64,000 nucleotides of DNA from Fistulifera solaris (Eukaryota > Bacillariophyta > Bacillariophyceae > Naviculales > Stauroneidaceae). Below are positions 1 through 64,000 of the stretch, one piece after another (position 1 is the stretch's first letter; the number at the start of each line of letters is the position of its first letter). The notes under the pieces are model-generated. The model made no database searches. It saw nothing but the letters and a program-made list of their open reading frames with translations, and was not told the origin of the DNA. The stretch covers positions 1,612,001 through 1,676,000 of the forward strand of contig AP026125.1 of assembly GCA_030295235.1 (NCBI GenBank), in the 5' to 3' direction. A program made the position numbers and the translations under genes.

Positions 1-1
1 G

Positions 2-925
2 ACGAATTCTGTTGCCTTTGCTGCCGGATGTCTGTTCGTTGTATTTATCCCGATCCTGCAATCCGTCGACATTGACCCCCGATACTTCCTTGCCGGTGGC
101 ATTTGTGCAGCCGCCAGTCACGGTCTGATGGTACCTGTGGACGTTATCAAAACGAGAATACAAGCGTCGCCTCTGGATTACAGGGATGGATTTTGGCATG
201 CCACCAAGACGATTCTCGAGAACGAGGGCGGTGCCGTATTGCAGCGTGGCCTGAGTCCTACTATAGTCGGATACGGCATCGAAGGGGCGACCAAATTCGG
301 ATTGTACGAATCCTTGAAACCAATTTTGTCGGTGTGTATTCCAACGGAAAGTACCACAGCCCCTTTATTACTTGGGAGTCTGTTAGCAGGAGGCACTGCG
401 AGTCTCATATTATGTCCTCTGGAACGAATACGGATACGGCTAGTTACAGATGATGACTACCGAGAAAAGAATCTAATGTCAGGGATGCTGTCGATTGTCG
501 AAAAGGAGGGCGTACTGTCGCTATTTCAAGGAGGATTCGCCGCCATGCTATCAAAGCAACTTCCTTACACCGTTGGAAAGCAGGTGTCGTTCGATCTGTT
601 TGCAGCATCGCTCTACAGCTCAGTGGCCTCTAATGATTGCAATGTGGTCATATTATCCGCATTCGGGGCGTCGATTGTTGCTTGTTTACTCAGTCAGCCC
701 GGAGATGTATTGTTGACGCAAACCTACCAAGATCGTGCAGAGGTAGATACGATCCCGAGTTTATCGGAAACGGCACGATCCATCTGGGTGCAACAAGGTC
801 CTTGCGGTTTCCTATCCGGTTTGTCCGCGCGTTTTTTACATGTTGGCTTCATCGTGCAAATACAACTCGTTTTATACGATGTGATCAAACAGTCGCTGGG
901 CCTACCAGCCACTGGATCAGCTTGA
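2..925 (+). CDS. Mitochondrial phosphate carrier-like protein (5' end outside window)
   Basis: This is a mitochondrial carrier family (SLC25) protein of the inner membrane. The frame is open from base 2, so the N-terminus lies before the window. The three carrier signatures are visible as PVDVIKTR, PLERIRIRL and a weaker PGDVLLTQ, one per repeat. The stretch AGGICAAASHGLMVPVDVIK and the segment GLSPTIVGYGIEGATKFGLYE resemble phosphate carriers (SLC25A3), which import phosphate with protons for ATP synthesis; this subfamily call is from memory of the family. The third signature has Leu-Leu-Thr where Lys/Arg is usual. No intron is seen. Another SLC25 substrate is possible. Confidence 0.8.
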   Translation, partial: TNSVAFAAGCLFVVFIPILQSVDIDPRYFLAGGICAAASHGLMVPVDVIKTRIQASPLDYRDGFWHATKTILENEGGAVLQRGLSPTIVGYGIEGATKFGLYESLKPILSVCIPTESTTAPLLLGSLLAGGTASLILCPLERIRIRLVTDDDYREKNLMSGMLSIVEKEGVLSLFQGGFAAMLSKQLPYTVGKQVSFDLFAASLYSSVASNDCNVVILSAFGASIVACLLSQPGDVLLTQTYQDRAEVDTIPSLSETARSIWVQQGPCGFLSGLSARFLHVGFIVQIQLVLYDVIKQSLGLPATGSA

Positions 926-984
926 ATTCATACTTCGACGCCTCTCAGTTTTTGCAGTTTCAAGATCGGGAAGTTTGCTTTCTC

Positions 985-1830
985 CTTGTCGTTAAAGAAA
1001 GACGACCGACGCCGATAAAATTCATTGCTGGCTGCAGAGAGACTCGATCCTGATACCTTAACCCCCTTCATCTATGCGGTGGTTTTATTGGGAAGCCTCA
1101 AACAAATAGGCGGGACGAAGTTGCGTTCTGATGAGTACCGATGCGCAAGAATGAGAAAGGAGCTAGGGTGGTTTTGACTCGGCAGACAAATCCCGCGATG
1201 ATATTCGACGCTATTGGTGTCTGAGTCTGAGCCCTTCAAGAGTGAATTTGAGCAGAATAAACAGTAACGTTTTAGACCGTTGGCGCAAGTAATTCTTGTT
1301 TACCTAGTATTTGTTTCGAAACTCGATAAAGAATAAGACGAACATCGAATATCATATTTGATCGTTGATCACCGAATACCAAACTTGATCTTTGATCATC
1401 AAATATCAAACTTGATCTTTGATAAGTTTGAAGGTCGACGATCATTTTGATGGACTTGATGATTGAAGTTCGACGGCTATCGATGTAATCGGACTTCAGT
1501 ATTAAGTTACCAAAGATATACATGAGACGAAGAAAGCGGCCTACTTAACTCTTGAATAGATCAGAAGATAGGCAATGTTATTGGGACGGGAACACGACTC
1601 GCCCCACGGACTCGATGCACTCCGGTCGATTGATGAGATGGGAACTCGTGCTGTGTTTCAGACGAAAGTAACAAAGTTATTACCGTTTGAGTAGGGTTCG
1701 CTTGTCTTAAACGACCGACACCGGCAAGATTCATTGCTGGTTGCAGAGAGACTCGATCCTGACACATTATCCCTACAAGTATGCGGCGGGCTTGTCAACA
1801 AGTCTCAAGTTATGCGGGATGAATGTGCAC
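985..1830. repeat. Diverged direct repeat pair of about 120-140 bp (about 985-1120 and 1697-1825)
   Basis: Two copies in the same orientation share the core TTCATTGCTGG, a following GCAGAGAGACTCGATCCTGA, and a later ATGCGG segment. They lie about 710 bp apart between the carrier gene and the 3' end of the methyltransferase gene. No open frame of interest lies between them. They could be a local duplication or the remains of a mobile element; no coding part supports the latter. The rest of this gap holds only the short 27-bp repeat listed separately. Confidence 0.6.
1346..1426. repeat. Three tandem copies of a 27-bp AT-rich unit
   Basis: Three consecutive units contain the core TTGATCNTTGATCA, with the third copy ending in GATAAG. 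Each unit carries two GATC sites. It is a short minisatellite in an intergenic region and no function is evident. Confidence 0.7.
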
Positions 1831-1878
1831 CTGCAGACAGTTAATTTGCGAATTATCGTGCCATGCTTGTTACGAATG

Positions 1879-2657
1879 CTATCGTACGGAGGTGCCAAAA
1901 ATGCGGTACAGTTCCACTTCTTGAGGGGCTTCAAATGAAAGGGAAATTTTCTCTACTTTTTCAACTAGCGGCGATGAAGCCATTCGCTCCAAGTATTTCT
2001 CGATTCCATCAAAAGTACGTCGCTCCACAACCGTCAGCATGAATGTGGCGGAACGCTTCCTTAGGAAAGCTTCTTGACATTCCGCTAGGTACTTCCAACT
2101 ATCTCCATACAGTGGCTCAAAGATACAATCACAGTTGAATACAACATCAAAAGCACCATGATGATCCATCAGCTTCTCAACTTCTTTCGCCGACCAATCC
2201 AGTGCTTCAACTTCTAGCGGCAAGTCTGGACGAGTTTCGAGCAGTGTTTTACAATTCGTTTCGAGTTGCGAAAGAAGGTCGTCTTGATCGGTCAAGACAA
2301 CTTCGCATTGCCGTGCCATAGCCAAAATCATTCCCGGTACACCCAAACCGCAACCCAATTCTACGACTTTTGTTGTCTTCTTCCATTCAATAGGAGCTTC
2401 TTCGCTCAACAGATATTGCAGGCCCACGACTGCCGCTCGCCACAGACGAGTCCCTGCCCATTGTGTTCCGTGAAATAGGGGCGCGATAGCTTGCTCGGAT
2501 AATTTCGTGGTGAGTTCGAACGGTGCTATATCCGGCCATTTGACGCGCAAGCCAATTTCCAAGCCCGTCCGCGAGCGAATGGACTCGACGTAATCGCAGT
2601 ATTCGTCGTCTTCCTCCCTCCCTCATCGATGTCTGCGGTATCTTCATCGTTTTCCAT
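1879..2657 (-). CDS. METTL21-like protein methyltransferase (family 16)
   Basis: This is a seven-beta-strand S-adenosylmethionine-dependent methyltransferase of the METTL21/methyltransferase-16 type, a group that mostly methylates lysines of chaperones and elongation factors. The SAM-binding motif I is VVELGCGLGVPG, followed by the acidic loop VVLTDQDD and a post-motif FDVVFNCDCIFEPLYGDSW, close to the family's D-x-x-Y-like motif. The long open frame has no ATG of its own near the start. The upstream ATG at 2657 begins an acidic leader (MENDEDTADIDEGG) in another frame, which joins the main frame if the purine tract at about 2611-2625 has lost one base. About 259 residues result. The true substrate is unknown. 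Confidence 0.75.
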
Positions 2658-2953
2658 CTTTTTGCTTGTATCCATAGCTTGATCGTAGTTTGCTTCGTTT
2701 ACGCTGTAAACTTTCGTTATTGTAATTGTTCTGTTATGATTGCTGCTCCGGGTAATCTATGATTACGGAGTATTATCCGAGGTTGCAAATCAAACGGATG
2801 GGGGGACGTGACCGTGACGTCGGCTCTAGGGCGGTTTGCTCTATTTTTGCAACAAGTTAAAACAACCAAACAAATGATGTAAAACTACCACAAATAATAA
2901 TGTAGCACATAAACTAAGTTATTTCAATAACATCATAATACATCTATACTTTT

Positions 2954-5900
2954 CTATGCTTCCGAATCGAAGTCGTACGTATCACCGGCAGGACCCGCTT
3001 CTCGCGTGTCAATGTCAAGGAGAGAATGCGGAAATGAGATACTGGTCGGTAAACACGATCGGCCGCTCGTTTCCGAGTCGTCGTCTCGGGAAGCAACTTC
3101 GCCATGAATATATTGTCGCCTCGATGAACCCCACAAGCTAACGGTGCTCGAGCTCTGAGATGGTCCTCTCATTGCGGCTCTCGTCTTGTTGGTGATGTAA
3201 CTCGACCTTTCTGGTTCCGATTCATCACTATCTAAGATACATGCGTCGGAAGACGATGATTCAGTGTCATGACGACGAGTCAATGTAGAAGTTCCACGGC
3301 ATCCGATGTTGCCGCTCGGTTCGCGCGTGCTTTCATTCTTTACTTCCTCGGCGTCTGCCTCGTCTCTCGACATAATAATTCTGTCGCAATAAGTTTCTTC
3401 TTCTTCTTCGGTCCTTTCTTCTTCATTCCCCTCTGCTTCGACCCAGTTGACGTCTTCGGCTAAAGCATATGCACGAAGAGTGGCATGTTGGAGATCGATT
3501 GCGTCTTGAAGTAAACGGTCTTCAAGATCACCGAGGCGAAGAGCCAGCTTCCTTGTATCGCTGGCTGTATTGTACCCATTCCTTGACCATTCCCATTGTA
3601 CATATTCTTCAGCTTTGTGGGAAAATACCTTCGCATGGAGTTCCAAGAGTTCATGCATCTTTTTATTTAGAAGAGATGTTTGTTTCGCCTGTTGTGCAAT
3701 GTCGACGCGTAGTCGTAGTGTATTCGCATCCTCGTAAAAACCGCGTTCCAGTTGACTCGATATTTCACTCCAGATTCGACCTCCTTCGTCAAAGATACGC
3801 TGTGGTTCCATACTGTCGTCAGTCTCTAATCGCGGCGGTTTCTGAATAGCCAATTTGTCGAACAAGCATGTGTATCTTGGCTTCGGGAACAGCTCCTCTC
3901 TCTTTGTGTTGGGCAAGAAAACGCTGACAGAATCCATCGCGGGCAAAGTCTGTCGCAACTCATCAGTATCAGAACTATCGTCACGGGTAATAAGCGGACC
4001 TTCGTTGCGGCTCGAACAAGATGAGTGGAACGATCCGGCGAAGTACGGCTGGGGAAAATTGAGCGCTTCTTCGCTTTCTGAATCCGTGGTGCTGTTTTGC
4101 GAAGCTGTCCGAGTGCTTTCTCTAATCTTTAAGAAGGATGTATCGAAATTGCCTTGTCTTGGGTCTCCAGTTGTTTTCAACGCATCCACCTTTAATTGAT
4201 CTGCACTGGTAACGGGGCGGTCTTTTTGAACTACGCCTTCTACGCGATGCTGCACCACAAAGTCCTTCACATCTCCCTTACTCCACAACACCCTGTCGGC
4301 GTCCAACTTCAATGCTCGAAGTCCGTTGTAGGAACGATCGCTGTCACTCATTTCCAGCAGCATCTTGAGGATAGATAGTTCGATATTCCATTCTGTTGTG
4401 CCGTTTTTTGGCTTGTTCGATAGTCGTAGCTTGCTTTGACTTGCTGCAATGAATTGTACAAGTTCATCTGCTGTACTTGATGAAGCTTCCGATATTGACA
4501 TATCACCTTTTGAAGAAATTGAGCTGTAATACGTTCCAGCTTCCTTAGCGGCATCGACCCATTTTGGTGGAATTGCAGCTACGCTACCGTCAAGCAAGAT
4601 CGAGACCATAATGGACAAGGCTTTTTCTCCGCGAAGTTGTAGCATACCAATCAGCATCAAAGGCAGAAGCTTTGTCACTAAGTTTACCGAGTTGTTGAGA
4701 ACAACTGGATACTTATCGGTCTCCTTTGATAGCACTGGAATACCAGTTAGTTCGTCGATCAAGTATAAATACGCTTCTCCAGGCTCATAAAGCGACAAAA
4801 GAGTCTTTTCGTTTTCTTTCACAGCTTCGTATGCCTTCAATCGGATTGGGTTTTCATCGACACCGTACAAGGATGCGCCGTAATACTGAGTTGATTTAGC
4901 GTCAAGATAATAGAGTAAAGATCGAGGATCTGTCATTTCAAGCAAATGATCAGCGAATTGTAGAGCAACATCTACAGAATTCGGAGACTCGACGCCAAGA
5001 GCTCCTTCGTCGTTCACTGATAGCCTATAGGGAAGGACGATGAACGAGGTTGGAAATGAAATTTCATTCACATCGAAAATAAGTCTGCATAGATGGTTCA
5101 ATGTCCCTTTCTCAGAAAAAGACTGTCGCATCATTTGTCTTTCATTCCAAACACTTGATATCGAAGACACTGGTTTCGAGTTCATTTTAACCGATTTCTT
5201 TTGACCTTCGTCCGTGAGTGATGTACTATTTTCCGAGAGCTTATCGAGTCTTCTCTGCAAAACGGTGATGCAATGACGACAAGCAATGTCAAACACGCAC
5301 TCTCCTTTTTCATTTTTTAAGGAGATGAGATAGGTTAACGCTTCAAGATCAAGGGCGTTGGCAATTCTCTTCACACTGTTCAAGTAAGTTACAGCCCCAG
5401 ACTTGTCTTCGGAGAATGTGCACATCCATATCCAAATGCGTTCGCTTGCGTAACTCATGCATCCCTTTTCGCTTTGAACTGCCTGTTTCGCTTCATGCTC
5501 TATCCGGGCTTCAAGACGTCGTATTCTTGATTTCTCATAGCGATAGGGACTTATCGGGTAGAAAGCAAATAAGAGATCAGACCTTCGTATACAATCTTCC
5601 ATGTCTTGCTTTTTTGACTGCAGCGATGCCGACCACGAAAGCTCAGTAACTGCGGCTGCCCTTTGGATTTCCCATTTGGGGAAATCTGTCGATAAGAGGT
5701 CATGCAGCTCCATTGGAGTAACATGATTCGGTACGAACGTTTTCATTTCTCCGAGATCGCATTTGATAGATGCTGCTTGTGGGTAGGCTTTTAAAACAGC
5801 CCGAAGGGTTTTCACAGATGAAGTGAAGATTGATGCGATATGAAGGGGGAAAATCTTTCCAACACTTCCCGGTAATTTACACAACGAAGGACTGAAAATA

Positions 5901-7904
5901 ATCGGTTCCAAAACAGCCTCAATGCTCTCAGACATTAGTTGGTAAAGATAGGTGATTGCCACCGCTGTCTTTGAGTTGCTCTGTTGATCTTTTGCCGCTT
6001 CCTCGTAGACAGCTTCGTACCATTGAGCCTCCCAACACATGAACGCACGAGCAAGCAGATGTACTGGAAGGTCTCCAGCAGCGTCTCGACACAGACATGC
6101 ATCGGAATACAGATTTTGGACGTAAAAGACAATGTCCCTGAAGCTACCCACGTCTTGCAAAAGTAAGCGCATCCTTTCCCTCACCGGTATTGCGGACCTA
6201 TCTGGAAACTGTCTGTCGCATAGCACATGAAGCGGTAAGCGTTTATCGTGATGCCTTTTAATCTGAATATATTCTGGATTGAAGCTCAAGAAGTTTCGGA
6301 TGTGGTCAACTGATGCGTTAGTGTTCGCAAGTACTGTGAATAAATCCTCAATCGTTCCTGTGTCACTCAAAAAGTCTATGTTCTTCTCGTCACTTAAACC
6401 AGCTGCGCTGTTGTAAAAGTCTAAGGCAATGCTTCCAAATGCAGAAACTGCCGCGGACAGCCAATCACTGGAAAGTCTTGAGTACGACTGGCCTGGTCCC
6501 TTGTGTTGAGTATGTACTTGCGACTGTGTTCCCCGGGAGTCCTCTTGGTACGGTTTCTCGGAACCGACATCCACGCCTGAATTCGAAAAGTTTCCCATTA
6601 CACCACTTCCCATGCGACTTAAAGCATTACCACCATCCAGAATGACCTCACTCGCTGCACCAAACACGTCGCTCCCTGCTGTGAAAAGCATATCTACTCC
6701 GCTAAATGCTTTGCCGACTTCACCGTCCACATTGTTCAAAGCCGGTTTATCGACCGGGCTACCCGCCTTCTTGTTAACAGCATTAGACGTAGAGTCAGGA
6801 GTTTTTTGGTCAGCTTTATTGCGCCCCGAACCAAAACCCAAATCCATACTCTCGAAAGACCCAAGAAAATCGGGAAAAGTCTTTTCCAATGCACTGTCAA
6901 GAGCATTGTGAGCGATTGCGTAGGTGTCTGTGCACAGATTGTAATCGGTCACTGCTTGTTGGTCGATATCTGCTGCGTCATCATCAGATTCGTCGGTCGA
7001 CGTTATCTCAGGCAAGTATTTTCGAGTCGACGGCGATGTAACGAATAACATTTTGACTTCATTTCTTTCACACTTCGCGGAAGATATCGATGAGTAATCA
7101 TAGCTATAAACATCACTGCATGATCCGCTTTTGTCTTCTTCTTTGGTGTCACTGTCACTCCCCCTCAAAATCTCTCAGCAAATTCATCGGTGCTAATACG
7201 TCTGGAAACTCGACTTTGTCTGATTCCTCTTCATCCAACTCGCTTTGATCGAAACATAGCTTCGATCCAGAGCTGTTGAATCTGAATACCCTCCACTTCT
7301 TAACGATCTTGCTCGTCTTATACGGTGCCTTTTTTCTTAGTTTCTGCTTAGCTCGCAATGATGACGTTTTCGATGCGCAAACGGATCGTACGCTCGAGCC
7401 CGACGAAAATGATCTTGATTCATTGTCTCCGTAAGTATTCTTCAGCTCACTGTTGTAAAAGCTGTAACTAAATGCTGATCTTGAATGTAAAATCTCCATT
7501 TCTTGCTGTTGCCTTTTCTCTAACTTTTCCTTTCTTTGTTTCGCTGTTTTAGGAATTAGTCTCCACTTTTTCTTGTCTCGATTCTCCTGCATTTTACGAT
7601 ATCGCTTCGCAGCCCTTTTAGCGGCATGCTTCGAAGCTTTTACACCAACCCCTGCCGCATGATATATGACCTCAAAACCGAGACTGGGGAGCTCTTCACG
7701 AAGCGGCAGCTTCGGAGGGGTGTCAGTCAACAGGGTCGCGCAGATGTCCACATCAAAACTTCTAAGATTCTGTTCCTTTCCGGAGTTCATAGTGTGGCTT
7801 GTTTGCCCTATTTGACGTCGTTCTATTATTTTTAGCGAATTGTTTGCATTGAATAGCATTACCACAAGGTTCATAACGATGAAAGATAAAAGAAGACCGT
7901 CCAT
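2954..7904 (-). CDS. Large protein of unknown function, about 1650 residues, weak ankyrin-like segments
   Basis: Two long frames overlap at 7155-7168. They form one frame if the run of five C (plus strand) at 7160-7164 is one base too long, giving NLLRDFEGSDSDTKEED across the join. The first ATG is at 7904 and opens a hydrophobic stretch (LLLSFIVMNLVVMLF), a possible membrane anchor. Next come a Lys/Arg-rich coiled-coil-like region, an acidic Ser-rich linker, then a region with LPLHVLCDRQ, DLPVHLLARAF and FPLHIASIF segments, which resemble degenerate ankyrin helices. The C-terminus holds a predicted helical segment and an acidic Ser/Glu tail with a Glu run. I do not recognise the protein; similar long ankyrin-like proteins are common in diatoms. 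Confidence 0.6.
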
Positions 7905-8221
7905 GCGGTTTGTTGTTTCGGTTGAGCAAAGATGGAGTGAGATAGTTGCAGCACGACCGGCGTGCTTGATTTCATTGTGACTACTCGCCAACTCGTGTGT
8001 GACACCGCGTGCACTGAAAATATTTAAGGAAGTTCAACTCTAAGTAGGCGAGTTGATGGTCTAAGTAAATATGAGTATTTAATAGAAAAGCAATCGTTGA
8101 GAAAAGATTATAAAGAGTTCAGTACACTTTGAAACCATATTACTGGACGACCCCAATAAAAATCTTCGAATGAAAGCATAACAACATTCAGCCTCACTAA
8201 TTCATTTCATAACGACTTTCT
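7905..8221. other. Gap between convergent-free neighbours, AT-rich, nothing recognised
   Basis: This stretch lies upstream of the large unknown gene and downstream of the MetRS stop; both are on the minus strand. It should hold the promoter and 5' leader of the former and the 3' end of the latter. No conserved element was recognised. Confidence 0.4.
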
Positions 8222-10157
8222 TCAGCTTTGCTGATTAACCAACTCTTCAGCAGGCATTTCAATGCGAGGGAAGATCCCCTCAGGTTTGGGTATGGCGGAT
8301 CCTTCCTTGATTCGATAAGCGTCATCTAGATGGGAGAAAGTTCTTTCTTCCTTAGGAACGGATAGCGCGTCAAGGATTTTGTTAGCAGCCTCCGGAATCA
8401 AGGGTTGATATAAAATTCCAACATGCCTCAAGACTTCCATTATCACGTACAAAACAGTGGCCATGCGATCGGGGTCTGTTTTCTTCAACGACCATGGTTC
8501 CATCTCATCAATGTATTTATTCGTTTCCCAAACCATTCTTACCATCAACTCAACATACTTGTGGATGGCCTGAACTGCGATTTCTGCTGCCGCTTTTCCC
8601 CGCAACTCACGAGCTGATGCTAGCACAGCATTATCAGCCTCCGTGAAAGGATCGACAGTCGTTGGAACAGCCTTGTCACAATTTTTGAACACCATGGATA
8701 ATGTTCGTTGACAAAGATTACCCAACTCATTCGCAAGATTCGTATTGACCTTTGTAATCATAGCTTTGTCGGAAAAATCGCCATCGTTACCGAATGAAAC
8801 TTCAGCCATGAGAAAGAACCGTGTTTGATCGACACCGTACTAACGAAGAAAGCAAAAATTAGAAAGCCAATCCTTATCGACACATGTGACGCCTGACTAA
8901 ACGCACCTTATTCACAAGATCCACAGGGTCAATAACGTTCCCAAGAGATTTCGAGATCTTTTGCCCATCCTTAGTCCACCAACCATGCGCAAAAAGTCGT
9001 TTCGGTAGTGGCAAATCAGCTGCCATCAAAAAGGCCGGCCAGTAGATGGCGTGAAATCGAAGAATATCCTTACCGACAACATGCAGCGCAGCGGGCCAGA
9101 ATGTTTCATATTTGCCTCCGGTTTCTGGGTATCCAAGAGCGGAAATATAGTTGGTGAGCGCATCGACCCATACATAGAAGATGTGATTGGGATCCTGCTT
9201 CATGGGAATTCCCCACTTGAATGATGTGCGACTCACTGACAAATCTTTGAGACCGCGCTTCACAAAGGACACTACTTCGTTGCGACGTGACTCAGGAGCG
9301 ATAAAGCCAGGATTTTGCTCATAAAACTCAAGTAATTTTTCTTGGAACGCCGAGAGTTTAAAAAAGTACGATTCTTCTTTGGCTACCCATTCAACTTCGG
9401 CTCCGGTAGGTGCTTTGCCATCAACCAGCTCCGACTCGGTGTAGAAGCATTCGTCGCGAACACTGTACCAGCCCTCGTAGTTGTCTAGATATATGTAGCC
9501 ATTTTCCACCATTTTATCAAACAATTCCTTGCCAAGATGTTGTTAGTCAGAAAGCAACTTCGCACGCCAGGTCACAAGATCTTGAGACTTACCAGCACCG
9601 CCCTTTTGTGGTGATCTTCTGTAGTGCGGATAAACGAATCATTTGAAATATTGAGTAGTTCTAGTAAATCCCGAAAATTGACACTAACCGAGTCTACGAA
9701 CTCTTGCGGTTCCATCCCCTTTGATTTTGCCGTTTGCTCGACTTTTTGACCGTGCTCATCTGTTCCGCTTAGAAAGAATACTTCACGACCCGATAACCGC
9801 ATGAAGCGAGCAATGACGTCGCAAGCTGACAAGGGAGAGAAAAGTAAGACGAAAAAGTCAGCGAATATTGTTGTTGATAGTCCATTACAGATGACAAGGC
9901 TTCTTTTCGGGAATGTGAAGCTTACCGATGGATGTATAAGCATGCCCGATATGCGGCTTATCGTTCACATAGTAAATAGGTGTTGTGATTTGAAAGGGTC
10001 GCTTTCCATCATCAAAGGATGTCGCCGTTGTACCGAGAGAACTGTAGAGCCGCGTCCATTTGGGTAACAAAAGACGATGGGAAGGGGCCGTGAAGGCCGA
10101 AACGGTCCGCGTGGCCGACAGAGCCAATAGGATCATGGTTTTAGAAACGGTCAACAT
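8222..10157 (-). CDS. Methionyl-tRNA synthetase, organellar, four exons
   Basis: Class Ia synthetase that charges tRNA-Met. The HIGH motif is HIGHAYTSI, the active-site region includes SGTDEHGQK, and the KMSKS loop is [11 protein letters not shown]-terminal helical anticodon-binding domain follows (about residues 365-567). Exons are 10157-9926, 9825-9593, 9527-8907 and 8839-8222, separated by GT-AG introns of 100, 65 and 67 bp. Joined, they give 567 residues with no frame break. The N-terminus [19 protein letters not shown] followed by SAFTAP matches the diatom plastid signal (signal peptide with Phe after cleavage), so the enzyme probably serves the plastid, perhaps also mitochondria. Size and single-domain C-terminus fit the bacterial/organellar type. 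Confidence 0.93.
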
Positions 10158-10341
10158 CAGTCGTGACTTCCAGGCAACTCAGTTAGTACTTTTGATAATC
10201 AACAAAGTCAAGGTGGTAGTAAACGGCTCACTTTTTTTGCCTTGTGTATCATGGTGGATCGAACTTTTTTTATGTTGTTTCGATGATGTGTTTCTGCCGT
10301 AATAACTAACGCACGAACGCAGATAATTAGTGTATAGGACC

Positions 10342-12104
10342 AAAGTGTTGGTTCAACTTAAACACGACAGTAACCAGTAACCAACTGTGCTACTCAGTCG
10401 GTGTGACTGCTTTTCAGTCGCGAATTAAAATTAAAATTGAGAGTTTAGCGTACTTATTTCCTATCCCTATGACAGAACCGAAACACAATCTGTCCCTAGA
10501 CAATGTCTAGGATACAGGTTGCCGAGACATCGCTGAGGCAATGAGCAAGGGGGCTGCCATCTGATTCAGAATAAATAGTGTGGCCAGGTCCGTCGGCCGG
10601 GTGATTAATTTGGTTTCGCATGAAGCGCCGATTCTGGTGGAGAAGTGAAGGCTTGTGTGTTGTTTGGATGTTCTTGGTTCAAGTTTCCTCTTTGCTGCTG
10701 TTGTGGTGTGATTTCCGATGCTGATGGGATGGTTTCTGGAGTTGTGAAGGTAAGTTGTAGCTGGAGTCGCTCGTTTTTCTCTTTCCATATCGTATGGTAT
10801 CTAAGGATGTTTGCGCGGTGATTGACTAACCAGGAAGTTAGATGATTGTTGTCCAATAGAAGTCTCTGCCTCAAGGGCCGAGAAAACGGGTATTTGATGT
10901 CGCATTGGTCCTTTAGACCGCATAAGGCTGTTACCGTTTGTTGCAGATTATATCGTGTCGCCCGTTCTGCGGCTGTTTGCTTGGATGTGTCTACTAAGCT
11001 TGATCGGATTTTCCACGCTTCGTAGGTCTCCATTATAATATACTTGCAGAGCTTCTTTGCCCACGTTCTTCCATTGTTCGAGTGGGTTAGTTCATTCATA
11101 TTTCAAGATGATTTGAAACTTGGTCATCCCACTCTTGCGGGATTAGGCCTTTCATCCATAAATCGACGTTGCTGTCAGCTAGGGTGCCGTTGAACCAGTC
11201 TTTAATGTTCTGTTGAATCTCTCTGCTTAGGTCGATTGGTGTATTGTTTTCTCTCAATGTGTCCAATAGTCCGTCAAGAAACCGATGTCTCCAATTGCTG
11301 AGTGCCGGGCAACGCAACACATGGTCGAAGCATTCGGTTTTTGCAGGGCAATGTGGGCATCTCGGCGATGAGATTTCGTTGCATTTATGGCGCTCTCGTT
11401 TGTTTGAATCCAATTGCTAAGTCGTTTTGCGACGAAGGCTTTTAGTTTGAATGGGATTTTTCGTCGTGCTAATCGGTAGGCTGTCCAGTGCAACGAGTTA
11501 TAATCGTCTTTTGAAAGGTTTAGTTTGTCCCGGAGGTATTGCAGTCCTTGTTCTCTGCCCGCTTGGGCTCTTAGTTCGCTTGAATACTGGCTGGTTAGAA
11601 GTTCATTATCGAGTAGTATGTAAGCAAAATTGCCTAATGGGATCGGTACTGAAGAGGCAGTTCGCTGCTGGAGTGCCTTTGTAGCTAGATTGTCGGCTTC
11701 GACATTTAGTTCGCGCTAGCCAAGAGAGTTTTTCAATGTCCTCGTTATCGTCTTGGTGCCCATGGACATGTTCGTGCGTGATGTTCGGGATGTCCTTGTA
11801 CTGCTCAATTGTTAGTTGTATCACATCCATATCTGGGTGGAGCTGATCGTGGGAATTCGGTATTTCAATTTTCTGGATGTATTGTTCCTTTTTTAGAAGA
11901 GCTTCCCAAATTGCTCCTAAGGTTTAGCCACACCGCCATTCGAATTCCGTTTGATCTGCTAAAAGGATGAGCTCCATTGGTCCTTACCGCAATCAAGCAA
12001 CCTTCGGCCGGCATAAAACAATGAGATATTCCATTTGGAAAGTTCAAAATCTTTATGCAGTCGTAATCTTGCCAGATTACTGTAGGTCTAAAGTGTTGGT
12101 TCAA
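10342..12104 (-). mobile_element. Broken retroelement fossil (RNase H and zinc-binding parts)
   Basis: Several minus-strand pieces resemble the C-terminal half of a reverse-transcriptase polyprotein. One piece has an RNase H-like HVHGHQDDNEDIEKLSW segment; another has a CPHC...DHVLRCP zinc-binding segment followed by a conserved helical stretch around WRHRFLDGL. No reverse-transcriptase core was recognised. The element is clearly decayed, with multiple breaks, and looks old. A 15-bp direct repeat, AAAGTGTTGGTTCAA, sits at 10342-10356 and 12090-12104, but it is part of a wider dispersed repeat, so it may not be a target-site duplication. Whether the family is a LINE type or an LTR relative could not be decided. 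Confidence 0.55.
10400..10425 (-). repeat. Dispersed quasi-palindrome copy
   Basis: The sequence GTGACTGCTTTTCAGTCGCGA is an imperfect inverted repeat (GACTG...CAGTC). It sits next to one flank of the retroelement fossil and follows the AAAGTGTTGGTTCAA core found in the other copies. Confidence 0.6.
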
Positions 12105-12136
12105 GGAAAACGTGACTGCTTTTTAGTCATGAATCA
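12084..12136 (-). repeat. Dispersed quasi-palindrome copy
   Basis: The core AAAGTGTTGGTTCAA is followed by CGTGACTGCTTTTTAGTCATG. This is the same arrangement as at 10.34-10.43 kb and, in reverse complement, as in the satellite units at 49.6-51.4 kb. Confidence 0.6.
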
Positions 12137-12500
12137 TCAATTGCATTTATGAGTCATGAGACATTGAATCACGAAGTGTGAAAATGATGACGTATGCTGA
12201 CACGCTGACTGTATGACTTTACTGTACAAAAAATGAGGGGGAGTTTTTATGCAGCGAAACAAGCCGTAGAAACGTGAAACCTCGCGAAAATACTTATTGA
12301 CAGCGTGAGATGCCGGAGGTGCATTCCCCGCGAATGAAAATGCAAGTTACAGTCATTCTTACGACGGCTTGTAAGAATAATACGGAGTATAAGTTCACTT
12401 TTTATGTTTTTTTATTATTCGCGAAATTGAATGAAAGATTCGTCGTCGCAATTTGCATTCCCTCCTTTATTACATTCACAACGCACAAGGCAGCAACACG

Positions 12501-13254
12501 ATGTTCAACACAGACTACGAAGGAAAGACAGTGTGCGACACTTCGGGCAACCCATCCGTTCGTTTAATGAAAGGGCCACTGGGATTTAGTCTCTGGACTG
12601 CCGACAATGAGAACACTGGCGCCTTTCTCTCTACCAACGACGATGGCAACCTGTTCTTCGGTCGCAAATGCGATTGTTCTCCTATTGACAACATGTACTG
12701 CCCGAATGAAGCCCCGAGCTGCCACGTCTCTCCCTTGTTGACCAATTCATCACAATTCAGCATAACTTGTGTCGAAGAGCAACCGTCTTATATCAAGTAT
12801 GTTTTTCCCATCATGCTACTGATGTACACGGGACTTTGGGCGTACTGTTTCTCATCCCTGGGTTCGCGTGCAAGACGTGCCTGGAAACCTTTCCTCGTGC
12901 CCTGTGATCCGGCACGCATCGAACGAATGACTACACGCGAACTGCGTCGAAGAGATCGAGAAGACCGACAGCGACAGATTACATCACGGTTAGACGCAAG
13001 TCATCATTCGGCGTTGAAAATACCTGTTTTCTTGAAAACGAAAAAGTACAACCATGCGGATTCAATTACTTGTTCAATATGCTTGCAAGATTTCCAGCAG
13101 GGGAGACCGTATTGGAGATCTACCGTGCCAGCATCCATTCCACGTGGACTGTTTGAAGGAATGGATTCAACTGAAGAATCACTGTCCGTTGTGCAAAGTG
13201 ACAAACTTGGCGACTCGAGAACAATCCGAAGACCAACAAGCCGATGGCGTCTAA
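12501..13254 (+). CDS. Transmembrane RING-H2 protein A
   Basis: Probable membrane-anchored E3 ubiquitin ligase. A Cys-rich region (CDCSPIDNMYCPNEAPSC) precedes one hydrophobic helix (YVFPIMLLMYTGLWAYCF), a basic linker, and a C-terminal RING-H2 finger with SITCSICLQDFQQG, DLPCQHPFHVDCLKEW and NHCPLCK. The finger is split between two frames. They join if the G run at 13100-13103 is one base too long, giving about 250 residues. The tandem paralogue downstream is intact and has the same architecture, which supports the join. The start at 12501 is the first ATG in frame; a signal peptide further upstream is possible. Decay of one duplicate cannot be excluded. Confidence 0.7.
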
Positions 13255-13785
13255 TTCCATCCTTTATAAAGTTATAAATATAGCATTCAGCTTTACTCCG
13301 GAAAAATCTATTCTAACGTTCTCTTTGCGAATTCAAGCGGTGATGTGATAGTGGTATCGGTAATCGATGAAGCGCCATTTAGCATCGCCGAGCCCATGAA
13401 AGTTGAAAATAGAGAGTTTAGAAGTAAAAATGAATGGTAAAAGGTATAATCTAGTTGTAAGTTTTACTGGCAACCTGGACGTCTAATTCATTGCAGGCTG
13501 CCGTGTCCTACGCAGGTACGGAACCCTAAGAAACGATAGGACGTAAATCTAAAATATTGCATGTTAATGTTACCCCGTACCCCCTGACGACTCATGACTG
13601 AGACGCAGTCGTGGCGAAAACCAGACAACATTTAGGTCCATAGTGAATAGGAGCGACGAAGCGCGAGAATATTTTAGAGAACGCATTTTTCCGATGACGG
13701 TGAATAACGCAGCTTCTTCTCGCTGTTGACCCGAAAGCGAACGACGACGAAGCAACAAAAAGCACAACACCAATCCCTTAGAACC
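13255..13785. other. Intergenic region with one dispersed quasi-palindrome (13588-13660)
   Basis: The region separates the two RING-H2 paralogues. At 13592-13612 it contains TCATGACTGAGACGCAGTCG, followed by a segment resembling the satellite unit of 49.6-51.4 kb (AACATTTAGGTCCATAGT compared with AACACTCTGGGCCATAGT). Otherwise nothing was recognised. Confidence 0.55.
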
Positions 13786-14661
13786 ATGAGACGATCTAAA
13801 TCGTCGTTCCGCAGTCTCGCACAGCTTTCAAATGGTACAACACATTCAAAGACCTGTGTTATTTCATTCAATCCTGTGATAGCGGTGATAAAGAACGAAA
13901 GCTCTTATGTTCTGGCTCCTCCAGATATGCAACACAGCAACGAGACAGTCCTAGTTCGTGCTTGTGATTGTATATCAGCAATTGAAGCTTACTGCTCCGA
14001 AGCGACAACTTACTGCCAAGTGTTAACAAACACCGCGAACTCCGACATTCACGTAAATTGCATCGAAGAACAGCAATCGTTCTTGCGCTACCTCTTTGCA
14101 TTCCTCTTTTTCTCAGTCTGTCTCATTTTCATCACATGCATGAGGAGCCCCAAGGGTCACACAATTCTTCGTTTCTACCGAAGGTGCATGTTGCGCTGTT
14201 GTAAAACAAGATACGATAGAGTACTCGACAATGATTTACGTTCTTTAGAACAAGACTACGTCCGCCGTCAAAACGCCGCTATGATACAACGCCGCGCGCA
14301 AAGATTGCAACAGCATCGAAGTTATGATCCATGGGGCGATACGGATATTCCTCTGGCACTTCAAGTTATACGCGTATCACGAATAGCGACACCACCAACA
14401 ACGCGACAGGTCAGCGCTCTTTTACGAACAAAACGTTACGAAGCAACCGAAGTGGACTATGTTTGTCCTGTATGTTTAATAGAGATCGAAGATGGAGATC
14501 GTGTTGGTGATCTAGCGTGTGGTCATACTTATCATGTTGATTGTCTCAAAGCATGGCTGAAACGCAAAAATATTTGTCCCCTGTGTAAATTGGAGGGTTT
14601 GGCTGCAGCGCAAGAACCAATGGCAATTGAGGCGACGACGACGAATTCGCCGTCTGACTAG
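13786..14661 (+). CDS. Transmembrane RING-H2 protein B
   Basis: Probable membrane-anchored E3 ubiquitin ligase, paralogous to the gene 530 bp upstream. A Cys-rich segment (CDCISAIEAYCSEATTYC) is followed by a hydrophobic helix (LRYLFAFLFFSVCLIFITC) and a basic coiled region. The C-terminal RING-H2 finger reads VCPVCLIEIEDG, DLACGHTYHVDCLKAW, NICPLCK, with all eight ligands (C-C-C-H-H-C-C-C). The frame is intact, 291 residues from the ATG at 13786. The topology resembles ATL/Goliath ligases, with the finger in the cytosol. The target is unknown. Confidence 0.85.
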   Translation: MRRSKSSFRSLAQLSNGTTHSKTCVISFNPVIAVIKNESSYVLAPPDMQHSNETVLVRACDCISAIEAYCSEATTYCQVLTNTANSDIHVNCIEEQQSFLRYLFAFLFFSVCLIFITCMRSPKGHTILRFYRRCMLRCCKTRYDRVLDNDLRSLEQDYVRRQNAAMIQRRAQRLQQHRSYDPWGDTDIPLALQVIRVSRIATPPTTRQVSALLRTKRYEATEVDYVCPVCLIEIEDGDRVGDLACGHTYHVDCLKAWLKRKNICPLCKLEGLAAAQEPMAIEATTTNSPSD

Positions 14662-14680
14662 CAAATGAATACCGATTTTT

Positions 14681-15703
14681 TCACGAGGTCGATCTGGAGA
14701 ACGCAATAGCATCCGCATCCTTCAAGACTTGAAGTACTTGGTCGTGAACAGCACCGTTGCTGCAGAGCATGTTCCTTGTTGTCACTTTGTACGGCGAACC
14801 GTCGAGATCCGTCACGAGACCACCAGCTTCATGAATGATGAGCGCACCGGCTACCAAGTCCCAGCTGCTCAAGTCGTATCCGAAATGCGGCGTCATGCGC
14901 CCAGCCGCGATCCAAGCGGTTGTTAATGCACTGCAGGCTATCATACGTAACCCTCGGCATCTATTGTTCAAGGCAAGAACACCTTTCATAGATACTGCAA
15001 AGGCATTCGGGTCGGACGGACAGCCTGCGTTAATTATAGCGTCTTTGATATCCCTTGTCGTTTCAGCCACAGATATTGGAATGTTGTTGTTGAGATAGGC
15101 CCCATGACCACGGATAGCACTAAACATCTCGTCAGCGTTCGGGTCATAAATGACCCCTACAATGGGAGTTCCTTGGAAAATGACACTCACTGTAACTCCA
15201 CACAAAGGAAGTCCAGCAGCAAAGTTTGCGGTGCCATCGATTGGGTCGCAAATCCAGACAAAACCGGTAGGTGTGTTTTGTAATGCATCTAGGAGTGCTT
15301 GTTCGCTAGCAGATGCACCTGGTGCTACATTTTCTTCCCCCAAGAAGCTGTGTTCGGGAAATGCCTTTCGTATAATACCTTCTACCGCATGTTGAGCCTG
15401 CGAATCGTATTGTGTGACAATATCTTTGATGGTGGTTTTTACGGTAAAATCCGTTGATTTCTTGAGATCACCAATTTCCGAGGAACAGCCCAAGTGACTA
15501 CGAATAATATTTCCTGCTGCTATGGCAGCCTGTTGTGCAACTACCATGATTTCTTGACATTCTTGCAAAGACACTTCTCGCTGCCACGTACTTTGGTCCG
15601 CCGACGAAGACAACGGCAGTGACGAGCTCCGAAAACGAGTCAGCGGGTGAAACGACAATCCGTTCGTGATCCCAAGTAGTATAGATGCTATTTTAATGTT
15701 CAT
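14681..15703 (-). CDS. Inositol monophosphatase-family protein, plastid leader
   Basis: Mg-dependent phosphatase of the inositol monophosphatase superfamily. Visible metal-site motifs are GEENVAPG, WICDPIDGTANFAAGLP and the C-terminal SSWDLVAGALIIHEAGG. The long frame extends upstream of 15703, but the ATG there opens MNIKIASILLGITNGLSFHP, a signal-peptide-like leader with Phe at the likely cleavage site, as in diatom plastid proteins. About 340 residues result. Substrate could be inositol, histidinol or galactose-1-phosphate in the plastid (IMPL-like); the sequence alone does not decide. It converges with the RING-H2 gene, leaving 19 bp between stops. Confidence 0.85.
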   Translation of the reverse strand: MNIKIASILLGITNGLSFHPLTRFRSSSLPLSSSADQSTWQREVSLQECQEIMVVAQQAAIAAGNIIRSHLGCSSEIGDLKKSTDFTVKTTIKDIVTQYDSQAQHAVEGIIRKAFPEHSFLGEENVAPGASASEQALLDALQNTPTGFVWICDPIDGTANFAAGLPLCGVTVSVIFQGTPIVGVIYDPNADEMFSAIRGHGAYLNNNIPISVAETTRDIKDAIINAGCPSDPNAFAVSMKGVLALNNRCRGLRMIACSALTTAWIAAGRMTPHFGYDLSSWDLVAGALIIHEAGGLVTDLDGSPYKVTTRNMLCSNGAVHDQVLQVLKDADAIAFSRSTS

Positions 15704-16043
15704 TTCAGCGGATTGACTCGCTAATACTCTGCTTTCAGCCACAATGTTAAAGATTACTGACTTTTTTTTATGGTCAACAAAAATGAAACGTTGATGTGTT
15801 TTGTCGAAAAAAAGGCGAAGTACAACAAGGTTAGTGGTAGCGGGAAAAGCCTTCCGATTTCGTGACGTGGCAGGCAGATGGCAAATGGCGCATGGCGCGC
15901 GATGCGCGATGATGCAGCTGCGAACACACCGCCGATCGAACCGAAACTTTTTCTCTGTCTCTGCTCGCATTTATTAATACTCTTATGGCACCAAGATCAT
16001 CTCAAAGTTATCTTTCGTCATCGCTGACCATAACATATTCACC
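15704..16043. other. Divergent intergenic region (about 340 bp)
   Basis: Both neighbouring genes are transcribed away from this stretch, so it should hold both promoters. An open minus-strand frame runs through it in continuity with the phosphatase, but the leader argument favours the ATG at 15703. No motif was recognised. Confidence 0.4.
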
Positions 16044-16592
16044 ATGGCATCAAGATTCAAATTCGCTTCCACCACAATTTTTCTCGTGCGTTTCTACTGC
16101 TTTCTGATGTGCTTTCAAGCCGAAGCTTTTCGATCGTCGGATCAACTCCCCACCGCGTCTTCTTCTCCCAGATCCTTCTCTTCCTCAACCGAATTGCATC
16201 TTTTCGGTGTCCTGAAAGATGCCAAGAAGGCTTTAGTCAGAAAATTAGCTGGGGAATATGATTCAGAGGCAGTGCGAGCTCGCATTGATAATCTCATCAA
16301 AACAAATGACGTGCTGATGCTTTCGTTTACAACATGCCCCTACTGTATCAAAGCCAAACAAGTGCTGGATGCCAAATCCGCAAATTACACCGTCGTCGAG
16401 CTGAATGAAGATCCTGCCGGTACGGCCATTCGTGCAGAGCTATTTGATCTCGTAGGTCGATCATCGGTCCCCGCGATCTGGATTGGTGGAGAGTTTATTG
16501 GAGGATGCAACGATGGCCCTATGGGCGGTATTGTTCAGTTGCAGGAGCAAGGGAAGCTGGATGATATGCTAAAGAATGTGGGAGCGATCTAG
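16044..16592 (+). CDS. Glutaredoxin, plastid-targeted
   Basis: Dithiol glutaredoxin that reduces disulfides or glutathionylated proteins with glutathione. The active site is CPYC in LSFTTCPYCIKAKQVLD, and the glutathione-binding segments SSVPAIWIGGEFIGGCND are present. The first 60 residues contain a signal peptide (FLVRFYCFLMCFQAEA) followed by FRSSD, the Phe-led transit segment of diatom plastid proteins. Total 182 residues, no intron. Confidence 0.92.
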   Translation: MASRFKFASTTIFLVRFYCFLMCFQAEAFRSSDQLPTASSSPRSFSSSTELHLFGVLKDAKKALVRKLAGEYDSEAVRARIDNLIKTNDVLMLSFTTCPYCIKAKQVLDAKSANYTVVELNEDPAGTAIRAELFDLVGRSSVPAIWIGGEFIGGCNDGPMGGIVQLQEQGKLDDMLKNVGAI

Positions 16593-17407
16593 ATTCGCAT
16601 TGTCAAAAGGCTTTTAAGCAAGTTGAGACATAGATCCGACTCGACTGACATGAAGCACAATAAAAGTATTTACGTCGACTCTCAGCATAGGATATCAGGT
16701 AACAATTAGCGATTTTCAGTCCTTTGTCTGTCTAGGTATGTTGAGGGTGGCAGAGATTTTTATTAGTAGACCCTAGAGACTTGAAGTCGCGAGGAGTCGT
16801 GATCGATCTTTATCGATTCTTCTGGACGTGCTGCACATGTTGCTACGTTAATCGCTTCAATTGGCATTTTACTGTATCTGTAGATCGAATGATTACCATA
16901 CGCTTTATTTGCATTTGTTCATTTGCTTTTTCGGCCGACAAGGATCTAGCAAAGTCTAGGATCAAAATTTTCACGTTTTTACTGTCTTCCAAACTGTAGA
17001 TTACTTTTTTCCACCCCGACTCGAGTTCAGTCATGAGTCGTCATCGATTCTTCTGAGCTTGCAGCACAGGTTGTTGCGTAATTCTTTTCATTGGCATCAT
17101 TATTGATTAAAGAACAACAAGATATATATTATGAGCTGCAAGAAATATATTAAACGCCAATTTGAAGCGTGAATGTGACTATCGCAGTCATTATTACGAC
17201 ATGACGATGACCCATGACCTTAATCGCATCGAGCTTTTCTTTGCTGTCTGACATTGAACCGTCAAAGGTCTGCAGAGCCAATCGAGACGATAGAAACGTT
17301 CGCAGCAAATTTTCGCTCCGCATTTCGTCATTTCCCCATCGAGCTGTGAAGAAAACATTGCCGTCGACCTTGTCATTAGCAATAAAGGACATAGCATTTC
17401 ATTTACC
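16593..17407. repeat. Intergenic region with a diverged direct repeat (about 16770-16873 and 17015-17105)
   Basis: Two segments share AGTCGT, ATCGAT, TTCTTCTG, GCAGCACA and ATTGGCAT in the same order. The second copy starts within CGAGTTCAGTCATGAGTCGTC, a member of the dispersed quasi-palindrome family; the first starts within a decayed version. No gene was recognised in the 815 bp between the glutaredoxin and zuotin genes. Confidence 0.55.
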
Positions 17408-19072
17408 ATGACTTCGTCTGACAACAAAGCCAAGCCAGTGAATCTATTTGACTACAGCGAAGAAGAACTGTTGCAACACAATGCTCTAACTCATTACGAA
17501 ATATTAAATGTTCCCGTCTTTGCAACGACCGATGACGTCAAAAAGGCGTACCGCAAATCTTCTCTTAAGTATCACCCTGACAAAACTGGACGTGGTGAAG
17601 ATGATTACGTTTTCTTGGCGGTCAAAGCTGCTTATGATACACTGACAGACTCAGCGAAACGACAAGCCTACGATAGCACTGTCATGCCGTTCGACGATGA
17701 AATTCCGCCACCTCGTTCTCAACTGCTACAAGACCCTCTTCTTTTATACAAAGACGAGGACTTTTATGATTTATTCGGACCAGTTTTTGAAAGAAACTTG
17801 AGATTCGATGCACGTCTGCGACCGGAAAATCACAAAAAGAACAAAAACAACAATAATTTACAGAAAACCTCCGCCTCCAAAGCACCGACGCTCGGTGACG
17901 CTAATACTCCCATCGAAGAAGTTCATGCTTTCTACGAATACTGGGTGCATTTTGAATCATGGCGGGATTACTCACAGACAGCCGCCGATGAGCTGGAAAT
18001 CGATCAAGAAAATGCCGAGAGTCGCTACGAGAAAAGATGGCTGCAAAAGAAATTGACCGACGGGCCAAACAGTTGAAAAGACAGGAAATGGCACGTATTC
18101 AACTTTTAGTCGAGCGGGCTTCAGAAGCAGATCCCCGACTTCGGAAGGAGCGACTGGAGAGACAGCAAGCTAAAGTAGATGCAGCGAAGCAGCGTGAGTT
18201 GGAAGCAGAAAGAAGAAAGCAGGAGCAAATAGAAGCAGAGAAAAGAGAAGAGGAACGCTTGGAGCAAGAGAAACAGCAGAAAGCGGCAGAAAAGATGGCT
18301 AGGGAACAAGAGAAGAAGATGGTACGAAAAGAGCGTCAGCAGTTGCGCCGGATGACATCGGCGTCTTTTGAGAGCGTCAAAGAAGAAGCAGACGAATTGC
18401 CGTGGAAAGATTCTTACGACATGAGCGTCGACATTGATTTTCTGTGTGCTTCATTAAGCTTCACTCAGCTCAAAGAAATCAATACGAAATACGAGTCACA
18501 TGAGGATCACGCGAAAGCACTGCAGTTTGTACAGGAAAAGGTCAAAAGGGTCAAAGACGGGGAAGAATGCGGCAACGCTGAGCAATCATTAGAACTGAAT
18601 GGCGGAGTTACAGCAGAAATGAGCAACAGCGGCAGCAAATCTTCTGCAACAGTAAATCCGTGGTCACAAGAGGAGATGTCAGCTTTGGCGAAGGGCATTA
18701 AAAAGTTTCCCGCTGGAGGTGCAAACCGATGGGACCAGATTGCTAACTATGTAAACAATCTTTGCCGGCAAGATGTCCCGCGGACCAGACAGGAATGCAT
18801 TGACAAGTACAATGCATTAGCACGCGAGTCTAAGAATACGGACGCAACGGCAGTAGAAGAACCGAAGAACGGAGCAGACAATGGCGATGAGAACAGCGAG
18901 TGGACTGCAGAACAAGACCAACAGCTACAAGACGGGCTGACAAAGTTTCCTGCGACTATGGACAAAAAATGAGCGATGGGCTAGTATCGCTAAGGGAGTA
19001 ACAGGAAAATCGAAGAAAGACTGCGTGCAACGATTTAAAGCGATTCGTGAAGCGCTAAAAAATCGAAAGTGA
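17408..19072 (+). CDS. DNAJC2: Zuotin/DNAJC2 (J-domain, two SANT repeats)
   Basis: Ribosome-associated J-protein that works with Hsp70 on nascent chains (RAC complex). The N-terminal J domain has the HPD motif in LKYHPDKTGRGEDDYVF. The zuotin homology domain follows, then a long charged Glu/Lys/Arg helix (about residues 210-320) and two SANT domains (WSQEEMSALAKGIKKFP, WTAEQDQQLQDGLTKFP). The reading frame changes twice. It is restored if the GG at 18039-18040 lacks one base and the A run at 18964-18969 has one too many; the last SANT helix (DKNERWASIAKGVTGKSKKD) then continues to the stop at 19072. Length is about 554 residues, normal for zuotin. Both breaks lie in homopolymers, so error is more likely than decay. 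Confidence 0.88.
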
Positions 19073-19127
19073 TTATTATGATCCAGAAGTTCAGAAGTCC
19101 GTAAGTCTCGCATTTAGCAATTTAAAT

Positions 19128-20408
19128 TTAGGCATCGTTTGTCTCCTCTGACTGCATATCTGCCTTGTATCTAAGATACGCACCAATACATTCCTCGAGT
19201 ATTTCACCGTCTAGGAAGGCCTGAGTGTTTGTAGTTTCCCACCCTGTTCTCTGATCTTTAACCATTTTGTACGGATGCAACACATAGTTTCGTATTTGTG
19301 CACCCCACGATGCTTCTACTACGTCCCCGCGAATTTCATTGATCTCTTTCACACGCTGCTCCTGTGCAACCGCGAGTAATTGCACCTTCAAACGCTTCAG
19401 TGCAATTTCACGATTAGCCGACTGACTTCGTTCTTGCGTGCATTTCACTTGGAGACCGGTTGGGATGTGTCGGATGCGCACAGCGGATTCTACTTTGTTA
19501 ACGTTTTGGCCACCTTTTCCTCCAGACCTCATGGTCGTTATTTCTAAATCAGAACCTGGAATTTGTATATCGTTCAGCACAATGTCGCTGTCGAGTAGAT
19601 CTGCAGGCGCAACATCAACTCCCGCAAAAGTAGTTTGGCGCTTATTGTTAGCATTGAATGGGCTGAGGCGTACTAACCGGTGGGCGCCCTTCTCTCCTTG
19701 GAACCAACCAAAAGCATTCGGTCCAGTGACGAGCATTTCCACGCTCTTATAACCGACAACTTCACCAGCTTGTTCGTCTTCTACAATGCATTGAAATCCC
19801 ATTTTCGCGCAGTGTCTTTCATACATTCGTTTTAGATCTTTCACCCAATCATTGGCTTCCGTGCCACCGGCACCAGCTGTCAAGAGTATTCGAGCCGGCG
19901 CTTGATCGTAAGGACCCGAAAGCAATAATTCTAGTTCATAGTTCTCACTATCAGCCCGTAAATTGCGGGTCTGTTCCTCTAATTCTTCCAGCAACAGTTC
20001 TCGTTCGTCGGACGATAAGGAATCGTCTTGTAGAAATTCAAGAGCCGCTCGGCAATCTCCACTACATTTCTTCCACTTTTCCATACGTTGCAGGAGTCTC
20101 GTATACGTAGATAGTTGTTGTGTGACCACCGACGCTCGCTGGTTGGCAGCATCCCAGAAATTCGGATCAGCTTGTTCTCGTTCTAAATCATCGATGCGAC
20201 TTTGCAGTTGCGATGTTGTCATGCCGGTTGATTTTAAATTCTTTTCATAGCATGCGATTGCGTCTTCAGCTTCCTTTCGTAAGGTGACATAATCAAGCTG
20301 TCGCGTTGCAGTAAGGAAAGCCACTGTATTGGATACGAATGCGTTTCGAAAGGGTACAAAAGCTCGAGCCAAGCAAAGGTAGTTTGTGATCATGATCAGT
20401 GCGCGCAT
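19128..20408 (-). CDS. Peptide chain release factor 2, plastid
   Basis: Class I release factor that ends translation at UGA and UAA. The GGQ loop is [13 protein letters not shown] and the codon-recognition tripeptide is SPF ([13 protein letters not shown]), which marks RF2 rather than RF1. The coiled N-terminal domain with [11 protein letters not shown] also fits RF2. The leader [16 protein letters not shown] followed by FVPFRN is signal-peptide-like with Phe after the cleavage site, indicating the plastid. It is 426 residues, with no intron and no programmed frameshift of the bacterial prfB type. Confidence 0.93.
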
Positions 20409-21171
20409 CGTTTGTCGTGAAGTATTGATCCTTTGCTAACTATATCATCGAAGAACGCAGTCGAGGACACTCAGCCGAACCTGGCAAATAAAGGTGATAC
20501 AAAGTATTAAGTCAGTTATTGTTACAACAACAACTATCATTCAAGGAAATGGCGAAACGTGAAATGCAAATGCGCCTCAAAATACTTCCTCGCCGTTTTT
20601 CACCGACGGGCGAGGACAGAATTCGTCTATGTTCCACTTAGCTCAAGCTGCTAAAGAGCGTAATGTACATCAGCAGCCTACAAGTACCAGTAATCTTAGC
20701 CGGCTAATGAGTTAAAAGAAAAGATTGCTAGTCTTGCAGAACAACAAACAAAGCATCGAGACATTAGAGGTCAAACAGGAAAAATTCCATTGAAATTGAC
20801 TTAATTTAGCAACGCCATTTGGCTGTAGACATTTGCGTGTTGATAAATCGCTCTAACAAGTCCTCCAAGGGCACGATTAGCCAAGTCATCAGCTCATTAT
20901 GGTTAAAAATTTATGCATGACCGTTGTAAGAAGTGTGGCTGATTGCACTTGCCCTTCAATTAATGCGACGAATTTAATAGAATGTGGCTGGCCCGAAATA
21001 AGCAGCCACTGTCCCGCAATGCGAATCTCTCTTGCCAATCATTGACTAGACAAGTAGTAATGTCTCTTTAGAAAGTGCTGGCAGTTGAGGAGCAACGTAA
21101 ACGAACCTTCACCTTCCGCTCAACAATCCTCCGCTGTACCTTAACAATGAAGCGACACCACTTTTCATTGA
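20409..21171. other. Intergenic region, nothing recognised
   Basis: About 760 bp lie between the 5' end of the RF2 gene and the 3' end of the EngB-type gene. No conserved frame, tRNA-like fold or repeat was recognised. Confidence 0.4.
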
Positions 21172-22052
21172 TTACAAGGACAATTCTGACTCAATAGATG
21201 TCCACAACTCGTCCAAACCCGTCCCATGCTTAGCACTCGTCACATATACGAAAGGACTCTGCGAGAGTGTGTCGTCGATCTGCTGTCTATGATGATAACG
21301 CATACAAATCTGGTTCACGTGTTTGATGATATCCGCCATACGCCGGGCACCGTCTGACTTTGTCAGCACAATCGTAAAGGGTATGTCCGCTTCTTCTAAC
21401 CAACCCTGTACTGTTTGGTCGAATGCTTGAGGGCCGACACGTGCATCTTGCAACAAGAACAAGCGTGTCAATGGTGCTCGCAGAAGAAACTGTTGCGTAC
21501 GACGCTGCCATTCTTCCACTGCCTCATCCGGTCCCACCGCAAAACCATATCCAGGCAAATCAACGAAATAAGCATGAATTCGTTCCATAGAATTGTGTGT
21601 GTTTTCCGAGGCAACCCATCCGTAATAATGCACTTTTTGTGTCCGACCCGGCTGTTTACTAGTCACTGCTAGTGATTGGTTCATGAGAGCATTCAAAAGG
21701 CTCGACTTTCCGACATTCGATCTCCCCAAAAAAAGCAAATCGGGGAGTTGTATCATCGGGGGAAGGGTGCTGCTGGCCTCCAAACGCTGCCGGTTCCATT
21801 CGTTTGAATTGCCGATGCCGATGAATCGCAGTAGAAAACGATTCCAGGTCATAGTCGCCAGACTCCGCTGCCACTTTGCTACAAACACGTGGGGAGAAGA
21901 TGTCGGGAGCAACAATGCCGGAGGAATGATTGGATTTCCCTGATCATCTTTTACAGGCTTTGTCTTTCTGGGCTTCGGTGGTTTACTTTTTTCGTTGTAA
22001 AGGAAGCACGAGAAAAACGATACAACCGCTGTGAGAGGCGACTGACCGGCAT
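21172..22052 (-). CDS. EngB/YihA-type GTP-binding protein, organellar
   Basis: GTPase of the TrmE-Era-EngA-YihA group that assists large ribosomal subunit assembly. Motifs: G1 GRSNVGKSS, G2 region GRTQKVHYYGW, G3 VDLPGYGF, G4 TKSDGARR, G5 TSAKHGTG. The frame has no good ATG near the domain. The ATG at 22052 opens MPVSRLSQRLYRFSRASFTT, a basic amphipathic leader, in another frame. The two join if the T run (plus strand) at 21987-21992 lacks one base, giving about 293 residues. That leader looks mitochondrial rather than plastidial, because it lacks a signal peptide. If the join is wrong, translation would start at 21852. Confidence 0.82.
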
Positions 22053-22319
22053 TTGTGTATAGAACATACTACTGCTTATTTTTTAGAGCAAGCTTTGAAG
22101 TTTGTTGATTGTAAGTAATAAAAGAATATACTGTAACTCAACTTTGACATCACCGCCATCGTCGTCGTCGTTGTTGTCGTGCATTTCTTTGACCCGGGAC
22201 AGGGAGAGTTTCAGTCGGGAAAATACACCCCCAAAAAACTATTTACTCCGTATAAGATACTATACGTTTATATACTTTATTCCCTATACTGATAAGTATT
22301 TAGTATGACATCATACATC

Positions 22320-22350
22320 ATTTTCATAACTCATGACTCATGACCGGACT
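22320..22350 (+). repeat. Partial copy of the dispersed quasi-palindrome
   Basis: Contains ACTCATGACTCATGACCGG and a downstream GACTG; the similarity to the family core is weaker than in other copies. Confidence 0.3.
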
Positions 22351-22489
22351 GAAGCCGTGCGTCAGCTTTTTCAACACTTTTTTACCAACGCAGAAAGCCA
22401 TGCGCAAAGATGGCGGAAGCGGATTGTGATTATTTGACAGCTATTGATTTTGAAGCAATATCACTCATTAAGGAGAATAAGACATCAAG

Positions 22490-22970
22490 ATGAAGACAAT
22501 CTGCTCATTATTGTACCTCTTGGCGACCCTTTTCGTTTGCCAAACAAACGCGTTCGTTTCTCGAGCTTCCGTTATTTCCAGACCGTCGACCCCCGTCAGT
22601 TCCGTTGCTCTGCAAGAGCGGCGTTGGAATTTCAACGACGGTCAGAGTCCTTGGGGAATGAAGAAAAATGCGGAAATTTGGAATGGACGATTCGCACAGG
22701 TGAGTTTGCTTCGTGCTATAGTTTAAATGTAATTCGACGCCGACAGTTAACGTTTCTTTATTCTTTTCGTTTCGTTTATCAATCTTTCAGATGGCTTTCG
22801 TTATAGTTTTTCTTCAAGAGCTCGTACAGGGTAAAGGGGTATTTGAGGGACTTGCCCAAGGCGACCCAGTAAACTATGCTGTTTTGGGAATGTTTGGTGT
22901 TTCTCTTGTAGGTCTGACGGCGTGGCTGGCTATCCAAGGGGATGATGACTTCGTTGCACGAGAAATGTAA
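22490..22970 (+). CDS. One-helix chlorophyll-binding-like protein (HLIP/LIL family), plastid
   Basis: Small light-harvesting-like protein. The chlorophyll-binding helix signature E-x-x-N-G-R is visible in NAEIWNGRFAQMAFVIVFLQ, with a second hydrophobic segment (AVLGMFGVSLVGLTAWLAIQ). Two exons, 22490-22699 and 22791-22970, are joined over a 91-bp GT-AG intron placed just inside the first helix, giving 129 residues. The leader MKTICSLLYLLATLFVCQTNA with FVSR after it is a typical diatom plastid signal. Relatives bind pigments or protect photosystems under high light. The exact subclass (HLIP or other LIL) is uncertain. Confidence 0.88.
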
Positions 22971-24382
22971 ATGGGCACGCTACATTTATTTTAACCAGTG
23001 ACTAACAACATGCATCGAATCTTGTTGAAGCTACCGGAACTATACAACGATTAGCGAATACATACGAATAATGATCGTCAATAGCTGAAATCCGTTCAAT
23101 TCGAGCCCCACTCCTTGCAACTTGGTATCGCCATGTCTTCAAAAGTGAATATTTCTGTCTCGTCGTAGAACCTGCATTTTGGAGTTTACGTAAAGTGGGA
23201 GGTTGACATGGCGCTCTATCAATTGTCTTTGTAGCCGCTCCATCATCTTAGCCAACAAGTTTTCATCTAAATTGCTAAAAACTCAGTTTGCATAGATCGT
23301 CATGTGTCACCAGAAAACACTATCCAAATACTGTTCTAGTTTCGTTTGTAAACCGTAAGCCTTACCATCCACGAAAAGTTGCAGATAAGTTGCGCATAAT
23401 AACACTGGAAATGTCGAATGAACCTTTTGATTCGAAGTTCGAAGCAAAACTAATCACTCTGCCAAACTTGAAAAAATTTGAAAGCCTATCATTTACAGGT
23501 AACGAAGTGGCAACGCATGTGCCCAGAATATCAAAGTCTAGCGGTACTTTGTTTTCTCGTTGCTCGAATCTCCTTAGCTCTGAGTCTGAGTCACGAAAAG
23601 TCACAACCGGGTTATCATTTAATTTTATTGGTCTTTTTATCGTACAAGTACTTTATACTTTATACTGTATTATTGTTCTGTATCTTTATTATTTCTTCAT
23701 TACGACGTATTTCATATATGGTACACTGTGCTCTATATACCCCTCATTATTCCTTCTTCCTTTTCATTCTCTTTTCAGTTTTGCCTTTATGTCCGCTTCG
23801 ACGGCCAATGACCAATGATAGATATCAATGACCATGTACTGAATCTGTGTACTTTGTAATTATACTTGGCGAAGGCCCAAGTGAACGTTGGTCACAATTT
23901 TTTACAGTATAATTATAGTTACTTATTACTCCGTGGCCATAGTATTTACCCAGCGAAAACAGAAAACCTCTATAACGCGAAACGGAAAAACAAGAAGCAA
24001 GACGAAACACGAAAGAAGGCAACCAACAACAAAACCTTTGATTTCGACGTTCGACGTTTGAAGCTTACTAACGTCATTTGCTCCCTGGCCTTCGGTCTTC
24101 GGTCTTCGGGCTGTCTCTGATTTGTTGAGAGATAAGGGAGATGCGGCGATGTTGAACATGAGCGGTGAAACTGTGACTTATCCATGGTCACTGACAACTT
24201 TAACGATGATTCTTCCTTCCTTCTCACTTCTGAGTTTCTTGATGATGTTTTCCTCGCCTCCTCCCTCCTCTCTGATCGTATTTTTGAAAAGAAAAACAAA
24301 CAGAGTTGCGAAACATTCTTTCATAGTTGCGAGTCAGCTCACACTTTCATGCACCACTTAGCTTCAACTCGACCAAAGCAAG
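22971..24382. other. Long intergenic region (1.4 kb), AT-rich, no convincing gene
   Basis: A 176-residue open frame lies at 23288-23818, but its C-terminal part is a low-complexity hydrophobic stretch translated from T-rich DNA and no domain is visible. A 21-bp stretch at about 24080-24110 repeats GGTCTTCG. No RNA gene was recognised. The region probably holds the promoter of the downstream kinase gene. Confidence 0.4.
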
Positions 24383-25528
24383 ATGAGCGTCGCAGACACG
24401 AATCATGTTCAAATGTGGCCAAGCAACATCGCGCATCATGTAACGGAATGTATTTTTCGAGATGTTCAAGAGGTTGTTCGCACAAGTCGTTTGAATCGTA
24501 ATCTGACAGCTTTGATTGAACATCGCGAGTTGAAACATATCAGAAATTTAGGGCAAGGTGCATTCTCTCAAGTGCGGCTCGTAAATTACAAAAGTCGAGC
24601 CTTTGCGATGAAGCACCTACGACAAGACTTATTAAACAGACCATCCGAGTTCCGACAAGCCGCAAGTGAACTAGCCGTCGAAGGACACATGCTGGCTTCT
24701 CTCTCCCACCCCAATCTGATCAAACTACACGGATGGGCAGCTAACGGTGTCGCTTCATTCGCGCAGGGGTATCACGACAGTTTTTTCCTGCTTTTGGACC
24801 CCCTTGAAGAAACTTTGGAGGACCGCATTGAAACATGGAAACAAATTCGTCAGTTTGGCACTGTTGCGCAACGTCAGGAGATGTACACACAACAACGACG
24901 AGCCTGTGAGCAGATAGCATCGGTCTTGAGCTATTTGCATGATAATGGTATCATTTATCGCGATCTGAAGCCGAGCAACTTGGGTTTTTGTCGAAAACAA
25001 ATCAAGCTCTATGACCTTGGGCTGAGTCGTGAGCTTCCCTATCTAGATACACGCCAACCATTTCAAATGTCGGGAAGAGTCGGAACTCAACGGTATATGG
25101 CTCCTGAAGTCGCTTGTCACGAAGCTTACAACGTTTCTGCGGACGTTTATTCGTGGGCCATGGTGTGCTACGAGATTCTTACTTTAGAGAGACCTTACGA
25201 CCGCTTCAGCCGCGAAATGCACGACGCTCTTGTGTGCAGACAGGGTGTACGGCCCGAGTGGCCACCAATGGGTCGAGAGTATTGGCTTTTACAAACTATC
25301 ATCACCTCTGCCTGGAATCAGATACCGCACCTTCGTCCTTGCATGGCGAATATCTGCCACCAGCTTTCACAAGAACATACTCGTGCGTATTTGCAATTGC
25401 GGGCGGGGAGCAAAACAATCATCTCTGCCGACGAATTCTCGTATCGCAAAGCTCCAATGAGAAGCATTTCAGACTCCACAGACATAACGGTTATGTCAAC
25501 CGAGAGTGGGTTATATAGTGTCTTTTAG
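24383..25528 (+). CDS. Serine/threonine protein kinase 1 (DLG variant)
   Basis: Complete kinase domain at about residues 50-330 of 381. Gly loop LGQGAFSQV, ATP lysine AFAMKHL, helix-C glutamate in LAVEGHMLASL, catalytic loop IIYRDLKPSN (Tyr instead of His before Arg-Asp), and KLYDLGLSRE, where DFG is DLG. The APE motif is MAPEV and the domain ends in HLRP. The fold resembles tyrosine-kinase-like/MAPKKK-type kinases. It is a close paralogue of the kinase at 28958-30289, including the shared N-terminal HxAxxVxExI segment. No membrane segment or partner domain. Role unknown. Confidence 0.9.
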   Translation: MSVADTNHVQMWPSNIAHHVTECIFRDVQEVVRTSRLNRNLTALIEHRELKHIRNLGQGAFSQVRLVNYKSRAFAMKHLRQDLLNRPSEFRQAASELAVEGHMLASLSHPNLIKLHGWAANGVASFAQGYHDSFFLLLDPLEETLEDRIETWKQIRQFGTVAQRQEMYTQQRRACEQIASVLSYLHDNGIIYRDLKPSNLGFCRKQIKLYDLGLSRELPYLDTRQPFQMSGRVGTQRYMAPEVACHEAYNVSADVYSWAMVCYEILTLERPYDRFSREMHDALVCRQGVRPEWPPMGREYWLLQTIITSAWNQIPHLRPCMANICHQLSQEHTRAYLQLRAGSKTIISADEFSYRKAPMRSISDSTDITVMSTESGLYSVF

Positions 25529-25942
25529 ATGGCCGTTTCGTGTTGCTAAGCTACAGATACTATCACAAAAATTACATTCATAAAAAAAAAAATAATAGAA
25601 CGTTCGTTTTGTATGATGCCAGTTCAAACCATTCTGCCAGCTGAGTTTTATTATTTAAATATCATTTAAAGTTTGTTTGCAAGAGCAACTGTAATTCTGT
25701 CGGCGCCTTTTAGCTAGGGGAGAGTCGTAGAAAATCACCGAAACCTAGCATACCGTACCTAGCTCGAACGTTCGGTAAAGGTTACGGTACCCGAACAAAT
25801 AGAACACTTTGCACAGTGCGACACATCCAAATTGAAAAGAAACGGCATCTCACCGTTGCCACGACACAAACAACGACAACCTGGTGTCGTAATCCTTTAT
25901 TGTATCGACCCTATTCGTTTCATCTTTGTTTATTCATAATAA

Positions 25943-26556
25943 ATGGTTTCTCATTCTCTAGCCGCCGCGAAGCGCTTGCGCAAAGAGCTACAAGTCTTGC
26001 AAAAGTCTCCTGACGACGCCGACATTCTGCTAGAACATAATCCTGACAATTTACTGCAATGGAAAGCCTGGATTCGAGGACCTGTAGAAACTCCCTATGA
26101 AGGAGGAGTTTTTGAACTAGACATTCGTTGCGGAACCGATTACCCTCTCGCTCCCCCATCTATCAAATTCATCACGAAAGTGAGTGTGGTCATCGAAATC
26201 GGAAATTTTGTTCAATATCCTCCGTCCTTGTTTTGATGCTGACGTTCTCTTCTTTCTAAAAATTTTGTTAATACCAGATTTTTCATCCTAACGTTCATTT
26301 CCGGACCGGTGATATTTGTCTTGATATTTTAAAGAAAGAATGGAGTCCTGCTTGGGGTTTGCAAGCAGCATGTCGCGCCGTTTTGGCCCTGTTGAGCGAT
26401 CCGGACCCCGATCGACCTCTAAACTGCGACGCTGGAAACATGCTCCGTGGGAATGCGGATGTCATGGCTTATGAGGATACAGCAGCTTTCTATACGGTTG
26501 AAAATGCCCAGTTTTTGTCGTGGCCCGTGAAAGCGGAAGCGAAGAAAAAGTCATGA
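25943..26556 (+). CDS. PEX4: Ubiquitin-conjugating enzyme E2, PEX4-like
   Basis: E2 enzyme that most likely monoubiquitinates the peroxisomal import receptor PEX5 for recycling. The catalytic Cys is in RTGDICLDILKKEWSPAW, preceded by the HPN motif (FHPNVHF). The C-terminal part RPLNCDAGNMLRGNADVMAY matches plant PEX4 (UBC21) more than general E2s, judged from memory. Two exons, 25943-26179 and 26278-26556, flank a 98-bp GT-AG intron, giving 171 residues. The N-terminal MVSHSLAAAKRLRKEL is the usual E2 helix. PEX11 lies 4.4 kb downstream, which may be chance. Confidence 0.88.
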
Positions 26557-27433
26557 TTTGACCCGAATATTTGAATTTCAAGACACTGAGTTTGTCATTT
26601 TTACAATCATGCTCAATCCATGTCGCGGGAACCTTGGCTTTGTTGCTGTTTTAATGTTCGCATTGCCAAGTATGACTAATTAAGTCGTTCTTTGGAATTG
26701 GGATGTTAGTAATTGTCGTCGAGATTATTAATATGTACTTTGGATGAGGATTAGTCGCAGTTGTTTCTGTTCAAACATTTTCACAAGTGAATTTCAGTTG
26801 AGTTGAATTGCTCTCAAATATGTTGGTTCGAAGAACAACCTTTAGAACTATTCGGTGAAACCTTGCAAAGCCCATAGAAGCCCTTTTCTCTTTCTTTATC
26901 GTCTTAGACGAATATCATAACTCACGATGCGGTTTATCTTATCTTCATTATTGCCTTTGAAATATCTTGTTTAATTTTCTGAAATTGTTGGGATGCATGA
27001 AAAAGTGAGACGGTTGCGATTTTTAGTTGACCGGTCGAGGAGGGTCGCGGGTCGCGGAATGTGAGTCCCACGTCGGACGTCCACGTCTCCACGAAAGGTG
27101 CGCACTTTCTCCACCTCCAACGGACATGTAGAGTGACACAAAGAGTAGGCTGCCCTCCATCGCCAAAAAGGCATCCGTGGCCAAAACAAGCGAAAAAAAT
27201 CCACGCAAAAGTGACGTTGCACTCTTGTGAGCCACCAAATTTTAGTACGCCGGTAAAGAAATAGGTTATGAGCTATTTAGCTCTGCAGGCATCCATCCAT
27301 TTCGTCGCGGTTCGTCGAGCGTCGACTTGCGTCGCCGCGTATGTGTCGCGTTGAATCTACGATTCCGCGCTAATTTTGCGGCTCAGCAGTCGTTTCATAG
27401 TTTCGTTTCAAGAACCAAACGTTTGATTTCACC
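26557..27433. other. Intergenic region with the promoter and leader of EFL
   Basis: About 880 bp lie between PEX4 and EFL, both on the plus strand. The last 130 bp before the EFL ATG are GC- and pyrimidine-rich, consistent with a strong 5' leader. Two short frames near 27000-27260 show no domain. No defined element was identified. Confidence 0.45.
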
Positions 27434-28792
27434 ATGTCGAAAGAGCACTTGTCAGTAGTTGTTTGCGGTCACGTCGATGCCGGAAAGTCGACCACTTGCG
27501 GTCACTTGATCTTCAAGTGCGGAGGTATCCCTGAGCGTGAGATGAAGAAGCTTCAGGACCTCGCTGAAGAGAAGGGAAAGGCCTCCTTCGGTTTCGCTTA
27601 CTACCTTGATACATGCAAGGAAGAACGTGAGCGTGGTGTCACCATTCAGTGCAACACCAAGGAGTTTTTCACTGAGAAGTACCACTACACCATTGTCGAT
27701 GCCCCCGGTCACAAGGATTACATCAAGAACATGATCACCGGTTCCGCCACCGCTGATGTCGGTCTCTTGCTCGTCCCCGCCGAGAAGGGTGGTTTCGAGG
27801 CTGCCATCGCCAAGGCTGACCCCAAGATGGGTGTTGAGGAAGGACAGACTCGTCAGCATGCCCGTCTTTCTCTACCTCCTCGGTGTTGACCAGCTCATCG
27901 TTGGTATCAACAAGATGGACTCGTGCAACTGGTCCGAGGAACGTTTCAACGAAATCAAGGAGGAGTTCATTAAGATGCTTCAGCTCATTGGTTTCAAGCC
28001 CAAGAAGGTCCCCTTCATTCCTTACTCTGGATTCAACGGAGACAACTTGGTTGCCAAGTCCGATAAGTGCCCCTGGTACAAGGGATGGGAAGCCAACCGA
28101 TCCCCCAAGGAAAAGATCACTGGTTTCACCCTTGTCGAGTGCTTGGACAACTTCATCGTCCCCCTCAGCGTTTCCCTGACCTTCCGGTCCGTCTTCCTAT
28201 CTCCAACATCTACAACATCAAGGGTGTCGGTCAGATCATCTGCGGTACCGTCGAACAGGGAACCCTCAAGCCCGGTGACATTGTCGGTATCGTCCCCTCG
28301 GGCCTCAAGGGAAAGAAGATCTTCTCCATTGAACAGCACCGAAAGACCCTCGAATCCGCCGGACCCGGTAACTCCGTTGGTCTTTCCATCAAGGGTATTG
28401 CCAAGGACGAGAAGGTCAACCCTGGTGACATTATCTACGTCGAGAAGGAGGGTGAACTCAAGCCCGTCAAGACCTTCTGTGCACTTGTCGCCGTTCAGGA
28501 GCACCCTGGTGTCCTCAAGCCCGGTTACGCCCCCGTTGTCTTTTTGCCGTACCGCCAAGGTTGCGTGCAAGATGACCAAGATCTTGTGGAAGCAGTCCAA
28601 GAAGACCGGTGGAACCAAGGTCGACAACCCCCGGATCTTTCCCAGTTCGAGTCCGCCGAGGTTGAATTCGAGCCCACCGCTCCTCTTTTCGTTGAGCCTT
28701 TCGAGACATGCGCCGCTCTCGGACGTATTGCTGTGATGGACTCCAACCGACTGAAGATGCTTGGAAAGGTCACCAGTGTGTCCAACGCATAA
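27434..28792 (+). CDS. EFL: Elongation factor-like GTPase EFL
   Basis: GTPase that delivers aminoacyl-tRNA to the ribosome in lineages that use EFL in place of EF-1alpha. G1 is [10 protein letters not shown]3 DAPGH and G4 NKMD. EFL-type wording ([33 protein letters not shown]) differs from EF-1alpha. Four single-base length differences interrupt the frame: the T run at 27866-27868 (one extra), the C run at 28160-28164 (one missing), the T run at 28541-28545 (one extra) and the T run at 28638-28640 (one missing). They sum to zero and leave 452 residues with family sequence on both sides of each. For an abundant essential factor, sequencing error is the likely reason. Codon use is strongly biased to C- and G-ending codons, as expected of a highly expressed gene. 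Confidence 0.93.
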
Positions 28793-28957
28793 TAATAGGT
28801 TACATTTTAAAAGCTGAATACTAAGAATCTTGTGTATCCTATTTACTTAGCAGTGATTGTATGTACTCGTAATAGCTCGTCATCCATCTTACGTGATGCT
28901 ATCGACTACGATTATGTGCACTTGTCTTCTATAAACATTAGCAAAGCAAATCATACT

Positions 28958-30289
28958 TCAATCCCAACTTTCGTTGGTCATAGCCGTCGAGCTAGTGCAG
29001 CTCGACGAAGTCCGACTGGGAGCTTGTCGACCCGCTCGATCCTGTTGTGATGTCCTCTGTTGAAACTGGTTGCTTTTCATGAGCTCCAGAACCAACTGCA
29101 TTTGCTGATGTTCGAGAATTTGCACATCATGGCGAACTGCCGCGATGGATGGCCTCATGTGCGGCATCTGATGCCACGCCTGTTGTAAAATGGCTTGAAA
29201 GGGAGGAGCCACGAAGACACCATGGTGATTCAAGGGAGGCCGTGCCCCCATTCCACATACCATTTGAGAATGCATGTCACGGGTCCAGCCTGAGAAAGGC
29301 TTCGTGAGTGCCATTATCTCGTAAGCTACCATGGCCCAGGAATATACATCCGCAGCGACATTGTAGGGCTGAAGACAAGCGACTTCGACGGCCATATATC
29401 GGAGAGTGCCAATTTTACCAGACATGAGGAAAGGTTCGTCGAGTGACGGAGTAGGGAGTTCCCGGCTCAAACCAAAATCGAAAAGTTGAACACGGTTGTT
29501 CAAGAAGCCAATGTTGCTTGCTGAAAGGAGAGACATTCGCAGTGAGCTTCATTTGACAGTTCAAGGAAAAACGTTTGTTTTGCAAACTTACGCTTTGAGA
29601 TCACGGTATATGACGCGGTGTTCGTGAAGATAGGCAAGGGCAGACGCGATCTCCCCACAAATTCGTAACTTTTCCAGATACATTTCTTCTTGGTGTTTAA
29701 TATGAAATAAGTGAATCTCCGTTGCCATTTGATCCATAGGACTGTTATAGCCCGAATTGAGCCGCCTCCAGAAGTCTAGGATGTCATGTTGCAGCGGTCG
29801 GGAGAGGGCTTTATTGATCGTAGGACTTTGTGTTTGCCACTTTTCCAGCCGTTGTTCCAGCGTCTCGTCTAAACAATCCAAGAGCAAAAAGAAGCTGTCG
29901 TTTCGGCCTTGCGCAAAAGAATGAACTCCGCTGGCTGCCCAGCCTCTAATTTTGATGATATTTGGGTGATCAAACGCTGCTAGCATATGCGCTTCCACGG
30001 CAAGTTCACCAGCGGCAAGACGAAAGTTTTCCGGTTGATCTAATAAGTCGCGCTTGAGATATTTGATCGCTACTCTGCGTCCTCCACCCAACTGCACTTC
30101 GTGTACTTCAGAGAAAGAACCGGCTCCGAGTAACTGACCTATTTGGATGTCTTTTTTATCAATAAGAGCGATGCAGTTGTTTTTGCGAGCCAGTCGACTG
30201 GTGCAAATCATGGCTTCGACATCGGCGCGAATGCTTTCCGAAACTCTTTGCGCTATATGTTTTGGCCACTGCGCCTCCATGGTACTCAT
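28958..30289 (-). CDS. Serine/threonine protein kinase 2 (paralogue of kinase 1)
   Basis: Gly loop LGAGSFSEVHEV, ATP lysine RVAIKYLKRDL, helix-C glutamate in LAVEAHMLAAF, catalytic loop VIYRDLK, metal motif LFDFGLSRE, and MAVEV in place of APE. An insertion of about 55 residues (including FWRRLNSGYNSPMDQM) precedes the catalytic loop. One intron lies at 29521-29591 (GTAAG...CAG) exactly after RDLK, but the two exons are out of phase by one base. Restoring phase gives RDLKASN, as required by the D-x-K-x-x-N loop. A Ser/Gln-rich tail follows the domain. It converges on EFL. Paralogy with kinase 1, 3.4 kb away in inverted orientation, suggests a local duplication. Confidence 0.85.
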
Positions 30290-30992
30290 ATAAAGCTTGT
30301 TTGCAAGTGGATCGAAGGTGTTGAGATGATTTGCAACAACAAATAGATAAATAAAGTCGTCCTGAGGCTCTCATGGTCTCGCATCATTTATTTTTTCATC
30401 TATTTTGTGGTTTCATGATTACAATTTTCGAACTATCCCACCGAAAGTACAAATGGGAGGAACTTTTCGCACACAAAACGGTCACAAGGAACGCTACTGT
30501 ACTGTCGAAAGGGGACATAAAAGGGAGAGGCATAAACAAAACGCCCAGGGCCATTGTGATCTTATTGCGCACTACTGAGCTCATTTTCGGCAGTCTTGGT
30601 CTCGCGTGATGGAGCTAGAGAGAGAGGGAGGATTAGCATTTATGCGCACAGCAGCCATGCTAAAATCGAAAGCAGGTGATGCCAATCAATTTTTTGCTTA
30701 ACCTAATAACTAATAAGACATTATGCCTTTCGTTGACAGTAAATACTCAGAAAGTCGCGTGGGTCCGCTTTGAACGTCTTGCAATTGCTTACCGTGGTAG
30801 GTCTCTTGGGGCTTTCGGTTGATTAGAACATTTCATTTAAAAGCTAGCCGTCTTTCTAATCTACTAACTTATTGAACTACTTTGACTTACTAGTGTAACA
30901 AATCATAGGTCGTTTGGATTTTAGATAGGTTGACTACTATGGCAGAGAATTTGAAACCAGCACTTATCCAGAACAATGCTGTTTCTTACGAA
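30290..30992. other. Intergenic region, nothing recognised
   Basis: It lies between the kinase 2 start and the PEX11 stop. Short open frames on both strands show no domain and no repeat family was recognised. Confidence 0.35.
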
Positions 30993-31847
30993 CTAATCCG
31001 CAACAGTGCGAGATGTCTGATACAAGCTTACCATGGCTTCAACCCACATTAGTCCATTTACAGCCTTCGACGGAAGCCAGGGCTTGGTGTCCCAGTTGGG
31101 AAGAGACCAGTGGATCGCTGGGAGCAAAAACAAAGCATTTCGTAGAAGTTGTAGTCGAAGGTGGGTTTTTCTTCTTTTCTGTTTTTTCTTCATTTTCAAG
31201 AACCGAACATTGAGCTGCATCGGCCAGAATGTAAAGCAACCAGAAGCGACAGCTGATGGCTGAAAATTTCGACGCTTTCTGAGATACATCGGGTGTCTGC
31301 ATACGTGTAGGAAGCATCCAAAGAACATACGCAGCCATTTCGAGAGGATAGTATCCGATCATACTCCACGAAAGACAGCGCCCCATCCACGTCGTAAACT
31401 TTGGCCTGCTCAACGAAACACTCGTCCAGCTTCCAGTGATTGCGGCTTCTACTGCCGTCGGCAGCTCCAGCAAACGCGTCGCGTAACGTGCAAAGCTCAA
31501 CTCGGTCGAAAGTTTGGACAATGCTGCCGATGCTGTAGCGTTCTTCGCATCAAGTGCGATAGCAGAGGCCAACCAGAGAGTCCACTGGAGTGCCTTGAGC
31601 AGTCTGTCCTGATGGAAAGGCGAGGTTTGCAGAAAGCGCACATAAAACTTAAGCCACCGCAGGGGGACATCTTTGTACTTCTGGAGCATCGTCGGCATTG
31701 TAAGCGTTGCTGGAGCAGCTTTTCTTTTGACTGAGGATCGTCGTCCTCGTCGCTTGATGCAGCAATCAACAACGGGTCGGTGGAAGAATCGTCGTCAACG
31801 ACGGTGTCCTTCTTTGTGCCCTCATCACCCTTACTTCGTTTGTGCAT
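30993..31847 (-). CDS. PEX11: Peroxisomal membrane protein PEX11-like
   Basis: Membrane-shaping protein that drives peroxisome elongation and division. Features of the family are the N-terminal RLLKALQWTLWLASA helix, the middle SFARYATRLLELPTAVEA segment, and the C-terminal LRLQLLRNALFLLPAIHWSL helix followed by GLMWVEAMVSLYQ. The frame changes near 31734-31738, where one base seems missing, and at the T run (plus strand) at 31166-31170, where one seems extra. Joined, the locus gives about 284 residues from the ATG at 31847, with an acidic N-terminal extension. The family call rests on the overall pattern and has moderate certainty. Confidence 0.72.
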
Positions 31848-32676
31848 CTTTGACTGTCTTCTGCGCAATCAAATGGTTACAATCAATTGTTGGTTTGGCA
31901 TTGGAGTCGACATCAAATTTATGTTCGGTCCTAAAAAGAAATGAGAAGCGCGTCGATGACACCTCGCGTCCTCGATCCGTCCGCCGCGACAGCAATCTTG
32001 ATGTGACTGATTATTATAGTGAAAAGTGTACCAGGTAGCCCCCCACTTATCCACGACTGCAATTCAGTCGTGAATCAATATTCTTTCGAGCGACGATGCT
32101 GCCTACAATTCGTTCGTTCAGCGAAATAACGTGAGCTGAATTGGTCTTGATGTTATTAATAAATTGGCTGTAGCAGCGTTTGCCTTTCACGTAATGTTTT
32201 TTCATGTTGAAAAGCCTTGCGAAACGTTGTCTTCCGTATTTACTATTTACTATCAACCAAAGTTTTGTCCGATTTCGCCACGACTGCAGTTCAGTCATGA
32301 ATCAACATTGTATTCAGATAGTGTAGCGGCTGCGTGTCACACTGTCCTATGTACCGGTATCTTAAAACTTGAAACGCCTAATTGGCTATCTAAGTATCAC
32401 TATCAAGCCGACTGTGACGCAAATAACTTTCGCCGTTCGTCGCATGCGGTACTCATATTTAGACAACCTTTTGATTATTTAGACGCGTTGTCGAGTACTG
32501 ATGTGATAGTGAAGTGCATTCCGTTACGACCTAAGACCTCGTTTCTCACATCTTCCATCCTTTCGGCATTCTGCAAGAAAAAGACGAGGGGAAACGTCCT
32601 ATTTACATGGTAAACGCTTCTCTCTAGCATCTCGCAATCCAAAAAGAATCCATTAATACTTCATGAAAAGAGGAAG
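31848..32676. other. Intergenic region with two dispersed quasi-palindromes
   Basis: CCACGACTGCAATTCAGTCG at 32051-32070 and CCACGACTGCAGTTCAGTCA at about 32279-32298 are in the same orientation, about 228 bp apart. That spacing is close to the ~220-bp period of the satellite at 49.6 kb, so this may be a decayed two-copy array. No gene was recognised. Confidence 0.6.
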
Positions 32677-35600
32677 ATGGTGATTCCAATGAGACCGGGC
32701 TCTAGAGGAGTATCCTCGAGGCCGCCCTTGTATTCGCAACTATATCATTCCAGGAATCGAACAGATTTGATTGATTTGACCAGTATGGAGGAAGATACTG
32801 CACCAGATGAAACTAGAGGGCGTGTTGAGTTCAGTCGAGATGCAGTAGAAGCCTTTCGGGAAGACTCACACCGCCTATCCTGGAGTGGTGGTTATCCTTC
32901 GGAAATTCGCGTCACATCCCCCCGAGAGAATTCTTCCGGCGCACAGCATAGAAAAGGAGGAAGTGTGCGCATTGACAACAGCGATTTCCAGTCGCATGGA
33001 CATAACGCCCAGAGAACGGAATATGGATGGTCTGCTCATGACTATCCCTCTGTTGTGAATGTGACCGTCATTGATGATGTTTCAGAAATGGGGTTTCAAA
33101 GCCAGAACGGAGATCAGATGAGTGCTAAAGAGAGTGTAGCATCGAGACCGATAATCGTGCGTTCTCAGCCTTATTATCAGAACCAGCAAAAGAAGGTGAC
33201 CTCGGATGAAGCGCATAGCACAGCTAGCGATATGCTTTCAAGAATGAAAGCCATGACAAATCGAATGAAGGCGGAGTCTCTGATCGTGCGAGGAATCGGT
33301 GTTGAAAGTGGCCGTTTACAGTCACAAACCTCTTCCACTGTTGTGACTGGTCATGCTATTGTTGACGGGACGGAAATTTTCCGCGATCATCGTGATGACT
33401 TACCTCTTGAGGTCAATATCCAAGAAAGGAATGATCCCCGTGATGGAATTCACATGGTTTCGCCTATTTATAATGCAGTCAAGAGTATCGAAGCCATCCC
33501 CGGAGAAGTCAGTGTATCATTGAAAACAAAAACTCAAGCGATCTATCAACCAAGCGATTTTGTGTGCGAAGACGGTGACAAAGAAAGTCAAGAAATCGAC
33601 GATTCGAGAGATCTGCAGCCTTCTCGGTCGTCGCAATCTTCTCGATCTTCTCAATCAGCGCATATACGATCTTTGAGTCGACGACTAAGTGAAAAGCTGA
33701 AACGCAACGGCACAGTTAGTAAAGGCTTCGAGTCACTGACACAATCACTCAGTGAACCCTTTGTCGCTCCTACGGCAGAGCACGCTGTCCGTTTCCGAGA
33801 TCCTGAAACACTAGACTTGGAAGGTCCCGAGATCATCGACCTTAACGATTATGAAGACACCAACGATCCTCTAACAAAAGTCGAGTCTGTGCCAACAAAT
33901 GTGGTGGAGGGCGAAAGCGGACAGGACCACGATCGCGATGATAATCCGCCGGCACAAGAAAGCGATGATCAGACTGCTACAGCAGAGGATCCGGTGACCA
34001 AGAAACCGAGCGAGATGGCCGAAGAAAGAAGCGACTGCGTCGAAGAGACAGGAAATATGGAAGTTAAAGCTGCCGACGGCGGCACTGAAAAAGAGGGCAA
34101 CGAAGACAATGGCTGTGACATTGGAGACGGAAAATCCCTCGACGTAGACCCCTACGCTTCCGAATCAGATACAAAAACCATAACTTCTAATGCTCGCGGC
34201 AGAGAGCGCTCCCGTGTCAAGAGCGGCGCGCAAAAGAAAAATTACAGGACGCTCATTTTCGAGTTCCCGGGAAAAGAGTCCCTTAGCAACATTTCATGGC
34301 GCGGACTCGATCCCTGTCAAAAATAGAGAAGAAGACACCACCAAGATCACCTCCGAAGATTTGATGAATCACTTCAATCAACTCAAGACTGAGATGCCTT
34401 CTTTGGAGGAATTATCCGAAGAAAAGACTCAATTAAACAACCAAGTCACTTTCGAAGTTTTTAGTCAGGCTGATCATGAAGATTTGCAGAACCACGACGC
34501 GAATATAAACGGCAGAGAAACGATAGAAGGTATTTCGAGCGAAAGAAAAGACATAGAAGATATCGTCACTGTTGCTGTGAGTAGCACTAACAAAATTGAC
34601 GATCGCTTTCCGAACGCCGAAAGAGATGAGTGCTTACAAGGTCGAAAAACTCAGCCTCGCTCAATGAAACTCAACGCGAGTGACTATGCAATGACATCGA
34701 GTGGAAGTTCAACATGCGTGGGTGTCGAAGATCTGTACGTCAGCTCAAGTAATTCCGACGAAAGAAAAGCGACCAGAACCGCTTCAATGAAGGACCTCAT
34801 ACAAGGCCGTTCGTCCGAAGAAGGGGAGGATATGGCCTCTGTCATATACACAAACTCGTCCGAGTCAGACCTGGAGCCAGATTACGATATTTACGACCAA
34901 TGTGTAATGCCTTTTATTCCAAGCTTTCTGGACACAGCTTGTGCTTGGCTTGATGGTGAAGATTATGGAATGCGCCCTCAGCAAGCAGCTCAATCGCGCC
35001 TATATAAACTCCAGAAAAACAAAAAGAAGAAGTTTGTTGGACAAAGGAAGAACAACGACAAGAACAGTCGATCGGGGAACAAGCCGAGTAGAAACGCGAA
35101 GGGTGCGAAGAACTTAAACATACGTGAAGTATCCAGATTCGCAAGGCCAAGAAAAATGGTGGATCCCAAGACGGAAATAAAACAAAACAAAGACAAATCC
35201 AACAAATCACCGCAAACAACATCACCACGGCATCAAGCGTCAGCTACAGAGTCACAAGCAAAGGATGTCGGTGAAAAATGGGACCAGTTGGTGCGCAGAG
35301 ACGAACTGAAGCCGGAGCATCTGAACACAGCTGGTGAGCCAGTTCGTTTCACTTTTTCAGATGGCAGGAGCAATGCGAGACCACCCGAAGAAAGTATCAG
35401 CCCCTCTGATACTCTTGAAGCTAAATCTCTCAAGCGAGATCCATCCGTTGAACTACAACCGACGACTTCAGCAGACGAAAGAAAAGAAATTACCCCAATG
35501 GATGTGCAACGCGGCCAAGAATCGCCATTTCGTAAGAAGCTACAAGAAAGGATGGAAAGTATCAAGTGTCGCGATCCGATAGGGGATGGAGAAAAGTCTT

Positions 35601-36679
35601 CCGAATCAAACAACAGCACCAAACCTGAAATCTGTTCGCATCTTTCCAGACAGCAGTCGCCTTTGCGCGTACCCCAGGATCCTCCAAGTCTTTCACCAAA
35701 GACACCTCAATCACACGACGTTCTGCGTTCACCGAAGCAAGCTGAAATCCTTAAGATAAGTCCCAAAACGAAGCCCAGTGAGGATGAGAGGATTATTTCA
35801 GCAAACAGGCATGCTACTCGCTCCGGTCACTTGCCCTCTGGCGTGTCATCCCCAGTTCAGGATAAGCAAATGGCAACGTTCCGAGACGGGAGACTAATTG
35901 TGACCGAAGCGCTTCCCAGTTCTCAAGAGAAAGCACATTGGAAGATTGATATTTGCAGAGAGTCATTGCAATCTACTCCTCAAGGTAACAGCAACGAACG
36001 CCCGTTTGACGAGTTTGCTCAGAATAAAAACAAAGATGCAGACGAGTCAATTGGTGACAAACTTCGCGATGGGAACTCCAAGACTCTTACGAGTGCAGCT
36101 GGTGGACCAGAAACATTGCAGGGCATTCGGGCACGGCGTCGCCTGATAGAGCAGAAGCAACACGCCTCATCGTCACGCAATCGTGCATTATACCAAGAAC
36201 ATCACGACATGCTGGTCGCTCAGAAGCAAACACTTCGGGCTGACAAGCCACAACAATCTGACTCAGTCTCACCTCGTACGTCTAGCGAGTACAGGGAGGA
36301 CGAGAAACCAAAAGGAAGGTTTTCTCGTTCTCGGTCACCTTCCAAGCGCAATGAAAGGGGCGCGTATAGTGACGCAACGCAACAGGCAAAGACGGACAGG
36401 GAGCATTCGACAGATCGTGAGGCACCTATCGATGTTATTGATGCAGAGTTGATGGCTTCCTTTGCGGAAATAAATGAGAACGAGCGAAATGCAGCCTTAG
36501 AACTTGTGGAGAAGCTTCGTCAACGTGCTTCTTCACTGCAAAAGCGCCATAAGGTTCGCAGTCAATATCATCAAAATATCGACGGACTCCAAGAGCAAGA
36601 CATACCCCTCAACGAATCTGGCACTTCAGTTCGTAGACAGGAATGGGAGGGACATGGGTATCGAATCTCAGCGGCGTAA
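32677..36679 (+). CDS. Long low-complexity protein of unknown function (about 1333 residues)
   Basis: Two frames overlap at 34190-34326 and join if the A run at 34237-34241 is one base too long, giving RSRVKSGAQKKITGRSFSSS across the join. The protein is rich in Ser, Glu, Asp, Lys and Gln, with Ser-Gln-Ser and Ser-Arg clusters (SRSSQSSRSSQSAHIRSLSR), a short hydrophobic island (CVMPFIPSFLDTACAWLDGE), a Lys/Asn-rich basic region and a helical coiled segment near the end (ENERNAALELVEKLRQRA). No signal peptide, transmembrane helix or known domain was recognised. It is probably intrinsically disordered. Function unknown. Confidence 0.65.
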
Positions 36680-36818
36680 CATTTTATACAATAATAATCA
36701 CAAGTTACCAGGTATACAAAATTTGATATTGTGACCGGAGACAATCGATAGGAGGGTGCGTTCAACGTACATACTACCTGGTACGATTGTCAGATTTTTT
36801 TTAAAATTATCGATACGA

Positions 36819-38101
36819 TCACTCTATTTTTCGGGTGGAAACACCCGTCGGTGTAGGAGGAACGCGGAGGGTTCCCCAAAATGCGTCACAAAACGTAAAT
36901 ATTTGCCCGTAGTTGTAGATGTAATGAGTGTGATGCATCGTGTGATACTTCGAACCCATAATGGGATCAATGTTCCAATCCATGGCATCATGGATGTAAG
37001 TCGCCCAGACCGCGGTGAAGAACAGCAATATCAAATGTGTGAGATAGTGGCAAGGACACACCAGTCCTGCTAGAACATACGGCGATGCTTGAAGCATCCC
37101 ATCCAATGGATGGAATGCAATACTCGCCCACGGCGTCAACGTTTCCGGTTTATTGTATTTGTGATGCGGCATATGGACATGCTTGTACAGCCATTTGTTC
37201 GTATGCAACGTTCGGTGAACCCAGTAAATACCAATCTCCACCATGGTCATGTACACCAGAAAGTAAAAAGCATACCAGCCCCAGCCTCCGATCTCTTGCA
37301 CCGTGAAGTAACTGGCGGTAAAGCCTTTTTCAATGAGAAATTCGTCAATTACGGGCAGCATAACATAAATAATCATACTGGTTTGCGCCATGACAATTTG
37401 GTCCAGTATCGTTGCCACAGAGGGGCGCGTACGCTTTGCGAATATTTCCTCCGACATGGGATGAATGTAGCAAAAATAATGAAAGACCGAAGCCGTCCCA
37501 TAATAAACAATAATCCCCGCAATCAAGTTGCGTAAATAGCACAAAAGATAATGAGACCACTCCAACGAATCTGAAACATAAGGCACCAGCTCTTGGGTAA
37601 GTCGAGCGGAAAATGCAGTGGGTAGGAAAATGGAATTGAGGTAAGCATTGAGATTGCGGCACGGCTGCTGAAGTGGCTCGTTGTCCAGGAATGCCGCGTA
37701 GACGGATGAATAAGAAACGCCATTGTGAATGAACTCTGTTTCGGGTGCTGCTATGCGATCCAACCATTTCACACCAGGAAACGGAACTGAATATTGTCAA
37801 GGAATAATGGCATAAAATAAACGAAAGGAACAAAGGCCAAAATATCCAAAACAAAATCGAATGTGAGAAAAGATCGATTTAAAATCCTGAAAAGCCGATA
37901 AAAATAGTTTCGGCAGTCCTAAACGCTTCGGATTCGCATTTTGCACATACCATCGGCAGGCAAATTCATCAAATCAGTGAGCCATGGTGTTTCTTGAATA
38001 AAGCCGGCCAGTATATTCTGATCAAACAAAGCTGCTGCAACAAGGCTAGCTACACTGGCAAGCGTGAAAACCTGCAGTGATCGTCGACCGCTAAACATCA
38101 T
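36819..38101 (-). CDS. C-5 sterol desaturase (lathosterol oxidase-like)
   Basis: Di-iron membrane oxidase of the fatty acid hydroxylase superfamily that introduces the C5 double bond in sterols at the ER. Three His clusters are visible: HRTLH, HMPHHKYN and MHHTHY, with a further H in AFHPLDG. Several hydrophobic helices surround them. Exon 1 (38101-37951) encodes a leader with a signal-anchor-like MMFSGRRSLQVFTLASVASL. A 164-bp GT-AG intron (37950-37787) precedes exon 2 (37786-36819). The joined frame is intact, 372 residues. Confidence 0.9.
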
Positions 38102-38615
38102 GGTTCACTGAGGAGTTAATAAACCTCGAGTTCGGTTTCGGGTGGTTTCTTACAATGCCAATAGAGAAATAGGGCGAGTATAAACGCGTTGTGTTTTTGT
38201 GTGCGGTCGTGTGGTCCATGCTTGAATTCTGCGCGACCACGCCCCTCCACGAACAAAACGTCTTTCCGGCACTAATTGTTAGGAAGCGTGACCGAAATTG
38301 ATTTCCAACGGAAATAGTCCGATTAATCACTTTTTATGCAACGGCCAACAGTAGTGTCCTACCGGTGTGACATTTTGGTGGCACGATACTGTACGTCCGA
38401 CAAGGGGGGAAAAGGATCGGGCTAAGAATTTTCTGTTCTGTTCCATTTCCGATACAAGTACAAGTACTTTATTGTAGGTTCGCCGAAACGACGACGTTCC
38501 GTTTCGGCAAAAAAAAAAGAAATCCGAGACACGAGACTTGATGCACGAGACACCATTCAGTCACTGCGATTATAATCACCAGTCCGCTTTCCTATTCTTG
38601 ATCGTATCGGGGAAT

Positions 38616-39236
38616 ATGCGCGCACCATCGAAAACGTTTCTTGTTTGGAGCCCACTGCTCCTTTGCTTTGTTTGGAAGGCACATGCCTTTGAACATGGTC
38701 AGTTCGTTCGAACTCTGAGAACTTTTTCGACGGCCCGTCCCGTGTCATTCACAGTTTCGGATCTTGAATTGGATGATTACCGTGAATACGAATCAGTAGA
38801 GAGTTATCGGGTTCATTCGAAACACGCGGAACAAGTTGCTGGGGTCTACAGAATTCTGAGCAAGACGCAATATATAAACTTTTTGACGTCGGTGGGGAAG
38901 AACAAAATCGTTGTACTGAAAATATTCGCTCCTTGGTGCCGCGCTTGCAAGGCGCTGGCCCCTAAGTTTTCGCAAATAACCCAAGATGAGAGGTACAATG
39001 ACAACTTGCCCATTGTGTGGGCAGAACTGAGTGTACTGTTCAACAAAGAACTTGTCGTCGATGAACTCGCGGTAGACGCCCTTCCGACGGTACAATTCTA
39101 TGTGGATGGAAGACTCGAAGACAGCTTTGCGTGTGGGCCGACCAAGCTTGTCTTACTGAAACGCAGACTTGCCCAGATGATTAATGCCAACGTCGATACG
39201 CAAACACGACAACTCAAACAACGCTCCTCATCCTAG
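38616..39236 (+). CDS. Thioredoxin-like protein with WCRAC site, plastid leader
   Basis: A thioredoxin fold follows the leader: KIVVLKIFAPWCRACKALAP, then cis-Pro segment ALPTVQFYVDGR. The active site is CRAC rather than CGPC, which changes the redox potential. The leader MRAPSKTFLVWSPLLLCFVW ends in KAHA followed by FEHGQF, the Phe-led plastid cleavage pattern. The frame extends further upstream, but the ATG at 38616 fits the leader best. 206 residues. The downstream gene starts with a close paralogue of this domain (APWCRACKAL, LALPTVQFYV), so the two arose by tandem duplication. Confidence 0.87.
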   Translation: MRAPSKTFLVWSPLLLCFVWKAHAFEHGQFVRTLRTFSTARPVSFTVSDLELDDYREYESVESYRVHSKHAEQVAGVYRILSKTQYINFLTSVGKNKIVVLKIFAPWCRACKALAPKFSQITQDERYNDNLPIVWAELSVLFNKELVVDELAVDALPTVQFYVDGRLEDSFACGPTKLVLLKRRLAQMINANVDTQTRQLKQRSSS

Positions 39237-40090
39237 TTGCTCACGCCCCCTTTCAACTGCTAGGCTTGACCTTAGATTGACGACCACGAAGGAAGCTTTG
39301 TAGACTATTAAACTCATTCTATGATTTCTTGAGTTGAATCGCCCTGAATCGCCACATTCATCTTTCTTTTTCCGCAACGATATGCTTCGTCCAGAAAGCT
39401 ATATCTTTTTCTGTCAATGTCGCATCCCCGTACAGAAGATTGCATCGCACTCCTCTCTAGAGGCTAGATTTGCGCATCGACGGAGAGTGTTAGAGACTAG
39501 ACTATTGTTTCCGCTCGTGCTCATAACGACAGCTGTTCGATGTTCGATGATGATTCGTCACAGACGGGTCATAAAAACAGCTGTCGACGTCAGCATTTTA
39601 ACCGTTGTGTCGTCTTGGTTGAAGACGAAGGCAGAATACAATAAAAAGTAGGCATACGGTACACAAACGACATCGATCGAACACGAGACTACTTTTAAAA
39701 TGATACTCGAGGAAAGAATGCTTTTCTTTACTTACCTTTCCACGTAAGCAAGTAGGCTCACGTAGTAGGATTGACGCATAGTGATTTGGCAGACCGACGT
39801 GTTCGGGTACCGGTCACCCACGAATCCCGCACCTTCTTCGTGGAGCGGAGGCGAACGTTTTGACCAAGAAGTCTTTTCTAGTTTTGGGCGATGCTTCACC
39901 TCCATTCCATCACTCTCTCTTTGTCATTACCTCCAGTCTTTGTCTCTCTTTGCTTTTCTAACAAAGGATTGGCTGCATTTCATAGCATTCTGTGCAAGGT
40001 CTCTTGTTGATTTACCCGCACCTCAATCGGCCAAATTCCCCTCTGTATTGCAACACAAATTGAAGCTGTTGAAAAGACCGTTACAACAAT
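39237..40090. other. Intergenic region, no convincing gene
   Basis: About 850 bp lie between the two thioredoxin genes. A 105-residue frame at 39334-39651 and a frame running from 39781 into the next gene show no domain. No repeat or RNA gene was recognised. Confidence 0.4.
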
Positions 40091-42065
40091 ATGCGTCTCG
40101 CTTGCTATTCCTTATTGCTGGCAAGTACTTCGGTATGGTCTTTTTCGATCACAAGAAGTCCTGCAATCTCGACTACCGCACTTCATCGCCCGCATTCGTT
40201 AGCCTCGTCGTCCCTACATCCGTATACATCATTGGCTGTCTCGACGTCGTCGCATCCGAGTGCGACGTTTGCTCCGGAACTGGGCAGTGATGGTCTGTAT
40301 CATTTACAAAACAAAGAGCAGCATGCGGAGCTCATGAAATCCGTCGGGCAGGATAAGATTGTCGTACTGAAAGTATACGCTCCCTGGTGCCGAGCTTGTA
40401 AGGCGCTCGAAGCAAAATTTTGCAAGTTCGACACGACCCGAAATACAGTAATCTTCCGATTGTCTGGGCGGATTTAACAATTCAACACAACAAAGAATTT
40501 ATCAAGCAATTGGGTGTGCTGGCATTACCTACGGTTCAGTTTTATGTACAGGGTCGTTTGATTGATACATTCCCTTGCGGTCCATCGAAAGTGCCGATAT
40601 TGAAAAGGAAACTCGCTTCGACCGTCAATACGCACGTCGATCCAGGAACGATGCAGTTGAAACCTTTAGATATGAGTGCGATAGAGCTATCGTATCAAGA
40701 GGGCAGCTATGAAGGAGCTGAGATGGACTCGGAGCAAGCAGACGACGCAACCGTGACGACTCCTGCAGCAACGAGTCCCAAGGCTTTGTTGAAATCACCC
40801 TACCGCCCTGCACCCGCGGCTTCTGCAAAAGTCGATCTCGATGCTGAACTATCAGCTGAAGATCGCAAACACATGGAATCGATCCCTTACTTTTCGGAGC
40901 TTTCGTTGGCAGATCGTGACGAGGTTGCGGAAAAAGCAACGTTGGTCACTTTTGCACCTGGCAGTATCATTCTCCGAGAAGGAACACCTGGCAACTCCTT
41001 CTATATGCTCAGTTCAGGATCCGTGGAAATTTGTCAAGCTGCTACGTATTTGTCTGATCCACTCGTTTCACCGCCACCTTCGTATCTAGGAACGGTCATC
41101 AACGTGCTAGAAAATCCAGGAGACTACTTTGGGGAACGAGCCTTGCTAACTGGTGAGCCGCGCGCTGCAAGTATTCGAGCAAGCGATCAAGAGACAAAGG
41201 TGTGGGTATGGGACAAAAAGATTTTCCTGCTAGTTCAGTTTTATCAGGACGAACAAAGTTTGCTTCAGCGCGCAATGTTTCCGTGGATGACAAGTACGGT
41301 CTCAGCGTTGTTTCGTTGCAGTCCGATACCGCCGATTGGCAACAGCGTACTGTCAACGTTGCCAATCAGGTACGAGGAAGCACAAACTCGCCCTACATTA
41401 TTCGCGGAGTTGATACAGATGATGATGTAGAGTACGATGAAGAGTTGCTGACTAAATCGTCGAATGATTTTGCAGTGGAAAGAAGCGACGAAGTCATTTT
41501 GTCACTGTTGTCGAAATTCAAGATGGTGCGCTCGATACGCAATTGTTTGAACTATCTAGTTAAAACCAGGGCGACCTGGGGTGATTCAGGGAATCGCATA
41601 CGGCGCTCTTTGTTAGTGTCGCGATTGACGCCTGCACAACGGGCTGAATTTGCTGAGGCTTTTGAATTTTCGGATGCTAACGGCGACGGTCAGATTGAAC
41701 TGCAGGAATTGAAGCGAATCGTATACAGTATGCACAGTGGAGAAGAGGGAGAAAATGAAGCTTTAGACCAGGAATTGCAAGTCGCTATTGAAAGAAACAG
41801 CGCAGGACCGGCCGTGTTAGATTACACCGATTTTATGGGCATCATGGCAGAATCTGAGTTTTATTTCCTTTTCAACGACATTTTCGCATCGCTTGATACG
41901 AACAATTCTGGTTATGTGAAAGCGATGGACCTTGACCGAGTATTATCTGGAGTCCGCGATCTGATTAGTGATGACCGAAACAGTATCATTGACGTGGAAG
42001 ATCAAGACATGCTGATCGACTACGAACAATTTACACGCATGTTACTAGGTACAAGTCTACAATGA
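40091..42065 (+). CDS. Thioredoxin / cyclic-nucleotide-binding / EF-hand fusion protein
   Basis: About 658 residues with three modules. First is a leader (MRLACYSLLLASTSVWS, then FSITRSP, plastid-like) and a thioredoxin domain (VYAPWCRACKALEAKF, LALPTVQFYVQGR). Second is a cNMP-binding domain (APGSIILREGTPGNSFYML and phosphate-binding cassette GDYFGERALLTGEPRAAS). Third is a C-terminal EF-hand pair: canonical DANGDGQIELQE and a degenerate DTNNSGYVKAMD. The frame breaks twice. It is restored if the T run at 40418-40421 and the A run at 41215-41219 each lack one base. The cassette keeps the Glu and Arg that bind the ribose and phosphate in PKA/PKG-type domains, so binding is plausible. Function unknown; the combination suggests redox control by cyclic nucleotide and calcium. 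Confidence 0.85.
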
Positions 42066-42514
42066 GGTACACGACATATCGCTTTGAAGAACTACCACTG
42101 GCAACGGGGCACATGTCACTTTTCGCAACTAACAACGACGCAAGCCGCCTACAAAACTTAAATTAAGAAGCGCTCTTTCATATCCTCATCACGTATCGCT
42201 AGCTTCTGTGCCAGAGCTCTGCAAAGAGATGTTTTCTCGTTTCCGGAGGTCCCCACAGCAAGACGAGACGATTCCAATGAACTGCAAACAAATTTGTTGA
42301 AATGTCATTGCTTCGATTGTTGAGGGACGACTTTGCAACTCCTTCCATTGATGCTGTAACTTGTAAACTCATTCAATGACAGCTTGGTCATCGATTCAAA
42401 TTTCGAATTGATTAGCAATCTCTTATTTTGATGGCAACTTTCCTTTCCTCGTTTGTAAATAAATAGAGACGTTTGCATTTTGTTGTCGCAAAACTTTTGC
42501 GGCACGTGAAACAC
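42066..42514. other. Intergenic region before the minisatellite
   Basis: It holds the 3' flank of the fusion gene. Nothing was recognised. Confidence 0.35.
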
Positions 42515-42738
42515 ACCCCCACATTTTCTGGAAAAGTGAAAAACCACACTCCCACATTTTCTGGAGACGCGGAAAAACCAAACACCCACATTTTCTGGAA
42601 ACGTGAAAAACCACACTCCCACATTTTCTGGAGACGCGGAAAAACCACACCCCCACATTTTCTGGAAACGTGAAAAACCACTCCCCCACATTTTTTGGAC
42701 ACGTGAAAAACCGCACTTCCACATTTTCTGGAGACGTC
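42515..42738. repeat. Minisatellite, seven copies of a 33-34 bp unit
   Basis: Seven copies of the core CACATTTTCTGGA are followed alternately by AACGTGAAAAACCACAC and GACGCGGAAAAACCA variants, so the array looks like a dimer-based higher-order repeat. The outer copies are the most diverged. All three minus-strand frames stay open through it, giving Phe/Gly/Trp-rich repeat peptides that are by-products of the repeat. It sits 136 bp upstream of the next gene. Confidence 0.9.
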
Positions 42739-42873
42739 AAATCCCCTTTCGTGGCGTGCTTCGATGACGTAGGTTGCTGTTTGCCCCCGAGATAAAAAAG
42801 ACGCACAATGAAATAAAAAACTTTTCACCTTGCATTTATTTGTCATTCATTACTTGTAAAATCAACGATCATC

Positions 42874-43606
42874 ATGAAAACGTCGTCTACACTTATTTGT
42901 CTGTACCTCCTGTTGGCTCCCCACTTCGTGGGCTTGGGTGAATTCGAAAACAGGTAGCCAAGTCGTCCGATCAGCGTTCAACACGAAATCGTCTTCCACC
43001 CGCTTGAATGGATTCTTGGAAGACATTTTCAGCAAGGCACAATCCTTTGGAAAGAAAAACGTCGTGGAAGCCATTGCACCTCCCCAATACGACCCTGTTA
43101 CGATTGAACCGGATTTTCGTGTCGCGGCTTTGTTTTTAGGGTCGGGCATCCTCTTGGACACCATCCCTTACATTCAATTGACGCTCGGACCTCTTGTCAC
43201 GCTTTTGGGACTCCTCTTTTTAGTGCAAACATTCCGCATTCGTTTTGTTTTGAACGAAGACAATGCTCTGGAGCTATTGACCGTGAATCCTTTCACTGGC
43301 GAGACGAAGGATTCCGGAGAGAACGTCGTGGTGGGCGGAGCCAATGTTTGGGCGACTTCGTCCATTGTGAACTATGACTTCTTTCCTCCCATCAACAGTT
43401 CCCCCGTGGGACCTATTCTGGTGTACTTTAAGGAGACCCAAACACCTTCCGAAACGTGGAACCAAGGTCCTGGCGCCAAAGCGAATGACCCGGAAAAAAT
43501 TGCTGCTGGCGAAGCTGTAGCTGGACAAGTGCATTTCTTTCCAGCTGTTTGCAAGTCAGAGCAGCTGCGGGACGAGTTTGTGAAGCGGCAAGTTGCTAAG
43601 CTTTAG
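42874..43606 (+). CDS. DUF3119-like protein, probably plastid
   Basis: The ATG at 42874 opens a hydrophobic leader (MKTSSTLICLYLLLAPHFVG). This joins the main frame if the GGG at 42936-42938 is one base too long, giving about 243 residues. The body has two adjacent hydrophobic helices (FRVAALFLGSGILLDTI, LTLGPLVTLLGLLFLVQTF), then a beta-rich domain (NEDNALELL, VVVGGANVW, PVGPILVYFKETQ). This resembles the DUF3119 family of cyanobacteria and plastids, judged from memory. Biochemical role unknown. Confidence 0.65.
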
Positions 43607-44011
43607 TTCAAAGGCATTTAGTCTATTTTCTTTGAGGCTTTTTAGTGCGATTGGAACCTTAGTTATTTAATAGCGCACCGGTACCAATTTTGAGTACTAG
43701 TTACTATCCTGTATCCGATTTCGGAGAAATTAGGTTGTTTTTTATCCCGTAGATCAAAATTTGGACAATGGCGATTGTAAACCGGTTGCTGTGAAGCGAC
43801 ACTTTTCCAGCTGCCGGAGCCGGAGGGCTGAAAAGGTGGCGAAGGGCAAGGCGAAGGGAAGATCCATCAAAAGGTTCTTCTTCTCTCTATGTCGCAGTCG
43901 TGGAGGTGCCATTTCGCTGTTGCACTTGATTATCGCCTTTTTTATTGCTGTCATCATCCATTCTTTCCATAGCGCAGCTGAGAAACAAGCGATACATAAC
44001 TGTATTTGAAA
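43607..44011. other. Intergenic region, no convincing gene
   Basis: An 82-residue plus-strand frame at 43761-44009 has a hydrophobic patch but no domain. It overlaps the expected promoter of the next gene, so it was not called. Confidence 0.4.
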
Positions 44012-47000
44012 ATGTCATCGGCACGCCAATTATTGACACACTTGTATCGACACCGCAGCAAGACATTATTGATACGAAGCACACAACGATGGAAGAGCAG
44101 TACGGCGGCTGCCACACTTCATGAGCATGAAACGTTTTTGACCGGAACCAGCTCACTCTATGCGGAGCAAATGTATGAATCCTATTTAGATAATCCGGAG
44201 AGTGTTTCAGCCTCTTGGCGCAAGTACTTTGACAACTTGGAATCGGGGGTGCCCTACCATGCCTCCGATTTTTCTTCACCGACGGCCGCGACGCGCAGTA
44301 AAGCAGCCGTCACGCAACCCGCACCGGATTTGGGAGCTCCTTCCGATTCGTTGGGTGTAGCGCACTTGATTCGTGCCTATCAAGCGAACGGTCACATGGC
44401 CGCCCGCTTAGATCCATTGGGCGTCCACGCCCCGGAAGCCTTTCCCTGTCGACCTTCCAATTTGATGGATCTGAGTCCTTACGGAGGGTACCCTCCCGAG
44501 CTCACGCCCGAGTATCACGGATTCACGGAAGCGGATTTGGATCGAAAAATGAATTTCCGCGGAACGAGCTCGGGAGGTAACAAAGGATACTTGGAAGATT
44601 TGGCGAATAGTCCCAACAAGGTGACGTTGCGAATGATTCTGAACGAGCTTCGAAAGACTTATTGTGGTTCGCTTGGTGTGGAATATATTCATATCGGTAA
44701 TCAGGACAAGATGAACTGGATTCGTGAGCGGATTGAAAACCCTCGCTGGAATAAATACGATAAGGAGAAGAAGCAGCACATTTATGAACGATTGTGCTTT
44801 GCTGACTTTTTCGAAAATTTCCTGGCTCAAAAATTCAACACTACAAAACGCTTTGGACTCGATGGCGGAGAAGCTATTGTGCCGGGTTTGAAGGACGCCA
44901 TCGATCGTGCCAGTGAACTGGGCGCGCACTCGTTCGTCATCGGTATGCCTCATCGTGGTCGATTGAACGTGCTGGCTAACGTCATGCGCAAGCCGATGCC
45001 CTTGATCTTTTCTGAGTTCCAAGGGACGCATTACGATGTGAAAGATCACTATGATGATAGTGACAAAGAGCGAACATGGGGAATCTCGGGCGATGTCAAG
45101 TATCACTTGGGTTCCTCCATGGATCGCACCTACCCCGACGGTCGTAAGATTCATCTGAGCTTGGTTGCAAATCCTTCGCATTTGGAGTGTGTGAATCCGG
45201 TTGTAAGTATCGACGAAGATTGCTTGTCTTCTAATTAAAAAATGTTCGCAGGTGATCATCTTACACTTTTTCCTTACTAGGTGGCAGGAAAAACGCGTGC
45301 GAAGCAGTACTATTGCGGCAACACGGCTGATGATAAGAGAAATTGTGTACCTATTTTGTTACACGGTGATGCGGCGTTTGCGGGGCAAGGAGTCGTTTAT
45401 GAAACAATGCAGCTTGCGAATGTACCCGATTTTAACGTAGGCGGCACGATTCACGTCGTTGTTAACAACCAGATTGGTTTTACTACCAATCCTGTTCATT
45501 CGAGAAGTACGCCTTACTGCTCAGATATTGGCAAAGCTTTTGGTTGTCCTATCTTCCATTGCAATGGAGATGATCCGCTTGCAGTTTCGGCTGCACTTGA
45601 GACGGCAGTTGAGTATCGTCATGAATGGGGAGGCGATGTCATCATCGACATGATCTGTTACCGACGTAACGGCCACAACGAATTAGATCAACCTGCATTT
45701 ACTCAACCAAAACTCTATCAAGCGATTTCAAAGCACCCCTCGACATTGAAAATCTTTGAAAAGAAGTTGCTGGATGAGGGTACACTTACACAGGAAGAAT
45801 GCGATGAAATCAAGAAGTACGTTCAAGACAACTACGAGAAAGATTTCGAAGCCAGCAAGACCTACCGCAAGAGCGAAACTGATTGGTTAAGCAGTCGCTG
45901 GTCTGGATTCAAGGGGCCGTCGCAGCTAAGTCGTATTCGTCAAACCGGAGTGGAAATTGAAACTCTACGAAAGATTGGTATTGGTGCTGGAACTGTTCCG
46001 GAAGGATTTAAGCTCCATAGACAAATGGAAAAGATTTTTAAAGCCCGACGAGAAATGGCAGAGAAAGGCGAAGGGATTGACTGGGGCACTGCAGAAGCTA
46101 TGGCTTTTGGGTCTTTGCTTATCGAAGGCAACCATGTCCGCATTACCGGGCAAGATGTTCAGCGTGGTACATTTAGTCACCGTCACGCAGTCGTGATAGA
46201 TCAAAAGACCGAGCAAGAGTATGCCCCTTTGAATCACTTGGCACAGGAGACAGACCCAGGTGCACCGATGGAGGTTCTATCCAGAAAGGACACGCAGGCT
46301 GGGTTTACCTGCCGAAACTCTATTCTTAGTGAATTTGCTGTCCTTGGTTTCGAACACGGATACAGTCTTGAAAACCCAAATGCTTTGATTCTATGGGAAG
46401 CCCAGTTTGGCGACTTTGTAAATGGTGCTCAAGTCATGATTGATCAGTTCATCAGTTCGGGTGAAGATAAGTGGCTGCGGCAAAGCGGCCTTGTGATGCT
46501 ACTTCCTCATGGGTACGACGGACAAGGGGCGGAGCATTCGTCCTGTCGGCTTGAACGCTTCTTGCAGCAAGTCGATGAAGACATCCATTATGTTCCTCGC
46601 CTAGCTCATGATGAACGAATGCAAATCCAGCGTTGCAACTGGCAAGTTGTAAATTGCACGACGCCAGCAAATTACTTTCACGTTCTTCGTCGTCAAATCC
46701 ATCGTGATTTCCGCAAGCCGCTCATCGTTGCAGCGCCCAAGAACCTGCTGCGCCATAAGCGTTGCGTGAGTACGTTAGAGGACATGGGACCTGGAACCAT
46801 GTTCCGATACGTATACGACGAAGTTGATGAGTCCATCAACGCGAATGCTGAAAATGTTACCAAAGTTGTATTCTGTACCGGTCAGATCTATTATGAGCTA
46901 CTGGCAGAGAGAGAAAACCGAGGAGTGAAGGACGTTGCTCTTGTCCGTATAGAGCAACTGGCCCCATTCCCATTTGACCATGTTGCAGAGAACGTCAAAC

Positions 47001-47245
47001 GTTACCCCAATGCGGAGGTCGTATGGGCGCAACACGAGCCCAAAAACATGGGTGCTTACAACTATTGCAATCCACGCATCATGACTGCGACGCGAGTGCT
47101 GAATGAGAATGAAAAGCGTGCTCGATATGTAGGTCGAAAGGTCAGTGCTGCACCGGCAACCGGCATGACAAAGATCCACCAGATGGAGCACCAAGCCATT
47201 CTGAACGGCGTGTTCGGAGAGAAGAACGACATCGATAAGATGTAG
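44012..47245 (+). CDS. 2-oxoglutarate dehydrogenase E1 component, mitochondrial
   Basis: Thiamine diphosphate enzyme of the TCA cycle that decarboxylates 2-oxoglutarate and passes succinyl to E2. Visible are the N-terminal E2-binding-like segment (MYESYLDNPESVSASWRKYF), the FGLDGGE and VIGMPHRGRLNVLANV segments, and the ThDP site GDAAFAGQGVVYETMQLA with VVVNNQIGFTT. The C-terminal transketolase part has LLPHGYDGQGAEHSSCRLER. Exons 44012-45202 and 45281-47245 flank a 78-bp GT-AG intron inside NPV|VAGKTRAKQY. 1051 residues, intact. The leader SSARQLLTHLYRHRSKTLL is basic and mitochondrial in character. Confidence 0.96.
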
Positions 47246-47518
47246 AAATGTTATGAAATTCAAATTGGGTTGAGATGGATCTTAGAGTCGTAAGAGAGAT
47301 CTAAGAAATAGCACATCGATGATTAGTAACTCTTAGTATCTGCAGCAGCGACTGCTGGTCTATGATAGTAGTAGAGGGACTGATTCTCAGTTGAGGAGTC
47401 ATCAGAAAAAGTAATTTACATATTGCGCGATACTCCATACATCACTGCGACATCGGCGGAGAAATAATATTCAAGCGCTCGTTTCAAAATTTTCTTGCAG
47501 TCTTTCAATTCTCTCTCA

Positions 47519-48440
47519 ATGATACTATTACCAAGACAAATGCGTCTGCTTCTACTCTTCTTCTTGCTCTGCATATCCTTCCTCGAAGCGGCGGTGCGGC
47601 TGCCGAAGTTTGACCTTGGCGGCAGCGACAAACAAAGGATCAAACTTGACCTCGCTGGTCGATTGATGACAGTCTTTGTGGGTCCACCAAAGCCGTCGGA
47701 ATCGTCAAAAGGTCCTCTAGTTGAAATAGAAGACCTTCCTGTGTCGGCTGCTATTGCAGCAGATTTCGATTTGAGTCAGCAAATACGACCGGTGAGATGG
47801 CTGGGAATCTTTTGCTGGGCACCGAAACGAGAAGCCAAGATGATTGCCATTGTAGAACGCGACACAGACGGCAACAGAGCTGTGCAAGTACAAGCTCCTT
47901 TGAATAAAAAGTTTTCTTGTCATGCTCGTTATGCCGATAACCAGCCTGCGCAAATCACCTTGAAAGTGACTCCTCATTCACGATTTCGAACGGAGTGTTG
48001 TTTTGTCGATACACCTTCTTTTCCAACCGCTTCCAGCGAAACAAACCCCAATTGGTGGATCCCCAATGTATCAGTTTCGGCGACGGGGCGCTTGAATTCC
48101 AATTGGCAGACATGTGCTTACGACCGTGACAACCGGAATGTTCATCTACGGCTCACGGTACGAAGAAACTTGGGATGGACGTTTTTGGGAAGGAACGTAC
48201 ATGATTCACCCGAGACATGGTGCTCTTTTCAAGTAGATGGCTCGTATCATCCCATGTACGCTACAAGTGCTATATTATCAGGACAAGTAGAAGATCTATC
48301 ATCGTGGGGATTGTGTTTGCGACAATTTGTCGCATCCAGTCGAATATGGCCTGCCTCTTTACGATGGAACCTCTCAAATTAGTCATGATTTATTGTTTCT
48401 GGTGCTCTTAATATCATTTGTTGTCGTATCTTTTCTTTGA
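47519..48440 (+). CDS. Putative type I membrane protein of unknown function
   Basis: The ATG at 47519 opens a signal peptide (MRLLLLFFLLCISFLEAAV). A roughly 260-residue extracytoplasmic-like domain follows, with Trp- and Cys-containing beta-like strands. Downstream the coding signal moves between frames. One frame reads FIYGSRYEETWDGRFWEGTY around 48130-48225, another VDGSYHPMYATSAILSGQ around 48236-48290, and a third ends in LYDGTSQISHDLLFLVLLIS, a C-terminal transmembrane helix, with the stop at 48438-48440. About three single-base differences (near 48095, 48233 and 48290) would unite them; not all lie in clear homopolymers, so decay is possible. The 3' end overlaps the convergent HAD-like gene by 27 bp. 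No family recognised. Confidence 0.55.
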
Positions 48441-49388
48441 TTCGGCGAGTTGTTCGAGGAACCAGTTTGTATTCTGCAGAGGCGCCAAGGTCCGAACAGG
48501 TATAAGATGGACGCCTTCTTCGGGACACGACACAAATTTGTCGTGTCTCCGAACTCCGGCGATGCTATAGTTGGGTAGCATTGGAAAAATATTATCATCA
48601 AAAAGAACATGATACTCTGCATCGCTCTCCCAGACGGGTTTACCTCCTTCGGGACGAAAGCCGTGTTTCTCCCAGTGATGATAATCATCTTGAATACCAC
48701 AAATCGAAAATTGTCGTAAATGCTGTAAGACTTGCTCGTCTCCTTTTGCCGCAACTTCACCCTCATTTGTTTTTAAGCCAAAGATTTCATTTTCCCAGTA
48801 GCCCTTCAAAAATTGTTCGGGACGATTCCAAACAAACGGCTCGTGAACAAAGTCCGGATAGCTTGGATGTTTTCCTTGCGCAAATGCCGTGATGGCCTCT
48901 GCAATGTACGTTAAATCATGTCCCATGGTTCGAAATACTATGCGTACGGGTGTCGCATGAGACGACAGAGCCAATAATGTGACAAACAGAGCCGGTAAAA
49001 TATGAGCAAAACATCCTTCGCTGGGCGGAACCGCAATTTGGTGGATCGCCGATCGATACACGGCGCCATCGTGATGTAAGAATGTCTTGGATTTGCGTTT
49101 GAACACTGTGCGGTAATAGGGAGCCGCATTCGGGGGCCACGATGATTCGAGCCACAGAGCGGGGGCGCCTTCCGCACTCTGCAAAGGAACGCCATTCCAC
49201 CAATGTGTCGGTACAAAGCTCGCTAGGTCGGTAACACTATTCGGCACCTGAACAAAGGCCGATTTGGCAACGATTTTGTGCCAACAATCCTCCACGGAAT
49301 CGCCTCCAGCGATATCTCCCAGTAAAATTGTCTCGTTAATGTCAAAATGAACCACAATGGGTCGGCTTGTGACAGAAAAAGACTTCAT
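48414..49388 (-). CDS. HAD-like protein with DxNxT motif
   Basis: The N-terminal RPIVVHFDINETILLGD resembles HAD superfamily motif I, but the second acidic residue of DxD is Asn, which would weaken or change phosphatase chemistry. A later YHVLFDDNIF resembles the acidic motif IV. Between them lies a large cap-like region with PVRIVFRTMGHDLTYI. The ATG at 49388 (MKSFSVTSRP) is the first in frame; 324 residues, intact. No targeting signal is evident. Function unknown. Confidence 0.65.
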   Translation of the reverse strand: MKSFSVTSRPIVVHFDINETILLGDIAGGDSVEDCWHKIVAKSAFVQVPNSVTDLASFVPTHWWNGVPLQSAEGAPALWLESSWPPNAAPYYRTVFKRKSKTFLHHDGAVYRSAIHQIAVPPSEGCFAHILPALFVTLLALSSHATPVRIVFRTMGHDLTYIAEAITAFAQGKHPSYPDFVHEPFVWNRPEQFLKGYWENEIFGLKTNEGEVAAKGDEQVLQHLRQFSICGIQDDYHHWEKHGFRPEGGKPVWESDAEYHVLFDDNIFPMLPNYSIAGVRRHDKFVSCPEEGVHLIPVRTLAPLQNTNWFLEQLAESKKRYDNK

Positions 49389-49569
49389 CTTACGCAACTT
49401 GAATGAGGACGATTCTTCGTCTCTATCTGATACAATTCCTTCTGATTCTTATGAGTCGTTTCAGTCGACGAGTTCTACGTTGTTAATAGTGAAGATGAGT
49501 TTGGATAATGAAAGAGATATAGTAGTGATCGTCATAAATGCGAGATAAAAAATGCGACAAGAAAAAATG

Positions 49570-51390
49570 AACCGTATCTCATGACTGACAGACAGTCTTG
49601 CCAAAAACGAACAACACTCTGGGCTATAGTAAACAACAAAGGCGACGATCCTGGACATCTTCGACGCTGTTCAACGAGCAAAACACTGCATAGCTAGCTA
49701 AAATGAATTTAAACAGCAAGTACGACATCTATTCGCGAGAATGGTTAACGATTGAGTGTGCCAAAAACGCAGAACGCAGTTCCCTGTTCCCAAACTCTTC
49801 TGACTCATGACTGAAATGCAGTCATGGTTCCTTTCGAACCGACACTCTGGGCTATAGTAACTTTTGAAGGCGACGATCTTGGACATCTTCGACGCTGTTC
49901 ATCGAGTAAAACACTGCATGGCTAGTTAAAATAAATTTAGAGCAGCAAGTACGACATCTATCTGCGAGAATGGTTAACGATTGCGTGTGCCACAAACGTA
50001 GAACGCGGTTCCCGGCTTTTCTGCCCGTGACTGAAATGCAGTCATGGTTACTGTAAACCAACACTCTGGGCCATAGTAAATTGCAGAGTCAACGATCCTG
50101 GACATGTTTGACGCTATTCATCGAGTAAAACACTGCATGGCTAGTTAAAATAAATTTAGAGCAGCAAGTACGACATCTATTCGCGAGAATGGTTAACGAT
50201 TGCGTGTGCCACAAACGTAGAACGCGGTTCCCGGCTTTTCTGCCCGTGACTGAAATGCAGTCATGGTTACTGTAAACCAAGACTCTGGGCCATAGTAAAT
50301 TGCAGAGTCAACGATCCTGGACATGTTCGACGCTATTCATCGAGCAAAACACTGCATGGCTAGTTAAAATAAATTTAGAGCAGCAAGTACGACATCTTAT
50401 TCGCGAGAATGGTTAACGATTGCGTGTGCCACAAACGTAGAACGCGGTTCCCGGCTTTTCTGCCCGTGACTGAAATGCAGTCATGGTTACTGTAAACCAA
50501 CACTCTGGGCCATAGTAAATTGCAGAGTCAACGATCCTGGACATGTTCGACGCTATTCATCGAGCAAAACACTGCATGGCTAGTTAAAATAAATTTAGAG
50601 CAGCAAGTACGACATCTTATTCGCGAGAATGGTTAACGATTGCGTGTGCCACAAACGTAGAACGCGGTTCCCGGCTTTTCTGCCCGTGACTGGAACGCAG
50701 TCATGGTTACTGTAAACCAACACTCTGGGCCATAGTAAATTGCAGAGTCATTCATCGAGCAAAACACTGCATGGCTAGTTAAAATAAATTTAGAGCAGCA
50801 AGTACGACATCTATCTGCGAGAATGGTTAACGATTGCGTGTGCCACAAACGTAGAACGCGGTTCCCGGCTTTTCTGCCCGTGACTGAAATGCAGTCATGG
50901 TTACTGTAAACCAACACTCTGGGCCATAGTAAATTGCAGAGTCAACGATCCTGGACATGTTTGACGCTATTCATCGAGCAAAACACTGCATGGCTAGTTA
51001 AAATAAATTTAGAGCAGCAAGTACGACATCTATTCGCGAGAATGGTTAACGATTGCGTGTGCCACAAACGTAGAACGCGGTTCCCGGCTTTTCTGCCCGT
51101 GACTGAAATGCAGTCATGGTTACTGTAAACCAACACTCTGGGCCATAGTAAATTGCAGAGTCAACGATCCTGGACATGTTCGACGCTATTCATCGAGCAA
51201 AACACTGCATGGCTAGCTAAAATAGGTTTTAGCAACAAGCACGACATCTATTGGCGAGACGAATGGTGGAAGATTGCGTATGCCACAAACGCAGAATGTG
51301 CAGTTCCCTACTTGTTGGCGCGTGACTGAAATGCGGTCATGGTTACTGTAAACCAACACTTTGGCCTATAGTAGTTTTTGAAGGCAGCTT
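49570..51390. repeat. Satellite array, about eight to nine copies of a ~220-bp unit
   Basis: The marker GCAGTCATGG recurs near 49821, 50041, 50260, 50480, 50700, 50894, 51113 and 51336, so the spacing is 219-223 bp. The exception is one interval of 194 bp, where a copy lacks 26 bp. A more diverged copy lies at about 49595. Inner copies are nearly identical and outer ones diverged, as expected when unequal exchange homogenises an array. Each unit carries the quasi-palindrome CGTGACTGAAATGCAGTCAT and AACACTCTGGGCCATAGTAA. Minus-strand frames of 60-90 codons recur in each unit but show no coding signature. Confidence 0.93.
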
Positions 51391-51575
51391 GTCCGCCGTG
51401 TTCAAAGTTCCCTCCAATTGTTCGGGAGTTTTACCATGGTAAAACGGGTGTGACTATGTAACATCATTGCGTCCGAAGTCGGAAGGTTGCATTTGTTATC
51501 ATTATTACCAGGTATATCTGTAACATCCCCTATCACAAGTATTATATCCATTGACAAAAGATCTCACTTGACTTC

Positions 51576-52644
51576 ATGTTACGACAAGCGCTCCGTATTC
51601 GCGGTTCATGGCGATCATCATTCGTTCCTCGTCCCGTTCGATCCTTTGGATCTTCGTCTCCTGTATCAAAAAATCATGACGATGACAAAGGCAATCGCTG
51701 GACGAAATACCAAGAGTTTTTAACAAAAGAACTCATTAACAAGTCATTGCTGGGAGTCGGTCAAGTCATCTTTCTCAACAATCCTCAATCCGGTATGATT
51801 CTCCTCGGCGCACTGGCGTACGGAAATCCGTTTTTGGCCTCCATGGCGGCGTACGGCACTCTTGTCAGCACCTCGACGGCTCATTTCGCGGGTCTCGATC
51901 GCGATAAATTACAAGCGGGTTTGTATGGATACAATGGCTGTTTGGTGGGTTGTGCAAGTGCTGTTTTTGTCGATTCAACGATCCTCGCCACCACAGCTGG
52001 AGCTCTCTTGTGTCCATTTGTCGGCGTGGCCTTGGACAAGGGCGTCCGTACGACGCCGCAGTGGACTCTGGCGTTCAATGCTGTGACTCTCTCCATCTTA
52101 TTAAGAACCAAGCCTTTGCAAGTCACTAGTAGTATTGAAGGAGATACGACTGTAGTCGAGACGGCGTCTGTTTCCGTCATGAAATTGTTGTCGGGTCCAC
52201 TCAAAGGTATTTCGCAAATATTTGTCGTGGAATCGTCGTTGTCTGGCTTGGCGATCCTCGGAGGAATCGCTTTGTATTCGCCACTGCTCGCCGCTCACGC
52301 AATCATGGGATCCACGGTGGGGACTCTGACCGGGGCAGTTTTGTCGGCTCCGAGTTCCGAATTGGCAATGGGTTTGTGGGGATTCAACTCCGCTCTGACG
52401 AGCATGGCCATTGGGGTCTTTTTTTGTTCCGAATCGAGAATCGACCGTCTTGTCGGTGGGTGGTGCTGCCGCTACGGCTGTATTATTCGGGGCAATGAAG
52501 ACGGTCATGGGGGATGCACTGGGAGCTCCAGCTTTGACATTGCCGTTTTGTGCAACCGCGACGGGTTGTTACTGGCTTGCCGGGAATGTACCTGGCTTGC
52601 TGTTGGCTAAGGATCCTCATTCTCCAGAAAAGAATAAGCTGTAA
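51576..52644 (+). CDS. Urea transporter (SLC14/UT family)
   Basis: Channel-like urea transporter. Paired repeats typical of the family are seen: LLGVGQVIFLNNPQSGMILL with GLYGYNGCLVGC in the first half, and LKGISQIFVVESSLSGLAIL with MGLWGFNSALTSMAIG in the second, with about ten hydrophobic helices. The frame breaks at the T run 52419-52425, which appears one base too long; the last helices (GGAAATAVLFGAMKTVMGDA, LTLPFCATATGCYWLAG) follow in the next frame to 52644. About 355 residues. The N-terminus MLRQALRIRGSWRSSFVPRP is Arg-rich without acidic residues, like a mitochondrial presequence. Diatoms have a mitochondrial urea cycle, so an inner-membrane location is possible but unproven. Confidence 0.88.
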
Positions 52645-52778
52645 AAGTAATTGATTGTTGAATTTATCAACACGATTCTAATTGTTTGCTTATTCTAAAG
52701 CTACTCCGCGTACGGTTAGGAGGAGGCGTCTCGAAGACAACGTCGCATCCAGAGTATAAAGTCATTCCGACAACACTT

Positions 52779-53165
52779 TCAGCGGTTCCCACGGAGTTTC
52801 TGCAAAGAGCACTGGCGAAGGCGAAAGCGCATCTTGGTCGCGGTCTTGAAATGGCTAATCTTTACGGCAGGACTCGAAAACAAGTCCAGTTCACATGGAT
52901 GAATAGGAGAATAGTTGTAGACGTCGATCTCCTTCGCCAAACGGTAGCGCATGCGGCGTGAAAGGCTGGGGCTCAAGAGCTGGTTGAGAAGATCGTACCG
53001 ATCCGTGCCCTTCTTGCTTGACTTGACGGACTTGTGTTTGTCTTTTTTGGCTTTCTGGCGATTGCCTTCCGCCGGCTTCCCGTCGTGCTTGGCAAAGAAT
53101 CTCGATGCACGCGGTTTGGAGTCTTCCTGGACGATGGGAGAAACAATCGTGGGGACGTCCGCCAT
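52779..53165 (-). CDS. Small basic hypothetical protein
   Basis: A 128-residue frame from an ATG (MADVPTIVSPIVQEDSKPRA) with a Lys-rich centre (RQKAKKDKHKSVKSSKKG) and a helix-like RRMRYRLAKEID. No domain was recognised. It is convergent with the urea transporter gene. A plus-strand frame covers part of it, and I could not show which is real; the minus strand has the better start context and composition. Confidence 0.4.
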   Translation of the reverse strand: MADVPTIVSPIVQEDSKPRASRFFAKHDGKPAEGNRQKAKKDKHKSVKSSKKGTDRYDLLNQLLSPSLSRRMRYRLAKEIDVYNYSPIHPCELDLFSSPAVKISHFKTATKMRFRLRQCSLQKLRGNR

Positions 53166-53928
53166 GCTGGAAGGATACAGGTTACGATGAAGGGTCTTGG
53201 GTACTTCAACAATACGAGCTCAAAGGCTCTTGACAAGGTAATTTCTTTTGTCGACACTGCCTTGCTGTGAAACTGCGAGCGACTGCGTTTGAGAATGAAT
53301 TCATGGTGCTCGATGTGTTGGGATCCTTCATTTTCAACTTGAAAACGTTTTGTTCTTTCGTTTCTCGATGATCTGCATCATCTTGTGGAAATCCTGAAAA
53401 CGTGATCCAATCTTCTCTATAGATCGTAAAGTACACATTTTGGCGAGGACGTGACGGGCGTGTTCGAATGTCGCATTCTATAGTATCCATGATTCTACAT
53501 ATACACACATGTATACAGCATTGGATGTCGTGCGATGTCTCATATAGTAAAATTGCTAACAAAAGGTTCGCGGTCGCGCGCGCTCCGGCCACGAGAACCG
53601 TTCGAAAATACACTCTTCCAATGTGTAGTACCAAACTCAAAAATGGCGCACGGTCGTTCGTCGCGACGCGGCAAACCGACCGCGCATCGCACCCGCCGTC
53701 GGGAAAAACAAAAGGAAGCAGACTGCGAAGCGCAACTTATTGACTTGCTGAAGCTGCAATACAGCGGTTGTGCATTAAATCAAAAACATATTAATTGTCA
53801 CCAACCAAACGGAGGTTCATCGCGAAATCGTCGGAAAAAAGCGGCTACAAAAGACACAAGGCGACTACCGAAACATCGGCATTTCCTTTTGAATATTATT
53901 CTATTGTCAACAATATTCATTTGCCAAC
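53166..53928. other. Intergenic region, no convincing gene
   Basis: Several short overlapping frames exist on both strands, including a basic plus-strand frame at 53535-53975. None shows a domain, and it runs into the next gene in another frame. Confidence 0.35.
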
Positions 53929-56583
53929 ATGGGCAACCAACCTTCTTCTCAGCAATCAGAGTCTTACGTTGGTGAATCTTCGAAAAGTAGCGACGGAACG
54001 CCTATCCCTGCGGCTGCAAGAGATGATAAGGAACGATTTCGCTCTTTTCCTGGGTCAGCGCTGTTGGAGAAAACATTTTGCGGAAGTATAGACACGACAG
54101 ATCCATCCGAATACCAGAACCAATCTATTGCAACTCGCCTCATGCACAAAGCCGATGTCATGTGTATACGATCACCGAGAAATTACGGCGTGGGCACACC
54201 GGTGAATCGATGGATGGACGACGATAATGATATACTCGAACACAGTGGCAAGAAGCCGTCAATTTCATCGGCTCTTTTGGCTAGGGCGCTGGTGAACGAA
54301 GTAACCGACAATCCGAAAACAATGAATCCTGCACAAATGGCTGCTCGTGAGAGAAAACTTCTGAAAGCACAACAGGCGGCGCGAAGTGGGCCGGCAAGGC
54401 ACAAGCCGATCGGAAAGAGCGGTGCGGGGTCGGCCCACCCAGCGTTCTCAACAGTGTCGCGTACGCTTTGACGGGTCAGGATAATATGCTGTGTATCGGA
54501 AATAGTCAGGTGGTGGATGATGTTGTTGTGAGTAGTGCCTTGCAAGATGCGTTTGGTGAACACGGGGGAAGATCAGGGGCAGGTGAAGGCAGCCATTTGG
54601 CGCTGGAAGAAGCCTTGCACGATAAGAGTCCGTTCGTTGTCACGATTGCGTTATGCCTGAGTCGTCGTTCCGAAGATGTGGGACATCCAGACTCGATTAC
54701 TCGACAAAGTGCTTTTGATTTTAATGAGGTGCAAGATCGAGAATACAAGTATGTCAGCTCTACGGATGCTATGGGCTGGCGTGCTGGCGGGGGTGAAAAG
54801 GGAGGACCGACTAAAATAACAGGGACGTCTAATTTGTCCCCAGCACAACCAGAACCAGGCGTGGTGAAGAAAGCTCATCGCGATGATCTACATTTGCCCA
54901 TAATACACTTGGACTGTGGGTCTGCTGAAGGTGTTGGCCACGTAATTCACTCGTTGGCGAGCGGAGATATATTTATACCACACATGGCGGTCTTACCGGA
55001 TTCGTTGGCAGTGCACGGGAGTCCTTTGCCGGATTTAATGTTGAGATGGCAATGCGACCGAAACGAGGATGTTCCAGTAGATGAGTGGCACAACTGGTGC
55101 CTGGAGTTCATTCACAACCAAATATACGAATACTTTCACCAAACACCCGTTCGACCGATATGGATGCCCCGACCATTTAATGTTACACTGGCAAAGGCGG
55201 TGCGATGGAGAACTGTCAAACATATGAATCGGTATTTTAGTCTGACTGAACAAGTTCTGGAACGTTGGAGAGAAAACGGTCCTCAATATCTGGACCCACA
55301 ATCTTCAAATTCAGGCGGAGGCCCTTCAGCTGATGAAATCGCCCGCCCGCATGGTATTTACTTATGGCGAAGGGTCAACGGTGTAACACAGCCAACAAAC
55401 TACTTCGCGCCGAATTTCGACCCTCCATACACAACGAAAATGACGAGGTGCTTACTTGAAACGGTATTATCGAAGAGCTGGGATACCCAACGACGAGAAT
55501 GGTCAAACCGTCCTCTTCCAGTCATTCTTTCCCCCACTGGTTTATTACAGGCTGCATGTGGGTGCACTGAAGTCGGTGGATTCGTCGCACAAGAGGTTAC
55601 CAACAAGGCTTCACCTACCGTTCCCGCTTCCTTTTCCTCAAAGTCAATGCCTCAAATCAAGCGTCTTTCTTCTCCATCTGCGGAACACTCCTTAAGTGAT
55701 GGCATCGCAGACGAGAAGAAGAACGACGACATTCCAATATCAGAGGAAGTTGTATCTGTTTCAAGAAAATCTCAACCCAGGCAATCGCTTTCCAGTACAA
55801 TAGACGAACCTGGTGTCTCGGGCAATTTTTCTGTAGCACCATCAGGCACAACTGTAATGCACCGAAATCTTTCTCACCTACCAGTTGGAAACCAAGGACA
55901 AGCGTTTGTTCTCGGACGACGATTGGGACGCAGCTCACACACAAGTGGCAGATCCGCCAGGAGAGAAGGTATGAATTTGAAAAGATTTGCACTGAAGTTT
56001 CTTCTGTCGTGTGTCCTAACATTGCGCGTTCTAATTGCAGGTTACGGCGAGTCCACAGGGCTACGCAAGCTTCCAAACTGAATTACAGTCAGGCAAGATG
56101 AAAACAAAAGATAATCGGTTAAACGTAGCGAAAGAAGCCAACGGGTCTCTCCGCACGTCTTCACACCACAAAATGCAGCTGAGCCCTCCTGGACAAAGTT
56201 ACAATCAAGCTGTGTCGCCAAAAGTGGATTCTAGTGATTCTTATAGTTCTTTGGCTTATTCTGTCGGCAACTCATCGGGCCACACAGGCATCGTATCTGG
56301 GTATACATCAAATATCGGTCAGTATTACGCAGATACACCTCCATCACGGAGGTCATCGGCTGTGGCCAAGTCATTATCATCAGAAGAGGAATATTCTATC
56401 CAGGAGTCCAGCAGTAGCTTGTCCGTTGTTCCCACCGACGAAGAGCTGTATGCAATAGGGTGGGCAAAAGCTTTGGATCCAAAGAGTGGAAATTTCTATT
56501 ATTTTACGCTGGACCGGAAGAAAATCATGTGGGACAACCCGCTACCCAGGATGTCTGTCAGGGGAAGTATAAGAGGTTTATAG
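53929..56583 (+). CDS. WW-domain protein with N-myristoylation motif
   Basis: The start MGNQPSSQQSES is a good N-myristoylation signal (Gly2, Ser6). The C-terminal WW domain is IGWAKALDPKSGNFYYF followed by MWDNPLP, with both Trp and the final Pro. The middle region contains DEWHNWCLEFIHNQIYEYFH and a compact Trp-rich segment of unknown fold; the rest is Ser-rich and disordered. One intron (55969-56040, 72 bp, GT-AG) separates the exons. The frame breaks at TTT 54467-54469 (one base missing) and near 55880 (one extra). With these, the sequence reads QLETKDKRLFSDDDWDAAH up to the splice site and is in phase across it, giving about 860 residues. Probably a membrane-tethered scaffold. Confidence 0.7.
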
Positions 56584-56755
56584 TGTCGTCTACTCGTGGC
56601 AATATGTAAAGATTTAAAGTTATTGTAAAGGCTGTCAAGTTTTGTGTCTAGGTTCTCTTATAGTTCGCGTGAAAGCGCTTAAACGTTTTCAATCGATTTA
56701 TGCGGCTGTTGCACCCGAACTTTTAGCTGATACATACATTTATCGCAGTTGTTCA

Positions 56756-57280
56756 TCAAGACGGTTTGCTCTCGAAGTTTATCGCAATGGTATTGTTTTT
56801 CACATCTCTCTGAACAACGACAATAATGTTTCCGTAAGTTGGCGGAAGCCGACTGATTCCTGACAATGACTGATGTATGTCCTCTGGTATTCTATCATGG
56901 CCGAATTGTCGGGAAAAGTCAGAGTATATCCTTACGTCGTCCTCGCATGGGTCAGACGTCTCTGTATCATTTTGGTAGGATTTACTGGTACCGGTATCTT
57001 CGTGCTGTTGCTCTGTATTAGCCTTTCCGAGGAACGAGCGGCTCTTTGGGGCGTATCTATTCAGTATAAGTTTTTCCTCCACATCCCTTCTATTGTTGTT
57101 TGATTGTCCTATTACTGAACGCTCATCGTCACTAGGTAAGTAAAGACTTCTTTGTTTGGGACGATCTGCAGTTTTTGAATTCACATCGATTTCCGCGCTT
57201 TCTCCCCCGCTGCCGCAAGTGAAGAAGTTCGCAACCATTTGTAATTCGGGCAGCTCGAAAGTGTGCCATATTCCTGTCAT
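56756..57280 (-). CDS. Hypothetical protein, 174 residues
   Basis: Intact frame from an ATG (MTGIWHTFELPELQMVANFF). It is mostly polar (Ser, Asn, Asp, Arg), with a C-terminal beta-like GNIIVVVQRDVKNNTIAINF. No domain recognised. It lies between two plus-strand genes; the frame is long for chance, but support is limited. Confidence 0.45.
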   Translation of the reverse strand: MTGIWHTFELPELQMVANFFTCGSGGESAEIDVNSKTADRPKQRSLYLPSDDERSVIGQSNNNRRDVEEKLILNRYAPKSRSFLGKANTEQQHEDTGTSKSYQNDTETSDPCEDDVRIYSDFSRQFGHDRIPEDIHQSLSGISRLPPTYGNIIVVVQRDVKNNTIAINFESKPS

Positions 57281-57704
57281 AATCTCAACTTAGTTTAAAG
57301 TCTCAATAGCGGATCATATAGCGGAGTATATTCTTTTATTTTTTGTCGTGTTGTTCCTCTTCTTTTCACTGAAAGCCGATTGCGCAACGTAAGAGACAGG
57401 CTGTCCCCTTTTCATGGAGCAATTTGTGACGAAGAAAAGGTGCAGAGTTGAGCGAGATGCCGCGAACGGAAGTTACATAGGGGTTTTTTTCTCTATTGGC
57501 GATAGATACTATGATGACAAATAGCCGTTGGATATCCAAACGGTATTGAGAAGTACTAAGATCAGACAGACGTTGTTTTCGCTGATCGACACAACAAAAT
57601 ACTCGGTATTTTGGACGATAAAACTGTCGAGAGAACAACAATCATCGGCCGCCTTCGTCCTTAGTTAGTATTATCAGCAATTAGCAGTCCACCCAATTTT
57701 ACCG
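57281..57704. other. Divergent intergenic region, nothing recognised
   Basis: About 420 bp lie between the starts of two divergently read genes. No motif was recognised. Confidence 0.35.
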
Positions 57705-59956
57705 ATGAAGCTAGGCTCAAGAAAGAAGCTTTTGGGGGCTGTCCTCTCTCGGATGAGTAAGAAACGACCCGAACAGGGCTCTCAATCGAGAAGCCATGAA
57801 TGGCAATCAAAAGATGAAGTTTGTACATCGGAAGACGGACCCTCCATTGACAATGGTTATTCAGAGGAAAGGGAAGATCATGCGGGGGCAAGGAAGATGT
57901 CCGCAAAAGAGCACCAGCTAAGAAAATATCGCATAAACGTCGTCAAGTCGCCCTGCAATATAGAGGACGACGACGAGCGAAAGGAAGATCGCGACGAGCG
58001 AGTGAGCAAAGGCAAAGGGCAGCACACGAGTAGACCTTTCAAATCTTTAAATAGTCCACTACGTACTCAGCACAATTCACGAATGAAGCAATCAAGAGGG
58101 GACGAAAAACGAATTGACGACGAACAGTGGGCGAAGACAACATCGTTTCCGTCCGATGGCCTATCAGCATCGAGATCCACGCAAGACGAAATGAACTCCT
58201 CCACCAATAGTGGGCAAAGCGATTACCAGAAAGAAAGACATACATCTGAAGATGATGAGGAATTGTCTTTTCGGGGCGGTTATTTAGGAAAGGACCCAAG
58301 AGGGTCTAACATGGCCGAATACGGAAACACCAGCCAAGGAGAATGTTCACACGAAAGCGAACAATCGTCAAGGGGGGATGAGAGCCACGAGAAGCATTTC
58401 TTCGAGAAAACGTAGTTCGACAGTGAAGCTCGTGAAGTACATGTCTCACCGTGAGGGGGGCTGAAAAAGGATTCGAGGTGTTGCTGGAAGATTTTCGCAA
58501 GTTTGTTACTTATTGCACGGATGACAGAGGAGCGACAGAGATTATAAGAAGCGAACCAACAGATCAAAATAGAATATTACACCGAGAAGTACAACAACGT
58601 GCGACCGCAGGGAATGTTCTACAGAAAGAGACATCAGTTGACAACGATGATACAAGCTCCACAAGAAGTAACAATTCAAACAATTCACGTCGCGTTCTCG
58701 TGGAAACTGTCTCGTCGTCCAGTCTCGAAAACGCTGACGTCGAAAAAAGCGAAAGCATAAGATCGGTTAAATCCTTGAACCTTGTCAGAGGCGCACGAAT
58801 CAGTAGCGCTGGTTCGATCAGTGGGGCGACCCCAAGAGAATCTTTGGACACCGCCGCAACAGAGTCAATCTGTAAATGTAAGTGTTGCGGTCATCTTCTG
58901 GAAATTCCAAACGTCAGAACGAAGCAGAGTCGCTCTGCTGACGGATCCGATCGATTCAAAAGCGACATGATGACGGTCGGCTCGGAATCATCTCGCTGTT
59001 CATCAACAACTTCGGAAACGAAACAAGCGCTCGATCAAACCTCACTTCCAGGCGAGATATGCACTCATGAGGAAAAGGACCATTCACCATTGATAGTATC
59101 ATCGGGAGATGCACCATCTTCGTCCCCGCCTGACACACTCGCAGACGCTTCGAAGCAAGTAGAAACAATATCGGAAACCCCTATGAATATGTGCTTCAGC
59201 ATGTTCTCCTCATATTCTACCAACAAACACCCTGACACACAAAACAATCCGAGCGACGATGGAAAGGACGAAGCATTGGAAAATCAAGACTGTGCAGATT
59301 TAGGGAATGCAAGAAACAACGAAGTCGAACCACCAGAAGGATCTGCCACTATTAGAGAGGAGAGGCAAGCTGTGCAATTATCGATAGTTACGGGGAAGAC
59401 AACTCAGTCGCCGCTTCAACCTTAAAGCCCAATGTATCCGTCAAATCATCTGAAAGAGCAACGGAAACACCATTGAATATGTTATTCAATATGTTCTCTT
59501 CTTTTCAACGAAAAATAATTCGGAAAAGAAAGACGATGCTTTTGAAGATAAAGAGAACGTTGAAGCTCCGCAAGACAATCAAGACGGGGATGAAGCCAGC
59601 AGACACAATGAGATTGGATTTCTTGGAGAAGACATTAGGTCTGCAACAAAGGAAAAGATGCCAACTATAGGAAGAATTCCGGCGAATGCTCGTCCGCCCC
59701 TGCCTTGTTGGTCAAAAAAAACAGCCTCTCGCTACGTAACTTACCCCATAGAGAGAGTAGATTCGCATTCCACCTTGCGGTCTTGCCCTCCTCGACTATC
59801 AAGTGGCGTTACCCGTCACCAAGCGAAGAGAGAGAAGTTGGTACAGATACTATCGCCTTCTTCAATAAGCCAAAGGAAAGACAACGGTTGGAATCGGTGC
59901 GAGGTGTAAGCCGATACGCACATTACTCGAAAGGGGGCTGCAGCCGAGCAAAATAA
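57705..59956 (+). CDS. Low-complexity protein of unknown function with an internal repeat
   Basis: A series of plus-strand frames with the same composition (Ser, Asp, Glu, Arg, Lys) covers this stretch, starting at MKLGSRKKLLGAVLSRMSKK and ending in YAHYSKGGCSRAK. I treat them as one locus with several single-base frame changes; exact positions are not certain. Two copies of a repeat stand out: ISETPMNMCFSMFSSYSTNK near 59180 and TETPLNMLFNMFSSF near 59465. A Cys-rich patch (CKCKCCGHLLEIP) could bind metal. No known domain. It could be two genes. Confidence 0.5.
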
Positions 59957-60141
59957 TTCATAACTCTATTATAATATGTCTTCAACGATTCGATTTGATA
60001 ATGAACCTTAAATCGCAATATTGTGTGATGCGTCCTGTGCAAGACGATCCGTTGGCTCTCGTCGTCTACATTCTGGGTAAAAAGTGATTATAGTAATCAA
60101 TTATTGAATCACTTTATTTTTAAAATCAGTAATGTACATTC

Positions 60142-60714
60142 TTAGACAACTTGTAATTGCTTAACTGCTTTCACTTCATTGGACTGGCTTTGCTCCTGCG
60201 CATCAGTGATAACCGGCGGCTTGGAAAGAGTCATCAAGAGCGCCCATGCGCAGGCGACTCCAAAAGTCATGAGAATGCTGCTCAACGGAAGGCCGTATCG
60301 GACATCCGTGACAGTGCACGCCGAGCAAAAACCCGCAAACACTCCAAGGGCATAGAAGTATTCCAAATGTTCTTGCTTCAAAGTTGAAGTAGCCAGGCAG
60401 ACCTTGTGTAGCGCCGTGAAGCTCAAGAAGGAGGTGATTCCGGTCGAGCCACTCCATAGGAGGGCGAATGCCACGATCTGCAAGCGACCCCATGAAGCCA
60501 GTGAATACTGATGCATGAGGATGTAGAAGCCTGCAACGCTGAAGGTAATACCGATAAGGGCACCCATAATGAAATGGGCAGCTTTCTGAAAGTAACTGAC
60601 TTGATTCGAGACGACGGCGGTGGGCTTTTGTTCGATCAGCGGGGTTTCAAGATCATTTTGCGAGTTGGCGCTGTCATCAAAGACAGCAGGGCTGACGAAC
60701 ATACTGAAGCTCAT
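60142..60714 (-). CDS. Four-helix membrane protein of unknown function
   Basis: From the ATG at 60714 (MSFSMFVSPAVFDD) the 190-residue protein has four hydrophobic helices: FIMGALIGITFSVAGFYILM, IVAFALLWSGSTGITSFL, YALGVFAGFCSACTV and SILMTFGVACAWALLMTL. Short polar tails lie at both ends. The frame extends 23 codons further upstream to another ATG at 60783, without a targeting signal. No family recognised. Confidence 0.65.
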   Translation of the reverse strand: MSFSMFVSPAVFDDSANSQNDLETPLIEQKPTAVVSNQVSYFQKAAHFIMGALIGITFSVAGFYILMHQYSLASWGRLQIVAFALLWSGSTGITSFLSFTALHKVCLATSTLKQEHLEYFYALGVFAGFCSACTVTDVRYGLPLSSILMTFGVACAWALLMTLSKPPVITDAQEQSQSNEVKAVKQLQVV

Positions 60715-61307
60715 GGTGATTAAATGGAACGAACGGTGAAGTTGGTTTCGCGACGTGTTGTTTTGTGAAGGAGTTCTCTTCAATTATGAAATGTGAAGGA
60801 CAGATTTTCTTCAGCAAGCAATCACCGGCGCGCCATTTGCGAGCCTGTCAGCCTTAAGTATTTGTTGTGAATAGAAATCACTATGATAATTTCTCGTCAA
60901 GAATTGTAGGTCGGCTTCATTTTGCGAGAAATTTGTCATATGTAAAACACGTCCTCTGTCTACATTGCTTAAGTGAAGTCTTAAGAAAAATGCCGCGCTT
61001 CTCATTGTAATGCATGCTCGCTCGCGCGACATGTTTTGCCCTTCTATGGCTAGAAATGTACTGTATGAAGTCTTTGTGGTATTGATTCTTTGTAAGCTTA
61101 CGCATAACTCTAATGCACAAGGTGCCCTCGAACGATGCGAGCGATGAAAATGAAAATGGACATTTTGATGATGCGATGAGGACGATGATGATGCGTCGTG
61201 TCATTTGAGTGAAATGAATGTTCCTTGAACCGGATCACTAGTACCCATACAATCTCAACAGCACCGGGTTCCGTTTCATAGCAAGAAATTAGACTCATTC
61301 GTAAAGA
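60715..61307. other. Divergent intergenic region, nothing recognised
   Basis: About 590 bp lie upstream of both the four-helix protein and the CDP-diacylglycerol synthase gene. Minus-strand frames here show no domain. Confidence 0.35.
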
Positions 61308-62138
61308 ATGAGCGTCAAAGCATCGCAATGGTCCGATCTTCCACGTCGACTCGCTACAATTTCCATTGGTGTTCCTATTCTCTGGATTATCTGGTCCAGC
61401 GATGAATGGAGGGTACTCTTCTTTTATGGAACTCACTTGGCAATGTGTTGGGAGTGGTTGAATCTATCGGGCTGTCATTGGAGCTTTCTGTTGCTTTCAT
61501 TGGGTCTCTCGTTGGTGGCCGACGAATTCTTTGTCGCCGCCTTTACTAGCACGATTGCTCTGCTCAGTATAATGACTGCAGCTATGCCACTTTCACAAAC
61601 GAAAGCGGAAGCTTTCACCACGGGACTGATTTTCATTTGTCTGCCTTTTCGTTCCTGGAACAACTTGGCCGAGAGCAGCTTTCGGGACACGGTGTCTCTT
61701 CTTTTGACGGTATGGAATTGTGACACGGGTGCGTTAGTTGTAGGCCGTCTAACGAAATCGGCTGGGTGGCAAGTTTCGCCGTTGTGGCTGCAACGGATAT
61801 CTCCGAGTAAGTCGGTTGGTGGACTGGTCGGAGGTTTGTTGTTTGGAGCAATGACCTTCTGGAGTCTGCCATGGTTTTGGCAGCTGATGGAGAACTTACA
61901 ATGGACGACGATTGCAGTAAGTCTGCCAGTAGAAAGTCAATCTTCCCTAATGCGTCTTCAGACGGGTGCTTTACTGTCGCTAGCCGCTATTCTAGGTGAT
62001 TCTTGGGAATCTACGATCAAAAGACGATACGGAGTGAAGGATTCTGGGAAGTTGCTACCGGGGCATGGTGGGGTCTTGGATCGCTTTGATTCGAGCTTGA
62101 TTGCTGTAATGATCTTTCCCTTATTATTGGGCAGGTAG
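61308..62138 (+). CDS. Phosphatidate cytidylyltransferase (CDP-diacylglycerol synthase)
   Basis: Integral membrane enzyme that makes CDP-diacylglycerol from phosphatidic acid and CTP, for phosphatidylglycerol and phosphatidylinositol synthesis. The family signature is visible near the C-terminus: STIKRRYGVKDSGKLLPGHG followed by GVLDR. About seven hydrophobic helices precede and follow it. 276 residues, close to the bacterial CdsA length, so a plastid or mitochondrial role is possible; the N-terminus MSVKASQWSDLPRRL has no clear leader. Confidence 0.92.
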   Translation: MSVKASQWSDLPRRLATISIGVPILWIIWSSDEWRVLFFYGTHLAMCWEWLNLSGCHWSFLLLSLGLSLVADEFFVAAFTSTIALLSIMTAAMPLSQTKAEAFTTGLIFICLPFRSWNNLAESSFRDTVSLLLTVWNCDTGALVVGRLTKSAGWQVSPLWLQRISPSKSVGGLVGGLLFGAMTFWSLPWFWQLMENLQWTTIAVSLPVESQSSLMRLQTGALLSLAAILGDSWESTIKRRYGVKDSGKLLPGHGGVLDRFDSSLIAVMIFPLLLGR

Positions 62139-62306
62139 ATTAAAAACGGTCGTCATGCCTTTTGATCTTGTAATCATTAAGAAATTATCGTTCTTTCTAG
62201 CGAAGCAACAACTCATAAAATGAATTGGTGATGTAATTTAGTGGTACTTGACCTGGTAATACTAACAATTTGATATTGATGTTTGTTATTCGTACATCTC
62301 AAAAAT

Positions 62307-63952
62307 TCATCCCGATGCGAGAAGATTTGATACAGGAAAAGACAGTAAACTGCCACCGAGAAGTCCTAACGCCACGGTGAAAGTAAGAATTTCGGACATT
62401 CGCTGATTCGTCTGACTCTCAATATTGCCGTTCGAACTTGCTATTAATGAAGGCGCGTGAGCAAATGATGCTGTCAAGAGCACTCCGTTCGAAACGGAAA
62501 ATGCCCCCTGTACCAAGAAGGAATACAGATCGCTCGGAATGTGAAAGCGACCACCGTAAGATGAATTGCAAGACAGAAGGAGTGGAATAAAGGCAAAACG
62601 AAGGAAGGATGCGGTCACCAATCGGTGACGAAGAAACTCAAATACCGCCCTGCCATAAGGCGTCCCATGAAATCTCCAATGTTGAAAATGAGAAACGTTA
62701 GGGGTGTGTACAGATCATTGACCAATCGAATGTGCGAATTACATCGCCATATACTTGTCAATTCCGACGTCCAGCCCGGGAAAAGTGCTAGTGTCACAAC
62801 GAATGTGGTAAATATACAAGTGGTTGGATCTCTGACAAGCCACAAGACTTGAGAGGCACTCATTGTCACCGACGACTCGTGGATGTCTGCAACACCGTCA
62901 CGCAGCAAACCATCTGCAGCGCCATAAGAAGCATGCGCTGACATGTCTAGTCGCTCGTCTCTGGTGGAACAATCTTGTGAAGTTCCCTCGTCATCGTCAT
63001 CGTCATCGACATTGGGAAGTAACTCTACCCCAATGCGCTGTGACTCACGTTCAAAATCGGAAGTTGTTGAGGAGTGACTCTCGACCTCCAAGCGTAGAGC
63101 ATCAATCATTGAATAACCGATCAAACACATCGCAAGAACGAGTGCAGCCACCAGGAAATAGATGAACATGCCCCAGTCTGTGGAATGATAGTTACCACAT
63201 GACTGAGCCTCGCTCAAGATGCGAGTGTCAAGGTCGATTTCTCCGTCCAAGTTATCGGAACAACTGTTTTTCCAGTATTCATCGGGATTCTTGGAGATCG
63301 CAGCAGCAAAGTTGGCCAACGAAACGGCCACGCCACCCAAAGATTGTCCTTGTAGAAATGGACTCATCGCCCAGTCGGGACGAGTAAAAGTAGTTGCGGC
63401 GGCGACAACTCCCGCCGATGCCACTACGTTAATGGCTCCTGATACAATCAAACTGAACAAAGTCCATCCTGTGATACCCTTCATGGAGATCGAGGTGACC
63501 ATAATAGCCTGCGCGAGGAATATCAGGACGTACGTTACGAAAGGAACCTGCACAAACCAAAATTTCGACGCCTTCTCGTCGTTTGAATGTGACCTCTGAT
63601 CGTTAGGCTCTTCAGTGGGGATTCTCCGACGCCGCGTTTGCTCCCATAACCACTGTGTCAATAGAATAACTCCCATCGAAACAACGGAAGAGAGTGTGAA
63701 AAGCACGACAAAGGTTGACTCCATATGAGCCATGCAGAAGCGCGCTTGAAAATAATCCTTTGCTGAAATAAACGCATTCCAGGGCACCAGCACTCCGATT
63801 CCCAAGAGACAGAAAACTCCCCTCAATAGTGAAATAGTTTTTACCCATTGCGTCAGCAGCAAACGAGATGATTGTTGAATCAATTCTGTCGGAGCAACCG
63901 ATGACTCCAGCATAGTCGATGCTTCATGGTGATTGTTGTCGTCGTTCGACAT
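62307..63952 (-). CDS. Equilibrative nucleoside transporter (SLC29/ENT)
   Basis: Eleven-helix nucleoside transporter. The ENT hallmark is in the first helix, LLGIGVLVPWNAFISAKDYF. The long loop after helix 6 is acidic (DDDDDEG), as usual. The second half has TCIFTTFVVTLALFPGWTSE and FLIFNIGDFMGRLMAGR. The frame breaks near 62645, where one base appears missing in a CC/GG run; the C-terminal helices (FLRFAFIPLLLSCNSSYGGR, ILTFTVALGLLGGSLLSF) continue to 62307. About 548 residues. Likely at the plasma membrane. Confidence 0.9.
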
Positions 63953-64000
63953 TTCAGGACCTTTTGTAGGTTATCTAACTGATAAGGGCATGTCGTTCGA

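Follow-up and report, generated by a model that had tools for sequence, protein, structure and literature searches.

The window that we analyzed, a stretch of 64,000 nucleotides (C5:1612001-1676000) from a genome of 51.7 Mb in 61 contigs, carries on its forward strand a gene whose parts are, in order, a leader, a thioredoxin, a cyclic-nucleotide-binding (cNMP-binding) domain, and a calmodulin-like part (Table 1). A diverged partner of the window occurs on contig C6, aligned in 18 blocks that are 82.2-92.4% identical, and many domain matches elsewhere in the genome also occur as similar pairs on two contigs. Pairing of this type, along with the 87 matches to light-harvesting proteins, fits the genome of an allodiploid diatom. 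Fistulifera solaris is such a diatom; its homoeologous chromosomes form 42 pairs (PMC5935921; PMC13276009).

In the window copy, the gene starts with the ATG at 40091, ends with the stop codon at 42063-42065, and is split over three frames, with one switch near 40417 and a second within 41200-41218. The corresponding open reading frames (ORFs) are 40091-40477 (leader and start of the thioredoxin), 40420-41430 (rest of the thioredoxin and cNMP domain), and 41202-42065 (EF part). In the C6 homeolog, the thioredoxin and cNMP domain are encoded in a single 441-aa ORF. The C6 query used for the Pfam scan was a 659-residue protein with an X placed at the frame switch that the copies have in common; Thioredoxin matched at residues 80-163, cNMP_binding at 287-380, and EF hands at 521-587. 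The first-pass annotation of this DNA had proposed the same domains in the same order, and the profile search bears this out with scores above the curated cut-offs, the cNMP and EF parts each matching their families.

Table 1. Features of the thioredoxin - cNMP-binding - calmodulin-like gene and its tandem paralog (window coordinates)
Feature	Position	Strand	Evidence and remarks
Thioredoxin-only paralog in tandem; WCRAC; Phe-led leader of its own; lacks cNMP and EF parts	38616..39236	+	Pfam Thioredoxin 45.8 bits
Whole gene, thioredoxin - cNMP-binding - calmodulin-like	40091..42065	+	Three successive frames in window copy; ORFs, codon-phase classes
Leader: short signal-like segment, hydrophobic; Phe at putative +1; Ser/Thr-rich stretch next	40091..40285	+	Hydropathy, composition
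Thioredoxin domain	40325..40575	+	Pfam PF00085; WCRAC active site 40385-40399; ALPT segment
Frame break 1	40416..40420	+	TTTT in window copy, TTTTT in C6 homeolog; private to window copy
Linker, thioredoxin to cNMP	40634..40840	+	Open in both copies; dN 0.033, dS 0.19
cNMP-binding domain	40945..41229	+	Pfam PF00027; final few residues past frame switch
Frame break 2	41200..41218	+	Common to both homeologs; A-run: AAAAA in window (reaching 41219), AAAA in C6
Linker past cNMP domain, coding in EF frame	41219..41480	+	Codon class; dN 0.026, dS 0.32
Calmodulin-like domain	41589..42047	+	Pfam EF-hand families; calmodulin alignment
EF1 loop, canonical, DANGDGQIELQE	41673-41708	+	Complete, judged by eye
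EF2 loop, degenerate, without ligands	41796-41831	+	Judged by eye
EF3 loop, near-canonical, DTNNSGYVKAMD, Asp at position 12	41895-41930	+	Judged by eye
EF4 loop, degenerate, without ligands	41994-42029	+	Judged by eye

Just 3' of the gene lies a minisatellite (42512-42741; 33-bp unit, 6.9 copies). The next gene downstream encodes a DUF3119 protein (42938-43606, forward strand, start uncertain; C6 copy at L009:4098-4856, 69.2 bits), whose leader also looks plastid-type by eye.

Proteins targeted to secondary plastids begin with a signal peptide, followed by a transit peptide with an aromatic residue at +1. The Phe-led leader named in the first-pass annotation is present in the sequence: Phe occupies the putative +1 position (codon 40142-40144, within VWS-F in both copies), the hydropathy peak over 10 residues is 1.84, and residues 19-55 include two Lys or Arg, no Asp or Glu, and 16 Ser or Thr, the first acidic residue being residue 63. 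Based on this anatomy, the leader is a putative bipartite targeting sequence, and the protein is probably imported into the plastid. ASAFAP has been named as a plastid-targeting motif (PMC5462543). Between the C5 and C6 copies, the leader has the highest dN of all blocks (0.069).

The thioredoxin domain scores 44.1 bits against Pfam PF00085 in the C6 protein (cut-off 23.5), and the broken piece in the window copy alone scores 23.5 bits, exactly at the cut-off. Both catalytic cysteines are present and the WCRAC motif occurs in both homeologs, so that the WCRAC thioredoxin fold claimed earlier stands; the ALPT segment is presumably the cis-Pro segment. For the two thioredoxin blocks, dN is 0.010 and 0.019 and dS is 0.26 and 0.24 (C5 vs. 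C6). In a PDB search with a 120-residue thioredoxin query, disulfide-isomerase domains outrank plastid thioredoxins, and "Thioredoxin-like 2-1, chloroplastic" is among the matches (query residues 6-109, E 1e-7). An NCBIfam scan of the thioredoxin-cNMP part returned 10 families, mostly thioredoxin-fold models, every one of them below its cut-off. We also considered an ACHT-type C-terminus and rejected it (a 48-residue query had nine matches with E of 1 or less, none better than 0.11). The tandem thioredoxin-only paralog is 51% identical to the fused gene over query residues 34-197 for the C5 copy, and 59% identical over a shorter stretch, 57-193, for the C6 copy. The presence of this neighbor suggests that a thioredoxin gene was duplicated, and that the sensor parts were then either acquired by one copy or lost from one.

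Key residues of the phosphate-binding cassette of cNMP domains are a Gly-Glu pair and an Arg. The cassette at 41128-41172, FGERALLTGEPRAAS, has all of these, is intact, and aligns to kinase cassettes. Pfam cNMP_binding (PF00027) matches the window piece with 57.1 bits (E 1.9e-15) and the C6 read-through protein with 55.4 bits (cut-off 27.5), in agreement with the earlier claim of a cNMP domain with an intact cassette. In a PDB search, the closest solved relatives (E 1.4e-21 to 3.5e-19) proved to be Toxoplasma PCR12 and cGMP-dependent kinases. The domain is like PKG/PKA-type cNMP-binding domains in fold family and in the FGERALL..EPR.ASI cassette; it differs from them in an additional loop that appears ahead of the cassette in alignments and in its effector, which is a thioredoxin and not a kinase. 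A preference for cAMP or cGMP is not readable from the cassette. Across 40843-41199, none of the 119 residues differs between C5 and C6 (dN 0, dS 0.30). A single-sequence AlphaFold model of this part has low confidence (mean pLDDT 42.3) and gives no support.

The C-terminal part aligns to calmodulin along ∼150 residues (37-189 of a 194-residue query; E 1.3e-11). On the C6 protein, four Pfam families score above their cut-offs: EF-hand_6 (35.0 bits, cut-off 25), EF-hand_1 (30.6, 25.4), EF-hand_7 (31.3, 30), and EF-hand_5 (26.3, 25.9); EF-hand_1 reaches 39.0 bits on the window piece. The first-pass annotation had reported a canonical EF hand. That loop, DANGDGQIELQE, is indeed there, as EF1; it is not a lone EF hand, however, and belongs to a calmodulin-like domain with four EF positions. 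Calcium-competent loops do not occupy all four, given that EF2 and EF4 look degenerate by eye. Only one of 194 residues differs between C5 and C6 over 41481-42062 (dN 0.002, dS 0.28). A CDPK-like junction ahead of the EF part was considered and found unsupported (the best 60 of 223 PDB matches include calmodulins, calmodulin-based sensors, and centrins). The single-sequence AlphaFold model of the EF part likewise has low confidence (mean pLDDT 49.4) and gives no support.

The two degenerate loops, as judged by eye, bear on the question of whether these genuine domains still sense anything. The cNMP domains of some other protists bind other ligands, and the sensors here could similarly have stopped sensing, leaving a scaffolded or constitutive thioredoxin, or a cNMP domain with a ligand of another kind. 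We consider this unlikely, however: the cassette and the canonical loop are intact, and 0 of 119 cNMP residues have changed at a dS of 0.30. Between the homeologs, all coding blocks together give dN 0.016, dS 0.262, and dN/dS 0.061 (Nei-Gojobori, 636 codons, excluding the switch intervals and the initial 27 bases). These codon comparisons indicate that purifying selection is strong on all three domains, and also on the stretch right past the second switch in the new frame.

How many proteins the gene makes depends on the two frame breaks. Because the C6 copy joins thioredoxin and cNMP domain in one open frame, break 1 (the T-run at 40417) belongs to the window copy alone; an assembly fault in homopolymer length and a real null copy are equally possible explanations. 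Break 2 is a different matter. Ahead of it, 39 of the 49 homeolog differences in 40421-41199 fall in codon class 0, and past it 45 of the 53 in 41219-42062 fall in codon class 2, including 20 of 23 in a single class just beyond the break (41219-41516). When a four-state path with self-set rates is fitted to the window alignment, the phase switch falls at ∼41216, with no gap nearby and no noncoding stretch called between the frames. Codon-phase constraint is thus carried across the switch into the new frame, which argues for one product, and we infer that the thioredoxin, cNMP, and EF parts are translated as one chain. The first-pass annotation had treated the parts as one protein. For the thioredoxin and cNMP domain, this stands on the single C6 ORF; for the EF part, codon phase argues in the same direction, yet an internal ATG (41208) permits a separate EF protein.

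Our preferred reading of break 2 is a doubled homopolymer miscall, with the A-run probably one base short in both assembled copies. The conserved coding sequence compared between C5 and C6 (32.8 kb) has 149 gap columns, of which 20 are isolated one-base indels and the rest are clustered with other gaps; some are at ORF ends. Of the 20 isolated indels, 16 are in runs of at least three bases and 13 in runs of at least four. Run-length differences inside conserved coding sequence are seen at window positions 38884 (in the thioredoxin-only paralog), 7164, 18044, 28159, 28541, and 63267, among others, and such one-base differences are either assembly faults or decaying copies. An identical fault at one place in both homeologs is nevertheless unlikely for random sequencing error, and this counts against a miscall. 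The window alignment shows seven phase switches. Four of them coincide with a one-base gap; the other three, which have no gap within 40 columns, are at 54425 (with a homopolymer gap 42 bases off), 52434, and 41216, which is clean.

Three other explanations of break 2 deserve consideration. The first is that the locus makes a thioredoxin-cNMP protein that ends at the frame-2 stop (41428-41430) and a separate calmodulin-like protein that starts from ATG 41208. This ATG lies within the 19-base switch interval, in the downstream (EF) frame, with the same bases in both copies, and the break itself is common to both homeologs. However, although constraint on frame 2 holds as far as the last difference ahead of the switch, the tail of this frame shows none (11 of its 63 residues differ, and the two copies stop at different places, 41430 vs. 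the equivalent of 41412), a second promoter or internal initiation within the coding region would be required, and the EF part has no copy in the genome beyond the homeologs at E 0.01. We think that two products are improbable. The second is a spliceosomal intron joining the cNMP and EF frames, for which both copies offer GT...AG pairs of fitting length modulo 3 (19 listed), the best candidates being 41206-41258 (53 nt) and 41153-41247 (95 nt). The shorter candidate contains only three homeolog differences, all in the coding third-position class, and for it coding is favored by ∼1500 to 1 under self-set rates (0.19 for third positions, 0.02 for others, and 0.20 for noncoding sequence, the last leaning on one OGDH intron region of 79% identity and on flanks of 76-80%). 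The longer candidate would excise the core of the phosphate-binding cassette. An intron is very unlikely. The third is programmed -1 ribosomal frameshifting at the A-run. The sign of the shift is right, both copies have it, and the window copy reads C-AAA-AAG. Frameshifting of this kind needs a slippery heptamer, a rule that C-AAA-AGG does not fit, and this is what the C6 copy reads; moreover, shuffled versions of the 80 bases that follow in the window copy fold equally well (z 0.18). It would be most surprising if frameshifting proved to be the explanation.

With at least 82 thioredoxin, at least 55 cNMP, and at least 93 EF-hand_7 matches (all lower bounds), the only same-strand thioredoxin-cNMP pairs within 4 kb among the matches found are those of this locus, on C5 and C6. 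No same-strand thioredoxin-EF pair within 4 kb was found among the matches, the EF-hand_7 set being one that misses weak EF parts, including that of this gene; a calredoxin-type gene may therefore lie elsewhere in the genome. Same-strand cNMP-EF pairs within 4 kb occur at five other places (on contigs C3, C4, C13, C34, and C35). The C34/C35 and C3/C4 loci are like this gene in that sensor domains for calcium and for cNMP lie on the same strand, less than 4 kb apart, and unlike it in having two cNMP matches each. At L001 (C34) and L005 (C4), a protein kinase lies beside the EF-hand and the two cNMP matches, on one strand and in adjoining frames; this effector, again unlike that of our gene, is assigned by Pfam for C34 and by eye for C4. 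The EF match of the C34 kinase ORF is below the Pfam cut-off. These two loci would pair calcium and cNMP sensing with a kinase. On C13 (380000-384500; L043:158-3115, reverse strand), a 985-aa ORF combines a cNMP match (27.4 bits, just under the cut-off of 27.5) with EF hands and a three-repeat mitochondrial carrier, and may be a carrier with calcium sensors and a possible cNMP sensor; in its homeolog (L044, on C14), the frame is broken into shorter ORFs in the portion examined. We rejected the idea that this carrier protein and our gene have a cNMP-EF module in common (BLAST alignment across the switch, E 0.30; equaled by 1240 of 2000 shuffles). Pattern searches of viral and prokaryote contigs hit 8 and 16 stretches, none of them a relative. 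Our literature search, which covered few subscription papers, found no described protein with thioredoxin, cNMP-binding, and EF-hand parts.

In calredoxin, the EF part lies N-terminal to the thioredoxin. Here it is C-terminal (thioredoxin - cNMP - EF), the opposite order, and unlike in calredoxin two of the four EF loops look degenerate. Calredoxin (CRX), from the chloroplast of Chlamydomonas, has four EF hands and a thioredoxin whose activity is calcium-dependent (PMC4911631; see also PMC10602609), and it needs calcium for efficient reduction of the 2-Cys peroxiredoxin PRX1 (PMC4911631). Our gene is similar in pairing a thioredoxin with a four-EF, calmodulin-type part, apparently in one chain and with a probable chloroplast location. 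It differs in its cNMP domain: the abstract on calredoxin names none, and "cyclic nucleotide" and "cAMP" do not appear in the text (PMC4911631). We class the protein with the calcium-thioredoxin kind and not as calredoxin itself, given the different domain order and the added receptor domain.

TrxL2 and ACHT are atypical chloroplast thioredoxins of plants. The active site of TrxL2, WCRKC (PMC6882916), has Arg after the first Cys, as here, although both of our copies have WCRAC and not the TrxL2 subgroup motif itself. The redox potential of TrxL2 is higher than that of typical thioredoxins; FBPase, SBPase, and Rubisco activase are oxidized by TrxL2 but not reduced, whereas 2-Cys peroxiredoxin is reduced very efficiently (PMC6882916). 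No cNMP or EF parts are mentioned for TrxL2 or ACHT in the available text of that paper, unlike what is found in this gene. In diatoms, stromal calcium goes up in high light and with H2O2, and KEA3 and DSP proteins are named there as calcium-binding candidates (PMC11663583); the main text of this report makes no mention of "thioredoxin."

On balance, we lean slightly toward the view that the gene encodes one nucleus-encoded, probably plastid-imported thioredoxin of an alga that looks like a diatom, with a C-terminal cNMP receptor and a calmodulin-like calcium receptor, working most likely in the manner of calredoxin. The calmodulin-like part would bind calcium via EF1 and probably EF3, calcium binding would alter its packing against the thioredoxin, and the change in packing would switch thiol exchange with a partner, for example 2-Cys peroxiredoxin. 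A second allosteric input would come from the cNMP domain. Taking together what is known of calredoxin, TrxL2, and diatom stromal calcium, the most economical guess is that a calcium-switched WCRAC thioredoxin feeds or drains peroxiredoxin under light stress. Calcium and cyclic nucleotides may in this way set the redox state of the plastid, as the first-pass annotation suggested, and the calcium half of this idea has precedent in calredoxin (PMC4911631). It is more doubtful that both second messengers gate the thioredoxin jointly, with calcium and cyclic nucleotide combined into one readout, a thiol change in the stroma.

If true, a dual-gated thioredoxin would be a direct cyclic-nucleotide receptor inside the plastid, and would imply cNMP signaling in diatom chloroplasts. 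Thanks to the cNMP domain, a single purified protein would be enough to test whether cyclic nucleotides act within plastids. A calredoxin-like thioredoxin is a direct candidate for converting the calcium signals of diatom chloroplasts into thiol chemistry. Provided that calredoxin has the order of parts given above, calcium sensing would have been joined to thioredoxin in another arrangement in another algal lineage.
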